This document shows, piece after piece, positions 1 through 64,000 of a stretch of DNA of 64,000 bases; position 1 is the first letter of the stretch, and each line of letters starts with the position of its first letter. The stretch covers positions 1 through 64,000 of the forward strand of contig JAQVAV010000005.1 in the NCBI GenBank assembly GCA_028690665.1, given 5' to 3'. Under the pieces are notes generated by a model. The model saw only the letters and a program-made list of their open reading frames with translations, did no database searches and had not been told where the DNA came from. Source of the DNA: Paludibacter sp. (GTDB lineage: Bacteria; Bacteroidota; Bacteroidia; Bacteroidales; Paludibacteraceae). The translations under genes and the position numbers were made by a program.

Positions 1-1036
1 TTGGAATTTCTATTGTCGCTTCCTTAACTTGCCTTTTCCCTTTGTAGCCTCTATCTCCAATTAATGTTTTTATCGTTGTTTTGCCCAATAACCGTTCTGT
101 TTGTTCCAGTGCCGGTTCTATTGTGTGTCCATCATAAGGATTCCGAAAACCCATAGCCCCGATAATTACACCTGTGGTTTGGGTGTAGATAATCGAAACC
201 TTGTTGCCAAATTCATATTTCTTATGTTCCTTGCCTTTGGATATGCACTGAACATCAGGCTCATGCACTGAATAAACCTTATTGCTATCGCTCTTCTTCT
301 GATTTAGAATACGCTTAAACAAATCAATATCCGATTGATACCTGGAATCGGCAGATAAGTTTCTTTCCAACTCACGAACTAATCTTCCTGCAATTGTTTT
401 TTCTTTTCTATCGGCTTTTCTGGCTTTCCACTTGTTACGTGGATGATTCCTGAAACGCTGATCCAGACTTAGCTTCTTTAGTGTGCGACTGTAGCTTTGA
501 CGAACCGGAAGATTTTCTTTTTCTGCTATCTTTTTGCACTTGTCTATGATCTTGCGATGCAGCTTACTGTCCGTTGGGAAAGTGATATTCTTTTCCTGAA
601 CTGTAGTATCTATGCTCGCAGTGGAATCATGACTGTCATCTCCGTTAATTCGAATACTTTCTTTCAAAATTAACTCTATCCCGGATTCTCCAATCCGATG
701 ACGAAAATGAACCAACTCTGATGCTTCACAAGGAACTGTTGGTATAAAATCATTCTGACCGCAGAAGTACTGATAATAAACATTTTCACTCCATTGCTCT
801 ACTACACTCTCGTCTGAAATGTTGCGCAAATGTTTTAAAATTAGCAACCCTACCATGAGTCGAATCGGTTTGGCCGGACGACCATTGTTTGAACAATATA
901 GAGGCGAAAACGAATCTTCAAACATCTGCCAATCCACTTTATTGGCTAAAATGTACATCGGATGTTTTTGATTCAGGGTATCCTCTAATCCAAAATACAT
1001 TTTGCTTTGATGGCTATCTTTCTTTTTGCTTAGCAT
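1..1036 (-). CDS. IS5-type transposase (3' end outside window)
   Basis: The reverse strand reads without a stop from an ATG at 1036 to the window edge, giving at least 345 residues that start MLSKKKDSHQSKMYFG. The N-terminal third has the DUF772-like pattern of IS5/IS1182-type transposases (NGRPAKPIRLMVGLLILK, then an ENVYYQYFCG stretch). A DDE-type catalytic Asp is plausible at DSTASIDTTVQEKN near residue 140, and a second at LIGDRGYKG near residue 325; the final Glu would lie off the left edge. The enzyme would cut and paste its own element. The element sits directly beside a truncated secreted-protein gene, which suggests that its insertion broke that gene. The exact IS family is inferred from memory of motifs and would need an ISfinder match. 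Confidence 0.85.
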   Translation of the reverse strand, partial: MLSKKKDSHQSKMYFGLEDTLNQKHPMYILANKVDWQMFEDSFSPLYCSNNGRPAKPIRLMVGLLILKHLRNISDESVVEQWSENVYYQYFCGQNDFIPTVPCEASELVHFRHRIGESGIELILKESIRINGDDSHDSTASIDTTVQEKNITFPTDSKLHRKIIDKCKKIAEKENLPVRQSYSRTLKKLSLDQRFRNHPRNKWKARKADRKEKTIAGRLVRELERNLSADSRYQSDIDLFKRILNQKKSDSNKVYSVHEPDVQCISKGKEHKKYEFGNKVSIIYTQTTGVIIGAMGFRNPYDGHTIEPALEQTERLLGKTTIKTLIGDRGYKGKRQVKEATIEIP

Positions 1037-1041
1037 ATTTT

Positions 1042-1083
1042 ATTTGCAAGTTTTACTCTCTAAATATACGAAAACTTGCAAAT
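1042..1083. repeat. 13-bp perfect inverted repeat upstream of transposase
   Basis: ATTTGCAAGTTTT at 1042-1054 is the exact reverse complement of AAAACTTGCAAAT at 1071-1083, with a 16-nt AT-rich spacer. It lies 6 bp upstream of the transposase ATG. It could be the outer end of the IS, or a hairpin or operator controlling transposase expression. The IS boundary itself cannot be fixed because the other end is off the window. Confidence 0.6.
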
Positions 1084-1169
1084 TTAAACAAGAAATATGA
1101 ATGTTATTTTACTGAATATCTTTATGTTATTCCCTTTTTAATGACCGACTAATTAATTATGGTATATGG

Positions 1170-1589
1170 TTGGGGTCGAGAAATGGAAACAGGACATATT
1201 GCGACGATGATGCGGGATACTCTTTCGGTAGTAGCATTGACAATCATGATTTTGCTGATTACAATACCGTAACCGGAAATACTTTTACCGGAAATTTATC
1301 GACATGGCAAATTAAAAACGATGGAAAAAACAATAGCATAAACCTTGAAACACAAATTAAAAATGAAACGACAAATAACTATATCATAACATATTACGAC
1401 AAAAAAATTATATGTAAAAACATAAGCGATCAAGCGACTATTAAAATACTTAACAGTATTGGCAACGTAATACTGTATACACACCCCATAGAAAATATCG
1501 TTTATCTTCCCAGCATTTCGAAAGGAATTTATTTTGTTCTGTTATCGGATAGTGATAAAATGCATGTTAGAAAAATATTGGTTGAATGA
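1170..1589 (+). pseudogene. C-terminal remnant of a secreted protein with a T9SS type A sorting domain
   Basis: About 140 residues are readable. There is no credible start codon: the frame opens at 1116 and the first possible initiator, at 1170, is a TTG. The last ~75 residues have the layout of a Por secretion system (type IX) C-terminal signal: a beta-strand IKILNSIGNVIL, then the SKGIYFVLL motif and a final KILVE. The upstream part (SRNGNRTYCDDDAGYSFG) looks like the end of a beta-rich extracellular domain. The gene is cut off by the transposase-bearing element on its left, so this is probably a dead fragment. Such proteins are exported by the Sec and T9SS machinery and attached to the cell surface. 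The function of the missing part is unknown. Confidence 0.6.
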
Positions 1590-1598
1590 TTTTATATT

Positions 1599-1775
1599 GA
1601 AGTTGTCTTGACTTTTCATAATAATTTTTTATTTCAATATAGATTAGAAAAACAAAAAACACCCCGATAGAATCAGGATTACAGAAATTCAGTAGGGAAT
1701 AAAATCTGTACTTCCTGTCTGAAAGAAATATAATATTCTTTAATTCTGTCTTGATTTAAACGTTGAGATAAATTC
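1599..1775 (+). repeat. MITE-like dispersed repeat, copy 1
   Basis: This ~177-bp non-coding block matches, in reverse complement, the block at 23201-23383 over its whole length. Shared stretches include GATAGAATCAGGATTACAGA and AATTCTGTCTTGATTTAAA. Its left end, GAAGTTGTCTTGACTTTT, corresponds to the terminal inverted repeat of copy 2. Its right end (GTTGAGATAAATTC) is decayed. It begins 10 bp after the stop of the truncated T9SS gene. Confidence 0.75.
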
Positions 1776-1861
1776 GTTACCTGATATACAAATCGAAAAG
1801 AGAGGAAAATTTTCATTACTAAGAAATTCAAATAAATAAATCAAATAACCTTTTTATTATC

Positions 1862-3550
1862 ATGACTAATATATCCCCCAAAAAGCCCTCTTACGTTATA
1901 GGTGTAGACTATGGGTCCGATTCGGTACGCGCTTTATTAGTAGATGCTATGAATGGCAGAGAATTAGGACTATCCATATTCGAATATCCTCGTTGGAAAA
2001 AAGGGCTTTATTGTGATAGTTCTAAAAATCAGTTCAGACAACATCCTTTAGATTATATCGAAGGATTTGAAAGCGTAGTTAAAGACGTCGTAAAACAATG
2101 TCCAAATGCGGCTTCGCATATAAAAGCACTATCAATAGATACTACGGGGTCTACACCGGTTGCGGTAGATGAAAAAGGCACTCCTTTAGCATTAAAACCT
2201 GAATTTTCAGAAAACCCCAATGCCATGTTTATATTGTGGAAAGATCATACTGCAATAAAAGAAGCCGATGAAATTAATAATATCGCTCACACATGGGGAG
2301 GCACAGACTATACTCGTTATTGCGGAGGATCATATTCATCAGAATGGTTTTGGGCAAAGATTCTTCATATTATCCGTCAGGATGATAAGATTGAAAAAGC
2401 GGCTTATGCCTGGGTTGAACATTGTGATTGGTTGCCGGCTATGCTTACCGGGCATCAAAATCCAATTAAAATTAAAAGGAGTCGATGTGCAGCCGGACAC
2501 AAAGCAATGTGGCATAGCGACTGGAATGGTTTCCCTTCTCCTGATTTTTTAGAAATACTTGATAGAAGATTAGTCAAAGTCAGAAAAAATATGAACGACC
2601 AAACTCTAACTTCAGACCATGAAGTCGGGATTATTTCTGAAGAATGGGCAACACGCTTGGGGATCAACAATTCTGTTATAATAGGAGTTGGAGCATTAGA
2701 TGCCCACATTGGAGCGGTTGGGGCTGAAATTACGCCTCATTTTCTCTGTAAAGTTATCGGGACCTCAACCTGCGACATGCTTATGGCCCCGGCCAAAGAT
2801 ATAAAAGGCAAATTAATAAAAGGGATTAGTGGGCAGGTGGATGGGTCTATTATTCCGGGGATGGAGGGTATGGAAGCCGGACAATCTGCTTTTGGGGACA
2901 CTTACGCGTGGTTTAAAAAACTTTTAATGTGGCCTATCGAAAACATACTAACACATTCTGAATTTATCGACTGCAATCAAAAAGAAAAAATTAAAGATGA
3001 ATTATCCACAAAAATCATTGCTAAACTAACAGAAGAAGCAGAAAAAATACCGGCAGCAGAAACACATCTTATTGCCTTAGATTGGTTAAATGGTCGTAGA
3101 ACTCCGGATGTAAACCTGTCTCTCAAAGCAATAATTTCCGGGTTAACATTAGGCACAGATGCCCCTCGTATTTTCAGAGCCTTAGTGGAATCAACAGCTT
3201 TTGGTTCTAAGGCAATTATCGACCGCTTTATAGCTGAAGGAATACAAGTAACCGGAGTAATAGCTCTGGGAGGAGTTGCAAAAAAATCGCCATTCATAAT
3301 GCAAATCCTTGCAAATGTGCTAAATATGCCGATTCAGGTTGTCCGTTCCGACCAAGCTTGTGCACTGGGAGCTGCGATGTATGCATCCGTAGTTGCAGGA
3401 ATACATCTCAACATTCTTGAAGCTCAAAAAAATATGGGTAAAGGTTTTGAAAAAATATATTTTCCAGACAAAGAAAAGGTACAGGAATATCGAATGCTTT
3501 ATAACAAATACAATAAATTAGGATCTTTTATAGAAAAATCCGAGTTGTAA
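1862..3550 (+). CDS. araB: Ribulokinase (FGGY carbohydrate kinase)
   Basis: This 562-residue protein would phosphorylate L-ribulose with ATP to L-ribulose-5-phosphate in the cytoplasm (arabinose catabolism). The N-terminal FGGY domain opens with the phosphate-binding GVDYGSDSVRALLVD (residues ~14-28). The typical ribulokinase CDWLPAMLTG follows at ~187-196. The proposed catalytic Asp is D280 in GALDAHIGAVG. The C-terminal domain carries the adenosine-binding GGVAKKSPFIMQILANVLN near 467-485. Length agrees with the AraB family. It is a single gene: no isomerase, epimerase or transporter is adjacent, and a strong terminator follows. The start ATG at 1862 follows an AT-rich leader. Confidence 0.92.
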   Translation: MTNISPKKPSYVIGVDYGSDSVRALLVDAMNGRELGLSIFEYPRWKKGLYCDSSKNQFRQHPLDYIEGFESVVKDVVKQCPNAASHIKALSIDTTGSTPVAVDEKGTPLALKPEFSENPNAMFILWKDHTAIKEADEINNIAHTWGGTDYTRYCGGSYSSEWFWAKILHIIRQDDKIEKAAYAWVEHCDWLPAMLTGHQNPIKIKRSRCAAGHKAMWHSDWNGFPSPDFLEILDRRLVKVRKNMNDQTLTSDHEVGIISEEWATRLGINNSVIIGVGALDAHIGAVGAEITPHFLCKVIGTSTCDMLMAPAKDIKGKLIKGISGQVDGSIIPGMEGMEAGQSAFGDTYAWFKKLLMWPIENILTHSEFIDCNQKEKIKDELSTKIIAKLTEEAEKIPAAETHLIALDWLNGRRTPDVNLSLKAIISGLTLGTDAPRIFRALVESTAFGSKAIIDRFIAEGIQVTGVIALGGVAKKSPFIMQILANVLNMPIQVVRSDQACALGAAMYASVVAGIHLNILEAQKNMGKGFEKIYFPDKEKVQEYRMLYNKYNKLGSFIEKSEL

Positions 3551-3573
3551 ATCTTACAAATATCATATTAGCT

Positions 3574-3610
3574 AAAAAACTGCAGTCAGCTTTTGTCCTG
3601 CAGTTTTTTT
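3574..3610 (+). terminator. Rho-independent terminator of araB
   Basis: AAAAAACTGCAG (3574-3585) pairs with CTGCAGTTTTTTT (3598-3610) across a 12-nt loop and ends in a seven-T run. It sits 24 bp after the araB stop. Confidence 0.85.
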
Positions 3611-3681
3611 ATGCTCTAAAGAAGAACTCAAGATACTATGTGGTGTACCTAATTAAAAAATAAAATTTCAAATTAATTTTT

Positions 3682-3689
3682 TAAATTTG
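3682..3689 (+). promoter_or_regulatory. Possible -7 element for the ABC exporter operon
   Basis: TAAATTTG fits the Bacteroidetes TAnnTTTG consensus in the gap between the araB terminator and the ABC gene. It would give a leader of about 160 nt. No clear -33 TTTG is seen, so support is moderate. The rest of the 3551-3853 gap is AT-rich with no gene. Confidence 0.4.
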
Positions 3690-3853
3690 TACCTGATATT
3701 ATATTTTTAAAATATATCCAACTGCTAAGGATTTATAAATATAAATTGGTTAATCCATATTTAGAGAAAAATCCTTCAAAACAGAAGTTTATTTAATGAA
3801 ATTTCCTCTATAATTCACATTTCTGCTTTAAAATAGATACGCCAAATAACATT

Positions 3854-4756
3854 ATGCCATTACTAGAAGTACACAACGTAGTCAAACAATATGCAGGACA
3901 CCGCGCCCTCGATGGAGTGAGTCTCGAAGTACCCGAAAATTCTATTTACGGATTACTCGGCCCGAACGGTGCCGGCAAAACCACCCTGATCCGTATTATT
4001 AACCGGATAACAGCTCCCGATAGCGGGGATGTACTCCTGAACGGTCAAAAACTTACAGCAGATTTGGTACAGCAAATAGGTTATCTTCCTGAAGAACGCG
4101 GATTGTATAAAAAAATGAAAATCGGCGAGCAGGCCTTGTATCTGGCGCAGCTAAAAGGAATGAGCAAGAATGATGCTTTGAAAGCACTCAAATACTGGTT
4201 CGAAAAATTCGAAATTCAGGCATGGTGGAACAAAAAAGTGGAAGAACTTTCGAAAGGAATGGCACAGAAAGTACAATTTATAACCACTATTTTACACGAA
4301 CCTAAGTTGCTGATTTTCGACGAGCCTTTCAGCGGATTCGACCCGGTAAACGCTGACCTGCTGAAACGAGAAATTTTAGAACTACGTGACAAAGGAGCGA
4401 CAATTATTTTCTCAACTCACAATATGGGAACCGTCGAAGATTTGTGCGAAAACATTTCGCTCGTCAACAAATCGCAGATCGTTCTTCAGGGAAATGTAGC
4501 CGACATAAGAGCTTCTCACGCAACGAACACCTATAAAATTAAAACCCGGCAGGAAGTCAGGATGGATGGTTTTGACGTATTGGAAGAAAAAAATGCCAAT
4601 GGATTTTTTGAAAGCATAGTCAAAAAGGATTTGGCAGATTCAAACAATTTTTTACTTCAAAAACTCATGCAACAAACAGAAATTTTTTCATTCGAGGAAA
4701 TTCTTCCGACCATGAACGATATTTTTATCAGAACAGTCACGGGAACCATCAACTAA
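3854..4756 (+). CDS. ABC transporter ATP-binding protein, NatA type
   Basis: This 300-residue ATPase would drive the ABC-2-type exporter encoded just downstream. The Walker A GPNGAGKT is at ~36-43, the signature is LSKGM at ~133, the Walker B LLIFDEP is at ~153-159, and the switch His is in STHNMGTVE. The ~80 residues after the ATPase core form the DUF4162-like extension typical of NatA homologues. The permease starts 32 bp after this stop, so the two form an operon. The family handles Na+ or small molecules; the substrate here cannot be read from sequence. Confidence 0.88.
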   Translation: MPLLEVHNVVKQYAGHRALDGVSLEVPENSIYGLLGPNGAGKTTLIRIINRITAPDSGDVLLNGQKLTADLVQQIGYLPEERGLYKKMKIGEQALYLAQLKGMSKNDALKALKYWFEKFEIQAWWNKKVEELSKGMAQKVQFITTILHEPKLLIFDEPFSGFDPVNADLLKREILELRDKGATIIFSTHNMGTVEDLCENISLVNKSQIVLQGNVADIRASHATNTYKIKTRQEVRMDGFDVLEEKNANGFFESIVKKDLADSNNFLLQKLMQQTEIFSFEEILPTMNDIFIRTVTGTIN

Positions 4757-4788
4757 TTACTAATTGTCTCATTATTTCATTAGAAAAC

Positions 4789-6123
4789 ATGTCGAAAATA
4801 AGCTTAATTATAAAAAGGGAATACACTACCCGCGTTATGAAAAAGTCATTCATTCTGTTGACTTTCCTTACACCGGTTTTATTGGTTGGAATGATTTCCT
4901 TAATTGTATATCTGGGCAGTATCAAGGATGATAAAATCAAAAATATTGTAGTAATTGATAAAACCGGAATGTACAAAGAGGTGCTCAAAAGTAATGAATC
5001 GTACCATTTTCAGTTTACGGATTCGAGCATCGACGAATTAAAGCAACAGGATAGAAAAGAAAGTGAATTTGCAGCTTTGCTGTATATTGGCAACGACTTG
5101 AGCAAAGATTCGTCGGCAGCCGTTATGTATTCCGACAAACAAATCAATCTGGAACTGAAATCGTATGTTGCAGGGCTGTTGAACAAATATACCGAACAGC
5201 AAAAATTAGCGGCATACAATATTCCAAACCTTAAACAGATGGTTGAAAAATCCCGTACCGACATAAACCTGAAAACTATAAAATGGGGAGAAGATGGTAA
5301 AGAGAAAGAAGGCTCAGCAGAGCTGGCACTGATTATAGGAATGATTACAGCCTTTGTAATTTACATGTTTATTGTGATTTATGGCGCTCAGGTAATGAGC
5401 GGTGTTGTGCAGGAAAAGACCAACCGCATTGTAGAAGTTATCATTTCATCGGTAAAGCCGTTTGAATTAATGATGGGCAAAATTATTGGAATAGCGCTTG
5501 TCGGGCTTACACAATTTTTAATGTGGGTTGTACTGAGCGCGGCCATTATGTTCGGAGTTTCGTCCGCCGTTTCGAAAGGAGTTGATCCAGCTTCTTTCGA
5601 GAAGATGCAAAACATGAGTCAAATAAGCATGCAAACATCCTCTACCATACCGAGTGATGCAGCCACTGCCAAACTACAGGAAGTAATGACTGCGATAAAC
5701 GGACTTGATTTTGTCCAGATTATCACACTTTTCATCATTTACTTTTTGGGTGGATACTTGCTTTATGCATCTTTATTTGCGGCCATTGGTTCAGCGGTAG
5801 ATAACGAAACCGACACCCAGCAGTTCTCGTTCCCAATTATGATTCCGATTATGTTTGCCATTTATGCAGGCATTTTCAGCGCCGAGAACCCGGATGGTCC
5901 GCTAGCTTTTTGGTGCTCTATGATTCCGTTTACATCTCCAATTGTAATGATGGTGCGCCTGCCGTTCGATGTCCCCTTTTGGCAAATATCTCTTTCGATC
6001 GGGATCCTGATCCTTTCATTTATCGGAACAACATGGATGGCGGGAAAAATTTACCGGACGGGAATTCTTATGTACGGAAAAAAAGTAAGTTGGAAAGAAA
6101 TGTGGAAATGGCTGAGATATTGA
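4789..6123 (+). CDS. ABC-2 family permease, NatB type
   Basis: This 444-residue inner-membrane protein has the ABC-2 layout. A short cytoplasmic start (SLIIKREYTTRVMKKSF) is followed by TM1, a large extracytoplasmic domain (~45-180) and a cluster of about five TM helices from residue ~185 on. The stretch VVQEKTNRIVEVIISSVKPFELMMGKI is split across the coupling region characteristic of NatB/YhaP permeases. It partners with the ATPase immediately upstream. The substrate is unknown. The stop lies ~105 bp before the next gene, so the deacylase may or may not be co-transcribed. Confidence 0.87.
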   Translation: MSKISLIIKREYTTRVMKKSFILLTFLTPVLLVGMISLIVYLGSIKDDKIKNIVVIDKTGMYKEVLKSNESYHFQFTDSSIDELKQQDRKESEFAALLYIGNDLSKDSSAAVMYSDKQINLELKSYVAGLLNKYTEQQKLAAYNIPNLKQMVEKSRTDINLKTIKWGEDGKEKEGSAELALIIGMITAFVIYMFIVIYGAQVMSGVVQEKTNRIVEVIISSVKPFELMMGKIIGIALVGLTQFLMWVVLSAAIMFGVSSAVSKGVDPASFEKMQNMSQISMQTSSTIPSDAATAKLQEVMTAINGLDFVQIITLFIIYFLGGYLLYASLFAAIGSAVDNETDTQQFSFPIMIPIMFAIYAGIFSAENPDGPLAFWCSMIPFTSPIVMMVRLPFDVPFWQISLSIGILILSFIGTTWMAGKIYRTGILMYGKKVSWKEMWKWLRY

Positions 6124-6228
6124 TATTATATTGTTCCCTATTTTGAAGTTTATTGGCTCATTGGTATATTAACTCATTAACCACCCATTGTCTTGGTTCT
6201 TGGCTCTAACATCTTGGTTCTTATAAAA

Positions 6229-6702
6229 ATGAAAACAGAAAAAACAAATGTTGCCCGATCGCTGGATAAGTCGAAAATCGTCTACGAACTTATCCCGTAT
6301 GAAGTAGACGAAAATGATCTGAGCGCAGTGCATGTAGCGGCACAACTCAATGAGCCTATCGAAAAAGTTTTCAAAACTCTGGTTCTGAAAGGAGATAAAT
6401 CAGGTTATTTTGTGTGCATTATTCCGGGTGCGGAAGAGCTTGATATGAAAAAAGCAGCAAAAGCCTCCGGCAACAAGAAATGTGATATGATCCCTATGAA
6501 GGATCTGCTCAGCGTGGCAGGTTATATTCGTGGAGCCTGTTCGCCCGTCGGTATGAAAAAACTTTACCCGACCTTTATTCACGAAACATGTCTGAATTTT
6601 GATAAAATATACGTCAGTGCCGGTAAGCGGGGCCTGCAAATCTACCTGAATCCTCAGGATTTGATCAAACAGGTAAACGCTCAAATATACAACCTGATAT
6701 AA
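6229..6702 (+). CDS. ybaK: Cys-tRNA(Pro)/Cys-tRNA deacylase, YbaK/EbsC family
   Basis: This 157-residue cytoplasmic enzyme would hydrolyse Cys-tRNA(Pro) mischarged by prolyl-tRNA synthetase. The YbaK hallmark EKVFKTLVLKGDKSGYFV (catalytic Lys region) is near residues 45-62, followed by the conserved SVAGYIRGACSPVGMKK. I chose the ATG at 6229 (MKTEKTNVARSLDK) because it matches the usual start of the family. An upstream in-frame ATG at 6193 would add only hydrophobic leader-like sequence (MVLGSNILVLIK). No terminator is visible between this gene and the ECF sigma gene. Confidence 0.88.
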   Translation: MKTEKTNVARSLDKSKIVYELIPYEVDENDLSAVHVAAQLNEPIEKVFKTLVLKGDKSGYFVCIIPGAEELDMKKAAKASGNKKCDMIPMKDLLSVAGYIRGACSPVGMKKLYPTFIHETCLNFDKIYVSAGKRGLQIYLNPQDLIKQVNAQIYNLI

Positions 6703-6905
6703 GGAAACTCACGGGGTGACTTAGAGTCATTCTATTAGCAAAAAAATACCCGATAGGCAAATAAAAAACTCATCCACGAACTCAAGAACTCCAAAACAAA
6801 ACAAGTCAATTCTATAATTTTAAAAATTTCTGATTAACAACCAGTTATAATCAAACAATTTATTCTCCCAATTTTCAATTTCTTCAAAAAAATTATTTAA
6901 TTTCA

Positions 6906-6925
6906 ATGCAACATTTTAGTTGCAT
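6906..6925. promoter_or_regulatory. Palindrome ATGCAAC-N6-GTTGCAT in the sigma-factor leader
   Basis: ATGCAAC (6906-6912) and GTTGCAT (6919-6925) form a perfect 7-bp dyad with a 6-bp spacer, ending 18 bp before the sigma-factor ATG. Its size and position fit a dimeric repressor or activator site, or a short leader hairpin. No TAnnTTTG element is visible next to it, which would agree with an alternative (ECF) promoter. Confidence 0.45.
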
Positions 6926-6943
6926 ATTTCATCTTTTTCGAAA

Positions 6944-7519
6944 ATGAAGGAAGAAAAAGTTACAGACGAACAGGAACTGATTGCAGGCTGCAAAAAAGGT
7001 AAACCGTGGGCGCAACGGGCGGTTTACGATCTTTACGCACCTACGATGATGAGTATCTGTTATCGGTATGTCAACGACCGGGAAACCGCACGCGACCTCC
7101 TTCAGGATGGATTTATCAGATTATTTACAAAAATAGATTCGTATTCCGGCACAGGTGCGTTTGCCGGATGGGTTCGGCGGATATTTGTAACTACATCGCT
7201 CGAATTTCTGCGGCAGAAAAATGCGCTGAAACAAAGTTCAAATATCGACGACTATAACAATTATATTGAGAATGTTGATGAAACGGTGCTCCAGAAAATT
7301 TCGGCAGATGATCTTATGGCTTGTATAAGCCGGCTATCGGATGGTTACCGCACAGTTTTCAATCTCTACGCTATCGAAGGATATTCTCATGCCGAAATTG
7401 CCGGAATGCTGAATATCACAGAAGTTACTTCAAGGACACAATATATGCGCGCCCGGAAGATTTTACAAAAAGAAGTATTAATGCTTCATGGAAAAGAGTA
7501 TGCAGAACAATATAAATAA
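6944..7519 (+). CDS. ECF-type RNA polymerase sigma factor (sigma-70 family)
   Basis: This 191-residue sigma factor has only regions 2 and 4. Region 2 contains RETARDLLQDGFIRLF and the -10-recognition part GAFAGWVRRIFVTTSLEFL (residues ~46-90). Region 4 carries the helix-turn-helix around GYSHAEIAGMLNITEVTSRT (~145-165). The ATG at 6944 (MKEEKVTDEQELI) is preferred over an upstream TTG at 6920. The next gene, a one-TM anti-sigma-like protein, overlaps its end, the arrangement usual for an ECF sigma factor and its membrane regulator. It probably transcribes the following exported-protein operon and may autoregulate. Confidence 0.9.
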   Translation: MKEEKVTDEQELIAGCKKGKPWAQRAVYDLYAPTMMSICYRYVNDRETARDLLQDGFIRLFTKIDSYSGTGAFAGWVRRIFVTTSLEFLRQKNALKQSSNIDDYNNYIENVDETVLQKISADDLMACISRLSDGYRTVFNLYAIEGYSHAEIAGMLNITEVTSRTQYMRARKILQKEVLMLHGKEYAEQYK

Positions 7520-8771
7520 TAACGAAAACGATTTTCTGAGGGATATTTTCAAGGAAAAACTTGAAAATCAGACTATGCCTGTCGACGAAAAATGTTGGGC
7601 GGAAATCGAAATGCGTTTGCAGCAAAAAGAGAAGCGTAAACGCGTCATTCCCTTTTGGTGGTGGACAACCGGAGGCGCTGCCGCAGCTATTATATTACTG
7701 CTGATTCTTGTACGTCCGTTTTCAAACAATCAATTTGAACCTATAGCTGAAACAATTCAAAAAGAAACATCCATAGTAGTTGCCAACAAAACAGTTAAAA
7801 ACGAAAATAAGTTTATCAAAAAGAATCATAAAGTTTTTGCCGCAGATATTGTGCTTTCGAAGAAAAAATCAGTACAAAATTCAATAGACTTAAACAAAAA
7901 AACAGAAAGTAAGAACACAGAATCAACAGAAAAGATACAGAATTCAAAACAAGAAGCAGTAATAACAGACAATGGAAATGATATAATCGGGAATGAGACA
8001 GAACAAAAGCAAACAATAAACGAAGCAAAAACGGAATCAGTAATACCTGTTGAAAAGAAAAGTCTGAAGAAAAGCAAACCATTAGAAGAAAAGCAGCCTG
8101 AATGGGAAGATCCGAAAAAGAAAAATTCCGAAAAAGACTGGGGTATTATAGCTTCTGTCGGAGCATCGGGAGGGGCATCCGCCAGTAATTCCAATATTTC
8201 TTCAGGAAATTATTCAATGAAAAGAAGTATTATAAAAGCTTCAACAGTAACAACTGTTCTTGCTCCGGCTGATTTCAGAACAAGAGAATATCTGCCTCCA
8301 ATTAATTTTTCGATCGGAGTTGCACGCGGAATCTCAAAAACATGGTCTGTTGAATCCGGCATCAACTATAGCTTTTTAATGACAAACTTTACGGATGATA
8401 ATTACGATGCAGCATCAAAACTGCATTATATAGGTATTCCTTTAAAAATCAACAAAGCCATTTTCAGAAGTAATAAATGGGGTGTATACGGTTCTGCAGG
8501 AGCTATGATTGAAAAAGGAATTTACTCTGATTTTACACAAAGGCAACATGTAGGAGAACAAATTATAATAACCACGGCAGGAAACAAAATTGATGGAATT
8601 CAGTGGTCGCTCAACGCAGCAGCCGGAATTTCATATACTGTTTTTAAAAACACGGAATTATATGTTCAGCCTGATTTTTCTTATTTCTTTGAGAACAATC
8701 AACCTGTTAGTATACGGTCGGACAAAAAACTCGTTGTTGAATTCAGAGGCGGTTTAAGGTTTAATTTTTAA
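7500..8771 (+). CDS. Anti-sigma-like membrane protein fused to a C-terminal outer-membrane beta-barrel domain
   Basis: This ~423-residue protein has three parts. Residues ~1-45 are a short soluble N-terminus resembling anti-sigma domains (FLRDIFKEKLENQTMPVDEKCW). A single TM helix of WWW/AAAAIILLLILV type follows at ~48-68. After a Lys/Glu/Asn-rich linker (~75-210), the last ~210 residues alternate in PorT/OMP_b-brl fashion (KTWSVESGINYSFLM, GIPLKINKAI, final VVEFRGGLRFNF ending in Phe). The start overlaps the sigma-factor stop by 20 nt (ATG 7500, A-rich upstream); ATG 7488 adds four residues. An inner-membrane helix joined to a barrel implies either envelope spanning or a barrel-like periplasmic sensor. 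I infer that it holds the sigma factor. Confidence 0.75.
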   Translation: MQNNINNNENDFLRDIFKEKLENQTMPVDEKCWAEIEMRLQQKEKRKRVIPFWWWTTGGAAAAIILLLILVRPFSNNQFEPIAETIQKETSIVVANKTVKNENKFIKKNHKVFAADIVLSKKKSVQNSIDLNKKTESKNTESTEKIQNSKQEAVITDNGNDIIGNETEQKQTINEAKTESVIPVEKKSLKKSKPLEEKQPEWEDPKKKNSEKDWGIIASVGASGGASASNSNISSGNYSMKRSIIKASTVTTVLAPADFRTREYLPPINFSIGVARGISKTWSVESGINYSFLMTNFTDDNYDAASKLHYIGIPLKINKAIFRSNKWGVYGSAGAMIEKGIYSDFTQRQHVGEQIIITTAGNKIDGIQWSLNAAAGISYTVFKNTELYVQPDFSYFFENNQPVSIRSDKKLVVEFRGGLRFNF

Positions 8772-8782
8772 TTACAAGAGCC

Positions 8783-10006
8783 ATGAAAAAATTGAATATC
8801 TTTATTCTAAGCGTATGCACTTTATGTGCTTGTAACGTCATAAATAATCCTGACAACAAACAGAAAGGGGATCCTATCATTTTAAAAACAGCCCTTCAGG
8901 CAAAGGTGTCACAAGATAATGAATTTGCATTTGATTTACTAAAAAATACCGTAACAAACTCCGACGAAACAAACGTTGTATTGTCTCCGTTAAGCGTAAG
9001 TATTGCTTTGGGAATGGCCTGGAACGGAGCTGCCGGCGAAACTAAGTCCCAGATTGAAACGGCACTGAAAATGAACAATCTGAGTACCTATGACATCAAT
9101 GAATACTACAAAGTAATGCAGACATCTCTTCCGAATGTCGATCCGAAAACCCAGCTTGCCATAGCTAATTCATTGTGGTACAAAACAGGATTCAGCATTA
9201 AACAGGATTTTCTGAATCTGAACTCAACAAACTTCGGAGCTTATATCAAAGAATTGGATTTCGACCAATCGTGGGCCAAAGACACTATCAACAACTGGTG
9301 CTCCAACAAAACGAACGGATTAATTCCTTCAATTGTAGACCAAATTTCTCAAGATGTACGGCTTTATTTGATTAATGCAGTCTATTTTAAAGGCATCTGG
9401 GAAAAACAATTTGACAAAGACCGTACCTATGAAAGTCGGTTCACCGACGAATCAGGGAATTCTTCCGAAATAAACATGATGAGCATGACCGATACTTTTC
9501 CATATTGGGAAGACAACCGGGCACAATACATCGAACTGCCTTATGGAAACGAATCATTCGGAATGACTATAATTTTGCCTGAATGGGGAACTAATATAAC
9601 TGAATTATTAGACTCAATCACATCGGAGAAATGGGACTCGGCCATCTCTGACATGACAAGTCGTGAAGTCAGAATCAATCTTCCTCGGTTTAAATCCGAG
9701 TGCAAATTCACCCTGAATCAACCACTTAAAGATATGGGAATGCAACTACCGTTTACCGACTATGCCGATTTTTCAGGAATTTCTGATGATCAGTTAACTA
9801 TTTCCCAGATTTTACACAAAACTTATGTAGCTGTTGATGAAGATGGTACCGAGGCAGCGGCAGTGACTGCGATAGAGTTTGAAACAACATCTCTTCCCGA
9901 TTATCCGACAGTGAATGTAAACCGTCCGTTTATATTTGTCATCCGGGAACGCAACACAGGAATAATTTTGTTTATCGGGAAAATGGGCAGTGTCACAAAA
10001 TACTGA
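8783..10006 (+). CDS. Serpin (serine protease inhibitor), lipoprotein
   Basis: This 407-residue protein begins with a lipoprotein signal (MKKLNIFILSVCTLCAC, Cys17 lipidated), then a complete serpin fold: the N-terminal NVVLSPLSVSIALGMAWNGA motif, NAVYFKGIWEKQF in the middle, and the C-terminal signature NRPFIFVIRERNTGIILFIG. The reactive-centre hinge VDEDGTEAAAVTAIEFETT has Gly at P15, Thr at P14 and small residues at P12-P10, as in inhibitory serpins. P1 is probably a Thr or neighbouring Ser, so the target protease class is unclear. It lies 11 bp after the anti-sigma/barrel gene and should be co-transcribed. It probably guards the cell surface against proteases. Confidence 0.93.
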   Translation: MKKLNIFILSVCTLCACNVINNPDNKQKGDPIILKTALQAKVSQDNEFAFDLLKNTVTNSDETNVVLSPLSVSIALGMAWNGAAGETKSQIETALKMNNLSTYDINEYYKVMQTSLPNVDPKTQLAIANSLWYKTGFSIKQDFLNLNSTNFGAYIKELDFDQSWAKDTINNWCSNKTNGLIPSIVDQISQDVRLYLINAVYFKGIWEKQFDKDRTYESRFTDESGNSSEINMMSMTDTFPYWEDNRAQYIELPYGNESFGMTIILPEWGTNITELLDSITSEKWDSAISDMTSREVRINLPRFKSECKFTLNQPLKDMGMQLPFTDYADFSGISDDQLTISQILHKTYVAVDEDGTEAAAVTAIEFETTSLPDYPTVNVNRPFIFVIRERNTGIILFIGKMGSVTKY

Positions 10007-10040
10007 ATTTAAAGCTTTATAGAAGTTATTTAGTAAAAAC

Positions 10041-11345
10041 ATGAAAAAAATAATACAATATCTGAATCTGACAGCCATAATTTTTTTATCGGCCTGTAGT
10101 AGTTACGTTAATGAAACTGTAACCTATCAGATAAACGAACCCATATTAATGTCGACAGATGAATTTCGCAGTTCAGTTAAAATCAGCACAACGCCACAGG
10201 TCATCGAGACAAAGGGTAAAATATGCTATTACAATGGCTACCTTTACATTTCGGAACCCGGCAAAGGAATTCATATCATCAACGACACAGACCCAAGAAA
10301 TCCTGTTAATGTCGGATTTATCGAACTACTCGGGAACGGTGATCTGGCCATTCGGAACAATATACTTTATGCCGATTCTTACATCGATTTAGTCTGGTTC
10401 GACATTAATAATCCGGCACAGCCGACATTGCAGGGAAGACTTGAGAACGTTTTCCCGGAAGCTCTGCCCCTTTTCGACAATGATTACAATTACGATTACG
10501 AAATGTGTTACAAAGCTACCCAAAGCCACGAGAATGTGATTGTGGGCTGGACAGTCGAAGAAAGAACTGAAGAAATAGAAAACTACACCGGAGGTTGGGA
10601 CTGGCACTGGGGATATTATGACGATGATGTTGCTCTCACGGAAAATTCGTCCGGAACCTCATCGAACGGAACAAATGGATCTATGTCCCGGTTTGCACAA
10701 AAAGACAGTTTACTTTACACGGTACTAAACAACCAAATGTCAGTCTTCGATCTGAGTAACGATAAAGCAGAAAAGGTTGCAGAGGATATTTATATTGGTT
10801 GGAATGTGGAAACTATATTCAGCTACAAGGACAATTTGTTCATGGGAACCCCAACCGGAATGGTTATTTATTCGGCAGCTAATCCGCTTCAACCGGTTTA
10901 CCTGTCATCCATCAGCCATGTTTATGGTTGCGACCCGGTAGTTGTTTCCGACGACAAAGCATACGTCACAGTTTACTCTGGAAACAATTGTGAGCAGGAT
11001 ACTAATAAATTGATGATTATTGACGTTTCGGACGCAGCTAATCCAAAACAGTTGGTTTCCTACAATATGACTAAACCCATGGGGCTGGGCATTGATAATG
11101 ACAGACTATTTCTGTGCGATGATGGTTTAAAGGTTTTTACTATTACTGATTCGGCAACATTAGCCAGCCAAACAGAACCCAAACAATATATCAAACAGAT
11201 AAAACATTACAGCGGATACGAGGGTTACGATCTTATTCCAATAAACAACATAGTCATGTTAATTGCAGAAGATGGCATTTATCAATACGATTATTCAGAC
11301 ATCAATGATATTAAATATATTAGCAAAATCAGCTTTGGCAATTAA
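10041..11345 (+). CDS. LVIVD-repeat lipoprotein
   Basis: This 434-residue protein has a lipobox FLSAC at 16-20. The body is built of repeated beta-propeller-like blades of the LVIVD type, visible as GIHIINDTDPRNPVNVG, LVWFDINNPAQPTL, MVIYSAANPLQPVY and LMIIDVSDAANPKQLV. An insert rich in Asp, Glu and Trp sits near residues 150-215. It is probably anchored to the outer membrane; repeats of this kind mediate binding, but no ligand can be named. It begins 34 bp after the serpin stop and belongs to the same ECF-headed operon. Confidence 0.8.
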   Translation: MKKIIQYLNLTAIIFLSACSSYVNETVTYQINEPILMSTDEFRSSVKISTTPQVIETKGKICYYNGYLYISEPGKGIHIINDTDPRNPVNVGFIELLGNGDLAIRNNILYADSYIDLVWFDINNPAQPTLQGRLENVFPEALPLFDNDYNYDYEMCYKATQSHENVIVGWTVEERTEEIENYTGGWDWHWGYYDDDVALTENSSGTSSNGTNGSMSRFAQKDSLLYTVLNNQMSVFDLSNDKAEKVAEDIYIGWNVETIFSYKDNLFMGTPTGMVIYSAANPLQPVYLSSISHVYGCDPVVVSDDKAYVTVYSGNNCEQDTNKLMIIDVSDAANPKQLVSYNMTKPMGLGIDNDRLFLCDDGLKVFTITDSATLASQTEPKQYIKQIKHYSGYEGYDLIPINNIVMLIAEDGIYQYDYSDINDIKYISKISFGN

Positions 11346-11364
11346 ATTTTCAATTATCAACTTT

Positions 11365-11853
11365 ATGCTTTTAAAGATCAAAAACATATTATTAATTATA
11401 ACTGCAATCTCTTTATTTTCATGTAGTGCGGAATATTCCGACTTGAATGTAATCGGAGATGAAAATCCTGTTACAGGGATATGGACAGACACAACGCATC
11501 TTGAGACTCAGGGGAAAATAATCAGTACCCTCACATTTACCGATAATGGAAGTTTTACCTATTCAGCTGACAAGTACGGAATATACAGCAACCAATCCGA
11601 CAGTGATCTGTCTGCATATTCCCGGGATATCGGGAATTATGTTTTGAGCGTTAAAAATATATATTTTGCTTCAAAACAAAACACAACATGGGACAGTTCT
11701 ACCGGAGGCGACCCCGTTACAACTTCAGAAGAACAAACTCTTTTTGATGAATGCAGCTATACAATAAATGAAGACACATTAACCCTTAATTATATTACAT
11801 ATTCGGCGAATGCTCAGGCTTCAACGACAAAACTATTTACGCGGGTACATTAA
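11365..11853 (+). CDS. Small lipoprotein, function unknown
   Basis: This 162-residue protein has a clear lipoprotein signal (MLLKIKNILLIITAISLFSC, Cys20). The mature part is beta-rich with the pattern GIWTDTTHLETQGKIISTLTF and DNGSFTYS, reminiscent of lipocalin-like DUF families of Bacteroidetes, though no family is identified with certainty. The ATG at 11365 starts the signal peptide; the frame stays open further upstream, but that part overlaps the previous gene out of frame. It follows the LVIVD gene by 19 bp and is the last gene of the ECF-headed operon. Confidence 0.75.
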   Translation: MLLKIKNILLIITAISLFSCSAEYSDLNVIGDENPVTGIWTDTTHLETQGKIISTLTFTDNGSFTYSADKYGIYSNQSDSDLSAYSRDIGNYVLSVKNIYFASKQNTTWDSSTGGDPVTTSEEQTLFDECSYTINEDTLTLNYITYSANAQASTTKLFTRVH

Positions 11854-11997
11854 ATAATCACTACCCGACATAATGTTTTAACCACAAGAAAAGCATATAA
11901 TTATAGTGACTATATGGTACAAAATTCTTGTTCTTGTTTGAAATAATAAATGTGAAATTTTGCTCAAAACTTTTCTTCCTTCTTTAAAGTTTTGCGT

Positions 11998-12034
11998 GAA
12001 GGCTGTCCGACGTGAGTCAGGCAGCCTTCTTTCG
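11998..12034 (+). terminator. Hairpin terminator after the ECF/serpin operon
   Basis: GAAGGCTG (11998-12005) pairs with CAGCCTTC (12022-12029), followed by TTCGTTT. The T-run is weak. The hairpin overlaps the stop codon of the symporter remnant on the other strand. The preceding 11854-11997 stretch holds no gene. Confidence 0.55.
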
Positions 12035-12148
12035 TTTAGACACATTATTCACAATAACCGCACAGACAGCATCTCCCGTAATACTCAATACCGTTCTCAG
12101 CATATCAAAAATACGGTCAAGAGCATAAGCAAGGGTACCAGATCCTCC
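12017..12148 (-). pseudogene. C-terminal remnant of a dicarboxylate/amino acid:cation symporter
   Basis: Reading the reverse strand from 12148 to the stop at 12017 gives GGSGTLAYALDRIFDMLRTV followed by LSITGDAVCAVIV and a Lys/Arg-rich tail. The DR-DM-RT-TGDA-CAVIV pattern is the conserved last helix region of the GltP/DctA (DAACS) family. An in-frame stop lies immediately upstream (12149-12151) and the rest of the ~400-residue transporter is missing, replaced by the MFS gene. It is a small decayed fragment of about 43 residues. Confidence 0.65.
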
Positions 12149-12176
12149 TCACAGGTTTCTAATGTTACAGGCAAAT

Positions 12177-13406
12177 TCACCACATATCTTTTCTAAAATC
12201 AGGAGAAACAAGCATGAAATAAAGAAACACCACAAAACACAAAAATGACAAAACTCCGAAAACCACCATACTGTTTTCAGAACTAAAATAAGTTGTAAGA
12301 CTAAAAATCAACGTCCCGAACAGGACAAGAATAAACGTAACTAAATTCAGATAAGCAAAAACATCACCTATCTTCCGGCCCAAATCCGATTGCTGAATAA
12401 TGGCAAGGCTCGGCACCTGAACAAAACCACCGGCAAACGCAGCAATTCCAACCAGGACTGCATACACAGGGAAACCAGTTCTGACAGTCGCCAACAACAA
12501 AAACATTGCGGTCATAGTTATACTTCCTATCAGAATCAATCCTTTTTTGGCCCTCTTTCCGGAAATTTTGCCGGCCGTCCAACAGCCGGTCGCAATGCCT
12601 ATCGCAGCCACAGCCATTACCAATCCTGTTTGAGTATTTTCGGCATGATAAATATGTTTGGTATGAATAACAATATTCATTTGTAGCATTCCTCCAATCA
12701 ACCAAAAAGCCGAAGCTCCGAAAACAGCAGAATTCAGATGCTTATGCCCGGCTGCAAAACGAAACGAATCCACCAAAAAGCATAATGGGTTTAAGTGTGC
12801 CTTATCATCTGTTGCTTCTGGTTGCTCTGTTGCCCGTATCTGTCTGGTAACCATATAACCTGCCAAAGCTAAAAACAAAAAAAGCGAACTTACCAATATA
12901 AAACTATAATGGTCGGAGACAACCGAGCCCAGAATAGTTCCGATCAGAATACCCAGAAACGCCATCGTTTCGAACATGCCACTACCAAAAGCGGCACCCT
13001 CCTCCCCGCCTATGTCGCGGATCAGACTATATTTTGAAGGAGAGTAAAGACAACTTTGAGTTCCCATAATCAACACAGACAGAACAGCCGGGAACACCCA
13101 TTGAAAATAAAACGAAAGGGAAGCAAAAAGCATAATCGGAATTTCGAGCAACTTGAAAAAACGAAAGATTTTCTTTTTAGAATGTAAAACAGCCAATCTT
13201 CCGCCGACAGGGGACAAAATGAGATACGGAAGCACCAACGAGGCTGAAACTAATGAAATTAATTGAGACTGAGTCATCCATCCGGGCAATGCCCAAGTCA
13301 CTGCAACAAAAATGACACTATTTTTTAATAAATTATCATTAAATACGCCCAGAAAATTACTCAAAAACAAAGCAGTCCATTTACTTTTTTTCAAACCAAG
13401 CCCCAT
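12177..13406 (-). CDS. MFS transporter (LplT-like)
   Basis: This 409-residue inner-membrane protein has about 12 predicted TM helices. The start, SNFLGVFNDNLLKNSVIFV, resembles the N-terminus of LplT/Aas-type MFS proteins that move lysophospholipids. The MFS loop 2-3 motif is visible as SPVGGRLAVLHSKKK (residues ~65-80). No acyltransferase domain or gene is attached, so the substrate is only a guess. The stop falls at 12177 and the symporter remnant follows directly downstream, suggesting that this gene replaced it. Two TAATTTTG promoter elements lie upstream on the same strand. Confidence 0.8.
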   Translation of the reverse strand: MGLGLKKSKWTALFLSNFLGVFNDNLLKNSVIFVAVTWALPGWMTQSQLISLVSASLVLPYLILSPVGGRLAVLHSKKKIFRFFKLLEIPIMLFASLSFYFQWVFPAVLSVLIMGTQSCLYSPSKYSLIRDIGGEEGAAFGSGMFETMAFLGILIGTILGSVVSDHYSFILVSSLFLFLALAGYMVTRQIRATEQPEATDDKAHLNPLCFLVDSFRFAAGHKHLNSAVFGASAFWLIGGMLQMNIVIHTKHIYHAENTQTGLVMAVAAIGIATGCWTAGKISGKRAKKGLILIGSITMTAMFLLLATVRTGFPVYAVLVGIAAFAGGFVQVPSLAIIQQSDLGRKIGDVFAYLNLVTFILVLFGTLIFSLTTYFSSENSMVVFGVLSFLCFVVFLYFMLVSPDFRKDMW

Positions 13407-13486
13407 TCTTCTTTAATATTCGATTTTACAACAATGAATAAAAAAAGTTATAAAAATTTGATTATAAGATAGTTGTTACACAAATA

Positions 13487-13509
13487 CAAAATTATAGTTA
13501 GCAAAATTA
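13487..13509 (-). promoter_or_regulatory. Candidate promoters of the MFS gene
   Basis: CAAAATTA occurs at 13487-13494 and again at 13502-13509, that is TAATTTTG twice on the minus strand, 80-100 bp upstream of the MFS start. The remainder of the 13407-13707 gap is AT-rich and holds the divergent rprX promoter but no gene. Confidence 0.5.
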
Positions 13510-13693
13510 CAGTTTTTCATTCAATAATTAATTATTATTCAGATTCCGGACAAAACTAAATCCGTACAAATTTCGTTTTTATAATATGCATGTTATAATA
13601 AACAATTTTAATAATATATAGTTAATAAATATAATGTATATAAAATTTAGGTTAACCATATTTAATATGTGAATAACAGATAAAGAATCACTA

Positions 13694-13701
13694 TAAATTT
13701 G
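13694..13701 (+). promoter_or_regulatory. -7 element of rprXY, almost touching the start codon
   Basis: TAAATTTG matches TAnnTTTG exactly and ends 6 bp before the rprX ATG at 13708. With the usual few-base distance to the transcription start, the mRNA would be leaderless or nearly so. Confidence 0.6.
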
Positions 13702-13707
13702 CACCCA

Positions 13708-15240
13708 ATGAAACGATCGACGATATACATACTCATATTCTCCATGCTCATTACCTTTGTGGGACTTCTGTTCCTGCAATTGAGATACATCCGGATCAAT
13801 GCCGAGATGATTGAGAACCAGTTCAACGAAAGTGTCCAACGTAGCCTTTTCCAAACGGTTATATTAGTTGAAGAAAATGAAGCGCTCGAATATCTGGGTC
13901 AAACACTCGACGGAGTCGATTACCGTACAGACAATAATAAACTAACAACACTCGATGCCGACGACATCAAAATGCCGGAAAACATCGACAGCGTAACTGA
14001 CAAACTGAATCTAACTTCAAAAGAATTAAAAAAGCCCAAAATAAAACTTTCAAACGGACACGGAAAAGCAACTATTGAAGAGACATCAAGATATTTGCAG
14101 GAAAAATTCAGACAAAATTTTTCCCGTTCAAAAACCATTCTCGATCAGGCTGTTTTCCGCTGGCTGAAAGAATCGGACAACAAAGAGATCAGCGAGCGAG
14201 TTGATTTTGAAGAACTGAACAATATTCTGAACAAACTACTTTCCAGCAACGGCGTGGAACTTCCGTTTTACTACTCAGTGGTTGACAAACAGGGAAAACC
14301 CATCTACAAATGTAAAAAAAGTTTTTCAGAACAAAACTTAAATAAGAGCAACAACGTTTACACCCAGAAACTTTTTCCATCTGAAGATTCGAATCATGTT
14401 GCTTATTTGCAGGTAACATTTCCAACCAAACAGAATTACATTCTGAGTTCAATGAACTTATTGTTTCCGTCAATAATTCTGATCGCACTTGTACTTTGTA
14501 TTTTTATTGTAGCTATCATTATTATTTTCAAACAAAAGCAACTTAGCAATATAAAGAACGATTTTGTAAACAACATGACCCACGAACTAAAAACTCCTAT
14601 TTCCAGCATTTCTTTAGCATCTCAAATGCTTCAGGATCCAAGCGTGGGCAAAACACCGGAAATACTGGTTCATATATCCAAAGTGATTCGCGACGAAACA
14701 AAACGTTTGAGCTTTATGGTTGAAAAAGTGCTTCAAATGGCCATTTTCGAAAAAGAGAAATCTTTTCTGAAACTGAATGAAGTAAAAATAAATCCGTTGA
14801 TTAAGGATATTGCCAGCAATTTTTCGCTAAAAGTTACCAGCAAAGGAGGTCAGATTACCACCAACCTGAATGCGACCGAAGATGTGGGGCTGATCGATGA
14901 AGTTCATTTTACCAACGTCATTTTCAACCTCATGGATAATGCGCTGAAATATTCGGACAAACCATTGTTGCTAACTATTGAAACATGGAACGAAAAAGAT
15001 AATCTTCTGATCAGTATAGAAGATAACGGAATAGGAATGCACAAAGATGACCAGAAACGTATTTTCGAAAAATTCTATCGCGTTTCGACCGGAAATTTAC
15101 ACAATGTGAAGGGATTTGGACTCGGACTGGCTTACGTCAAAAAAATCGTAACAGAACACAGGGGGACTATTAAGGTTGAGAGTGAACTCAACATTGGAAC
15201 AAAATTTATAATATCAATACCAATATTAAAAAATTATTAA
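13708..15240 (+). CDS. rprX: Sensor histidine kinase, RprX type
   Basis: This 510-residue membrane kinase has TM1 at ~5-25 and a large periplasmic sensor (~30-250). TM2 follows at ~255-280 (LLFPSIILIALVLCIFIVAI). The catalytic core has an H-box with His in FVNNMTHELKTPISS (~290), an N-box in NLMDNALKYSD, a G1 box EDNGIGM and a G2 box GFGLGLAY. Sequence and partner match RprX of Bacteroides. The next gene begins 2 bp after its stop. It would phosphorylate the RprY regulator in response to an envelope signal. Confidence 0.9.
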   Translation: MKRSTIYILIFSMLITFVGLLFLQLRYIRINAEMIENQFNESVQRSLFQTVILVEENEALEYLGQTLDGVDYRTDNNKLTTLDADDIKMPENIDSVTDKLNLTSKELKKPKIKLSNGHGKATIEETSRYLQEKFRQNFSRSKTILDQAVFRWLKESDNKEISERVDFEELNNILNKLLSSNGVELPFYYSVVDKQGKPIYKCKKSFSEQNLNKSNNVYTQKLFPSEDSNHVAYLQVTFPTKQNYILSSMNLLFPSIILIALVLCIFIVAIIIIFKQKQLSNIKNDFVNNMTHELKTPISSISLASQMLQDPSVGKTPEILVHISKVIRDETKRLSFMVEKVLQMAIFEKEKSFLKLNEVKINPLIKDIASNFSLKVTSKGGQITTNLNATEDVGLIDEVHFTNVIFNLMDNALKYSDKPLLLTIETWNEKDNLLISIEDNGIGMHKDDQKRIFEKFYRVSTGNLHNVKGFGLGLAYVKKIVTEHRGTIKVESELNIGTKFIISIPILKNY

Positions 15241-15242
15241 TT

Positions 15243-15950
15243 ATGACTGACGAAAAAGTAAAAATTCTGCTTTGCGAAGATGATGAAAATCTTGGCATGC
15301 TTTTGAGAGAATACCTTCAGACAAAAGGTTATGATGCAGATTTGCAACCCGACGGTGAAGCCGGCTACAAAGCTTTTACACGTAATAAATATGATCTTTG
15401 CGTTTTCGACGTAATGATGCCTAAAAAAGATGGATTTTCATTGGCTGCCGACATTCGCCAAATGAACGCCGAAGTACCTATTATCTTCCTGACAGCCAAA
15501 TCAATGAAAGAAGACATTCTGCAAGGCTTTAAGCTTGGAGCAGACGACTATCTTTCAAAACCGTTCAGCATGGAAGAACTGCTGTATCGAATCGAATCGA
15601 TTCTTCGCCGCGTAAAAGGTAAAAAAGCTAAAGATGTAGTGGTTTACAATATCGGCAAGTTTGTTTTCGATGCACAAAAACAAATGCTTACCCTTGGAGA
15701 TGAATCTAAAAAACTGACTACCAAAGAGTCTGAATTATTAAACCTTTTGGCTGCCAACGCAAACAATATTCTGGAACGTAACTTTGCACTGAAAACCATT
15801 TGGGTTGACGACAATTACTTTAATGCCCGTAGTATGGACGTTTACATTACCAAACTTCGTAAACTGCTGAAAGACGATCAGAACGTAGCAATCATAAACA
15901 TCCATGGTAAAGGTTACAAGTTGATTACTCCTCAGGAAAAAGAAGAATAA
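15243..15950 (+). CDS. rprY: Response regulator, OmpR/PhoB family, RprY type
   Basis: This 235-residue DNA-binding regulator is paired with the upstream kinase. The receiver domain (~5-120) has the acidic pocket in LLCEDDENLG, the phospho-accepting Asp in CVFDVMMPKKDG (~54) and the conserved Lys in LSKPFSMEEL (~106). The winged-helix output domain (~140-230) contains NARSMDVYITKLRKLLKDD and ends GKGYKLI, typical of the OmpR class. RprY of Bacteroides regulates transcription with RprX. A strong terminator follows. Confidence 0.92.
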   Translation: MTDEKVKILLCEDDENLGMLLREYLQTKGYDADLQPDGEAGYKAFTRNKYDLCVFDVMMPKKDGFSLAADIRQMNAEVPIIFLTAKSMKEDILQGFKLGADDYLSKPFSMEELLYRIESILRRVKGKKAKDVVVYNIGKFVFDAQKQMLTLGDESKKLTTKESELLNLLAANANNILERNFALKTIWVDDNYFNARSMDVYITKLRKLLKDDQNVAIINIHGKGYKLITPQEKEE

Positions 15951-16000
15951 ACACCCGGAAATCGACAGACAGAATAAGGTATAAAACAGATTTCATAATT

Positions 16001-16040
16001 AAAAAATCGCAATCCTAATTTTGAGGATTTGCGATTTTTT
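16001..16040 (+). terminator. Terminator of rprXY
   Basis: AAAAAATCGCAATCCT (16001-16016) pairs with AGGATTTGCGATTTTTT (16024-16040) with one unpaired base. The A- and T-runs on both sides make it potentially bidirectional, though pnuC on the opposite strand ends 139 bp further on. Confidence 0.85.
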
Positions 16041-16178
16041 AATTTCATGCAAGTTCTATTAAGTATAAAGTGAATTAGTTCCTGAAGTTTATATGATCTA
16101 TCAAAACATTCCGTAAGCGAAATATCCACTGAGTTACCAGGCATATTGACTCATTGATATATTGACCAGTTTCCGGTT

Positions 16179-16778
16179 TTAAAACCGCTGTCTCTGACGC
16201 ATACTTTTCAGCCATTGCACATAACCAACAACGGCCATAATGGTATAAATAATAAACAATACACCTGTCAGATTCAAACCTTTATAAAAGTACAAGCCGG
16301 AAGAAAGTCCGTCGATAAAAATCCACAACAACCACTGTTCAATGAGTTTTTTGGCCAGCATCCATGTTGCAACAATGCTAAGAGCTGTTGTCAGCGAATC
16401 GGCTTTGGGAAGAGGCGAATCTGTAAACCCTGAAAGAATATAATAATACACAAGATAAATAGTCAGTACAACAATCAGCAATACCAATCCCTGCTTTCCG
16501 GAGGTATGCTTCACGGGCAATTCGGCTCCGGATTTTTGCTTTCCCATCTTCCAGCTTATCCACCCGTAAACACTTACGCCGAGATAGTAAAATTGCAGAC
16601 TCATATCAGCATAAAATTTACTCACAAAAAAAACGTAAATGTACAATGCAGAACAAAGGAAACCGAATATCCAAAGACTTACCTTTTGCTTAATCGATAA
16701 ATAAAGGTAAATAATACTGAGAATGGTCCCGGCCACCTCAGCCCAATGATTTTTCAGATAATCTGTAATTTCAACCAT
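16179..16778 (-). CDS. pnuC: PnuC-family nicotinamide riboside/vitamin transporter
   Basis: This 199-residue inner-membrane protein has seven or so TM helices. PnuC hallmarks are present: the N-terminal NHWAEVAGTILSIIYLYLSI, the LWIFGFLCSALYIYVFF block, FYYLGVSVYGWISWKMG (~65-82), and EQWLLWIFIDGLSSGLYFY near 150. PnuC proteins take up nicotinamide riboside; some relatives carry thiamine. No riboswitch or thiamine gene is visible next to it, so the vitamin is unresolved. It lies downstream of the S41 protease on the same strand but behind a terminator. Confidence 0.9.
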   Translation of the reverse strand: MVEITDYLKNHWAEVAGTILSIIYLYLSIKQKVSLWIFGFLCSALYIYVFFVSKFYADMSLQFYYLGVSVYGWISWKMGKQKSGAELPVKHTSGKQGLVLLIVVLTIYLVYYYILSGFTDSPLPKADSLTTALSIVATWMLAKKLIEQWLLWIFIDGLSSGLYFYKGLNLTGVLFIIYTIMAVVGYVQWLKSMRQRQRF

Positions 16779-16790
16779 TTGTGTATAAAA

Positions 16791-16832
16791 GAAAAACTTT
16801 TCCGAAGTTACGCAACCAGGGAAAAGTTTTCC
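16791..16832 (-). terminator. Terminator of the S41 protease gene
   Basis: On the minus strand GGAAAACTTTTCC (16832-16820) pairs with GGAAAAGTTTTTC (16803-16791), followed by TTTTATAC. It separates the protease gene from pnuC. Confidence 0.7.
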
Positions 16833-16848
16833 GCATTTCTTTTTCGAG

Positions 16849-18432
16849 TTATTTTAAAATACTTTCATAAGCTCCCGGCGTTTGAAGAATTTCAACGGCC
16901 TTTTTAAGAGTTTCATTTTCAACATTCATAATTTGATAATACTCATTCATATCCCACAAATCGCGCGCAATCAAAGCCTTAATTTGTAGTTTCATAAGTG
17001 GTATTGATTTTTCAATCATTTCCTCATCCGATTTGATTTTCTCAGAATCGGCAAGCTGTTTTATCTGATTCATCAATGCATTATCTACCTCGAAAGTCTT
17101 TTTGAAATCATCAAATTTGCGATACTTTTTCTGAAGATCCTTTCTGTTTTCATCAATATACTGCACCACCACTTTATTCAAGATTCCCCGGGCAATTACC
17201 TGACGATTAAAATCGGTATATCCGGTAGTATCGAGCGGGACAAAAATGTCTGGCATAATACCGCCCCCGCCATACACAGTACGTTTCAGGGTAAGTGTCT
17301 GGTAGCGCAATGAATCTGGAAAATGAATACTGTCGGCATGAAGCAATTCTCCATGTTTGTAGCGCTCGGACAAATCATCTTCATATTTTTCTACGCCATC
17401 TTTGTAAGACTTCTGAATACAACGTCCTGTAGGCGTGTAATAACGGGCTGTTGTAAGCCGGAGCATAGAACCATCCACCAAAGGTAGCTGGCGTTGTACC
17501 AATCCTTTTCCGAAAGTGCGGCGCCCTACAATAATCGCCCGATCCCAATCCTGCAAAGCCCCGGAAAGAATTTCGCTGGCCGAAGCCGAATATTCGTCCA
17601 CCAGAACAATCAGTTTGCCTTTTTCGAACCGGCCTTCAGCGCTTGACTCCATAATACTTTTCGGTTGATTCAATCCCTGAGTATAAACAATAAGTTTATT
17701 GGCTCCTAAAAATTCATCGGCCAACCCCTGGGCAGCAGTCAAATATCCACCACCATTCCCTTGAAGACTCAGAATCAATGATTTCATGCCCATTTTCTGA
17801 AGTTTGGTAAATGCATCTTCAAATTCATCAACCGTAGTTGCGCCAAAATTATTTATTTTGATATAGCCGATTTCTTTATCAATCATATAATCGGCATCAA
17901 CACTGTGCAAAGGAATCTTATCGCGGATTATTTTAAAAACCATCAAATCCGGTTCTCCTTTACGAAGAATTTTCACCGCCACTTCGGTTCCTTTCGGTCC
18001 GCGTAAGCGTTTCATAACTCCGGAATTTTGCATTTTCACGCCGGCCACAAGTTCATCATCAATATAAATAATACGGTCGCCAGGTTGCACGCCTACTTTT
18101 TCGGCAGGACATCCGGCAATGGTTTGCACCACCAGCAATGTATCTTCAAACATTTGGAACTGAATACCAACACCTTCAAAGCTACCTTCAAGAGGTTCAT
18201 TCACCCGTTCCACTTCTTCACGGGGAATATATGATGAATGAGGATCAAGATCTTTGAGCATGGCAACAATAGCACTTTCAACCAACTTTTTATCATCGAT
18301 GCTGTCTACATATAAATTCGAAATAGCGGTAATGGCATTAGCAAGTTTACGCTGTTGTAAAGGAGAGAATCCCTGACCAAAAGTAACAAAAGCAGAAATG
18401 GTAAATAAAAGGATAAGACTAACTTTCTTCAT
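16849..18432 (-). CDS. C-terminal processing peptidase, S41 family, with PDZ domain
   Basis: This 527-residue exported protease has a signal peptide (MKKVSLILLFTISAFVTFG). A PDZ domain at ~85-165 contains GVGIQFQMFEDTLLV and CPAEKVGVQPGDRIIYID. The S41 core (~190-360) holds SLQGNGGGYL, the catalytic Ser in EYSASASEILSGAL and the Lys of GRRTFGKGLVQ, forming the Ser-Lys dyad. The C-terminal ~130 residues are helical. Such enzymes trim or degrade periplasmic substrates. It has its own promoter and terminator. Confidence 0.92.
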   Translation of the reverse strand: MKKVSLILLFTISAFVTFGQGFSPLQQRKLANAITAISNLYVDSIDDKKLVESAIVAMLKDLDPHSSYIPREEVERVNEPLEGSFEGVGIQFQMFEDTLLVVQTIAGCPAEKVGVQPGDRIIYIDDELVAGVKMQNSGVMKRLRGPKGTEVAVKILRKGEPDLMVFKIIRDKIPLHSVDADYMIDKEIGYIKINNFGATTVDEFEDAFTKLQKMGMKSLILSLQGNGGGYLTAAQGLADEFLGANKLIVYTQGLNQPKSIMESSAEGRFEKGKLIVLVDEYSASASEILSGALQDWDRAIIVGRRTFGKGLVQRQLPLVDGSMLRLTTARYYTPTGRCIQKSYKDGVEKYEDDLSERYKHGELLHADSIHFPDSLRYQTLTLKRTVYGGGGIMPDIFVPLDTTGYTDFNRQVIARGILNKVVVQYIDENRKDLQKKYRKFDDFKKTFEVDNALMNQIKQLADSEKIKSDEEMIEKSIPLMKLQIKALIARDLWDMNEYYQIMNVENETLKKAVEILQTPGAYESILK

Positions 18433-18453
18433 AATAAAATTTTAAAAAGAGCA

Positions 18454-18461
18454 CAAATTTA
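18454..18461 (-). promoter_or_regulatory. -7 element of the S41 protease gene
   Basis: CAAATTTA, which is TAAATTTG on the minus strand, lies 22 bp upstream of the start codon and fits TAnnTTTG exactly. Confidence 0.55.
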
Positions 18462-18517
18462 CAAAATCAATCCCAAAAAATAAGTTTGATGACATTTTTA
18501 AAGGGAATTTAAAAAGA

Positions 18518-19147
18518 TTATAGATTTAAAACTTCAGCCGGAATTACAATATCTTCAGGTCGACAGGACTTTACATCACATATTTTCCGGTAAATTTCCG
18601 CTATGGGTAATTCACTTTCATCTGTTTCCACACAAAGCCGGTTTTGCGGAGTTAAGCGGACACTTTCTTCGTTAAATTTTTCGCCAAACGACAAATAAAA
18701 TCCATGTGTGAGCAACTCCTCTGCCAGCTGAGGTTTTCCCCTGAAACCGTGTATAATCCACTTTTGTTCCGGACGTAAATTCTTTTTAAGTTTTATTATC
18801 TCATTAAAAGCCCCTACACAGTGAATTATAAGCGGTTTGCCCGATACTTCGGAAATCACGACCTGCTCTTTAAAAAAAAGTATCTGCTGCTCTGCGGAAG
18901 CCATACTGTTTTTATCCAAACCGCATTCACCAACAGCTTTCACACGGAGATCGGATGCCAGTATGTTTTTTAATTTATCAAGCAGGGAAATGTCTGTTTT
19001 ATGTACATTCCATGGATGCACTCCCAGCGAAAAACAATTATCGCCCGTATCGTTTGACAACACAGACCATTGCTCAACATCAAGACTTTGAACGGCATAT
19101 CTTCCGGCATTTATTTTATGAGTATGAATATCGGCAAATCCGGACAT
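18518..19147 (-). CDS. TatD-family metal-dependent hydrolase
   Basis: This 209-residue cytoplasmic hydrolase or DNase is shorter than the usual ~260 residues. The metal ligands are all in place: DIHTH at 6-10, Glu in AVGECGLDK (~92), His in PLIIHC (~130), His in WIIHGFRGK (~152), and Asp in CVETDES (~190). The shortening falls in the C-terminal part and in inter-strand loops. It is divergent from ahcY with a ~130-bp shared promoter region. The substrate is unknown; TatD enzymes act on DNA ends and D-aminoacyl products. Confidence 0.85.
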   Translation of the reverse strand: MSGFADIHTHKINAGRYAVQSLDVEQWSVLSNDTGDNCFSLGVHPWNVHKTDISLLDKLKNILASDLRVKAVGECGLDKNSMASAEQQILFFKEQVVISEVSGKPLIIHCVGAFNEIIKLKKNLRPEQKWIIHGFRGKPQLAEELLTHGFYLSFGEKFNEESVRLTPQNRLCVETDESELPIAEIYRKICDVKSCRPEDIVIPAEVLNL

Positions 19148-19187
19148 TGGAACGAGTAAAGAATTGTAATTAACCTAAACATTACGG

Positions 19188-19195
19188 CAAAAATA
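19188..19195 (-). promoter_or_regulatory. -7 element of the tatD-like gene
   Basis: CAAAAATA, which is TATTTTTG on the minus strand, lies 40 bp upstream of the TatD start in the divergent region with ahcY. Confidence 0.5.
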
Positions 19196-19216
19196 GATAT
19201 TTCCATTGGAAATTTG

Positions 19217-19224
19217 TAATTTTG
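19217..19224 (+). promoter_or_regulatory. -7 element of ahcY
   Basis: TAATTTTG fits the consensus exactly, 56 bp before the ahcY ATG. No SAH riboswitch-like structure was recognised in the short leader. Confidence 0.55.
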
Positions 19225-19279
19225 CAAACTTTTACGTAAAAATCAGCAAAGAAATAGAAACAATATAATAAAAAATAAA

Positions 19280-20692
19280 ATGGAATTATTCAGTAATTTA
19301 CCATACAAGGTTGCAGACATATCATTAGCCGATTTCGGAAGAAAAGAAATTGTACTTGCCGAAAAAGAAATGCCCGGATTAATGGCTCTGCGTGCTAAAT
19401 ATGGCACACAAAAACCACTGAAAGGCGCTCGCATTATGGGTTCGCTGCACATGACCATCCAGACAGCTGTTCTTATTGAAACATTGGTCGAACTTGGCGC
19501 CGAGGTACGTTGGTGCAGTTGTAATATTTATTCCACACAGGATCATGCCGCCGCTGCCATTGCCGCTGCCGGAGTTCCGGTTTTTGCATGGAAAGGTGAA
19601 ACATTGGAAGAATATTGGTGGTGTACTTTGCAGGCGCTTACTTTTGCAGGCGATAAAGGGCCGACTGTAATTGTTGACGATGGCGGCGACGCTACCATGA
19701 TGGTGCATGTAGGTGCGGCTGCCGAAAAAAATGCAGCTGTGCTTGACAAAACCGCCGAAGGCGAAGACGAAGAAAAACTTTATGCCATACTGAAAGATGT
19801 ACTGGCTATAGATAACGGAAAATGGAATCGCATGGTTCCGGAAATCCGGGGTGTATCGGAAGAAACAACCACCGGCGTACACCGGTTGTATCAAATGCTT
19901 GAAGAAGGCAAACTTCTGTTTCCGGCTTTCAACGTGAACGACTCGGTAACCAAATCGAAATTCGATAACCTGTATGGTTGCCGCGAATCGCTGGCCGACG
20001 GTATCAAACGCGCTACCGACGTAATGCTTGCCGGTAAAGTGGTGGTAGTGTGCGGTTATGGTGATGTTGGAAAAGGCTGTGCCAAGTCAATGCGTTCGTA
20101 TGGCGCCCGCGTTATTGTTACCGAAATAGACCCGATTTGCGCACTACAGGCTTCGATGGAAGGTTTCAAAGTTACCACTGTGGAAGATACACTCGATGAA
20201 GGTAATGTGTATGTCACCACCACCGGCAACCGCGACATTATCCGTATCGAACATATCGAAAAAATGAAAGATGGCGCTATTGTTTGCAATATCGGCCATT
20301 TCGATAACGAAATACAAGTGGATAAACTCAAAAAATTCCCGGGTATTGCACACGAGAATATCAAACCGCAGGTTGACAAATATATTTTCCCTGACGGACA
20401 CAGCATTATCCTGCTGGCTGACGGACGTTTGGTAAATCTGGGTTGCGCTACCGGTCATCCATCGTTCGTAATGAGTAACTCGTTTACTAACCAGACATTG
20501 GCACAAATCGAACTTTACACTAAAAAGTACGATGTCGACGTATATCGTCTGCCAAAACACCTGGATGAAGAAGTTGCACGGCTTCACCTCGCACAATTGG
20601 GCGTAAAACTAACAAAACTGACTCCGGAACAGGCCGCTTACATTGGCGTTACTCCCGAAGGGCCATACAAACCTGAACATTACAGGTACTAA
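19280..20692 (+). CDS. ahcY: Adenosylhomocysteinase (S-adenosyl-L-homocysteine hydrolase)
   Basis: This 470-residue cytosolic enzyme splits S-adenosylhomocysteine into adenosine and homocysteine and recycles the product of methyltransferases. The N-terminal substrate domain has [20 protein letters not shown] (~54-73) and [14 protein letters not shown]. The NAD domain begins with [18 protein letters not shown] (~255). The C-terminus ends [12 protein letters not shown], the conserved K-x6-Y tail that reaches into the neighbouring subunit. Length fits bacterial SahH. It is monocistronic, with its own promoter and terminator. Confidence 0.97.
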
Positions 20693-20718
20693 AAAACAGC
20701 GACTAAATCAAGTTTCAG

Positions 20719-20758
20719 AACGGACTTCCACAAAATACGCGGGAGTCCGTTTTTTTAT
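20719..20758 (+). terminator. Terminator of ahcY
   Basis: ACGGACTTCC (20720-20729) pairs with GGGAGTCCGT (20741-20750) and is followed by a TTTTTTATTT run. Confidence 0.85.
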
Positions 20759-20866
20759 TTTACAAAGTCATAACCAGGATTTTTGTAACTTCTTTAATGT
20801 CCACTCATTATAATAAATATACATTAAATTATACCTGCCCGGATTCAGAACTGTCTACGAATTCAT

Positions 20867-20874
20867 TAATTTTG
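20867..20874 (+). promoter_or_regulatory. -7 element of the TonB-dependent receptor gene
   Basis: TAATTTTG lies 22 bp upstream of the receptor ATG. Confidence 0.5.
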
Positions 20875-20896
20875 CGTTCAACATAATTTTTGAAAC

Positions 20897-23071
20897 ATGA
20901 ATACTTCCAATGCTAAATTTCTACTTTTTCTTTTTTCTTTCCTGACAACAATTGTATCGGCTCAACAAAAAACAACTATCAAGGTTATAGACACAGAAAC
21001 CAAAGAAACACTTCCGGCAACCGTTATTCGCAACAACGATGCTGTACTCGGCATTACCGACAGTGCGGGAATTTATGTACTTCAAAATGACAAAAAAAGC
21101 TACCATCTAAGTTTCGACTGCCTTGGATACGAAAAACTCCTGTTCTCTTTTACACCGAATGGTAAAAAACAGATACAGATAGCGCTCACGCCGTCTAACA
21201 ATATGTTAAGTGAGGTAAACATTGTTGCATCAACGCGAAACAACCAGCGGATAGAAAATTCGCCCCTTAAAGTGGAAGTGCTTGGCAAAGAAGAAATGGC
21301 CGAAGAAAATACCATAAAACCAGGTAATATAGTAAGTCTGTTAGGCGACATGAGCGGAGTGCAACTGCAACAAACCAGTGCCGTAAGTGGCAATACCACG
21401 GTGAGGATTCAGGGACTCGACGGACGATACACCCAGATTTTGCGCGACGGAATGCCTCTGTACGATGGATTCAGCGGCGATTTTGGTATTTTGAGTATTC
21501 CTCCGTTGGATCTGAAACAAATAGAAATGATCAAAGGCTCGGCATCGACCCTCTACGGAGGCGGAGCTATCGGCGGATTAATAAACATTCTCTCGAAAAC
21601 TCCGACGACCCGGCAGGAAGCTGTGCTCACACTTAATGCAACTACACTGACCGAAACCAACGTAAACACTTACCTGTCCAAAAGATATAAAAAATTCGGA
21701 TATACATTTTTCGGGGGAACCACCAACCAATCGGCTGTTGATGTAGATAAAGACGGCTTTTCCGACGTAGGTAATTTACACAATGTAGTCATTCATCCCC
21801 GGTTGTTCTTTTACCCGGATGCACTTACCACCCTTACAGCCGGTTACACGGTGACTGTTGAAAATCGTTTGGGCGGGGATATGCAGGTTATAGCCGACAA
21901 CGAGGATGCAACTCATCAATACTTCGAAAAAAACAATACTATCCGGCATACCGGTGAATTATCCTTTACAAAGCATTTCGACCGGAATATCCGGTTAGAT
22001 TTCAAAAACAGTTTCAGCTCGTTCAAAAGAAAAATTACCACGGACACCCATTATTTCAACGGGCTGCAAAATGATTATTTCTCCGAACTTTCGCTTCTCG
22101 TACCTTATGGAAGAAGCAGTTTGGTAGGTGGCCTCAACTTTACCGGCAACAGCTTCCGTAAACTTCCATGCGACAGCATATCCCTGCATAATTTCAGTCA
22201 TCAGATAGCAGGAGCCTTTGTGCAAAACACCTGGAATATGAACGACAAACTGCTTATAGAGGCCGGGTTACGCAACGATTATCATTTTCAGTATGGAAAC
22301 TTTATCCTGCCCCGGTTAGCGACGTTCTACCGCTTTGACAAACACTGGGCTGCACGAGCCGGAGCCGGGATGGGATATAAAGCGCCAAGCCCATTTGCTT
22401 CACAACTTGTTGACTACGACATTGAGCAACTTCAGCCAATTGGGAATGATGTCGTCGCAGAAAAATCGGTCGGTTATAACCTCGAAGCAAACTATAAAAC
22501 TACCTGGGGAGACGAAAACAGCTTCTTTGTCAACCATGCTTTTTTCCTGACAAAAGTGGACAATCCCATCATTGCAACCGAACAAACCAACGGGGAAGTT
22601 ACCTTTGCCAACATGGATAAACCGGTCATATCCGAAGGCTTCGATACTTACATAAAAGCTGACATCGAGGGCTGGGAATTGTATGCAGGTTACACATTCA
22701 CAATCGTTAAACGAACCTATCTGTCCGACAACCAGTTTATGCCATTAACTCCCAAAAACCGTTTTGCGTTCACACTTGTCCGCGACTTCGACGAAATCGG
22801 AATGCGTTTCGGACTCGAAGGTTCGTACACAGGCTCTCAATACAGGTTAGACGCCACCCAAACCCCGGGATATTATTTTATGGCGGCCATGATTGAAAAA
22901 CGAATCGGGAAATATGTCAGCGTGGTGCTGAACGGTGAAAATCTTTTGGATTACCGGCAGAGCAATGTAGAAAGTCTTTACACGGGGAGCATCAGCAACC
23001 CGACCTTTGTGCCACTGTGGGCTCCGATCGACGGGCGCGTAATAAATCTGTCGCTTAAAATAAGTCTGTAA
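20897..23071 (+). CDS. TonB-dependent outer-membrane receptor with carboxypeptidase-like N-terminal domain
   Basis: This 724-residue outer-membrane channel has a signal peptide ending SAQQ (~22). A carboxypeptidase regulatory-like beta-sandwich follows at ~25-105. The plug domain (~110-235) contains TVRIQGLDGRYTQILRDGMP and the conserved KGSASTLYGGGAIGGLINI. The barrel extends to a C-terminal aromatic-containing strand ending VINLSLKISL. The layout is that of BtuB/CirA/FepA-like receptors for vitamin B12 or siderophores rather than SusC (no SusD neighbour). The ligand cannot be deduced. It has its own promoter and no co-transcribed partner. Confidence 0.9.
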   Translation: MNTSNAKFLLFLFSFLTTIVSAQQKTTIKVIDTETKETLPATVIRNNDAVLGITDSAGIYVLQNDKKSYHLSFDCLGYEKLLFSFTPNGKKQIQIALTPSNNMLSEVNIVASTRNNQRIENSPLKVEVLGKEEMAEENTIKPGNIVSLLGDMSGVQLQQTSAVSGNTTVRIQGLDGRYTQILRDGMPLYDGFSGDFGILSIPPLDLKQIEMIKGSASTLYGGGAIGGLINILSKTPTTRQEAVLTLNATTLTETNVNTYLSKRYKKFGYTFFGGTTNQSAVDVDKDGFSDVGNLHNVVIHPRLFFYPDALTTLTAGYTVTVENRLGGDMQVIADNEDATHQYFEKNNTIRHTGELSFTKHFDRNIRLDFKNSFSSFKRKITTDTHYFNGLQNDYFSELSLLVPYGRSSLVGGLNFTGNSFRKLPCDSISLHNFSHQIAGAFVQNTWNMNDKLLIEAGLRNDYHFQYGNFILPRLATFYRFDKHWAARAGAGMGYKAPSPFASQLVDYDIEQLQPIGNDVVAEKSVGYNLEANYKTTWGDENSFFVNHAFFLTKVDNPIIATEQTNGEVTFANMDKPVISEGFDTYIKADIEGWELYAGYTFTIVKRTYLSDNQFMPLTPKNRFAFTLVRDFDEIGMRFGLEGSYTGSQYRLDATQTPGYYFMAAMIEKRIGKYVSVVLNGENLLDYRQSNVESLYTGSISNPTFVPLWAPIDGRVINLSLKISL

Positions 23072-23200
23072 AAAACACGGAATGTACAAAAGTTTCCAGA
23101 CGGAGTGCTCCCGATAAATAGGGATTACAGCACTTTGAAAGGTATATCTGCAAGCTTTGTCTTATACGCTTGCTAAGGATTATCCGGATCATGTATTATT

Positions 23201-23383
23201 GAACTTATCTTGACTTTTAAATCAAGACAGAATTAACGAGTATTATATTCCCTTTTCAGACAGAAAATACAGATTTTATTCTCTATAGATTTCTGTAATC
23301 CTGATTCTATCGAGGAATCTTTTGTCTTATTTTTCTAATCTTTATTGAAACAAAGAATTACTACGAAAAGTCAAGACGAGTTC
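23201..23383 (-). repeat. MITE-like repeat, copy 2, with terminal inverted repeats
   Basis: GAACTTATCTTGACTTTT (23201-23218) and the reverse complement of 23366-23383 (GAACTCGTCTTGACTTTT) match at 16 of 18 positions. The 183-bp element is non-coding and matches copy 1 (1599-1775) in inverted orientation. ATT occurs immediately outside both ends, a possible 3-bp target duplication. It lies between the TonB receptor and the accessory module. Confidence 0.75.
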
Positions 23384-23389
23384 ATTATA

Positions 23390-23407
23390 AAAAGTCAGGA
23401 CAACTTC
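23390..23407. repeat. Extra copy of the MITE terminal repeat
   Basis: AAAAGTCAGGACAACTTC repeats the right terminal sequence of the element (AAAAGTCAAGACGAGTTC) with three mismatches, 6 bp outside it. Confidence 0.55.
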
Positions 23408-23418
23408 ACAGTAATATT

Positions 23419-23523
23419 GAATAAAAGAATAGTAATACGTAATAAAATAACAGTAATATGAAACAACAATACTATATCACGAAATAATATTACTATAATA
23501 TGATATAAAGACACTATAATATA
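23419..23523. repeat. Five degenerate 21-bp AT-rich tandem repeats
   Basis: Units begin at 23419, 23440, 23461, 23482 and 23503, each 21 bp. Examples are GAATAAAAGAATAGTAATAC+G, TAATAAAATAACAGTAATAT+G and AAATAATATTACTATAATAT+G. The shared core is an A/T stretch followed by a(g/c)(t)(a)ATA(t/c)G. Because 21 is a multiple of three, the antisense translation shows a heptad pattern, but there is no credible gene. The array sits ~160 bp upstream of the HTH gene. Confidence 0.6.
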
Positions 23524-23637
23524 AAGATAGAATACAGAAGTTTTGAAATAACATATAAGCGACCTGAACAAACAAACTAATACAGACAAAAACATAAAAA
23601 TAAATTTGATATTTATAAAAGTTTAACGATAAATGTT

Positions 23638-23645
23638 TATATTTG
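23638..23645 (+). promoter_or_regulatory. -7 element of the HTH regulator gene
   Basis: TATATTTG matches TAnnTTTG, 36 bp before the ATG at 23682. Confidence 0.5.
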
Positions 23646-23681
23646 CCAGCATGAATTTAACCTTCAATCTAAAAAATTTTT

Positions 23682-24038
23682 ATGTTACAACTCAATTTAG
23701 CCGCCGTGATTAAGGCCAGAGGCATACAGAAGCCCACGGCATACTTAGTAAACATGGGATTCAGCCACGATTTGGCCACCCGATTAGCCAACAACAAGGT
23801 TGGTACGCTCCGGCTGAGCCAGATAGAGAAGTTGTGCTATCATCTGAACTGCTCGCCCAACGATTTGCTAACCTGGACACCGGGCAAAAACCAGGTGGTG
23901 GCGGACAATCATCCTTTACAAAAACTGAGAAGAACCAATGACCCTGACAGTATGCAACTGCTGAAAGAAATGCCCTACGATGAACTACTGGCCCTGAGCC
24001 GGAAAATACAGGAAGAGAAAGAAACGAACGCGGAATAG
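23682..24038 (+). CDS. XRE-like helix-turn-helix regulator
   Basis: This is a 118-residue cytoplasmic DNA-binding protein. The first ~68 residues form a Cro/C1-type fold: AAVIKARGIQKPTAYLV, a recognition region around ATRLANNKVGTLRLSQIEKL, then the characteristic NCSPNDLLTW end of the XRE/HTH_26 class. The tail (~75-118) is charged and probably helical, with no enzymatic motif. It precedes the methyltransferase by ~430 bp and is on the same strand, a usual place for a controller (C-protein-like) of a restriction-modification locus. The 21-bp repeats upstream are plausible binding sites; that is inference. Confidence 0.75.
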   Translation: MLQLNLAAVIKARGIQKPTAYLVNMGFSHDLATRLANNKVGTLRLSQIEKLCYHLNCSPNDLLTWTPGKNQVVADNHPLQKLRRTNDPDSMQLLKEMPYDELLALSRKIQEEKETNAE

Positions 24039-24468
24039 CCGGAATGATTGGCACTCAATACAAAAGCCGGCATGGTTTACAAATAAAAAACAAAACACCC
24101 GGTAACTTTTTTTATACGAGTATTTCGTATCTTCGCAAAAAGAGTTTTATTTTTGCCGATCGCCACAAAGCCCGCCGACAACTTATAAGAAACAACCATT
24201 TATATTCAACTGTGTTAGCACAACAAAGCTAACGAATCAAAATTGAGAAGAGATTTATTTTACCCTTCCCGCCTTGAGTTATCAAACAATTAAGATTGAT
24301 TTAGTGGAGTATTTAAAACAACAGTCAACGCACAAACCGGATAGCCTGAGAAGAAGGCAAACCGATACAAAACCATTTTTCAGGCAAAAACTGTTTTTTA
24401 TTCCCACAAACTCTCAATTAGGAGATAATAATTATATTTTTGTAGGCCAGAGTACTTTTAACACGTAA
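24039..24468 (+). promoter_or_regulatory. 430-bp gene-free leader of the defence module with stacked promoters
   Basis: Short open frames here (63 and 65 codons) show no recognisable protein. Three TAnnTTTG-like elements occur: TATCTTCG at 24129-24136, TATTTTTG at 24148-24155 and TATTTTTG at 24435-24442, the last giving a ~20-nt leader for the methyltransferase ATG at 24469. I see no hairpin terminator after the HTH gene. An unannotated small RNA or antitoxin-size peptide cannot be excluded. Confidence 0.4.
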
Positions 24469-27168
24469 ATGAATAGCAAAGAAGTAGAAAATAGCGTCAA
24501 ACAAGTCATTGAAAATTTCTCGGAAGAAGAGTTTATTTTTGATTTATTATTGGCTTATGGAGCCTCAAAAACCTCGGTAACCCGTTTAAAAAAAGGAGAC
24601 TTCAACCTTTCGAAAAACACTGGAGAAGTATTTTACAAAAAGAAACTTTTCTTCAAACCCGAAGAAACTGACAAACTTTTGAGTACAATTGATTCAGTTA
24701 GCAGTAACGAACAGATATTAAAACACCAGCCCCGGTTTGCTATTGTTACTGATTACAAACAGTTAGTTGCCAAAGACCTTAAACTTGGCAAAAGCCTCGA
24801 CATTGAAATACAAGAACTTCCAAAGTATTACGACTTTTTTTTACCGCTTGCCGGCAGCGAGGTTTACAATACAAAAAACAATAACGAAGCCGACCGCGAT
24901 GCAGCCTATAAAATGGCACAGCTTTACGATAATTTAGTCCACGCCAACGAAAATTTATATAACTCAAAAGAAAGCATCCACAACCTGAATATTTTCCTTT
25001 CACGATTATTGTTCTGTTTTTTTGCCGAGGATACCGGGATATTTGAGGAAGACAGCATTTTTACCAACACGCTGGTACAACACACCTCGGAAGATGGCTT
25101 TGACACGCACGAATTTCTCAATGAATTATTTACGCGACTAAACACAAAAGACGGCAGTAAATTTCCGGCTTACTTAGAAAAATTCCCTTATGTAAACGGC
25201 GGATTATTTGGGAAGGCGGTTGAATCGCCACATTTTACATTTAAAGCGCGCAAAACGCTTATCGAGCTTGGCGAATTAAACTGGAAAGATATTAACCCGG
25301 ACATTTTCGGGTCTATGATTCAGGCTGTTGTGTTGCCCGAATACCGGAGCGATTTGGGGATGCACTATACTTCGGTAGAGAACATTCTGAAACTGATAAA
25401 ACCATTGTTTTTAGATGAGTTATATGCCGAGTTTGAAAAGCACAACGACAATGTAACGCAACTGCGGAAGTTGATTATCCGAATTTCGAAGATGAAGTTT
25501 TTTGACCCGGCTTGTGGCAGCGGAAATTTCCTCATTATTACCTACAAAGAAATCCGGTTGCTCGAAATAGAAATACTGCAACGCATTATTGACCTTACGC
25601 CCGACCCGACACTTGAATTTACACAAATACAACTGTCGCAGTTTTACGGCATCGAAATTGACGACTTTGCCCACGAAATGGCGATACTCTCGTTGTGGCT
25701 GGCCGAGCACCAAATGAACCGTATTTTTGAAGAACGACTTTTCGATTACGGACGCTCAAACCCGATTTTACCATTAAAACAATCAGGACAAATAACACAA
25801 GGCGATGCAACACGTAAAGAATGGAACGAAGCCTGCCCTATTACAGAAAAGGATGAAGTTTATGTTATTGGGAATCCTCCGTATTTAGGAGCAAGGCTGC
25901 AAGATGCTGAACAAAAAAAAGATATGAGCATTGTTTTCCAGAATACAAAAGGCTACAACAATATGGATTACATTGCTTGTTGGTTTCAGAAAGCACAAAA
26001 ATATATCAACAACAAAAATGCAAAAGTGGCATTTGTAACAACAAACTCCATTTGTCAGGGAGAACAAGTTGCCTTGTTGTGGCCTCATATTCTATCAGAA
26101 AACATTGAAATAGGATTTGCTTATCAGTCTTTCAAATGGACAAACAACGCAAAAGGAAATGCAGGTGTTACGGTAATAATTATCGGATTAAGAAATGTTT
26201 CTAACGCACCTAAATATTTATTTGAAGGCGGATTCCAAAATCCAGCAAAAAACATTAATCCATATTTGTCAGATGCAACAAATATAATTGTTACAGGTAG
26301 AAATAAACCAATTTCTAGTATTCCAGAAATCAATTTTGGAAATATGGCAAATGATGGAGGACATTTGCTCCTATCTAAAACGGAGAAAGAAGAACTAGTA
26401 AAATTTGAACCACAATCAAAACCTCTTATAAAAAGATTAGTTGGAGCACTTGAATTCATTCGTGGTGTTGAAAAATATTGTCTTTGGATTGATGATGAGA
26501 ATAAAGATTTTGCATATTCTTTACCTAATGTTGCCAAAAGAATAGAAGACACACAGATATCACGAATGAACAGCAAACGCAAATCGACACAAGAATTAAG
26601 TACAGTTCCTTACAAATTTGCGGAAATAAGATATTTTGAAACAGATTCTATAATAGTACCCAGTGTTTCTTCCGAAAGAAGAGAATACATTCCTATTGGT
26701 TTTCTAGACTCTAACAATATTATAGTTGCTCCAAATTTCGGAATCTACCACGCCGAACCGTGGCTGTTTGCGGTTATTACATCCCGAATGCATATGACTT
26801 GGGTAAGAGCAGTTGGTGGACGATTAAAAACAGATTACAGATATTCGGCAAAGCTTTGTTACAACACATTTCCATTTCCCAATATCAGTCTAAAACAAAA
26901 AGAGAATCTGAATTTGTACGTATTTGCCATTTTGGATGAGCGGGCAAAATATCCCGAAAAAAACAATGGCACAATTGTACAACCCCGGTACAATGCCCAA
27001 AGGCTTAAAACAGGCACATCGAGAATTGGACGAAGCCATCGAAAAATGTTACCGTTTGCAACCCTTTTCAACCGATACCGAACGGCTCGAATACCTGTTC
27101 AAACTATACGAAGAAATGGTCAGCAAAGACACTCTGTTTGCCAAACAAAAGAAATCAAGAAAGCGTAA
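24469..27168 (+). CDS. MmeI-like adenine-specific DNA methyltransferase, C-terminus frameshifted
   Basis: This 899-residue protein should modify one strand of its recognition site at adenine. The SAM-binding motif I FDPACGSGNFL is at ~345-355 and catalytic motif IV NPPYLGA at ~470-476. A helical region precedes the core and a target-recognition region follows (~600-820), as in MmeI/type IIL enzymes. The N-terminal domain, where MmeI has its D-x-ExK nuclease residues, reads GEVFYKKKLFFK with no ExK. A run of seven A (26957-26963) shifts the frame. With six A the protein continues PEKTMAQLYNPGTMPKGLKQ to a stop at 27181 (903 residues), the normal family ending. As given, the last ~70 residues are nonsense. 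Confidence 0.85.
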   Translation: MNSKEVENSVKQVIENFSEEEFIFDLLLAYGASKTSVTRLKKGDFNLSKNTGEVFYKKKLFFKPEETDKLLSTIDSVSSNEQILKHQPRFAIVTDYKQLVAKDLKLGKSLDIEIQELPKYYDFFLPLAGSEVYNTKNNNEADRDAAYKMAQLYDNLVHANENLYNSKESIHNLNIFLSRLLFCFFAEDTGIFEEDSIFTNTLVQHTSEDGFDTHEFLNELFTRLNTKDGSKFPAYLEKFPYVNGGLFGKAVESPHFTFKARKTLIELGELNWKDINPDIFGSMIQAVVLPEYRSDLGMHYTSVENILKLIKPLFLDELYAEFEKHNDNVTQLRKLIIRISKMKFFDPACGSGNFLIITYKEIRLLEIEILQRIIDLTPDPTLEFTQIQLSQFYGIEIDDFAHEMAILSLWLAEHQMNRIFEERLFDYGRSNPILPLKQSGQITQGDATRKEWNEACPITEKDEVYVIGNPPYLGARLQDAEQKKDMSIVFQNTKGYNNMDYIACWFQKAQKYINNKNAKVAFVTTNSICQGEQVALLWPHILSENIEIGFAYQSFKWTNNAKGNAGVTVIIIGLRNVSNAPKYLFEGGFQNPAKNINPYLSDATNIIVTGRNKPISSIPEINFGNMANDGGHLLLSKTEKEELVKFEPQSKPLIKRLVGALEFIRGVEKYCLWIDDENKDFAYSLPNVAKRIEDTQISRMNSKRKSTQELSTVPYKFAEIRYFETDSIIVPSVSSERREYIPIGFLDSNNIIVAPNFGIYHAEPWLFAVITSRMHMTWVRAVGGRLKTDYRYSAKLCYNTFPFPNISLKQKENLNLYVFAILDERAKYPEKNNGTIVQPRYNAQRLKTGTSRIGRSHRKMLPFATLFNRYRTARIPVQTIRRNGQQRHSVCQTKEIKKA

Positions 27169-27252
27169 AACCAAAGGTTAATTAAAACCTAAGTGGCACG
27201 TCGGAATTTCCGACAAACCACTCAACAAAATGTTATAGAAGAAAGAATAATT

Positions 27253-28296
27253 ATGGTGGACTTAAATAAATATAATCCGAACACAAATTTTCTACTGTAC
27301 AAAACAGACAGTGGCGATGTGAAAGTTGATGTTTTGCTGCAAGACAAAACGATTTGGATGCCCCAAAAAAACATTGCAGAACTTTTTGATGTAGGAGTTC
27401 CTGCCATTTCAAAGCATCTTAAAAACATTTTCGAGAGTGGAGAATTAGACGAAAAAGTGGTTGTTTCCATTTTGGAAATAACCACTCAACATGGTGCTAT
27501 TGCTGGAAAAGAGCAAAGTATAGCAACTAAATTTTACAACCTCGATGCAATTATTGCAGTCGGCTATCGTGTCAATTCGCACAGGGCAACTCAGTTCCGC
27601 ATTTGGGCAACAAAAATACTTCAAGAGTATGTTATTAAAGGATATGCAATGGATGTGGAAAGGTTGAAAAACCCACAGCCAATTTTCGGGGAAGATTATT
27701 TTAAGGAACAGCTCGAAAAAATCAGGGACATACGTAGCAGCGAGCGTAGGTTCTATCAACAAATAACCGATATTTATGCCGAATGCAGCATTGACTACAA
27801 TGTAAATTCAGAAACAACAAAAAGGTTCTTTGCTACCGTTCAAAATAAACTGCATTGGGCAATTACAGGAAAAACAGCAGCCGAAATAATTGTGTCGAGA
27901 GCCGACCACAACAAAGACAAAATGGGATTAACATCGTGGAAAAACTCTCCCGATGGAAAAATTCGCAAATCGGATGTGTCAATTGCCAAAAACTATTTGA
28001 CAGAGAAAGAATTGAAACCATTGAACAGAATTGTAACAATGTACCTCGATTATGCCGAAGACCAAGCCGAGCAAGGCATTGCAATGAAAATGATAGATTG
28101 GGTAGAAAAATTAGATGCTTTCTTACAATTCAACCAAAAAGAAATATTAACCGATACCGGCAAAGTAACTGCTGCAATAGCGAAATCGTTTGCCGAAAGC
28201 GAATACGATAAATACAGAGTAATTCAGGACAAAAATTACATCTCAGATTTTGACCGTGAGATTAGTAAAATGATTGACAAAAAAAAGGATTCATAA
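27253..28296 (+). CDS. RhuM family protein
   Basis: This 347-residue protein belongs to the RhuM family, first named as a Salmonella pathogenicity-island gene and often found embedded in restriction-modification loci. Family hallmarks are VDVLLQDKTIWMPQKNIAEL, then HLKNIFESGELDE, YNLDAIIAVGYRVNSHRATQFRIWA (split across ~100-122) and the C-terminal Fic/DOC-adjacent HWAITGKTAAEIIVSRADH. No Fic catalytic HPFxxGNGR is present. The ATG at 27253 is preferred; a GTG at 27193 would add 20 unconserved residues. It lies 71 bp after the repaired methyltransferase stop and 1 bp before the helicase start. The biochemical role is unknown. Confidence 0.87.
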   Translation: MVDLNKYNPNTNFLLYKTDSGDVKVDVLLQDKTIWMPQKNIAELFDVGVPAISKHLKNIFESGELDEKVVVSILEITTQHGAIAGKEQSIATKFYNLDAIIAVGYRVNSHRATQFRIWATKILQEYVIKGYAMDVERLKNPQPIFGEDYFKEQLEKIRDIRSSERRFYQQITDIYAECSIDYNVNSETTKRFFATVQNKLHWAITGKTAAEIIVSRADHNKDKMGLTSWKNSPDGKIRKSDVSIAKNYLTEKELKPLNRIVTMYLDYAEDQAEQGIAMKMIDWVEKLDAFLQFNQKEILTDTGKVTAAIAKSFAESEYDKYRVIQDKNYISDFDREISKMIDKKKDS

Positions 28297-28297
28297 T

Positions 28298-30266
28298 ATG
28301 CCCGACTTAGTACATGTAACCTATAATCAAACAGGGAAAAGCAAAAAAACGAATGCTTTGGGAATGCGTGAAATGCAGGAAAAAGCATTTGCAGCAAACT
28401 CTGCTCAATATCTTTTAATTAAAACCCCTCCCGCATCCGGAAAATCAAGGGCTTTAATGTTTATTGCACTCGAAAAATTACATCATCAGGGCATTAAAAA
28501 AGTGATTGTGGCCGTTCCGGAAAAAGCCATCGGAGCGTCTTTTGCACCAACTGAGTTAAAAAAAATACGGTTTCTTTACCGATTGGCAACCCAATCCAAA
28601 ATACAATTTATGTACTCCCGGTGCCGATAATAGTAAAGTTGCTGCATTCCTAAAGTTTTTGGAATCCGATGAACAAATACTGATTTGTACACACGCCACA
28701 TTGCGTTTTGCATTTGATGGTTTGGACGAAAAAAAGCTAAACAATACGCTTATTGCTATTGATGAATTTCATCACGTTTCGGCTGATGGAGATAACCGTT
28801 TGGGCGAAGTTATGAAAGCAATTATGGACAAGTCAAATGCCCATATTGTTGCAATGACAGGTTCGTATTTCAGGGGCGACAATATCCCGGTATTAATGCC
28901 CGAAGACGAAGCTCGTTTTACAAAGGTTACCTATAACTATTATGAGCAGCTTAATGGCTACGAATATTTAAAATCGTTAGGAATCGGCTATCATTTTTAT
29001 CACGGTCGTTATTTCAAGAAACAGCCAGACAAAGAGATGTCCGCCTTAGAAGAAATTCTTGACGAAAACAAAAAAACAATCATCCACATTCCCAGTGTAA
29101 ATGCGGCTGAATCATCAAAAGACAAGTACGAGGAAGTTAACCATATTATCGATGCTATTGGCGAGTTGGAATATCAGGACAATGAAACAGGTGTTCTGTT
29201 CGTGAAAAGTAAACGTTCGGGCAAAGTACTGAAAATGGCCGATTTGGTAAACGACAACCAAAAAGCAAGAGATAAAATTACAACCTATTTGAGAAGTATT
29301 AATTCGCCCGATGATATTGACATTATTATTGCATTAGGAATGGCAAAAGAGGGCTTTGACTGGCCTTGGTGCGAGCACGCTTTAACTATTGGATACAGAG
29401 GTTCGTTAACTGAAATCATCCAAATTATTGGTCGAGCCACAAGAGACAGTAGGAATAAAACTCACGCGCAATTTACGAACCTCATTGCCGAGCCCGATGC
29501 TGAAAATGAAGAAGTAAAAGTAGCGGTAAACAATATGCTGAAAGCAATTACTGCATCATTGCTCATGGAACAGGTTTTAGCCCCAAACTTTAATTTCAAA
29601 CCCAAAAGTTTACACGATGACGATGAGCCGGACGATGAGAATGAACCAGAGAATACAATCAAAATCAGGGGATTTAAACTGCCATCATCTCAACGGGCGA
29701 AAGATATTATCGAATCTGATCTGAACGACTTAAAAGCTCGCATTTTACAGGACGACACAATGTTGAAGGCAATGCCCGGAAACATTGAACCCGAAGTAAT
29801 CAATACTGTGTTAATTCCTAAAATTATCAGAGAAGTTTACCCCGACTTAAACGATGAAGATGTTGAAGCGGTTCGCCAACACGTAGTAGTCGATTCAGTA
29901 ATAAAAAACAGCACTATCGAAGAACAGGGCAATAAAAAATTTGTCCGTATGGCTAACAGCTTTGTCAATATAGATGATATTCATATTGATTTGATTGACC
30001 AAATAAATCCTTTTCAAAAAGCGTTTGAAATTTTATCAAAATCAGTAACTACACAAGTATTGAAATTGATAAATGAACACATTCAGTCTACAAAAATTGA
30101 AATGACTGAAGAAGAAGCTATAATTTTGTGGCCAATAATAAAAAAATGGAGAGAAGACACAGGCGAAGTTCCAAGTTTGCAATCTTTCGACCCGAAAGAA
30201 AAAAGAATGGCTGAGGCGATTGTATTTTTAAAAGAATTGAAACGACAAAGAATGCTAAATGAATAA
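28298..30266 (+). pseudogene. SF2 DEAD/DEAH-box helicase interrupted by a +1 frameshift
   Basis: Two frames together make one helicase of about 655 residues. The first (ATG 28298) gives Walker A TPPASGKSRALMF (~50-60) and runs to ASFAPTELKK. At an eight-A run (28558-28565) the frame is lost. In the +1 frame the sequence continues KYGFFTDWQPNPKYNLCTPG and then ICTHATLRFAFDGL, the Walker B IDEFHH, motif III AMTGSYF and motif VI QIIGRATRDSR. With seven A the gene would be intact. The second part alone has an ATG at 28659 but lacks Walker A. The C-terminal ~240 residues are unique, ending 8 bp inside the next gene. It presumably translocates on DNA as the motor of the defence module. Confidence 0.85.
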
Positions 30267-31461
30267 AAAAATAACTATAGACGATATTTTTAATGATGAC
30301 GATTTTGGATTATTAGATTCAAAGCCTCAGACCTCGTATACCAAAACTGACGAAGATCGCCTTATTGAATCGTTTGAAGAAATTAATGCCTTTGTCGATT
30401 CAAATGAAAGAGAGCCGGGTACTTCAAGTATGTCCGAATATCGTTTATCAGCAAACCTAAAAACATTCAGGCAAGACGAAGGAAAAAAAAGGACACTAAA
30501 ACCTTTCGACCGGCATAATTTATTGGGATATGTTGAAATGAACAAGCCGAGCATCGATGATATTTTGAATGAAGACGATGACTTATTAAATACAGAAGAA
30601 GACCTTTCAATCTTTAAGTTTCGCAATATACCAAATCCTGAAGAACGTGCCGAAGCTGATTTTGTAGCTCAGCGTAAACCGATGAGAGAAAAAGATTTTA
30701 AACCGTATGAAAAAATGTTTCAGAAGGTGCACCAAGAAATCAAAGAAGGAAGACGAAAGATAATTCCGTTTCAGAACATCGAGAAAAATCTGCATGTTGG
30801 CAATTATTACCTCATGGATGGAGTACTACTACTTATAGAAGAAGCAGACTTGGAACAATCTTTAAAACAGCTAAAATCCGGGAACAGAATAAGAATTGAT
30901 GGACGGACACGAACCATATTTGAAAATGCCACATACAGTAATATGCTGTACCGGTCATTAGGGAAACAAATTCAGAAAAGTGGTATGGCAATTACCAATA
31001 CCGATGAATATTCCCAAAATGAATTATTTGTAAATGCCAATTTAGTAAAAGAAGATGATGTACAAACAGGTTGGATTTATGTTTTAAAATCAAAGAATCC
31101 GCAAGTCAAGGATATAAACGATTTGTATAAAATTGGATTTACGAGTACAACGGTCGATGAACGTATAAAAAATGCAGAAAACGAAGCCACTTACCTGTTT
31201 GCCGATGTTAAAAAAGTCGCAACTTATGTTTGTTACAATCGAAATGCCGATAAATTAGAACAACTGCTTCATCGCTTTTTTGCTGAAGCGTGTTTAAATA
31301 TTGATTTATACGACAATAAAGGACAAAGATACATTCCGCGCGAATGGTTTGTCGTTCCGTTTGAAATAATAGAAGAAGCAATCCAGTTAATTGTAACTGA
31401 AAAAATTCTGTATTATAGATATAATGCACAATTACAGCAAATAGTTTTAAAGAATGAATAA
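30259..31461 (+). CDS. GIY-YIG/T5orf172-type nuclease protein
   Basis: This is a 400-residue protein. Its C-terminal third has the GIY-YIG layout: GWIYVLKSK (~273), then DLYKIGFTSTTVDERIKNAE with the Arg of the family, and Glu/His-bearing DKLEQLLHRFFAEA (~335), as in T5orf172/MUG113 domains. The N-terminal ~130 residues are acidic and contain the same motif twice, TIDDIFNDDD at 6-15 and SIDDILNEDD at 98-107. The middle (~135-260) is a helical region of no known family. The gene overlaps the helicase by 8 nt, indicating translational coupling. I infer that it is the DNA-cutting subunit. Confidence 0.82.
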   Translation: MNKKITIDDIFNDDDFGLLDSKPQTSYTKTDEDRLIESFEEINAFVDSNEREPGTSSMSEYRLSANLKTFRQDEGKKRTLKPFDRHNLLGYVEMNKPSIDDILNEDDDLLNTEEDLSIFKFRNIPNPEERAEADFVAQRKPMREKDFKPYEKMFQKVHQEIKEGRRKIIPFQNIEKNLHVGNYYLMDGVLLLIEEADLEQSLKQLKSGNRIRIDGRTRTIFENATYSNMLYRSLGKQIQKSGMAITNTDEYSQNELFVNANLVKEDDVQTGWIYVLKSKNPQVKDINDLYKIGFTSTTVDERIKNAENEATYLFADVKKVATYVCYNRNADKLEQLLHRFFAEACLNIDLYDNKGQRYIPREWFVVPFEIIEEAIQLIVTEKILYYRYNAQLQQIVLKNE

Positions 31462-31671
31462 TTAAATAAAAACAAAAAAGCAATAAAACATCTGTAGCAC
31501 TAAGAATTCACAAGGAAAGCAAAAATACAGATTAATCTGGTTTATGACAAACATACAGTTGACAATGCGTACTTTTGGATGATTATCAAAAACATATAAA
31601 TAGTTACAAGCCATATATAAAAAGCAAATAATTTTTTTCTTGTCTAACAAATAACATTTATAAAAATTATG

Positions 31672-31679
31672 TATTTTTG
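31672..31679 (+). promoter_or_regulatory. -7 element of the three-gene exported-protein cassette
   Basis: TATTTTTG lies 71 bp upstream of the ATG at 31751. The 31462-31750 gap is otherwise AT-rich with no gene. Confidence 0.5.
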
Positions 31680-31750
31680 TCATACAAAAACAGTTTGGAT
31701 AAATCACATATTTAATCGCCTTTTGTAGGCATTCAAAAATTTATAATGTT

Positions 31751-32359
31751 ATGAAAAGAATTCTTTTATTCAGTTTATTTATTGCTTGCATCCTTTTGCT
31801 TAGCAGTTGTGCTCAAAGTTATTATGCACTTAGCCCGGAAAAGACAACTTATATAGCGTCAAACAACCTTAACGACATTAATCTGCATTACAGATATGAT
31901 ATTTTGAATGAAAGCGGCAATAGAAAACTATCGAAAAAAGAGAAAAAACAAAATATAAAGATAGTGGCCGTAAAAATAATCAACAATACCGACCACATAA
32001 TAAATATTGGCAACAACGCGGCTTTTTTTAGTGGGAATACACTTATTTATCCCATGGATGCAATCTCAATAAGAAATAATATAAAACAATCCGTGCCAAG
32101 TTATTTATGGTATCTTTTACTGTCACCACTTACATTCTCTTTTAATGGCTCCGATCCTGCTCCAATCGGATTACTACTTGGACCCGGGATTGCCGGAGGC
32201 AACATGCTGGTAGCGGGAACTGCCAATAAAAGCTTTTACAATGAGTTGACAAAATATGATATTCTTAACCGAGATATTCAGGTTGGAGAAACTGTCTATG
32301 GTATAGTCGGATTCAGGGATTTAGATTATGTTCCACTCTCCATAAGATTAATAGAATAA
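31751..32359 (+). CDS. Lipoprotein of unknown function
   Basis: This 202-residue protein has a strong lipoprotein signal (MKRILLFSLFIACILLLSSC, Cys20). The mature part has a Lys-rich patch (KLSKKEKKQNIK, ~60-71), a probable short hydrophobic segment YLWYLLLSPLTF, and a Gly-rich stretch GLLLGPGIAGGNMLVAG (~140-157) that could be membrane-associated. I do not recognise the family. It stands first in a set of three same-strand exported proteins (to 33767) directly after the defence module, with its own promoter. Confidence 0.7.
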   Translation: MKRILLFSLFIACILLLSSCAQSYYALSPEKTTYIASNNLNDINLHYRYDILNESGNRKLSKKEKKQNIKIVAVKIINNTDHIINIGNNAAFFSGNTLIYPMDAISIRNNIKQSVPSYLWYLLLSPLTFSFNGSDPAPIGLLLGPGIAGGNMLVAGTANKSFYNELTKYDILNRDIQVGETVYGIVGFRDLDYVPLSIRLIE

Positions 32360-32436
32360 ATTTACCGGTCTGAAATTCCTAATCAACCCTGTAAAATTTA
32401 TTTCTAAAATATAATTTATACTTACAACACAGTAAA

Positions 32437-33006
32437 ATGACAAAACGAATCTTCATTTTATTATTCATACTTATTTCAACTGCAACATTTGCCAGAATAG
32501 GGAATAATAATCGTTTTTGGATCATATCCCAGGAAAATTATAACAAAAAAGTAAAAAACGGGCAGGATGTCATTTTTAAAAGATATGTTGTAGTTCCAGC
32601 CATTGATAAAAATTACAAAGACATACTGCTTACAAACGATGAGCCTGAGATATTAGCGAAATTCTCATTTATGCTGATGACTAATAAAAGAAGCTGGATT
32701 ATAAAGTATATCAACAATTGTGATAATTCGTCAGACATCAACAACTTAATAACAGCATTATATTATTTTTCTGAAAAGGAGTATGCGGAAGCAATAGTAC
32801 AGTTAGAAAAATATAACTCGGAAAAATACTCTTTTTTAAAACTCCTTTTAATTGCCGACAGCGAATACGAATTACTTCAGGATAAAAGAAATTACAAGTC
32901 CGTCATCGACCGCTATCAATCGGCCATAAATAACACGAATGATTTTTTATACAAAACAATTATCAACAAAAGAATCAGGTATATAAAATACAATACAGCT
33001 CAATGA
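32437..33006 (+). CDS. Exported protein of unknown function with TPR-like C-terminal half
   Basis: This 189-residue protein has a signal peptide (MTKRIFILLFILISTATFA). The second half has the helix-turn-helix rhythm of tetratricopeptide-like repeats (ALYYFSEKEYAEAIVQLEKY, then VIDRYQSAINNTNDFLYKTI). No enzyme motif is visible. The last 4 nt overlap the next start (ATGA), so the two are translationally coupled. Confidence 0.65.
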   Translation: MTKRIFILLFILISTATFARIGNNNRFWIISQENYNKKVKNGQDVIFKRYVVVPAIDKNYKDILLTNDEPEILAKFSFMLMTNKRSWIIKYINNCDNSSDINNLITALYYFSEKEYAEAIVQLEKYNSEKYSFLKLLLIADSEYELLQDKRNYKSVIDRYQSAINNTNDFLYKTIINKRIRYIKYNTAQ

Positions 33007-33767
33007 ATAACATAAAACAGACCATTCTTTTCGCGCTGTTATTAGCCTTTATCGTGAGTTGCACTCCGACAAAACGAATTCAGAAAAACATGAACCTGAA
33101 AAGCAGTTCAATGGCTTACATTATGGATTCAAAAGTTTCTGAAAACAAAAACGGCATAGCCATTAATATCGACACAATACGGTTTAATCCCCATATAATG
33201 AGCGATACAACAAAAGTAAAACGGGAAAAAGGATACTTTTTACCACTGATACTCGTGTATATATGGAATTCTCAGAATAAATGCACTTTGGGTAAAGGAA
33301 CGTTTGAAGAAGATATTCCGGATTTTTTGGCAGCATCGCTTAGCCGGGAAGCCGACCGGTCAGGCATTTTTGACATCAGCAACACCGCTCCTTCGGAATA
33401 CAGTCTCGACATTTCGGTAGACAGCATAAGCACCGAAGGACAGTACATAAGCAGCGGATTTTTTTATTTTGCTTTGTACATTTACGGTTATTCTTACTCT
33501 GATATAGCCGGGCCGGCTAACTCAACTTTGCGAATTTCATATAAACTCCGGAAAAACGACGAGGTAATTCACAGCAATAGTTTTACAGCTCAAAAAGTTA
33601 CAGAGCCAATCAGCAGAAAATATACCGACACAGGCATTCTTCAACAAGATTACGCGGTAAGTATGGTGGAAGCAGTATCATCCAACTTTAAAAATATTAT
33701 CGAGGAAATTGTGAATGATCTAAATATCTACTTTACCGAGCACAACGAAGGCGCTGACGACAATTAA
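33003..33767 (+). CDS. Lipoprotein of unknown function
   Basis: This 254-residue protein has a lipobox in LLAFIVSC (Cys20). The mature protein is beta-rich with the pattern YSLDISVDSISTEGQY, LRISYKLRKNDEVIHS, and a C-terminal helix (MVEAVSSNFKNIIEEIVNDL). The arrangement resembles ABC-type LPS-assembly or YajG-like lipoproteins with a GNA1162-type fold, but I cannot assign a family. It overlaps the preceding gene by 4 nt. Confidence 0.65.
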   Translation: MNNIKQTILFALLLAFIVSCTPTKRIQKNMNLKSSSMAYIMDSKVSENKNGIAINIDTIRFNPHIMSDTTKVKREKGYFLPLILVYIWNSQNKCTLGKGTFEEDIPDFLAASLSREADRSGIFDISNTAPSEYSLDISVDSISTEGQYISSGFFYFALYIYGYSYSDIAGPANSTLRISYKLRKNDEVIHSNSFTAQKVTEPISRKYTDTGILQQDYAVSMVEAVSSNFKNIIEEIVNDLNIYFTEHNEGADDN

Positions 33768-33899
33768 CCGGAAAAATTATTCTGAAAACAACCATGGAAT
33801 AAGGGTCATAAAAATTTCTATCAGGTAAGAGAAAACAATAACTATTGTTGTTCGTTCAATAGAAAAGAAGATTACCAAGATTCAAAAATATAGTACGTT

Positions 33900-34517
33900 A
33901 TGACAGAACATCTCACCTACGCACTAACTGTATTCACAGGCTTTTTTGCCATTATGAATCCCATTGCCAACACCCCTATTTTTCTGGGATTAGTAGACAA
34001 CAAAGACGAGGAAACCAAACGCAAAATAGCCAGAACATCAACCTTGACAGCATTTATTATCGTCTTCGCATTTATCATTCTCGGAAAATACATTTTCGAA
34101 ATTTTCAGTATAACCATACCGGCTTTTAAAATTACCGGCGGCATACTTATTTTCTATGTCGGTTTCGAAATGTTGATGTCGCAAAAATCAAAGGTACACA
34201 ATACGAAAAATGATCCCGATGAAGATTCTATCGCCATATCTCCTTTGGCCATTCCCATACTTGCAGGCCCCGGAACCATAGTAACAGCTATGAATTTTGC
34301 ATCGAATGCAAGTCTGTTTCACGTAACCATCGTCGTGGTCGACTTTGCATTAATTGTTCTTCTCACCTACATAGCCTTCAGGCTTAGCGATAAAATTGTA
34401 AAAAAAATCGGACAAAATATGATTGCCGTTATCAGTAAAATCATGGGACTCATTATTGGCATTATCGGTACCGGCATGGTGGTGGAAGGTATAAAACTTT
34501 CTTTTAATCTGAAGTAA
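33900..34517 (+). CDS. MarC family integral membrane protein
   Basis: This 205-residue inner-membrane protein has six TM helices. The MarC/YhgN signature appears at the start (FTGFFAIMNPIANTPIFLGL), followed by TGGILIFYVGFEML (~78-91), SPLAIPILAGPGTIVTAM (~115-132) and the final helix KIMGLIIGIIGTGMVVEGI. The family lies near marRAB in enterics, but its transport role is unproven. It is a single gene with ~130 bp upstream and ~330 bp downstream of non-coding DNA. Confidence 0.9.
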   Translation: MTEHLTYALTVFTGFFAIMNPIANTPIFLGLVDNKDEETKRKIARTSTLTAFIIVFAFIILGKYIFEIFSITIPAFKITGGILIFYVGFEMLMSQKSKVHNTKNDPDEDSIAISPLAIPILAGPGTIVTAMNFASNASLFHVTIVVVDFALIVLLTYIAFRLSDKIVKKIGQNMIAVISKIMGLIIGIIGTGMVVEGIKLSFNLK

Positions 34518-34599
34518 GCTTAAAAAGTGGCGGGAAATGAGTAGCGAGTAGCGGAAACTACAACAGGGAAATTTGTTTTGAGTTTTGACTTACTAGTTC

Positions 34600-34710
34600 A
34601 TAAAGCTAATCAGCTCACAGAGTTCATCGGTTTATGGAGTTTAATGTGCCAATGAATTATAAACCAATATGTGAATGAACCGACATTTAATATCCTGGCT
34701 CTTAGTTATA
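34600..34710. repeat. Dispersed intergenic repeat, copy A
   Basis: The core 34665-34704 matches 47571-47610 at 33 of 40 positions, sharing CGACAT-TAATATCCTG. The flank before it is filled with related words (TTCAT, GGTTTAT, GAGTT). No gene is present in 34518-34846 apart from this repeat and the promoter at 34743. Confidence 0.55.
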
Positions 34711-34742
34711 ATATTCTTTCCCGTTTTAAAAACAAATAATTG

Positions 34743-34750
34743 TATCTTTG
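34743..34750 (+). promoter_or_regulatory. -7 element of the GNAT-nitrilase gene
   Basis: TATCTTTG fits TAnnTTTG exactly, about 97 bp before the ATG at 34847, with TTTT-rich sequence about 20 bp upstream in the -33 position. Confidence 0.6.
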
Positions 34751-34846
34751 CGGTTTCCTGACAGCTTATAACGAAACACATATCCTGCCAAGCGAAAGGA
34801 CATAAAAGTTCATATTAAAAAACAGAGTAATTACATTTTTTGAAAT

Positions 34847-36379
34847 ATGGATAACATACCAAAAATCAATAAAGTAAGCATTCGTCCCTTACAAATAGAC
34901 GATTACGACCAGCTTGCCAAATCGTTCACCCGAACTTACACTGATGGTAGCGACGTATTCTGGTCACACCAACAGATTGAAAAATTAATCCGGATATTTC
35001 CCGAAGGGCAGGTTGTCACTGTGGTTGACAATAAAATTGTAGGATGCGCCCTCTCCATTATTGTAGATTACGAACAGGTAAAAAACGATCACACCTACGC
35101 TTCGGTAACCGGCAATGAAACATTTTCCACCCATAATCCTAACGGGAATATTCTTTACGGGATAGAAGTGTTTATTCATCCTCAGTACCGGGGATTGCGG
35201 TTGGCACGACGCATGTACGATTACCGGAAAGAAATTTGCGAGTCGCTCAATCTGAAAGCCATCATGTTCGGTGGCAGGATTCCGAATTACCACAAATACG
35301 CCGACAAAGTACGTCCGAAAGAATATATCGAGAAAGTGCGTAAAAAAGAAATTTTCGATCCGGTGCTGACTTTCCAACTGTCAAACGACTTCCATGTGCG
35401 TAAGGTAATGACCAACTACCTTCCGAATGATGAAGAGTCGAAACATTTTGCCTGCCTTTTACAGTGGGATAATATTTATTACCAACCACCTACACAGGAT
35501 TTTATTCAACCAAAGACAAGCATTCGTGTAGGTTTGGTGCAGTGGCAAATGCGCAGCTACAAATCCGTTGATGATATGTTTGAACAAATAGAATTTTTTG
35601 TTGATGCCGTATCGGATTACCAAAGTGACTTTGTGCTCTTCCCGGAATATTTCAATGCTCCTTTAATGGCGAAATTCAACCACCTGGGAGAGTCACAGGC
35701 CATACGCGAACTGGCGAAATACACCGACGAGATACGGCAACGTTTCATCAGTTTGGCAATCAGTTATAATATCAATATTATTACGGGAAGCATGCCTTAT
35801 ATGCGTGGCAATAACCTGTACAATGTAGGTTTTCTCTGCCGGCGGGATGGCACGTATGACACTTATGAAAAAATTCACGTAACACCCGACGAAATAAAAA
35901 GCTGGGGACTCAGTGGCGGAAAAACAGTCAAGACATTTGATACCGATTGCGCCAAAATAGGTATTCTCATCTGTTACGATGTGGAATATCCGGAGTTGCC
36001 ACGTCTGATGGCCGATCATGGTATGCAGGTTCTTTTTGTTCCTTTCCTTACCGATACTCAGAACGGATATTCGCGTGTACGTATTTGTGCTCAGGCCAGG
36101 GCCATCGAAAACGAATGTTATGTAGTGATAGCGGGCAGTGTAGGTAATCTGCCAAGAGTTCACAACATGGATATTCAATATGCGCAATCAGGCGTATTTT
36201 CGCCCTGCGATTTTGCATTCCCCACCGATGGAAAATGCGCGGAAGCTACCCCGAACACTGAAATGATTTTAGTTTCAGACGTTAATCTTACGCTGTTGTC
36301 GGAACTGCACACTTATGGTAGTGTACGGAATCTGAAAGACCGCAGGAATGATTTGTACGACCTTCGTTTGAAAAAATAG
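34847..36379 (+). CDS. GNAT acetyltransferase fused to carbon-nitrogen hydrolase (nitrilase superfamily)
   Basis: This 510-residue cytoplasmic two-domain enzyme has an N-terminal GNAT fold (~5-175) with the acyl-CoA-binding region IHPQYRGLRLARRMYDYR (~107-124). The C-terminal amidohydrolase (~225-500) carries the nitrilase triad: Glu in LFPEYFNAP, Lys in YEKIHVTPDE, and Cys in ILICYDVEYPE (~374). The same fusion occurs in other Bacteroidetes and Proteobacteria. The substrate is unknown. It is monocistronic, with its own promoter. Confidence 0.9.
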   Translation: MDNIPKINKVSIRPLQIDDYDQLAKSFTRTYTDGSDVFWSHQQIEKLIRIFPEGQVVTVVDNKIVGCALSIIVDYEQVKNDHTYASVTGNETFSTHNPNGNILYGIEVFIHPQYRGLRLARRMYDYRKEICESLNLKAIMFGGRIPNYHKYADKVRPKEYIEKVRKKEIFDPVLTFQLSNDFHVRKVMTNYLPNDEESKHFACLLQWDNIYYQPPTQDFIQPKTSIRVGLVQWQMRSYKSVDDMFEQIEFFVDAVSDYQSDFVLFPEYFNAPLMAKFNHLGESQAIRELAKYTDEIRQRFISLAISYNINIITGSMPYMRGNNLYNVGFLCRRDGTYDTYEKIHVTPDEIKSWGLSGGKTVKTFDTDCAKIGILICYDVEYPELPRLMADHGMQVLFVPFLTDTQNGYSRVRICAQARAIENECYVVIAGSVGNLPRVHNMDIQYAQSGVFSPCDFAFPTDGKCAEATPNTEMILVSDVNLTLLSELHTYGSVRNLKDRRNDLYDLRLKK

Positions 36380-36458
36380 GATAGAACTCAACGTAAATAT
36401 ATTTTTCCCTAGACAAAAACATTTTGACATTTTAAATTTCAAATAAATTCAATAAACA

Positions 36459-37385
36459 ATGGCATATATAGATTATTACAAAGTATTGGGTGTCGACAAA
36501 AATGCATCTGCCGATGACATCAAAAAGGCTTACCGAAAATTAGCCCGAAAACATCACCCCGATCTGAATCCGAATGATAAAGATGCCCAAAAACGCTTTC
36601 AGGAAATCAACGAAGCCAACGAAGTGCTGAGTGACCCTGATAAAAGAGCGAAATATGACAAATACGGCGAAAACTGGAAACAGGGAGAAGCCTACGAAAA
36701 GGCACAACAGGCACAGCAACAGCAGCAATGGCATACGGACAACCAACAAGGGGGAGGACAAACATTTTATACTTCGGGTAATTTTTCGGATGAAGATTTC
36801 TCGGATTTCTTCCATTCTATGTTCGGCAGCGGTTTTTCACAGAGCCGGAGAGGATCAGGAAGCCGTAAGTTCAAAGGTGGAGATTATCAGGCCGAACTTC
36901 AGCTTTCGTTGCGCGATGCTATGCAGACACATCAGCAAATGCTTACGGTTGACGGCAAAAACATTCGTATCACCATACCGGCAGGTATAGGTAACGAACA
37001 GAAAATAAAACTCGGCGGATACGGTCAACCCGGCATCAACGGCGGTCCGAACGGCGACTTATATATTACAATTTATGTTTTGGACGATGCTCAGTTTAAA
37101 CGGCATGGCGACGATATTTACACCAATGCATCCGTTGATCTTTATACGGCAGTGCTGGGAGGAGAAGTCACGGTAAATACGCTCAACGGTCAGGTTAAAA
37201 TAAAAATAAAACCCGGCATGCAACCGGATTCCAAAGTGCGGTTAAAGGACAAAGGATTCCCGAAATACAAACAGGAAGGACAATTCGGAGATCTTTACGT
37301 TACACTCAAAGTCAGCATTCCGACAAGTTTATCGGGACAGGAAAGAGAATTATTTACAGAACTTGCAAAAATCAATAAACAATGA
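36459..37385 (+). CDS. cbpA: J-domain chaperone CbpA/DnaJ-like
   Basis: This 308-residue co-chaperone stimulates DnaK ATPase. The J domain is at 1-70 with [20 protein letters not shown] and the HPD tripeptide in KHHPDLNP (~33). A Gln/Gly-rich linker follows at ~80-125. The C-terminal peptide-binding domains (~130-300) include [13 protein letters not shown] and [16 protein letters not shown]. There are no CxxCxGxG zinc repeats, which makes it CbpA rather than DnaJ. The CbpM gene overlaps its stop (ATGA), confirming the pair. Confidence 0.93.
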
Positions 37386-37693
37386 ACAACGATAAATTAT
37401 TATATAGCAAATGCCTTGAGATTTATGATATTGAAGCATCGTTTTTGGATTCTTTAGCTGATTCGGGCCTGATTCAAATTGTTTTATCTGATGATGAAAA
37501 GTTCATTGAATCCGATTGCTTATCCGATTTCGAAAAATTCGTGCGTTGGTACTACGATTTAAACATCAATATAGAAGGCATCGAGGCATTATCGCACATG
37601 CTTATAAAAGTAGAATCTCTACAGAAAGAAGTAAATCGTCTGCAGGAAGAACTGCATTTTTATAAACATGAGGACATTCATGAGATATTTTAA
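37382..37693 (+). CDS. cbpM: CbpA modulator CbpM (MerR-HTH-like)
   Basis: This 103-residue cytoplasmic protein would bind the CbpA J domain and restrain it. The N-terminal half holds the degenerate MerR-like winged helix of CbpM ([20 protein letters not shown]), with the [20 protein letters not shown] region in the middle. A C-terminal coiled coil ends it ([20 protein letters not shown], ~76-95). It starts 4 nt inside cbpA. The C1 peptidase follows 11 bp later. Confidence 0.88.
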
Positions 37694-37704
37694 AAATTAA
37701 AAAT

Positions 37705-38967
37705 ATGACGTATAAAAAAATATTTATGTTTTGCAGCTGTTTTTTGGCAGCTGCTGCTTTTGCACAAAACAATGTGGACAAAGGCAAAATTCATGTAGAA
37801 GAAAAAGGTAAAGGCTTCTACTACGAGTCAATTATGAAGGACGTAAATGCTGTTAACGACTCATTAAAAGATGAGAACAAAAAGCCTTTTGTTCAAATAA
37901 CCATGGATCAGTCGAAAATGGATTTACCCAACAACCCATCGTTATACACAACCGTTTGGAGTCGGCCTACAAAATCACAGGGAAACACAGGCACCTGCTG
38001 GTGCTTCTCAACATCTTCGTTCTACGAATCGGAAGTGTATCGCCAAACCGGAAAACATGTGGAACTGTCTGAAATGTATACTGTTTACTGGGAATACGTG
38101 GAAAAAGCGCGCCGGTATATCGAACAACGGGGCAATTCCAATTTCGACGAAGGTTCTGAATCAAACGCCGTAGCGCGTATCATGAAAAAATACGGAGCTG
38201 TCCCCTATTCAGAATATACCGGCTTACTAAACAATCGTAAATTTTATTCTCATGCCCAAATGGCTAAGGAGATGAAAACTTTTCTTGAATCTTTAAAAAC
38301 GAGCGATGCATGGAATGAAGAATACGCATTATCAACCATCAAATCTATTTTAAACCATTATATAGGTCAGCCTCCTGTTGAATTTACCGTTGACGGAACA
38401 AAATACACTCCGGAAACTTATCTGAAAGATTATTTGAAACTGAATCCGGATGACTACGTGGAAATTCTTTCATACAAAGGTCAGCCTTACTGGAAACAGG
38501 TGGAATATGAAGTACCCGATAACTGGTGGCACAGTGCCGATTATTATAATGTGCCGTTAGACGATTTTATGAAAATTGTAAAAAAAGCGATCAAAGCAGG
38601 ATACACACTGAGCATCGGAGGTGATGTTTCGGAAACAGGATTCAGCCGCGAAACCAACTGCGCCATGATTCCGGATTATGATATTCCGCAGGCCTATATC
38701 AATGATGATGCCCGCGCTTTCCGTTTTCTGAACGAAACAACAACAGACGACCACGGCATGCAACTTATAGGTATTCTTGAAAACTATAAAGGTACGGGCC
38801 ACGACTGGTACCTGATTAAAGATTCGAGCTCAGGTTCACGCAACATCAGTAAAGAAAATGCCTCTTTCGGATATTATTTTTTCCGCGATGATTATATCAA
38901 ACTGAAAATGATGGACTTCACAGTAAACAAAGCTGCGATAAAAGATATTTTGAAAAAATTCAAATAA
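37705..38967 (+). CDS. C1 family (bleomycin hydrolase-like) cysteine peptidase, exported
   Basis: This 420-residue papain-fold aminopeptidase-type enzyme has a signal peptide (MTYKKIFMFCSCFLAAAAFA). The Gln of the oxyanion hole and the catalytic Cys lie in SQGNTGTCWCFSTSSFYESE (~94-113). The catalytic His is in DDHGMQLIG (~353). The third residue, normally Asn in an NSWG-type motif, appears as Asp in LIKDSSSGS. Length and order agree with C1B (PepC/Blh) enzymes of Bacteroidales. It follows cbpM closely and ends at a bidirectional terminator. Confidence 0.88.
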   Translation: MTYKKIFMFCSCFLAAAAFAQNNVDKGKIHVEEKGKGFYYESIMKDVNAVNDSLKDENKKPFVQITMDQSKMDLPNNPSLYTTVWSRPTKSQGNTGTCWCFSTSSFYESEVYRQTGKHVELSEMYTVYWEYVEKARRYIEQRGNSNFDEGSESNAVARIMKKYGAVPYSEYTGLLNNRKFYSHAQMAKEMKTFLESLKTSDAWNEEYALSTIKSILNHYIGQPPVEFTVDGTKYTPETYLKDYLKLNPDDYVEILSYKGQPYWKQVEYEVPDNWWHSADYYNVPLDDFMKIVKKAIKAGYTLSIGGDVSETGFSRETNCAMIPDYDIPQAYINDDARAFRFLNETTTDDHGMQLIGILENYKGTGHDWYLIKDSSSGSRNISKENASFGYYFFRDDYIKLKMMDFTVNKAAIKDILKKFK

Positions 38968-38980
38968 TATAAGAGATAAA

Positions 38981-39022
38981 AAAATGAAAGCTCCCAATCA
39001 AGTGGAAGCTTTCATTTTTTTT
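38981..39022. terminator. Bidirectional terminator between convergent genes
   Basis: AAATGAAAGCT (38982-38992) pairs with AGCTTTCATTT (39008-39018). T-runs lie on both sides for the two strands. It separates the C1 peptidase (+) from the flippase gene (-). Confidence 0.85.
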
Positions 39023-39027
39023 ATACA

Positions 39028-40023
39028 TTACTTTTCCTCAATCAAGTTGACCTCTGGATTTTTCACCTGACGTTTCAATATCCAGTAAAGCACAAAAGCC
39101 ACCATGCTCCAAAAGAGCTGCCTGACCCGGCGTAAAATTGAAACAGACAGCCACAAATTATTTCCCCCTATGCGCACCAAGGCAAGTGCAAATTTATTAA
39201 TCAATTCTTCCGCTCCAAATTGGCCTGGAATAAACGCCACTGCCGATTTTGAAACAACTATCACCGTATCTAAAAACAAACTGTCGAACACTGTTACATG
39301 GTAGCCCAAAAAACGCAAAATAATAAACAACTCCAACGAAGTAAACAGCCAATGTATAGTATAAAAAATATACGCTTTGAGGGCATCTTTAGGCCGACGA
39401 TGTATATATTCAGCCAACGAAGAACGCAATTCTCTGAACTGAAATATTATTTTATGCCATTTTTTTTCTTCTTTATGAATGAGAATATTTTCACTTCCGG
39501 GCTTTAACAAAAACCAAAGTATAAAAACAACCACCACAAAAAAAACAGCAAAGCAACCATAGAAAATATATGCCAGCACAGGCGGAAGTTCGTCGGAAAG
39601 CGAAAACAGATACCATATCAGCACAAACAATAGCAAAGCCAGCTGAGCAAGAATCATCATAATGCGGCTTAGCAATACCGATTTATAGGCAACCTGCTTA
39701 CTTACTCCGTTACTTATCAAAACATTGGCACTAAACAATTCACCAGCAATGGCTCCAGAAGGATTAAATACGGAAATGATATTTCCTACATGTTTTATAG
39801 CAAACAGTTTTGGAAATTTTGGTTTTTCATCGGCATCAATACAATATTTCAGAGCAAGACCGCCGAAACAATAAGCCGTAAATGTTACCAGAAATATATA
39901 AAAAATGCCGGAATCGAGCTTGCGAATCAAACGTACAGATTCTCCAATATCGGTTCCTTTCAGGAAAAGTACAAAACTTACAACAATACAAATAATCAGG
40001 AATAATTTTAGAAATTTCTTCAT
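39028..40023 (-). CDS. Flippase-like membrane protein (lysylphosphatidylglycerol synthase TM region, UPF0104/YbhN)
   Basis: This 331-residue inner-membrane protein has about eight TM helices. The family motif is visible in FNPSGAIAGELFSANVLI (~94-111) and in AFIPGQFGAEELINKFAL (~275-292). Such proteins lack the acyltransferase part of MprF and probably flip lipids or act as transporters of lipid-linked precursors. Its start codon overlaps the stop of the upstream glycosyltransferase by 1 nt (TAATG), so the two work together, probably in glycolipid synthesis. Confidence 0.87.
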   Translation of the reverse strand: MKKFLKLFLIICIVVSFVLFLKGTDIGESVRLIRKLDSGIFYIFLVTFTAYCFGGLALKYCIDADEKPKFPKLFAIKHVGNIISVFNPSGAIAGELFSANVLISNGVSKQVAYKSVLLSRIMMILAQLALLLFVLIWYLFSLSDELPPVLAYIFYGCFAVFFVVVVFILWFLLKPGSENILIHKEEKKWHKIIFQFRELRSSLAEYIHRRPKDALKAYIFYTIHWLFTSLELFIILRFLGYHVTVFDSLFLDTVIVVSKSAVAFIPGQFGAEELINKFALALVRIGGNNLWLSVSILRRVRQLFWSMVAFVLYWILKRQVKNPEVNLIEEK

Positions 40024-41186
40024 TAGCTCACAGTTGTTCTTACAGCCAGAGCTTTTAAATCTTTAAAATACTCACCGGCCAAAGTTTCCCACATATATTT
40101 TTTACTGGTTTGCAAGCCTAAATCTGAAAATTGTTCACTCAATTCCGGTTGATTAATTATCTGCTCAATTTTATTTAAAAAATCATGAGCATCAACCGGA
40201 TCACAAATAAATCCGTTTTGTCCCTGCTCTATAAAGTCGCGGCTTCCACCTCCATCGGCTACAACACACGGCAAACCTGAGGCCATAGCTTCGAGCACTA
40301 CATTGCCAAACGTTTCGGTAATAGAAGGAAAGAAAAAAACTTGCGACGAAGCATAAACTCCAGCCAATCTGCTATGAATCAGCCTGCCTAAAAAGTAAGC
40401 TTTGGGCATTTGCTTCTGAAGTTCTTCTTTAGCAACTCCATCACCCACAACCACCAAATTATAGTTCAAATTTCCGGCTTCGATCAAATGGTATAAATCT
40501 ATCAGCGTTTGTAAATTTTTCTCCCAAACAAGTCGGCTTGTAAACAAAATACAAGGATAGTTATTTCCTGTGAATTTTTTCAATAATTCATCATTTTTTT
40601 TTGAAGGTGAAAACATTTGTTGATCGATACCACGCTGCCAAAGTTTAAATACTTCACGATCAATTCCAATTCCGGTCAATTCGTCAATCATAGTATTAGA
40701 AGGCACATACACCAAATTACACTGATTATAAAAAGATCTCATTGAGTTTTTCACCTTCTCTTTTGTAAAATCGAGCAATAACGGAAAATCTTTGATATAA
40801 TAGTCGACATAACTCACAAAATGAGTATGATAAATGGATATTACCGGAACATTTATACGTTTAGCTGTTTTCAGTGCAAACATTCCAAGAGGTGAAGGAG
40901 TAGTAATATGAATAACGTCGGGAGAAAAGTTATCTATTCGGGCATCCAGTTCGAATTTCTGAAATAAAGGAGAAGCTATTCTGTATGTTTTGTTGCCCAG
41001 CACTTTGAAAGATATCACATGAATACACTCAAAATCAGCAATTTTATCGGGTCCGGTTCCACACACAAAAAGATATTCGAACTGTTCCGAAGGAATTCTG
41101 TTTATCAGCTGAAAAATAGTTCTGGAAGCTCCATCCAGATCGGCGATCAGCATATCGGCAAAAAATAACACTTTAACTTTATTCAT
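40023..41186 (-). CDS. Glycosyltransferase family 4 (GT-B)
   Basis: This 387-residue cytoplasmic or membrane-associated enzyme has the N-terminal Rossmann fold with KVLFFADMLIADLDGASRTI. The C-terminal donor-binding domain carries SRLVWEKNLQTLIDL (~217-231), VVVGDGVAKEEL and the EX7E motif in SITETFGNVVLEAMASGLP (~292-310). It resembles diacylglycerol glucosyl- or mannosyltransferases that are paired with UPF0104 proteins. The sugar and acceptor are unknown. It forms a two-gene operon with the flippase gene. Confidence 0.9.
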   Translation of the reverse strand: MNKVKVLFFADMLIADLDGASRTIFQLINRIPSEQFEYLFVCGTGPDKIADFECIHVISFKVLGNKTYRIASPLFQKFELDARIDNFSPDVIHITTPSPLGMFALKTAKRINVPVISIYHTHFVSYVDYYIKDFPLLLDFTKEKVKNSMRSFYNQCNLVYVPSNTMIDELTGIGIDREVFKLWQRGIDQQMFSPSKKNDELLKKFTGNNYPCILFTSRLVWEKNLQTLIDLYHLIEAGNLNYNLVVVGDGVAKEELQKQMPKAYFLGRLIHSRLAGVYASSQVFFFPSITETFGNVVLEAMASGLPCVVADGGGSRDFIEQGQNGFICDPVDAHDFLNKIEQIINQPELSEQFSDLGLQTSKKYMWETLAGEYFKDLKALAVRTTVS

Positions 41187-41422
41187 GATTAAAAAATTCA
41201 GTTACAATAAAAACTAATCGAACAAAATAAAGCACCTGCTGTTAAATTCCGATAATAAAAATGTGAAGATATGGTTAAGAAATATTCCACAAAATATGTC
41301 TGTACACATTAAAACCTATAAAAAATATTTTCCAACCTTATTTTTTATTTCAAATTCAAAATTCAACGAAACGGTTACGTCATATAGCCGTTACTTTCCT
41401 TTCTCTTTCCAAAAAAAAATTG

Positions 41423-41430
41423 TATTTTTG
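41423..41430 (+). promoter_or_regulatory. -7 element of ileS
   Basis: TATTTTTG lies 55 bp before the chosen ileS ATG (41486). Its position rules out a start further upstream at 41420. Confidence 0.65.
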
Positions 41431-41485
41431 CACCCCTAAAATTGTTATTGGTTCAACAGAGAATCAGTTAATTAGTATTTTTTCA

Positions 41486-44400
41486 ATGGAAAAAAATAAA
41501 TTTAAAGAATATTCCGGTCTTAATCTGTCCGATGTCAACAAAGACGTACTGAAACGTTGGCAGGAACTTGATGTTTTTCATAAAAGTATCGAAACCCGCG
41601 AAGGACACCCTTCATTCGTATTTTATGAAGGTCCGCCTTCTGCTAACGGTATGCCGGGTATTCACCATGTAATGGCACGTACTATCAAAGATATTTTTTG
41701 CCGTTACAAAACCATGCAGGGATTTCAGGTAAAACGTAAAGCCGGGTGGGATACTCACGGACTGCCGGTAGAACTCGGTGTGGAAAAATCTCTGGGAATT
41801 ACCAAAGAAGATATTGGCAAAAAAATCTCTGTCGACGAATACAATGCCGCCTGTCGACGGGATGTTATGAAATATACCAAAGAATGGGAAGATCTCACCA
41901 CCCAAATGGGATATTGGGTGGACATGAACAACCCGTACATTACTTACGACAATCGTTATATCGAAACTTTGTGGTGGCTTTTGAAGCAACTTTACAACAA
42001 AGGGTTGCTTTACAAAGGTTACACCATTCAACCATATTCGCCTGCTGCCGGAACCGGACTTTCAACACATGAGCTGAACCAGCCCGGATGTTACCGCGAT
42101 GTAAAAGACACCACCTGTACTGCTCAGTTCAAAATAAATGGTGAAACAAATGCCTATTTTCTGGCATGGACAACAACTCCATGGACTTTGCCTTCGAACA
42201 CCGCCCTTTGTGTCGGGCCAAACATCGATTATGTTCGCATTAAATCGGCAAATCCGTACAGCAAAGTTGAAGCCGAATTTATTTTAGCCGAAAGTCTGCT
42301 AGCCGCTGTTATAGGTAAAAACGAATACGAAATCATTGCCAAATACAAAGGTTCTGAACTTGCCGGAATGGAATACGAACAACTTATTCCGTGGGTAAAT
42401 CCGGGTGAAGGAGCCTTCAAAGTCATTACTGGCGACTTTGTCACTACCGAAGATGGTACGGGAATCGTTCATATTGCTCCGACTTTTGGTGCGGACGATG
42501 ATCGCGTGGCCAAACAAAACGGCGTTCCTCCCATGTTGCTTGTTGACAAGGATGGCAACCGCCAACCGATGGTAGACAAAACGGGTAAATTTTTCAAATT
42601 GGAAGATTTGGATGCAACATTTGTTTCTGAAAAAATAGATAAAGAAAAATATGCCGAATTTGCCGGACGTTTTGTAAAAAATGCTTACGACCCAACTCTT
42701 ACCGACAAAGATGAAACTTTGGATATTTCCATTTGTATGCTTTTGAAACAGGAGGGTTTGGCTTTCAAAATAGAAAAACACGTACACAATTATCCGCATT
42801 GCTGGCGCACCGACAAACCTGTTCTTTACTATCCTCTGGACAGCTGGTTTATCAAAACGACCGCCTGCCGCGAAGAGATGATTACGCTGAACAATACCAT
42901 TAACTGGAAACCAGTTTCAACAGGAACAGGCCGTTTCGGGAAATGGCTCGAAAACCTGCAGGACTGGAATCTTTCGCGTAGTCGTTACTGGGGAACTCCG
43001 CTGCCCATATGGCGTACAGAAGACGGAACTGAGGAAATCTGCATCGGTTCGATGGAAGAATTATTTGCAGAGATAGACAAAGCCGTTGCTGCCGGATTGA
43101 TGAAAGAAAATCCGTACAAAAATTTTAAAGTCGGAGAATATACTGCTGAAAATTATGCCGTAAAAAATATCGATCTCCATCGTCCTTACGTCGACGGAAT
43201 TATTTTAGTTTCAGCTTCTGGAAAACCAATGCAACGTGAAACCGATTTGATTGACGTTTGGTTTGATTCGGGAGCAATGCCTTACGCCCAATTACACTAT
43301 CCGTTCGAAAATAAAGATTTAATAGAAAACGGCTCATTCTTCCCTGCCGATTTTATCACGGAAGGAGTAGACCAAACCCGGGGTTGGTTCTTTACCCTGC
43401 ACGCTATCAGCACTATGGTACGTGGTTCGGTAGCTTTCAAAAGCGTTATTTCCAACGGATTAGTACTTGACAAAAACGGCAACAAAATGTCGAAACGTCT
43501 TGGCAATGCCGTAGATCCGTTTTCGACTATCGAAAAATACGGTTCCGACCCGCTGCGCTGGTACATGATGACTAATGCTTCGCCTTGGGACAACCTAAAA
43601 TTTGATGTTGACGGCATAGAAGAAGTTCGTCGGAAATTCTTCGGAACTCTTTACAACACTTATTCGTTCTTTGCTCTTTATGCCAATGTAGATAAATTCA
43701 CTTACAGCGAAGCCGAAATTCCATTGGAAAAACGTCCGGAAATCGACCGCTGGATTTTGTCGCTGTTGAACACTTTGGTAAAAGAAGTGCAGGAACATTA
43801 CGAAAACTACGAACCGACCCGTGCAGGACGCGCTATTTCGGATTTCGTAGGTGAAAATCTGAGTAACTGGTATGTCCGTCTGAACCGTAAACGTTATTGG
43901 GGCGGGGAATACGACGATGACAAAATTGCAGCTTATCAAACGCTTTATACCTGTCTCGAAACGGTAGCTCGTCTCATGGCACCAATTGCTCCGTTCTTTG
44001 CCGACCAGCTATTTTTAGATTTAAATGCAGTTACCGGAAAAGATAAGAAAGAGTCGGTTCATTTGGCTGACTTCCCGACTTATGACGATTCATTGATTGA
44101 TTCTAACCTGGAAGAATGTATGCAACTCGCACAACAGACTTCGTCCATGATCCTGGCATTACGCCGTAAAGCCGAGAAAAAAGTACGACAACCGCTTTCA
44201 AAAGCCGTTATTCCGGCTCCGGATGAAAAAACATTCTCGCAATTGCAATATATTGCTGATTTAGTAAAAGCAGAAGTAAACATAAAAGAACTTGAAATTG
44301 TTCCTGCCGATGCAGAAATGCATAATTTAGTAAAGAAAATCAAACCCAACTTTAAAACATTGGGTAAAAAATACGGCAAACAAATGAAAGATATTGCGAA

Positions 44401-44854
44401 AGCATTTACAGAACTTTCGCAACACGATATTAGCCAGATTGAACGAACCGGTAAATTTATGTTGAACCTGAGTTCTGGTGAGGTAGAAATTACAGCAGAA
44501 GATGCCGAAATCGCAACAGAAGACATGCCGGGCTGGTTAGTTGCCAATGAAGGGAGACTCACAGTTGCATTGGATATTACGGTTACAGAAGATTTGCTAC
44601 GCGAAGGTATTGCCCGCGAACTGGTAAACCGTATCCAAAACATACGAAAATCGAATGGATACGAAATTACCGACAAAATTGTGGTTGAAATTGAAAGCCG
44701 ACCGGAAATTGAAGGAGCTGTTCAGGAATATGCCGGCTATATTGCAAGCCAGACTCTTGCCAACTCGGTGAAACTAAGCGAGAAAGCAATCGATTATACT
44801 GAACTTGATTTTGACGATTATATCGTAAAAGTTTCTGTAAAAAAAGTACAATAA
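41486..44854 (+). CDS. ileS: Isoleucyl-tRNA synthetase, IleRS2-like with GxHH signature
   Basis: This 1122-residue class I synthetase charges tRNA(Ile). The ATP-binding HxGH signature is replaced by GIHH in NGMPGIHHVMART (residues 58-61). KMSKR is intact at 667-671 (NGNKMSKRLGN). The CP1 editing domain contains AWTTTPWTLPSNTALCVG and GTGIVHIAPTFGADD. The Trp-rich helical region and the C-terminal ~200 residues are of the eukaryote-like type 2, without a zinc-binding CxxC end. The start at 41486 follows from the promoter and the family start MEKNKFKEYSG. It heads the conserved ileS - dksA-like - lspA - DUF4296 cluster. Confidence 0.96.
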   Translation: MEKNKFKEYSGLNLSDVNKDVLKRWQELDVFHKSIETREGHPSFVFYEGPPSANGMPGIHHVMARTIKDIFCRYKTMQGFQVKRKAGWDTHGLPVELGVEKSLGITKEDIGKKISVDEYNAACRRDVMKYTKEWEDLTTQMGYWVDMNNPYITYDNRYIETLWWLLKQLYNKGLLYKGYTIQPYSPAAGTGLSTHELNQPGCYRDVKDTTCTAQFKINGETNAYFLAWTTTPWTLPSNTALCVGPNIDYVRIKSANPYSKVEAEFILAESLLAAVIGKNEYEIIAKYKGSELAGMEYEQLIPWVNPGEGAFKVITGDFVTTEDGTGIVHIAPTFGADDDRVAKQNGVPPMLLVDKDGNRQPMVDKTGKFFKLEDLDATFVSEKIDKEKYAEFAGRFVKNAYDPTLTDKDETLDISICMLLKQEGLAFKIEKHVHNYPHCWRTDKPVLYYPLDSWFIKTTACREEMITLNNTINWKPVSTGTGRFGKWLENLQDWNLSRSRYWGTPLPIWRTEDGTEEICIGSMEELFAEIDKAVAAGLMKENPYKNFKVGEYTAENYAVKNIDLHRPYVDGIILVSASGKPMQRETDLIDVWFDSGAMPYAQLHYPFENKDLIENGSFFPADFITEGVDQTRGWFFTLHAISTMVRGSVAFKSVISNGLVLDKNGNKMSKRLGNAVDPFSTIEKYGSDPLRWYMMTNASPWDNLKFDVDGIEEVRRKFFGTLYNTYSFFALYANVDKFTYSEAEIPLEKRPEIDRWILSLLNTLVKEVQEHYENYEPTRAGRAISDFVGENLSNWYVRLNRKRYWGGEYDDDKIAAYQTLYTCLETVARLMAPIAPFFADQLFLDLNAVTGKDKKESVHLADFPTYDDSLIDSNLEECMQLAQQTSSMILALRRKAEKKVRQPLSKAVIPAPDEKTFSQLQYIADLVKAEVNIKELEIVPADAEMHNLVKKIKPNFKTLGKKYGKQMKDIAKAFTELSQHDISQIERTGKFMLNLSSGEVEITAEDAEIATEDMPGWLVANEGRLTVALDITVTEDLLREGIARELVNRIQNIRKSNGYEITDKIVVEIESRPEIEGAVQEYAGYIASQTLANSVKLSEKAIDYTELDFDDYIVKVSVKKVQ

Positions 44855-44903
44855 ATACTCATTCATTTGAGCTGAAATAATTGGCAAACTGAAAGTAATT
44901 GCT

Positions 44904-44911
44904 TATTTTCG
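44904..44911 (+). promoter_or_regulatory. -7-like element upstream of the dksA-like gene
   Basis: TATTTTCG differs from TAnnTTTG by one base and lies 80 bp before the ATG at 44991. Confidence 0.4.
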
Positions 44912-44990
44912 CACTCAATTAAAAACGGAGTATTTTTCAATACTATTGAAAAATTGCACAAATACACGAACCAATTAAAAACTTATTGCT

Positions 44991-45371
44991 ATGTCGGAAG
45001 AAAAAACAAGATATTCGGATGCTGAGCTAGAGGAGTTCAAACAACTTATCCTCGAAAAACTTGAAAAGGCTCAGAAAGATTATGAACTGTTGCGTAATGG
45101 CATTACCAACCTTGACGGCAACGACGTAATGGATACCTCTCCTACTTTCAAAGTATTGGAAGAAGGAGCTGCGACTCTTTCAAAAGAAGAGTCGGGACGA
45201 CTTGCACAGCGTCAAATGAAATTTATTCAACACTTGCAGGCAGCTTTGGTTCGAATAGAAAATAAAACTTACGGAATCTGCAGGGAAACAGGTAAACTTA
45301 TCCCCAAAGAACGCTTACGGGCAGTACCCCATGCCACACTAAGCATCGAAGCCAAAAATCCCAAAAGATGA
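44991..45371 (+). CDS. TraR/DksA-family protein with degenerate zinc finger
   Basis: This 126-residue protein would bind RNA polymerase through the secondary channel and act with ppGpp. The N-terminal coiled coil (~10-85) contains the acidic tip around DGNDVMDTSPTF. The C-terminal finger keeps the fold (ENKTYGICRETGKLIPKERL), but only one Cys remains of the usual four; the others are Thr, Ala and Ile or similar. Bacteroidetes homologues commonly look like this. It lies between ileS and lspA. Confidence 0.88.
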   Translation: MSEEKTRYSDAELEEFKQLILEKLEKAQKDYELLRNGITNLDGNDVMDTSPTFKVLEEGAATLSKEESGRLAQRQMKFIQHLQAALVRIENKTYGICRETGKLIPKERLRAVPHATLSIEAKNPKR

Positions 45372-45398
45372 TTGAGTAATACGATATGAACAATAAAG

Positions 45399-45440
45399 AT
45401 TCGGCAACAGATGACAATACTGTTGCCGAATTTGCGTTTT
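45399..45440 (+). terminator. Hairpin between dksA-like and lspA
   Basis: ATTCGGCAACAG (45399-45410) pairs perfectly with CTGTTGCCGAAT (45420-45431), followed by TTGCGTTTT. The T-run is interrupted, so it may attenuate rather than stop transcription into lspA 20 bp later. Confidence 0.6.
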
Positions 45441-45459
45441 AAACTCCAAAAACAGACCC

Positions 45460-46074
45460 ATGAAACTTTCCATAAGCCAGAAATCCATTATACTCATAGT
45501 ACTGGTGCTTATTATCGACCAGACCAGCAAAATTTTCATCAAACTGAACTTCGCCTTAGGCGATCACTATGATGTTTTCAGCTGGTTCCAGATTTTCTTT
45601 ATCGAAAACAATGGAATGGCCTTTGGCATGGAAATTATCGGAAAACTGTTCTTGACCCTGTTCAGGATTATAGCTGTTGCCGGACTTGCCTACTTTATTC
45701 ACAGACTTATCAAAAAAGGAGCCCGTCAGGGGTTTATTTTATCGATATCGCTTCTGTTGGCCGGAGCTGCCGGAAATATTTTCGATTCGTTATTCTACGG
45801 AATTCTTTTCAGCGAAAGCACGACCTCTTATGTGGCTAATTTTATGCCGGAAACCGGAGGATACGCTCCGTTCTTATACGGAAAAGTGGTTGATATGCTG
45901 TACTTTCCTATCATAAAAGGAGCTGACGGCCACACCATATTTTTTAGTCCTGTATTCAATATTGCCGATTCAGCCATTACGATTGCCGTAGCAATTATCC
46001 TTATCTTTTTCCGCAAAGAATTAAATGAAAGTTTAGAAACGAAAAAACACAAAAATGAGAACCCGAAAGCATAA
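45460..46074 (+). CDS. lspA: Lipoprotein signal peptidase (SPase II)
   Basis: This 204-residue inner-membrane aspartic protease removes signal peptides from prolipoproteins. It has four TM helices. The N-terminal LIIDQTSKIFIK contains the conserved Asp. The catalytic Asp residues lie in GKVVDMLYFPI (~142) and FNIADSAITIAV (~168). A longer loop between TM3 and the catalytic strand (~110-140), SESTTSYVANFMPETGGY, is typical of Bacteroidetes LspA. Its 3' end overlaps the DUF4296 gene by 20 nt. Many substrates, such as the serpin and the LVIVD lipoprotein, are in this window. Confidence 0.95.
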   Translation: MKLSISQKSIILIVLVLIIDQTSKIFIKLNFALGDHYDVFSWFQIFFIENNGMAFGMEIIGKLFLTLFRIIAVAGLAYFIHRLIKKGARQGFILSISLLLAGAAGNIFDSLFYGILFSESTTSYVANFMPETGGYAPFLYGKVVDMLYFPIIKGADGHTIFFSPVFNIADSAITIAVAIILIFFRKELNESLETKKHKNENPKA

Positions 46075-46939
46075 TATTATATTTGAGTTACTTTTAATCG
46101 GGGTACTCATTATTTTTATGTCGGCCTGTAACCGTCGGCCCAACGGGGTTTTAAGTAAACGTGAAATGGTCGAGTTTCTTACAGACCTGCATAAACTCGA
46201 TGGCACGCTCTTTGTAGCGGAAATGGGTAGCGCCAACGATCGTGAGAATATTTATTACTACAATGCCATCCTGAAAAAACATGGCATAACCAAAGACCAG
46301 TTCGACTCTTCATTGGTTTGGTACAGTAAAGATCCAAAACGTTTTGGGTACATGTACGATGATGTTCTGGCCAATTTAAACAAGCTCAATGAAGATGTAA
46401 AAAACAGAAAATATCACCCGATTGATTCTTTGGTTTTGCGCAACTCATTGACCGATATATGGCAAAAAGAGAGAAAATATGTTCTCGGGAAGGACTCAAC
46501 TCCCAAAGAAATAAAATTTTCCATCAAAAATTCCGAGTTGAAATGGGCTGATACATATAGCTTATCATTTCTTCAGCGTATAGCTCCGGGCGACTCAAGC
46601 AGCAACAAACACATTAAAATGAGTATATATTATACCGATGGTACAGTTGACAGTATTTATACAAAAACTTATGCCGATAGTTTGCTTCGCCGTTTCACCC
46701 TTACATTTGCAGCCCGTTACCAGCACAGGATTGACTCTTTAACCGGAACTTTATACGGATATAACGAGCACAAGGGAAACACCATTCTCACCATCGACAG
46801 TATAAAACTGATGCGTAAATATGATGCTCTGATGCAAGATAGTATCTTCCGAAAAATCAACATTATAGAATCTAAAGCGAAAGAAAAAGGTCCTCTCAAA
46901 AAAAATACTGGAAAAAAACTTCCGAAAGAGATCAATTAA
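46055..46939 (+). CDS. DUF4296 domain lipoprotein
   Basis: This 294-residue lipoprotein has a lipobox MSAC at ~22-25. The DUF4296 domain lies in ~30-120, with SKREMVEFLTDLHKLDGTLF and a YYNAILKKHGITKDQFDSSL motif (~70-89). The C-terminal ~170 residues are beta-rich and end in a Lys-rich tail (KEKGPLKKNTGKKLPKE). The function of the family is unknown; it is conserved next to lspA in Bacteroidales. It is translationally coupled to lspA by a 20-nt overlap. Confidence 0.85.
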   Translation: MRTRKHNIIFELLLIGVLIIFMSACNRRPNGVLSKREMVEFLTDLHKLDGTLFVAEMGSANDRENIYYYNAILKKHGITKDQFDSSLVWYSKDPKRFGYMYDDVLANLNKLNEDVKNRKYHPIDSLVLRNSLTDIWQKERKYVLGKDSTPKEIKFSIKNSELKWADTYSLSFLQRIAPGDSSSNKHIKMSIYYTDGTVDSIYTKTYADSLLRRFTLTFAARYQHRIDSLTGTLYGYNEHKGNTILTIDSIKLMRKYDALMQDSIFRKINIIESKAKEKGPLKKNTGKKLPKEIN

Positions 46940-46944
46940 TTAAA

Positions 46945-47463
46945 ATGTCCCGGGTAAGTAGTCAGTTAATTTTTTGCGGCAACGATAATATTTTAAAAAA
47001 TACTGTTATCGAACGGAATGCTGCAGGAAAAATTGAACGTTTAATCCCGCTGGAAGTTCAACAACATGAAACAGCCAGAACTATCTTTTATAATGGGATT
47101 ATATCATCCAACCCATTTTCTATTTCAGAACATTTGGATTCCGAAACTTTTTTTAATCTAAAAAAAAACGTCAACTACTTTACTCCCGATGAAATTCCGG
47201 CTTACAATCCACAAAAAAAATTAATAATTGATTTGAAAGGTACTGATCAAAAACACATCAGTGCCTTTTTTAACCAGTTAATTGCTGAGATTCCTCAACT
47301 TAGTTCCGAGCAAATTATCAACGCGGCATGTTACTATCCCGCTTTTATATGCCAATCAGATAACGTTATTATAGAAAACAATGATCCGGTCTTAGTTCTC
47401 TGGCTCGGATTCGACCTTCGCTCCGGTAAAATGATTTCACCTGTATCATTTACAATAATTTAA
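46945..47463 (+). CDS. Conserved hypothetical protein of the lspA cluster
   Basis: This 172-residue cytoplasmic protein has no signal peptide or TM helix. It contains ERNAAGKIERLIPLEVQQHE (~25-44), FYNGIISSNPFSISEHLD, and a C-terminal WLGFDLRSGKMISPVSFTII. The strand pattern faintly recalls the outer beta-sandwich of amidohydrolases, but the metal-binding residues are absent, so no function is assigned. It begins 5 bp after the DUF4296 stop and is surely co-transcribed. Confidence 0.65.
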   Translation: MSRVSSQLIFCGNDNILKNTVIERNAAGKIERLIPLEVQQHETARTIFYNGIISSNPFSISEHLDSETFFNLKKNVNYFTPDEIPAYNPQKKLIIDLKGTDQKHISAFFNQLIAEIPQLSSEQIINAACYYPAFICQSDNVIIENNDPVLVLWLGFDLRSGKMISPVSFTII

Positions 47464-47516
47464 TATAAACTTTATATAAAAAATCCGTCTGGGAACGATG
47501 AACTCTAGAGCGAATT

Positions 47517-47640
47517 AGAGTTCATAAGGTTTATCAAGTTTATAGGTTTATAGAGCTGCTCAATATGCAAATGAAGCGACATCTAATATCCTGATTCTTG
47601 ACTGTTAGCTTTAACTATATATTGAACGAATTCTCACCTT
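47517..47640. repeat. Dispersed intergenic repeat, copy B
   Basis: The core 47571-47610 matches 34665-34704 at 33 of 40 positions. The preceding GAGTTCATAAGGTTTATCAA (47517-47536) parallels GAGTTCATCGGTTTATGGAG at 34620. It sits, like copy A, just upstream of a promoter. No gene is present in 47464-47753. Confidence 0.55.
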
Positions 47641-47658
47641 TTAATAAAAATAATTTCG

Positions 47659-47666
47659 TACGTTTG
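47659..47666 (+). promoter_or_regulatory. -7 element of the MG2/TonB-plug gene
   Basis: TACGTTTG fits TAnnTTTG exactly; the leader to the ATG at 47754 would be ~80 nt. Confidence 0.55.
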
Positions 47667-47753
47667 TCAAAATTTAATGGGACATTCAGTTTAACCTTTC
47701 ATTAAACTTCTGTTTATTACAGCAGTCTAATCTGAAATTATATTTCATAAAAA

Positions 47754-50396
47754 ATGAATAAATCATTTACCAGCTTATTTTTCCTTTTCATTGGGATATT
47801 CGTAAACATTAACGTTTTTGCACAACAAAACTCCAAAACATTTGATCAAATCATTGCCAACAAGTTTGCACGTTTATGGTATTTAGCTCCTCAGGAAAAA
47901 GTTTACCTGCACACAGATAAACCTTATTACAGCGCTGGCGAAAATATCTGGTTCAGAGCTTACCTCCTAAACGCAACTACCCACAGACCGGATACTAAAA
48001 GCCGGTACATATACGTTGAACTGATTGATGAAGCCGACACAGTCATTTCAAGAGTAAAAATCAGAAAAGACTCTTTAGGTTTTTGCGGACACATTCAACT
48101 TAGTCCAGAGATGCAAGCCGGCAAATACTGCCTCAGAGCCTATACCTATTGGATGCAAAATGAAGATGAAGACTTCTTCTTCAAAAAAAACATTTACATC
48201 GGAAACAGCATTGATGACAGGATAATATGTAGAACTACTTTTGGAACTCCCGCAGAAGGAAAGATACCTGTAACTATTTTATTTACCAACACATTTGAAA
48301 CCCCTCTTAATGACAAAAAAATAAAAATCGCCCAAAGTTGGATAAATTCTAATAAAAAAATAATTACAACAAATACCAACAATAACGGACAAGTAAGCTT
48401 ACTTCTTGCTGAAGACACAACAAAATCCGACAAGTTTATAGAAATTACACTGAAAGAACCCGGTATAAAATTTCGGAAGCTCATCAAAATTCCGACAGTT
48501 TCAAAAGATTTCGATTTACAGTTTTTCCCGGAAAGTGGAGTGTTTTTGAATAATGATATTCAAACTGTTGGATTTAAAGCAATCGGCAAAGATGGATTAT
48601 CTGTTGAAGTAAACGGTAAACTATTCAACAATAATAACGAAGAGATAGCAGAATTCAGTTCAATGCACAAAGGTATGGGGAAAATAATTTTCAAAACAAA
48701 TCCAGGTGAAAGTTACCATGTAACAGCGACATCATCGGATGGCATTGAAAAAAGTTTCAACCTCCCCCCCACTAATTCTGCGGGAATTTCACTCAGAATG
48801 TCATTCAACCGCGGACGCATATTATACCAGATTTCAAACCAGACAGACAAACCTGTACAATCACTCTATCTTATGATTCACTCGCGGGGTTTTGTCAGCA
48901 TCACGCTACCTCTAAAAGATTTAATCGGACAGCTTCCCGAAAATATTTTTCCAGCCGGGATTAATTCCTTTTCTATAATTGATTCGTTGGGAAACACTTA
49001 TTGTGAAAGACTTTACTTCAACCGGAACTTTAAATTTCCCGAATTCTCAATGACGAGTAACAAGCCTTTTTATAAAAAACGAGAACCTGTTCAGCTTGAT
49101 TTTAATGTTGTTTCAGCAACAGGGAAGCCCGTTCAGGGAAATTTTTCCGTTTCGGTCACCGACAGTAAAAACGTAATTGCCGACACTACAAACTTCAATA
49201 TTATCAGCTATCTACTCCTTACTTCCGATTTGAAAGGCTATATCGAAAATCCACAGGATTATTTTACAGATAACTCTTATGCAACACGCGAAAAAACAGA
49301 TATTTTAATGCTTACACAGGGTTGGCGGCGTTTCAACACATTTGATTATGTAAAAGGTAAAAATAAACCTTCCGAATTTTATCTTGAAGCCGGACAAACT
49401 GTTTCAGGAGAAGTTCTCAATGTATTTGGCAGGCCGGCAGTTAACAGGGATGTAATTCTGCTATCGACTTACAAAAACAAAATCAGAGTTACCAAAACAG
49501 ATAGTTTAGGTCGCTTCTTAATTGATGGCATTGAGTTCCCGGATAGCACAACAATTATTCTAAAAGCAAAAAGCAAAACTAAGCTCGTTGATGTAGAAAT
49601 GGTTTGGGACAAAGACGTTTTTCCGCCTGCCCACATTTTTATTCCGGACAGAAACGATCAATTACAACAGGCTCCCAAGGATTATTTTCTGCTTTCAAAA
49701 GAAAAATATTATACTGAAGGCGGAATGTTGAACATTAATCTTGATGAATTTACTGTAGAAGGCGAAGCTAAAAAGAAAGATTCTCAGGATGTTCTTTATA
49801 GTCAATTGGCTGATAATGTAATAAATTCAGAAAAACTTGAAGATTATGCAGGCCTTCAGTTACTCGACATAATATCAATGGTTCCGGGGGTACAGGTTAA
49901 CGGCCAACAAATTTCAATTCGTGGAGCCAGTGGCAATCCTCTTTTTGTAATCGATGGTATCGAAACCGATAATATAGATGACATTTTCTATCTCAACACC
50001 TCCGATATAGAAGCTATATACGTGTTTAAAGGAGTCTCGGCAAGCACATTTGGTTCTCGCGGAGGGAACGGCGTAATAGCCATAACATTAAAAAGAGGAG
50101 TACAATTTGAACGTTCCGAGCCAAGCAGCCTTGCCAAAGTAAAACCTCTAGGTTATCAAAAGCCGGCAGAGTTTTATGTTCCCAAGTACGATGTCGACAG
50201 TGTTCTGGAAAGCACCAAATCAGATCTGCGCACAACCATATACTGGAATCCGGAAGTTGAAACCGACGATGCGGGCAATGTAAAAATCAGTTTTTATACA
50301 GCCGATAAAACCAATGACTACAATGTGGAAATTGAGGGAATCGGAAAATCAGGTGAAATATGCCGTTATAAAGGAATTTTAAAACGGCTGGATTAA
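47754..50396 (+). CDS. MG2-domain protein with TonB plug domain
   Basis: This 880-residue exported protein has a signal peptide ending VFAQQ (~24). The first domain is macroglobulin-like MG2 (QEKVYLHTDKPYYSAGENIW, ~44-63). Further beta-sandwich domains and a carboxypeptidase regulatory-like domain (~555-625) follow. A TonB-receptor plug is at ~690-790, with ISIRGASGNPLFVIDGIE and VFKGVSASTFGSRGGNGVIAI. No barrel follows; the end is another MG-like strand set (YWNPEVETDDAGNVKISFYT). It is a Bacteroidetes-specific surface protein, perhaps docking to an outer-membrane channel. It is monocistronic. Confidence 0.88.
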   Translation: MNKSFTSLFFLFIGIFVNINVFAQQNSKTFDQIIANKFARLWYLAPQEKVYLHTDKPYYSAGENIWFRAYLLNATTHRPDTKSRYIYVELIDEADTVISRVKIRKDSLGFCGHIQLSPEMQAGKYCLRAYTYWMQNEDEDFFFKKNIYIGNSIDDRIICRTTFGTPAEGKIPVTILFTNTFETPLNDKKIKIAQSWINSNKKIITTNTNNNGQVSLLLAEDTTKSDKFIEITLKEPGIKFRKLIKIPTVSKDFDLQFFPESGVFLNNDIQTVGFKAIGKDGLSVEVNGKLFNNNNEEIAEFSSMHKGMGKIIFKTNPGESYHVTATSSDGIEKSFNLPPTNSAGISLRMSFNRGRILYQISNQTDKPVQSLYLMIHSRGFVSITLPLKDLIGQLPENIFPAGINSFSIIDSLGNTYCERLYFNRNFKFPEFSMTSNKPFYKKREPVQLDFNVVSATGKPVQGNFSVSVTDSKNVIADTTNFNIISYLLLTSDLKGYIENPQDYFTDNSYATREKTDILMLTQGWRRFNTFDYVKGKNKPSEFYLEAGQTVSGEVLNVFGRPAVNRDVILLSTYKNKIRVTKTDSLGRFLIDGIEFPDSTTIILKAKSKTKLVDVEMVWDKDVFPPAHIFIPDRNDQLQQAPKDYFLLSKEKYYTEGGMLNINLDEFTVEGEAKKKDSQDVLYSQLADNVINSEKLEDYAGLQLLDIISMVPGVQVNGQQISIRGASGNPLFVIDGIETDNIDDIFYLNTSDIEAIYVFKGVSASTFGSRGGNGVIAITLKRGVQFERSEPSSLAKVKPLGYQKPAEFYVPKYDVDSVLESTKSDLRTTIYWNPEVETDDAGNVKISFYTADKTNDYNVEIEGIGKSGEICRYKGILKRLD

Positions 50397-50414
50397 TACC
50401 ATGCTCAGATAAGC

Positions 50415-50452
50415 AAAAAGCAGTCTCTCCACAAAGGAGAGAACTGCTTTTT
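50415..50452. terminator. Bidirectional terminator
   Basis: AAAAAGCAGT-CTCTCC (50415-50430) pairs with GGAGAG-AACTGCTTTTT (50436-50452). It lies between the convergent MG2/plug (+) and EF-G-like (-) genes. Confidence 0.85.
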
Positions 50453-50484
50453 CTGATTTTAAACGCAAAACAAACTCTTGAGTA

Positions 50485-52644
50485 TTATTCTTCTTCTTTC
50501 TTAGTAGCTTCGTATTCTTTCAATAATTTATCCTGAATATCCATAGGAACAAGCTCATAGCTTGCAAACTTCATACTAAACGAAGCTCGCCCGCCGGTAA
50601 GTGAACTCAAGGTCGTTGAATACGATCCCATTTCTTTTAAAGGAACTTTAGCGGTTAACTTTTCATAACCCTTTTCACTTTCCATGCCCATAATTATTGC
50701 ACGCCGTCCCTGCAAGTCACTCATTACATCTCCCATTTTATCCGATGGTGTAAGCACCACAACATCATAAACGGGTTCAAGCAATTTCGGACCGGCAGCC
50801 TTAAATGCTTCGGCAAAAGCATTACGGCCGGCTAAACGGAATGAGATTTCATTTGAATCTACAGGATGCATCTTACCGTCGTACACAATAACACGAACAT
50901 CTCGTGCGTATGAACCTGTAAGTGGCCCTTGTTCCATACGATCCATCAAACCTTTAAGAATGGCCGGAATAAAGCGGGAATCGATAGCACCGCCGACAAT
51001 ACTATTAATTAAAACAAGTTTTCCACCCCAATCCAATTTAACTTCCTGAGTATCCCGAACACTTATTTTATACTCCTGTCCCCCGAAACGGAAAGTCTCA
51101 GGCGCAGGCATACCCTCATAGTAAGGCTCAATAATCATGTGGACTTCGCCAAATTGGCCGGCTCCTCCAGATTGTTTCTTATGGCGATAGTCGGCACGGG
51201 CATTTTTGGTAATAGTTTCGCGGTATGGTATTTTGGGTTCCTTAAATTCAATAGAAAGTTTATCATTATGTTCGAGACGCCATTTCATGGTTCTCAAATG
51301 AAATTCGCCCTGTCCCTGAACAATAGTTTGTTTCAACTCCTTCGACTGTTCAACCAATAAAGTCGGGTCTTCTTCGTGCATACGGGTAAGCAATTCACTG
51401 AGTTTTTCCTCTTCCGATTCATTTACAGCTTTTATTGCCCGACGGAATTTTGGTTCGGGATAATCAATATTTTTAAAATCGTAATCGCAACCTTTGGCAT
51501 TTAAAGTATTGCCGGTACGTGTATCTTTTAGTTTTACAGTTGCTCCAATATCTCCGGCTAGTAGTTCATCCACTTTTGTCCGAATTTGTCCGGCAACAGA
51601 AAACAACTGATTGAGGCGCTCTTTCCCACCCCGATTAATATTCTGGAGATCATCACCTTCCTTCACTGTCCCGCTCATAACTTTGAAGTACGAAACTTCC
51701 CCGATATGAGGCTCTACACTGGTTTTAAACACATAAATACTTGCCAGAGCTTTAGCATCCGGGGCCACTTCTTTTCCATCTTTGGTTTCCGGTTTTTTAG
51801 TCAGATTTACACTTGGCACAACATTTCCTACAAACTCCATTAAACGGCGCACACACATATCTTTGCCCGCGCTCACACAGAACACAGGAAACATATCCCG
51901 ATGCAATAATCCTTTTCTGATTCCATCACGCATTTCTTCTTCGTCCAGAGATCCCTGATCGAAAAATTTCTCCATAAGAGCTTCATCGTGCTCAGCCGCA
52001 GCTTCGACAAGTGCATTATGTAAATTCTGAGCCTTTTCTATTTCTCCATCAGGAATATCCACTACATCAGGGACACCACCTTCCGGCTTCCAACGGTACA
52101 TTTTCATTTTAAGAACATCCACCACTGCATTGAATTGTGCTCCGACATTAACCGGATACTGTACTAAAACAACCTTGTTTCCGATGGCTTCTTTAAGTTG
52201 TTCAAGCGTTTTATCAAAATCGGCCTTATCATTATCAAGTTGATTGACAACAAAAATTACCGGTTTATGAAATTTATCTGTATATCTGAAATGATTGTTT
52301 GTACCGACTTCAAAACCATATTGGGCATTCAGAAGGAGTAATGCCGTATCGGTAACATTCAGGGAAGTAACCACACCTCCGACAAAATCGTCGGACCCGG
52401 GGCAATCAATAAAATTTAATTTTTTATCGAGCCATTCGGTTTGAATAATCGTAGAAAAAACAGAATAGCCATAATCTTTTTCAACAGGGAAATAATCGGA
52501 CACTGTATTTTGTGAGGCTACAGAACCTCTCCGTTTTATAACACCACTCTCGTATAGCATAGCTTCTACAAGAGTGGTTTTCCCCGAGCCGGAACTACCC
52601 AGAATGGATATGTTCTTAATTTCATTTGATTGATATACTTTCAT
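50485..52644 (-). CDS. EF-G-like translational GTPase (atypical paralogue)
   Basis: This 719-residue protein has the five-domain EF-G layout. The G domain has G1 LGSSGSGKTTLVEA (~15-28), G3 DCPGSDDFVGG (~79-89) and G4 NQLDND. Domain II begins near 310. Domain IV contains KQSGGAGQFGEVHMI, and domain V ends near GSYSTTLSSLTGGRASFSMKF. Compared with classical EF-G (GHIDAGKTT, DTPGHVDF, NKMD), the catalytic His is Ser, so it is the EF-G2-like paralogue, not the main elongation factor. A role in ribosome recycling or stress is possible. It is preceded by its own minus-strand promoter. Confidence 0.87.
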   Translation of the reverse strand: MKVYQSNEIKNISILGSSGSGKTTLVEAMLYESGVIKRRGSVASQNTVSDYFPVEKDYGYSVFSTIIQTEWLDKKLNFIDCPGSDDFVGGVVTSLNVTDTALLLLNAQYGFEVGTNNHFRYTDKFHKPVIFVVNQLDNDKADFDKTLEQLKEAIGNKVVLVQYPVNVGAQFNAVVDVLKMKMYRWKPEGGVPDVVDIPDGEIEKAQNLHNALVEAAAEHDEALMEKFFDQGSLDEEEMRDGIRKGLLHRDMFPVFCVSAGKDMCVRRLMEFVGNVVPSVNLTKKPETKDGKEVAPDAKALASIYVFKTSVEPHIGEVSYFKVMSGTVKEGDDLQNINRGGKERLNQLFSVAGQIRTKVDELLAGDIGATVKLKDTRTGNTLNAKGCDYDFKNIDYPEPKFRRAIKAVNESEEEKLSELLTRMHEEDPTLLVEQSKELKQTIVQGQGEFHLRTMKWRLEHNDKLSIEFKEPKIPYRETITKNARADYRHKKQSGGAGQFGEVHMIIEPYYEGMPAPETFRFGGQEYKISVRDTQEVKLDWGGKLVLINSIVGGAIDSRFIPAILKGLMDRMEQGPLTGSYARDVRVIVYDGKMHPVDSNEISFRLAGRNAFAEAFKAAGPKLLEPVYDVVVLTPSDKMGDVMSDLQGRRAIIMGMESEKGYEKLTAKVPLKEMGSYSTTLSSLTGGRASFSMKFASYELVPMDIQDKLLKEYEATKKEEE

Positions 52645-52792
52645 ACCGCATTAAATTTTATAGATTAATACTAAAGATAAAAATATGTGATTTTTAAAAA
52701 ACTGATTGGCAATGTATGAAATTACGATTAAAACATAATTACATATTGTATGTTTTACAACAGTGTTTTTTGACAACTGCTCAATACAAAAA

Positions 52793-52827
52793 CAAAGATA
52801 AAATACCCATTTTCGGCCCCTTACAAA
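52793..52827 (-). promoter_or_regulatory. Promoter of the EF-G-like gene
   Basis: CAAAGATA (52793-52800) is TATCTTTG on the minus strand, and CAAA at 52824-52827 gives a -33 TTTG. It predicts a ~140-nt leader. The rest of the 52645-53133 gap is AT-rich with no gene seen. Confidence 0.55.
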
Positions 52828-53096
52828 TAAAGGAAAACTTTTAAACAAATAATATTTTAAAGCTTTTTATATATCAATCATCTTACTCTCTGAAAATCAA
52901 AATCAAATTCGGGATTGCCGTTATTACATCAAAAATAGCTAAATCAAATTATATTTAATTTCGTTTACAATATTTAAATTTTCAAGGGTTACACGTATAT
53001 AATTATGAATATGCAAGTTACCTATAAAACAAATCCAATATAAGTCGGGAAAAATGCCATTGTCAGCAAAAATGCATTTATTAACACAGAAATACT

Positions 53097-53104
53097 TATC
53101 TTTG
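53097..53104 (+). promoter_or_regulatory. -7 element of spt
   Basis: TATCTTTG lies 29 bp before the ATG at 53134. Confidence 0.6.
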
Positions 53105-53133
53105 CACCCGCTTTATTTATCAAAAGATAACCA

Positions 53134-54321
53134 ATGAGTCTATTAAGTAATGTGTTGGGACAATACGATGCGCCCCAAAAAGCAAAAGCACTGGGCGTTT
53201 ATCCATATTTTCGTCCCATTGAATCAGACCAGGACACTGTTGTAACAATAGATGGTAAACCTGTTTTAATGTTTGGTTCAAACAGCTATTTAGGATTGAC
53301 CAATCATCCCAAGCTAAAAGAAGGAGCTATCAAGGCTATTGAAAAATACGGAACCGGTTGTGCTGGATCCCGTTTTTTGAATGGAACTTTAGACATTCAC
53401 GTCGAGCTTGAAGAAAAATTAGCAAAATTAGTACACAAACCGGCAGCTTTGGCTTATGCCACAGGATTCACCGTTAATTCAGGAGTTATTTCCTGTCTTA
53501 CAGGACGTGAAGACTATCTGCTTTTTGATGAACGTGACCATGCTTCTATTTTCGAAGGAAAACGTCTATCCTTTTCCAAACAGTTAAAATATCGTCACAA
53601 CGATATGGATTCGCTTGAAAAGCAGCTGAAAAAATGCGAACCGGACCGATTAAAACTGATTGTAACGGATGGTGTATTCAGTATGGAAGGCGATTTGGCA
53701 AAACTGCCAGAGATCGTCGAGTTATCAAAAAAGTACAATGCCTCTATTTATGTTGACGAAGCTCACTCTTTAGGTGTATTCGGAAAAACGGGAGCCGGCA
53801 TTTGTGAGCATTTTGGGCTTACCAATGATGTCGATCTGGTTATGGGCACATTCAGTAAGTCGCTTGGTACAATCGGAGGATTTATTGCAGCTGACGAGAA
53901 TATTATTAATTACCTGAAGCACAATTCGCGTACATTGATCTTTAGTGCGTCTATCACTCCGGCATCAACAGGTTGTGTGCTTGCCGCACTCGATGTTATG
54001 GAAGAAGAAACATGGCGTAAGGATGCACTTTGGGCAAATACATATCGGGCACAGGATGGTTTCCGTAAAGCAGGCTTTGAAATCGGACCGACAGAAACAC
54101 CGATTATTCCGCTTTACGTACGCGACAACAATACAACTTTCAAACTTACCCGTATGCTTATGGATGAAGGCGTATTTGTCAATCCGGTTGTTTCACCAGC
54201 TGTACCTTCGGAAGATACCTTAATCCGCTACTCGTTGATGGCAACTCATACTTTTGAGCAAATCGACGAATCGGTAGAAAAAATCACGAAAATTGCCCGT
54301 ACATTGGGAATTATTGAATAA
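53134..54321 (+). CDS. spt: Serine palmitoyltransferase (alpha-oxoamine synthase)
   Basis: This 395-residue cytoplasmic PLP enzyme condenses L-serine with an acyl-CoA to make 3-ketosphinganine, the first step of sphingolipid synthesis typical of Bacteroidetes. The fold-type I features are GSNSYLGLTNHPKLKEGAI (~49-67), TGCAGSRFLNGTLDIHVELE, the PLP-stacking His in DERDHASIFEG (~140), the Asp in YVDEAHSLGVFG (~208) and the Schiff-base Lys in GTFSKSLGTIGGF (~243). It could instead be a KBL-type ligase, but the start and the taxonomic setting favour SPT. It has its own promoter and terminator. Confidence 0.9.
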   Translation: MSLLSNVLGQYDAPQKAKALGVYPYFRPIESDQDTVVTIDGKPVLMFGSNSYLGLTNHPKLKEGAIKAIEKYGTGCAGSRFLNGTLDIHVELEEKLAKLVHKPAALAYATGFTVNSGVISCLTGREDYLLFDERDHASIFEGKRLSFSKQLKYRHNDMDSLEKQLKKCEPDRLKLIVTDGVFSMEGDLAKLPEIVELSKKYNASIYVDEAHSLGVFGKTGAGICEHFGLTNDVDLVMGTFSKSLGTIGGFIAADENIINYLKHNSRTLIFSASITPASTGCVLAALDVMEEETWRKDALWANTYRAQDGFRKAGFEIGPTETPIIPLYVRDNNTTFKLTRMLMDEGVFVNPVVSPAVPSEDTLIRYSLMATHTFEQIDESVEKITKIARTLGIIE

Positions 54322-54346
54322 TTCAAAAAAAAGGCATTCAATACAT

Positions 54347-54402
54347 AAACAAGAATAGAACAAATGCTGGAAACAGATTCGTTCTATTCTTTGTTTGTTT
54401 TA
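54347..54402 (+). terminator. Terminator of spt
   Basis: AAACAAGAATAGAAC (54347-54361) pairs with GTTCTATTCTTTGTTT (54381-54396) around a 19-nt loop and runs into GTTTTATT. Confidence 0.7.
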
Positions 54403-54410
54403 TTAAATAA

Positions 54411-56039
<1,629 letters not shown>

Positions 56040-56050
56040 CTGAAGGACAG

Positions 56051-56102
56051 AGATAGAAACAAAAAAAGCGATTCTTTTGAATCGCTTTTTTTGTTTCTAT
56101 CT
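56051..56102. terminator. 24-bp perfect hairpin, bidirectional terminator
   Basis: The arm 56051-56074 (starting AGATAGAAACAAAAAAAGCG) is perfectly complementary to 56079-56102, with a TTTT loop. It separates the ABC-F gene (+) from alaS (-), whose stop is 15 bp away. The A/T runs on both sides make it work in both directions. Confidence 0.85.
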
Positions 56103-56116
56103 TAGCCTATACCAAT

Positions 56117-58729
56117 TTACTTTATTACTTCCAAAGCTTTTGCCACAGCTTTCTGTATTCCAGCAGCATTTTTACCACCTGCCGATGCAAAGAAAAGCTG
56201 CCCTCCGCCACCACCCTGAATTTCTTTGGCAGCATCCCGGGCTATGTTAACAGCATTCAATCCTCCGGCAACAAGGTCGTCGCTAATCAATACGGTAAGT
56301 GAAGGCTTACCATCCACAACACATCCCGCAACGAAAAACAACTTTTCCGGGAGAATATTCCGTATCTGAAAAGCAAGTGTTTTCACCTGATCCGCCGGCA
56401 AATCTCCTTCAAAACGAATCACTTTCACTCCATTCACTTCAGTCGCTTCAGCAATCAGTTTGTCACGCAAAGCCAGAATCTGAGCATGTTGGAAAGTTTC
56501 TATTTTTTTTCTCAGATCAGAGGCTTCTTCAGTCAGTTTTTTCAAAGCGCTCAAAACATCCGGCGTATTATTAAGCAACTCTTTCGCGTCAGTCAGTATA
56601 TCCTGTTGCTCATCCAACAGTTTTTCAACCGCTTTGCCTGTAATGGCTTCAATACGGCGTACACCGGCGGCAATAGAACTTTCGGCCATAATGCGCACCA
56701 TACCAATGTTTCCAGTTGCACTTACATGCGTTCCTCCACAAAGTTCAACAGAGTTGCCAAACTGAATAACGCGCACCGTTTCTCCATATTTTTCTCCAAA
56801 CAAAGCCATGGCTCCCATAGCACGTGCTTCGTCGATCGGTGTTTCGCGTTTTTCCTGTAATGGATAATTCTCACGAATTTTTTTGTTAGCCAAGGCTTCT
56901 ACCACACGAATCTCGTCTTTGGTCATTTTTTGAAAATGAGAAAAGTCGAAACGCAGCGAATCCGGACTTACATAAGAACCTTTTTGTTCTACATGCGTTC
57001 CGAGAACTTCACGTAAAGCTTCGTGCAAAAGGTGAGTTGCTGAGTGGTTGCATTCGGTTGCCTTACGTTTTTCGACATCAATAACAGCCGAGAATGTTTC
57101 GGTAACATCTGCCGGAAGTTTTTTGGCAATGTGTACCGCTAAATTATTTTCCTTTTTAGTATCAATAATTTCAATCGTTTCATCTTCTGATTTTAGCACA
57201 CCGCAATCACCAACCTGACCTCCCATTTCGGCATAAAAAGGAGTTTTGGAAAGTACAATCTGATAGTATTCTTTATTTTTCTGCTTTACTTTCCGGTAAC
57301 GAATAATTTCGGTATCGGCTGTTGTGAAATCATATCCTACAAATTCGCTTTCTCCTTCTCGCACAGTAACCCAGTCACCGGTTTCAACAGCGGCAGCATT
57401 ACGGGCACGGTCTTTTTGAATTTTCATTTCAGCATTAAACTCGTTAATATTGACCGTCATTCCGTTTTCCCGCAAAATAAGTTCTGTCAAATCCAGCGGG
57501 AAACCATAAGTATCATAAAGCGTAAATGCATCTTTGCCTGCAATAACTGTTTTTCCTGATTTTTTAGCGTCATCGAGCACTTTATCAAGCAGGCGCATAC
57601 CGGTTTCGAGTGTACGCAGAAACGATTCTTCTTCTTCTTTGATGACTTTTTCAATCAATGTTTTCTGAGCAATCAGTTCGGGATAAGCTTTGCCCATTAC
57701 TTCACACAGCACATCAATCAGTTTGTACATAAAAGCATGGCGTTGACTAAGGAATGTATAACCATACCGGACTGCACGACGCAAAATACGACGGATTACA
57801 TATCCGGCTTTAGCGTTGGAAGGCAATTGCCCGTCGGTAATTGAGAACGCAATGGTACGGACATGGTCGGCAATAACGCGCATGGCAATATCCGTTTTTT
57901 CGTCTTTTCCGTATTCAGATCCGCAAACGCGGCCTATTTCTGCAAGAATCGGAGTAAATACATCCGTATCGTAGTTGGATGTTTTACCCTGAATAGCCAT
58001 ACACAAACGTTCAAAACCCATTCCGGTATCAATAACCTTAGCCGGTAATTCTTCGAGTGAGCCGTCCGCTTTCCGGTTAAACTGCATGAACACATTATTC
58101 CATATTTCAATAACCTGAGGATGGCTTCCGTTTACAAGTGTAAGCCCGTCAATTTTAGCGCGTTCTTCATCGCTTCTCAGGTCAATATGAATTTCCGAAC
58201 AAGGACCGCACGGCCCTGTATCGCCCATTTCCCAAAAATTATCTTTTTTATTTCCATTAATAATGCGCTCTACGGGAAGAAACTGTGCCCAAATACCGGC
58301 TGCCTCATCATCACGGTTTAAACCTTCGGCAGGATAACCTTCAAATACGGTTGCATACAACCGATTTTTATCAAGCTTAAGCACTTCCGTCAGATATTCC
58401 CAGGCCCATTCAATAGCTTCTTTCTTGAAATAATCGCCAAACGACCAGTTTCCCAGCATTTCGAACATCGTATGGTGGTAAGTATCATGTCCGACTTCTT
58501 CGAGATCGTTATGCTTTCCGCTTACACGCAGACATTTTTGAGAATCGGCAACGCGGGGATATTTTATCGGGTCATTACCCAAAATTATATTTTTAAACTG
58601 GTTCATACCCGCATTGGTGAACATCAAAGTCGGGTCATCTTTAACAACCATCGGAGCCGATGGCACAATTTTGTGGTTTTTCGATGCAAAAAAATCGAGA
58701 AAAGACTGACGAATTTCCTGTGAAGTCAT
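56117..58729 (-). CDS. alaS: Alanyl-tRNA synthetase
   Basis: This 870-residue class II synthetase charges tRNA(Ala). The aminoacylation domain has the start [20 protein letters not shown] and [16 protein letters not shown] (motif 2 region), then [15 protein letters not shown]. The editing domain holds zinc-ligand motifs [18 protein letters not shown] (~575) and [13 protein letters not shown] (~675). The C-terminal C-Ala domain has the [15 protein letters not shown] glycine stretch near 840. Length fits the family. Its leader contains the AATAAC repeats and a promoter on the minus strand. The EF-G, spt and ABC-F genes are not co-directional. Confidence 0.97.
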
Positions 58730-58743
58730 ATTATTTTTTAGTT

Positions 58744-58885
58744 GTTATTCGTAATATCTTGCTTCGCATGTTATTTTCTTCGTGTTATTTATACGAAACA
58801 CAGCGAAGTTAATAACCCAAAATAACGGTGAGGTCAAAAATAACTATTAATAACGCAAAGCAGACAATGCCCGCAGGCAAATAAC
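58744..58885. repeat. Cluster of GTTATT/AATAAC hexamers between alaS and the M23 gene
   Basis: GTTATT occurs at 58744, 58770 and 58784. Its complement AATAAC occurs at 58811, 58821, 58839, 58849 and 58880. Neighbouring words such as GCGAAG and GCAAAGCA also recur. Some hexamers are 10 bp apart. The block fills most of the divergent intergenic region. Confidence 0.5.
58835..58842 (-). promoter_or_regulatory. -7 element of alaS
   Basis: CAAAAATA, which is TATTTTTG on the minus strand, lies about 106 bp upstream of alaS and inside the AATAAC cluster. Confidence 0.45.
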
Positions 58886-58928
58886 GTTTATTATATTTTA
58901 AAAGTCTGCAAAAATACTCTAAAATTAT

Positions 58929-58936
58929 TATTTTTG
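58929..58936 (+). promoter_or_regulatory. -7 element of the M23 peptidase operon
   Basis: TATTTTTG lies ~125 bp before the ATG at 59062. The leader that follows shows no obvious structure. Confidence 0.5.
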
Positions 58937-59061
58937 CACTACAACTAAAGGTAAAAGTTTAGTTTTACACCCGATTTTTAATTATCTAACAATCAGTACG
59001 ATTGTATTTTGCGTAATTTTATGCAATTAATCGCTAAAATTATTTTTCGACGCGCAGTCTT

Positions 59062-60033
59062 ATGGCAAAAAAAGTAAAATTTCATTTCAATCCGGAAACT
59101 CTGAATTACGAGCCCATTGTTCAGACTTTTGGCCATAAATTAAAGCAGATACTGATTCATCTTTTTTCAGGGGCTTCACTTGGAGCCTTATTCTTTTTCA
59201 TTTTTGTTTCCACGGTTGAATCTCCTGAAGCCAAGCAACTTTCTTTGGAGAAAAGCCGAATGCAGGCTCAATACAAATTACTTGAACGACAATTTGACGA
59301 AGCCCAGGAAGTTATGACCGATCTTCAGCAGCGGGATGACAATCTGTACCGGGTTGTATTTCAGGCTGATCCAATCCCCCTTGAAGTGAGAAAATCGACA
59401 GCCGGAAATACGGATTATTATGAACATTTATTAGACATGACCAATTCCGAAATTGTTGTTTCTACCACAAAAAAAATGAGCGAATTACGTAAGGAAATAT
59501 ACATTCAGTCGAAATCTTACGATGAATTGGTTCAGTTGGCCAAAAACAAAGACGAAATGCTCAAATGCATTCCGGCCATTCAACCTGTTCTCAACAAAGA
59601 CCTCACCCGTATGGCATCGGGTTTCGGTTGGCGTATAGATCCGGTATATCATACACGAAGATTTCACGAAGGAATGGATTTTACAGCTCCTATCGGAACG
59701 GATATTTACGCTACCGGAAACGGGACAGTCATAAGTGCCGGCTGGAAACAGGGATATGGGAACTGTATTGATATTAACCACGGCTATGGTTATATGACCA
59801 GATATGGTCACATGAGCAAAATTCTGGCACATGTCGGTCAAAAAGTAAAACGTGGAGATGTAATTGGGCTCGTCGGAAGTACCGGAAAGTCGACAGGGCC
59901 ACATTTACACTATGAAGTACATCTGAAAGGTGAAGTTATGAATCCTCAAAATTATTACTTCCTCGACTTATCACCAACTGATTATGACCGCATGGTTCAA
60001 ATGAGCAATAATTCAGGTCAAATGTTCGATTAA
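59062..60033 (+). CDS. M23 family metallopeptidase (LytM-like), membrane-anchored
   Basis: This 323-residue protein has a cytoplasmic N-terminus (~1-30) and one TM helix (HLFSGASLGALFFFIFVSTV, ~33-52). A periplasmic coiled coil (~60-105) with LEKSRMQAQYKLLERQFDEA follows. The LytM domain (~190-300) has the zinc ligands His and Asp in FHEGMDFTAP and the HxH in TGPHLHYEVH (~288). It would cut or regulate cleavage of peptidoglycan cross-bridges. The CapA gene follows 11 bp later and murI after that, so this is a cell-wall gene group. Confidence 0.92.
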   Translation: MAKKVKFHFNPETLNYEPIVQTFGHKLKQILIHLFSGASLGALFFFIFVSTVESPEAKQLSLEKSRMQAQYKLLERQFDEAQEVMTDLQQRDDNLYRVVFQADPIPLEVRKSTAGNTDYYEHLLDMTNSEIVVSTTKKMSELRKEIYIQSKSYDELVQLAKNKDEMLKCIPAIQPVLNKDLTRMASGFGWRIDPVYHTRRFHEGMDFTAPIGTDIYATGNGTVISAGWKQGYGNCIDINHGYGYMTRYGHMSKILAHVGQKVKRGDVIGLVGSTGKSTGPHLHYEVHLKGEVMNPQNYYFLDLSPTDYDRMVQMSNNSGQMFD

Positions 60034-60044
60034 AACACCCCTTT

Positions 60045-61088
60045 ATGAAACTAAGATCTTTGTTTATCTTATTGTTTGTTGTTCCTGTTCTTATCTATCC
60101 TCAATCCGGGCACGAAGTAAAAATTGCTGCTGTAGGAGATATTATGATGGGAACTCTGTATCCGGACAGTTCAACATTGCCGGCCAAAGGAAGCTATCAT
60201 CTTTTCCAACCTCTGATTCATGCACTTAAAGATGCAGACATCACTTTTGGAAACCTCGAAGGAACACTTACAAATGACACCTCTCAGGCTAAAAGTTGCA
60301 AAAACAAAGATCGTTGTTACTATTTCGCCATGCCTGTAAGTTATGCCAAATCGTTACAACATGCAGGATTTGATTTTATAAGTTTAGCCAATAATCACAT
60401 TAATGATTTTGGCTATAAAGGCAAATTATCTACAAAAAAAAGTCTCCGAAAATACAATATAAAATATGCGGGATTGTCCGAACATCCTGTCGACACGATA
60501 ATACGGAACGGCATCCGCTACGGATTTTGTGCTTTTTCGCCAAACGCAGGAACTACAAATATCAAAAATCTGAAAAAAGCCATTTCCATTATATCTCATC
60601 TCGACAGCCTCTGCGACATCGTAATCGTTTCTTTTCATGCAGGCGGAGAAGGCACCGATTTTCAGCATGTTACAAGAGAAACTGAATTTTATATCGGAGA
60701 AAACAGAGGTAATGTTTACGAATTTGCACACAAAATAATCGATGCGGGAGGCGATGTTCTTTTAGGTCACGGCCCTCATGTTGTAAGAGGCGTTGAAATT
60801 TATCACAACAAATTTATATCTTACAGCATGGGCAATTTTCTCACCTACAGTTGTGTAAATGTTGCAGGAATTTGCGGAGTTGCTCCATTGTTCCATATCT
60901 ACACCGACAATAAAGGAAATTTTCTGAAAGCCCAGATAATTTCAACTTACCAGAAAAAATTTCAGGCACCAAAAATCGACAAGAAAAACAAAGCAGGAAA
61001 TCTCATCAGGCAACTTACATTTACTGACTTTCCTGAAATGAAAAAAATAATTACAATTACTGACGACGGCTGGATAAATAAATTATAG
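60045..61088 (+). CDS. CapA family protein (poly-gamma-glutamate capsule synthesis-like)
   Basis: This 347-residue exported protein has a signal peptide (MKLRSLFILLFVVPVLIYP). The metallophosphoesterase-like CapA fold is shown by AAVGDIMMGTLYPD (~29-42), DITFGNLEGTLTN (~65-77), FISLANNHINDFGYKG (~105-120), VIVSFHAGGEGTDF (~193-206) and LLGHGPHVVRGVEIY (~243-257). The His/Asp/Asn ligand pattern is intact. The family includes poly-gamma-glutamate and capsule enzymes; no other cap gene is near. It lies between the M23 peptidase and murI, 7 bp before the latter. Confidence 0.88.
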   Translation: MKLRSLFILLFVVPVLIYPQSGHEVKIAAVGDIMMGTLYPDSSTLPAKGSYHLFQPLIHALKDADITFGNLEGTLTNDTSQAKSCKNKDRCYYFAMPVSYAKSLQHAGFDFISLANNHINDFGYKGKLSTKKSLRKYNIKYAGLSEHPVDTIIRNGIRYGFCAFSPNAGTTNIKNLKKAISIISHLDSLCDIVIVSFHAGGEGTDFQHVTRETEFYIGENRGNVYEFAHKIIDAGGDVLLGHGPHVVRGVEIYHNKFISYSMGNFLTYSCVNVAGICGVAPLFHIYTDNKGNFLKAQIISTYQKKFQAPKIDKKNKAGNLIRQLTFTDFPEMKKIITITDDGWINKL

Positions 61089-61095
61089 CAAACAC

Positions 61096-61941
61096 ATGAA
61101 ACAACATGAATTGCCTGCAGAAGCAGGCCCCATAGGCGTTTTCGATTCAGGCTACGGCGGACTTACCATTCTCGAAAAAATACAGCAGCAACTGCCTGAA
61201 TATGATTATATTTATTTAGGAGATAATGCCCGAACCCCTTATGGAACCCGGTCGTTTGATGTCGTTTATAAATATACGCTCGAATGCGTCATTAAATTAT
61301 TCGAAATGGGGTGCCATTTGATTATCCTTGCCTGCAATACTGCATCAGCCAAAGCGCTTCGCTCCATTCAGCAACGGGATTTACCTGTACTTGACCCCGA
61401 GCGACGTGTTCTGGGAGTCATCCGTCCAACTGTCGAAGCTATCGGCTCACTCACTCACTCACGTCATGTAGGCTTGTTAGCCACCAGCGGAACTGTTCAA
61501 TCTCAATCTTATCCTTTGGAAATACGGAAATTATACAAAGACATCGTAGTGACTGCCGAAGCCTGTCCTATGTGGGTACCGCTGATCGAAAACAACGAAC
61601 ATAATTCCGAAGGCGCAGATTATTTCGTCCATAAAAACCTGAATGAGCTTCTTGCTACTGACCCGGACATAGATACCATTATGCTTGGTTGTACTCACTA
61701 TCCGTTACTTATAGATAAAATACGGCAAAATATTCCATCTGGCATTCAGGTTATATCGCAGGGAGAACTAATCGCTGCAAGCTTAGCCGATTATCTGAAA
61801 CGACATCCGGAAATCGACCTAAAATGTACCAAAAACAAATCAACCCGATATTACACCACCGAATCAACAGAAAAATTCACAACTTCGGCGTCCATTTTTC
61901 TAAAAGAAAATATACATGCAGAACATATAGATCCCGAATAA
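61096..61941 (+). CDS. murI: Glutamate racemase
   Basis: This 281-residue cytoplasmic enzyme makes D-glutamate for peptidoglycan. The hallmark start GVFDSGYGGLTILEKI (~14-29) contains the Asp-Ser pair. The two catalytic cysteines are in LACNTASAKALR (~79) and MLGCTHYPLLID (~196). Length agrees with MurI. It is the third gene of the M23 - CapA - murI operon, and the cupin gene follows 19 bp later. Confidence 0.95.
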   Translation: MKQHELPAEAGPIGVFDSGYGGLTILEKIQQQLPEYDYIYLGDNARTPYGTRSFDVVYKYTLECVIKLFEMGCHLIILACNTASAKALRSIQQRDLPVLDPERRVLGVIRPTVEAIGSLTHSRHVGLLATSGTVQSQSYPLEIRKLYKDIVVTAEACPMWVPLIENNEHNSEGADYFVHKNLNELLATDPDIDTIMLGCTHYPLLIDKIRQNIPSGIQVISQGELIAASLADYLKRHPEIDLKCTKNKSTRYYTTESTEKFTTSASIFLKENIHAEHIDPE

Positions 61942-61960
61942 TTTGAAAATACAAATACTT

Positions 61961-62377
61961 ATGAAACATCAAATCACCACTAGCCTTCTGGCACTATTTG
62001 TCAGTTGTATTTCGGTTTTCGGACAATACAATAACGGAGTAATCGTGGAGCCGGTATTGAAAACTGACACAACATCCATCGGGCAAAAAATCATTTATCC
62101 GCAATTTAATGCCCCCGAAGTTACAATGGCCAGGATAACCATTAAACCAGGAAAATCCACAGGCTGGCATAAACATTCATTTCCTGTATTTGCTTATATC
62201 CTTGAAGGTTCTCTTTCAATTGAAATTGAGAAAAAGCCAACAGTCATTTTCTCTGCCGGCCAGTCATTTGCAGAAGTAATGAACACTATGCATAACGGAA
62301 CAAACAACTCAAACAAGGATGTTGTACTCATCGCCTTTTTCCTCGGAGGGAAAAACATGCCTTTGTCAACCCATTAA
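61961..62377 (+). CDS. Exported cupin-domain protein
   Basis: This 138-residue protein has a signal peptide (MKHQITTSLLALFVSCISVFG). A single cupin barrel carries motif 1 as GKSTGWHKHSFPVFAYILEG (~67-86) with two His ligands, and motif 2 as SFAEVMNTMHNGTNNS with one His. It would bind a metal in the periplasm. The substrate is unknown. I chose the ATG at 61961; a TTG at 61943 would only lengthen the leader. It is the last gene of the murI operon. Confidence 0.82.
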   Translation: MKHQITTSLLALFVSCISVFGQYNNGVIVEPVLKTDTTSIGQKIIYPQFNAPEVTMARITIKPGKSTGWHKHSFPVFAYILEGSLSIEIEKKPTVIFSAGQSFAEVMNTMHNGTNNSNKDVVLIAFFLGGKNMPLSTH

Positions 62378-62383
62378 AAAAAG

Positions 62384-62419
62384 AAGAACCTGCAACGGAT
62401 TTACCCAATTGCAGGTTCT
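62384..62419 (-). terminator. Terminator at a convergent gene end
   Basis: AGAACCTGCAA (62385-62395) pairs with TTGCAGGTTCT (62409-62419). On the minus strand it is followed by TCTTTTTTT, so it chiefly ends the DUF4890-like gene. It may also stop the murI-cupin transcript. Confidence 0.8.
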
Positions 62420-62441
62420 GATTATTCATCCTTAATTTTAA

Positions 62442-62894
62442 TTACTCAGGTTTCGGACCTTCATCGTCACTACGACGGTCGGATCTTCTTTCCTGCATAC
62501 GTTTCATTCTTTCTTCACGAATCTGTTTCAGCTGAGTCATTTTGTCTTTTCCAATAATACTTTCAAGTTCCGTATCATTGGCTTTGCGTTCTGCTTCCAT
62601 TTTTTCGCGCATTTCTTCACGTGATTTGTCAGCTTTTTCCCTTTGTTCTTTTGCTTCTGCACGCATTTCTTCGCGTTTTTTATCCTGCTTTTCGTAAAGA
62701 GCCTGCACCTTGGCTTTCTGTTCCTCTGTCAGTTCCAATTGTTTAGCCAATCGTTCGGCACGATCTTTTGCGGTAATTTCCATGCGTTTTCCTTCCGGAC
62801 CTCTTTCTCCACGTGGTGGACGCTGATCTTGTGCATTTAACACAAAACTCATAGAGAAAATAACTGTCAAAGCTAACATTACATACTTTTTCAT
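62442..62894 (-). CDS. DUF4890/Spy-like periplasmic protein
   Basis: This 150-residue exported, highly charged protein has a signal peptide (MKKYVMLALTVIFSMSFVLNA). The mature part is almost all helix and Arg/Glu/Lys-rich: AERLAKQLELTEEQKAKVQA (~44-63) is the LTxxQ-type motif of Spy/CpxP-like and DUF4890 proteins, and EELESIIGKDKMTQLKQIRE-like sequence follows at ~115-135. The ATG at 62894 begins the signal peptide; an ATG at 62921 adds nine residues. It may be a chaperone or stress sensor. A similar smaller gene lies upstream. Confidence 0.8.
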   Translation of the reverse strand: MKKYVMLALTVIFSMSFVLNAQDQRPPRGERGPEGKRMEITAKDRAERLAKQLELTEEQKAKVQALYEKQDKKREEMRAEAKEQREKADKSREEMREKMEAERKANDTELESIIGKDKMTQLKQIREERMKRMQERRSDRRSDDEGPKPE

Positions 62895-63052
62895 AAATCT
62901 GAATTTTTTAGTGTAAAACAATTTCTTCTTTTGTTAGCTTTGACTCCGCAGACTAATTTTGGTTTAATTCAAACATCTGTATTTTAAATTATTAACTCAC
63001 AATCTGAGAAAAACTTAAAAATAATTCCGTTATTTAAACCTTTATGTCTGAT

Positions 63053-63418
63053 TTATATCACATCTTTTTTCTTAAGCTCCTTGTATTTTTCGTATTTTTC
63101 CTTACCAAGTATTTTTTTCAGTTGCCCTTTTTGATTTTTTTTCAATTTTTCAATTTTTTTCTTCTCTTTTTTCTGGGAAAGATTTGCTGATTTTACTTGT
63201 TGTTTCTCCTTTTCTGTATTTACTAATAATGTTTTGACCCGAGTTCCTTCTTTCTCTGTAAGCTTCAATTCTTTGGTCATAACTTTCACTTTCTGATCAA
63301 CAGTCGGTTTTTGTTTCACTTCGGTTTTTGCTTGAGTAGATTTGGTATCTTTGACCTGAGCCGATACTGTTCCGGCCAACAGGAACACAGTTGCAACGAA
63401 AAATACAATTTTTTTCAT
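63053..63418 (-). CDS. Small Lys-rich periplasmic protein, DUF4890/Spy-like
   Basis: This 121-residue protein has a signal peptide (MKKIVFFVATVFLLAGTVSA) followed by a very Lys-rich helical mature part. The motif VMTKELKLTEKEGTRVKTLL (~46-65) parallels the LTEEQ motif of the neighbouring gene, and GQLKKILGKEKYEKYKEL (~98-115) parallels its end, so the two look like diverged paralogues. No zinc or heme motif is visible. The function is not known; it is a plausible envelope-stress chaperone. Confidence 0.72.
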   Translation of the reverse strand: MKKIVFFVATVFLLAGTVSAQVKDTKSTQAKTEVKQKPTVDQKVKVMTKELKLTEKEGTRVKTLLVNTEKEKQQVKSANLSQKKEKKKIEKLKKNQKGQLKKILGKEKYEKYKELKKKDVI

Positions 63419-63484
63419 AAATTTTATTTTTAAATTTCAATGTGCAAATGTATGAAAATCAGCTATACAACAATCTAAAAAACA

Positions 63485-63523
63485 TAAAAAACCTGCCAAT
63501 GAACATTAAAATTCATTAGCAGG
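63485..63523 (-). terminator. Terminator of the thioredoxin gene
   Basis: On the minus strand CCTGCTAATGAA (63523-63512) pairs with TTCATTGGCAGG (63503-63492) and is followed by TTTTTTATG. Confidence 0.8.
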
Positions 63524-63555
63524 CATTTTGGTTTAATTTGCGCTTAGAGAATATT

Positions 63556-64000
63556 TTATTTCTTTTTCAAAAGAACTTCGTCAATTGCTTGTTTAAAGGC
63601 TTCTTTCGGAAGTGCGCCTTGTGCCATTTGCGGATTTTCACCCATTGGGCAGAACAGCAAAGTAGGAATACTTCGAATACCAAATGCAGAAGCAAGCTCC
63701 ATTTCTTCCTCAGTGTTTACTTTATAGATATAAATCTGCCCATCGTATTCTTTGGCAAGTTCTTCAAGAATAGGTGCAACAGCTTTACATGGTCCACACC
63801 AGTTTGCATAAAAATCTATAATACAAGGCTTGTCACCCAGATATTTCCATTCTGTAGGATTCGTTTCGTAATTAGCCACTTTTGCTAAGAAATCGGTTTT
63901 AGTCAAATGAATTGTTCCCATTTTCTTTACTTCTTTTGTAGAGTTATTATCTTCGTTATTACTTTCTTTATTATTTCCTGCACATGCAGTTATTGCTATT
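63556..64000 (-). CDS. Lipoprotein thioredoxin (5' end outside window)
   Basis: The thioredoxin fold has the active site WCGPC (in FYANWCGPCKAVAPI) and the cis-Pro in SIPTLLF. The frame does not begin at the ATG at 63921. It stays open to the window edge and adds a lipoprotein-type leader ending IAITAC, then an Asn/Lys/Glu-rich stretch (AGNNKESNNEDNNSTKE) typical of a tethered periplasmic protein. It is therefore an exported, lipid-anchored thiol reductase, not cytoplasmic TrxA. The signal peptide start is beyond position 64000. A terminator follows its stop. Confidence 0.88.
   Translation of the reverse strand, partial: IAITACAGNNKESNNEDNNSTKEVKKMGTIHLTKTDFLAKVANYETNPTEWKYLGDKPCIIDFYANWCGPCKAVAPILEELAKEYDGQIYIYKVNTEEEMELASAFGIRSIPTLLFCPMGENPQMAQGALPKEAFKQAIDEVLLKKK

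Follow-up and report, generated by a model that had tools for sequence, protein, structure and literature searches.

A probable DnmA-YeeB-YeeC restriction-like locus in Paludibacter, likely inactive and carrying a RhuM gene in a variable slot

The window, by which we mean the whole 64,000-nucleotide stretch of Paludibacter sp. DNA that was analyzed, contains an HTH regulator gene, an MmeI-type DNA methyltransferase (MTase), a RhuM gene, an SF2 helicase, and a GIY-YIG gene, all on the + strand and all at the positions proposed by the first-pass annotation. The HTH_26 regulator gene occupies 23682-24038 (Pfam match). The DnmA/YeeA-like adenine MTase, which has its own target recognition domain, spans 24469..27181 in two ORFs (24469-27168 and 26924-27181), and the YeeB-like SF2 helicase spans 28298..30266, again in two ORFs (28274-28630 and 28659-30266). 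Between these lies the RhuM family gene at 27193..28296 (PF13310, E 4e-111), and the YeeC-like protein encoded at 30259..31461 carries a MUG113/T5orf172 nuclease domain at its C-terminus. The tight spacing that had been claimed was confirmed, with RhuM ending at 28296, 1 bp before the helicase ATG at 28298, and the GIY-YIG start at 30259 overlapping the helicase end at 30266 by 8 nt. The listed GTG start of RhuM may be too early by about 20 codons, since its relatives measure 340-355 aa. The first-pass text does not mention that the MTase and the helicase are both split into two pieces read in different frames, and its wording, "repaired operon", suggests that frame breaks had already been noticed there.

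The HTH gene lies about 430 bp from the operon and has 49% GC versus the operon's 37%. A scripted search of 112 operon loci, some of them short, found no HTH relative at E 1e-6, and relatives are present in 7 of 48 genomes of the genus (the window genome counted), none of them adjoining this operon. On these two grounds, the HTH gene is judged a likely neighbor and not a part of the system.

Pfam recognizes MmeI_N, MmeI_hel, MmeI_Mtase, and MmeI_TRD in the MTase, with MmeI_C in the second ORF, and the protein matches the MmeI structure 5hr4 across residues 85-846 (E 8e-171). It shares its MTase, target recognition, spacer, and C-terminal domains with Type IIL (MmeI) enzymes, but the window differs from these in lacking the D-x9-E-M-K nuclease motif and in encoding the helicase and the GIY-YIG nuclease as separate genes. 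The MmeI nuclease motif residues D70, E80, and K82, taken from PMC4833311, align with E, K, and E in the window MTase, so that no E-x-K is present at these catalytic columns, and D, E, and K are jointly missing from the aligned columns in all 86 operon MTase rows (which still include one duplicate, L166, the same as L070). All three residues are kept in 4 of 5 MmeI-like MTases fetched with no helicase in view. A regular expression for D-x9-E-x-K matches 3 of the 86 operon MTases, which we read as chance since at the aligned catalytic columns none of the 3 combines K with E or D. The missing motif rules out a single-chain enzyme of the MmeI type. PADLOC nevertheless gives "REase_MTase_IIG" as the best match, an annotation trap in which the MTase is read as a Type IIG restriction enzyme though the nuclease motif is missing. 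Partial profile matches to DrmMI (6e-29), mad2 (1e-17), and PglX models are expected, as all of these are related adenine MTases.

Relatives of the operon were counted in 109 sampled loci with non-identical helicases from many phyla. Since 80 of these are the best 80 of 581 relatives and the remaining loci lean to Bacteroidota, locus frequencies are not population estimates, and since loci were chosen via helicase matches, intact helicases are favored. Duplicate loci (L158, L166, and L171) and the weak or fragmentary matches from G016, G120, G289, G632, G956, and G1074 were left out of the counts, and plasmid loci L036-L043 stand outside the 109. By script, the GIY-YIG gene directly follows the helicase in 108 of 109 loci, within 150 bp in 103 of them, and in the 109th (L145) the GIY-YIG ORF overlaps the helicase end beyond the script's cut-off. 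Given this recurrence across the 109 sampled loci, the pairing of helicase then GIY-YIG gene is more than chance. An MTase lies upstream of the helicase in 94/109 sampled loci (including the best 80 of 581 relatives); L077 has the helicase and GIY-YIG gene but no MTase match within 9.6 kb of upstream sequence.

In the window helicase, the DEAD match (under the Pfam cut-off) and the Helicase_C match fall in separate ORFs, and the C-terminal piece shares 72% to 87% identity with its nearest relatives. Helicase motifs are kept in 108 or 109 of the 109 sampled loci, and the GIY-YIG residues G271, Y274, K291, G293, R302, and E334 are invariant in 62 of 62 rows. The N-terminal part of the YeeC-like protein has no Pfam match. 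Sequence searches found no PDB relative of the GIY-YIG protein or the helicase piece, and a fold search with a GIY-YIG model (mean pLDDT 79) returned no PDB match at E 0.001. The helicase piece has matches in 184 plasmid records and in none of 50,697 phage records, which leaves a phage-borne module unsupported. A comparison with 16 genomes of the genus for synteny and for an empty site gave nothing, as the flanking genes had diverged too far or lay on unrelated contigs.

A cluster of this kind, DnmA(YeeA)-YeeB-YeeC, is on record in Bacillus subtilis in PMC7261158 and PMC9973331. The latter places a helicase at +1 and a T5orf172/GIY-YIG protein at +2 of DnmA, and the former gives DnmA 38% identity to MmeI without the MmeI endonuclease motif and suggests a "Type I-like RM". 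Methylation by B. subtilis DnmA has been shown by others. The window likewise holds an MmeI-family MTase without the N-terminal endonuclease motif, an SF2 helicase downstream on the same strand with one gene (RhuM) between, and a T5orf172/GIY-YIG gene overlapping the helicase end. It differs from the B. subtilis cluster, to which it was likened by published domains and gene order, in the intervening RhuM and in two frame breaks. In Bacillus mediterraneensis and B. thermotolerans, the MTase, helicase, and GIY-YIG genes occur together with nothing in the slot. One plasmid helicase, flanked by an MTase and a GIY-YIG gene, bears the annotation "restriction/modification system component YeeB", and a profile search matched MmeI_TRD in the B. 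subtilis control genome. The first-pass annotation knew of no characterized system with this composition; its core is in fact already described as dnmA-yeeB-yeeC. The possibility it had allowed for, that the set already bears a system name, applies to the MTase-helicase-GIY-YIG core, and RhuM and HTH are not among its conserved members. A new four- or five-gene system is rejected because those two genes are not conserved. The three-gene core is thus already known, and the window copy is probably an ordinary, damaged member.

The hallmarks of BREX, DISARM, and Type I systems are absent from the operon-region ORFs scanned, as had been stated. None of the seven operon-region ORFs searched with Pfam, PADLOC, and NCBIfam matched PglZ, BrxL, or DrmB (DUF1998), the MTase giving only the partial DrmMI/PglX matches, and operon-region ORFs had no Methylase_S or HSDR_N match indicative of HsdS or HsdR. 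Type ISP restriction-modification, like Type I, combines an adenine MTase, sequence recognition, an SF2 motor, and a nuclease as one unit. The window would share this plan with Type I and Type ISP systems, but it differs in that the recognition domain resides in the MTase, the GIY-YIG nuclease has its own protein, and no HsdS/HsdR match is found. PADLOC candidates PDC-S05 and PDC-S57 have profile matches here, the former to RhuM (strong) and the latter to the GIY-YIG part (5e-7), and none of the PADLOC models matched names the three-gene set.

Extra genes occupy the slot between MTase and helicase in 44 of 94 sampled loci, and the other 50 have it empty. Its contents include RhuM, Schlafen/AlbA_2 ATPases, Fic, YhcG, Abi_C, FRG, OLD-like ATPases, and others. 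Slot ORFs are on the same strand in 79 of 82 cases (a set of 48 slot ORFs still includes that of L158, the same as L074), and the helicase to GIY-YIG junction holds no ORF of at least 100 aa in 108 sampled loci. We consider it very improbable that RhuM is an obligatory subunit defining a new four-gene system, as the first-pass annotation proposed. The 1-bp spacing to the helicase, together with 8 of 13 other RhuM loci in which RhuM ends at most 20 bp from the helicase start, would fit such a role, but the slot is empty in those 50 loci and holds RhuM in just 13 of 94, near relatives L069, L155, and L156 are without RhuM (L164 and L135 have it), and elsewhere RhuM occurs in the vicinity of Type I, Eco57I-type, and ResIII genes. 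Of these, L155 from Dysgonomonas hofstadii and L164 from Labilibaculum sp. K2S are intact relatives. The distribution of RhuM over the helicase tree takes 13 changes versus a shuffled mean of 13.3, a scatter as if random. RhuM could be somewhat older in the window's branch, since the helicases of the RhuM-bearing L164 and L135 resemble the window helicase almost as closely as slot-empty ones do.

RhuM is not core. It is likely an interchangeable passenger of the slot, probably a second-line or guard gene. RhuM within restriction operons has been on record since 2013. A similar case is that of restriction operons with PrrC, RhuM, or Fic genes among their own (PMC3710099), where toxin-like or guard genes, RhuM included, lie inside; the window differs in that the host operon is DnmA-YeeB-YeeC and insertion is at one junction. 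Our literature searches found no description of the MTase-helicase slot and none of RhuM activity. Deinococcus DdrC came up as a match to a RhuM model (pLDDT 74) with E 9.5e-4, though TM was 0.22/0.33, a weak lead that may bear on a DNA-binding N-terminus of RhuM only.

The MTase switches frame near 26.95 kb, and MmeI_C is read in the other frame; the helicase switches near 28.57 kb, where alignment to its relatives takes two frames. No frame break was seen in the ten flanking genes checked. With both genes broken in the assembly as given, the window copy lacks the intact genes of an active defense, and for this reason it is probably inactive, barring an assembly error at the breaks. Runs of A close to both frame changes would be consistent with assembly errors in an intact locus, but two breaks ~1.6 kb apart in one operon versus none in the flanking genes make this unlikely. 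It is possible, though we are doubtful, that the locus is a restriction relic in which only the MTase function, in gene regulation, is or recently was selected, with the helicase, GIY-YIG, and RhuM genes as remnants. The B. subtilis cluster offers a precedent, as according to PMC7261158 and PMC9973331 it gave no protection from three phages, left transformation unaffected, and was termed a relic by the authors. The two broken genes amid unbroken flanks and a stop within the MTase of the nearest relative, L069, also point this way. A regulatory relic would not, however, predict a broken MTase, as here; motifs are kept in relatives of both the helicase and the GIY-YIG protein; of the 87 sampled loci where no contig end cuts the MTase, only 4 have it broken; and every helicase ORF in the 109 sampled loci reaches at least 600 aa, a sample favoring intact ones. 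Deletion of dnmA and yeeB homologs in Vibrio crassostreae, moreover, increased sensitivity to some phages (reported in PMC9973331).

The locus reads best as a Type I-like restriction locus that has decayed or been mis-assembled and that carries an interchangeable second-line gene. Its composition, order, and conservation, the missing MmeI nuclease motif, the slot, and the frame breaks are features of the sequence itself, from which we consider it quite likely that the locus is a Bacteroidota DnmA-YeeB-YeeC copy, Type I-like over three proteins, with RhuM as an interchangeable passenger and the copy probably inactive. In such a system, the MTase would use its own target recognition domain to methylate adenine in a short asymmetric site of host DNA. 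Together with the helicase, the MTase would also read sites on incoming DNA that lack methylation. The SF2 helicase would move on DNA, and the GIY-YIG protein, whose gene overlaps that of the helicase, would cut. Translocation, cutting, protection, and RhuM action at the window locus are predicted roles. The earlier proposal that the MTase marks self while helicase and GIY-YIG protein act on DNA finds support in the "Type I-like RM" suggestion (PMC7261158) and in the conserved motif residues.

In this widespread restriction-like operon, a single junction is occupied in nearly half of the sampled loci, and the occupants often belong to families with links to abortive infection or toxins. We tentatively raise the possibility that this junction is a dedicated cargo slot repeatedly loaded with second-line genes, which the restriction complex would silence or sense and which a phage disabling the complex would release, like PrrC in a Type I system. 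If so, the DnmA-YeeB-YeeC family would be a general carrier and sorting point for undescribed defense effectors, and if the slot genes guard the restriction complex, the slot would be a source of new, testable defense effectors, RhuM in particular.

In the window, domain matches on the forward strand identify genes for an HTH_26 protein (23682-24038), an MmeI-type methyltransferase (MTase; starting at 24469), RhuM (up to 28296), a helicase (starting at 28298), and a GIY-YIG protein (30259-31461). The window coordinates give the same 1-bp RhuM-helicase spacing and 8-nt helicase/GIY-YIG gene overlap that the first-pass annotation had reported. The AT-rich stretch 23080-23680 (27% GC), which separates the HTH gene from a TonB-dependent receptor gene, contained no gene-like ORF, and its repeats amount to a single two-copy 16-nt repeat.

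Judged by its published description, dnmA-yeeB-yeeC of B. subtilis has the domains seen in the window, arranged identically; RhuM is additional in the window. In one paper, DnmA homologues of various species are followed by a helicase (+1) and a T5orf172/GIY-YIG protein (+2), and an earlier survey cited there lists YeeB and YeeC homologues as putative antiphage genes (PMC9973331). In another, DnmA has 38% identity to MmeI and lacks the endonuclease motif, and the flanking genes and the suggestion of a Type I-like system are attributed to Morgan et al. 2009 (PMC7261158). According to these papers, deletions in the B. subtilis cluster, which the authors call a relic, left infection by three phages and transformation unchanged, and deleting the dnmA and yeeB homologues of Vibrio crassostreae led to greater sensitivity to some phages (PMC9973331, PMC7261158). 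Since the domains and their order in the window are those of dnmA-yeeB-yeeC, the core set has already been described. The module is, judging from its sequence, real and restriction-like as first proposed, but it is a member of a described kind, and the first-pass view that no characterised system was known to have such a composition does not hold for the core.

Two of the four operon genes are split in the window, and alignment of intact relatives places the frame switches at about 26.95 kb in the MTase and about 28.57 kb in the helicase. Pfam locates MmeI_C in the second MTase ORF, and of the helicase ORFs one carries DEAD (below the Pfam cut-off) and the other Helicase_C. No frame breaks were seen with NCBIfam profiles in ten flanking genes of the window, eight of which match a single family across almost the entire protein or, for isoleucine-tRNA ligase, almost the entire profile. 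Profile coverage is 1-416 of 416 for adenosylhomocysteinase and 1-847 of 847 for alanine-tRNA ligase; a histidine kinase is matched across 236 residues only and an S41 peptidase across 300 only. The MTase is broken in 4 of the 87 relative loci in which it is not cut by a contig end, and helicase ORFs shorter than 600 aa occur in 0/109 relative loci, a sample chosen by helicase match and biased toward intact helicases. The MTase of L069, the nearest relative, also contains a stop. An assembly error is possible because both breaks lie near A runs. Taken as it reads, the operon copy in the window is probably inactive.

The MTase has MmeI_N, MmeI_hel, MmeI_Mtase, and MmeI_TRD domains (Pfam) and can be aligned to the solved MmeI (5hr4) from residue 85 onward. 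The MmeI cutting residues are given as V69-D70 and E80-M81-K82 in PMC4833311. We compared this motif in an alignment of 92 MTases comprising the window, 86 operon rows, and five MmeI-like MTases fetched without a helicase in view. Four of these five (L179-L182) keep D-x9-E-M-K, L182 breaking off at the edge of its contig; L183, from a 5.5-kb contig, is without it. At the aligned catalytic columns the motif is absent from the window and from 86/86 operon rows, none of which has an acidic residue in the E column plus K in the K column. This absence assigns the window MTase to the nuclease-less kind, for which the top PADLOC match, 'REase_MTase_IIG', would be a misleading label.

Searches with the helicase piece gave 184 plasmid records and 0 phage records. 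In genome sets it was matched in 13/100 relatives, 17/393 genomes of the order, and 12/395 of the class, counts that include the window's own genome and weak matches and come from overlapping draws. The GIY-YIG protein was matched in 8/296 genomes of the phylum, and the best 80 of 581 relatives of a Niallia helicase query, run against named genomes, came from many phyla. After dropping three duplicates and weak fragments, the final set held 109 loci (subsets of 77 from named genomes and 32 from other genomes). By script, 108 of them have the GIY-YIG gene after the helicase, 103 within 150 bp; in the remaining locus, L145, a GIY-YIG ORF and the end of the helicase share 184 bases, more than the script's cut-off allowed. 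The five wider gaps (271-481 bp) contain ORFs of 72-93 aa. In L094, as in its relative L093, the small ORF at this junction corresponds to the N-terminal ~90 residues of the GIY-YIG protein. L095 has a small ORF of similar size there. In the GIY-YIG protein, residues G271, Y274, K291, G293, R302, and E334, which we take to be the catalytic residues of the fold, are invariant in 62/62 rows, and helicase motifs are kept in 108 or 109 of 109 loci. One helicase subfamily (L004-L009, L052, L064), with open frames of ~712-735 aa, aligns to the window helicase as two stretches that overlap, a pattern such as an insertion or an internal repeat would produce.

An MTase lies upstream of the helicase in 94/109 loci, and 14 of the other 15 have at most 2.4 kb of upstream sequence. 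The exception, L077, has no MTase match within 9.6 kb upstream and is possibly an MTase-free or rewired variant. In this locus (genome G337), SIR2, HerA, and AlbA_2 genes precede the helicase and GIY-YIG genes.

The MTase-helicase junction, occupied by RhuM in the window, is a variable slot: empty in 50/94 loci and filled in 44 by one to five ORFs of at least 90 aa (41/94 at a 200-aa threshold), with 79/82 ORFs on the operon strand. The helicase-GIY-YIG junction of 108 loci contains no ORF of at least 100 aa and two of 90-93 aa (L094, L095); with these two counted, filling differs between junctions at Fisher's p 2e-15, which is not a strict probability since the loci are related. Among the Pfam matches listed for the 48 slot ORFs of the 77-locus subset (25 of 37 families) are HATPase_c_4 (9), RhuM (8), AlbA_2 (7), AAA_21 (4), SMC_N (4), Bro-N (3), Fic (2), and, once each, YhcG, a HigB-like toxin, an OLD-like TOPRIM, UvrD, DUF3800, and others. 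The 32-locus subset yielded AlbA_2, PDDEXK_3, YhcG, KilA-N, Abi_C, FRG, DUF3800, Bro-N, a SecB-like protein, and others, with no Pfam match for 11 of 30 proteins, a hand-picked part of the slot ORFs that includes three from L077 and one from plasmid locus L040. At L085:6211-7210, a SecB-like gene shares the slot with a second gene without an assigned family, and the two resemble a chaperone-controlled toxin-antitoxin pair.

RhuM occurs in 13/94 loci besides the window, the L167 copy being a fragment, and upstream of the helicase in L006 and L139, where the MTase is out of view. Mapped onto a 95-row helicase tree, RhuM presence requires 13 changes versus a mean of 13.3 with shuffled labels, and RhuM is therefore not inherited together with the core. 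The filled state requires 23 changes versus 31.9 and as such appears somewhat inherited; the tree is a quick one in which 34/92 inner branches are weakly supported, which could inflate these counts. By path length, the closest helicases to that of the window are L069 and L155, both slot-empty, followed by L164 (RhuM), L156 (empty), and L135 (RhuM). The window RhuM has 94% identity to its best database relative, versus 87% for the helicase and 71% for the MTase to the best among the loci compared; because the searched sets differ, this only suggests a recent and separate arrival of RhuM. RhuM was matched in 48/60 related genomes, with the window's own and partial matches included, and Type I, Eco57I-type, and ResIII genes are among the neighbours of 20 copies (64 neighbouring ORFs scanned). 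On this comparative evidence the extra gene is a passenger. The best PDB match of a structural model of RhuM (27193-28296) is Deinococcus DdrC, at E 9.5e-4 and with low TM-scores, which hints weakly at a DNA-binding N-terminus in RhuM.

RhuM was proposed in 2013 as a toxin within restriction operons (PMC3710099). By analogy, slot genes might be held silent by the restriction complex and freed once a phage disables it, the model being PrrC, a protein encoded within a Type I operon that is set free when T4 infects (PMC3874165). In the titles and abstract starts searched, with few subscription papers covered, we found no description of a variable slot in the dnmA-yeeB-yeeC cluster, and the comparative slot result is the part of the finding worth following up.
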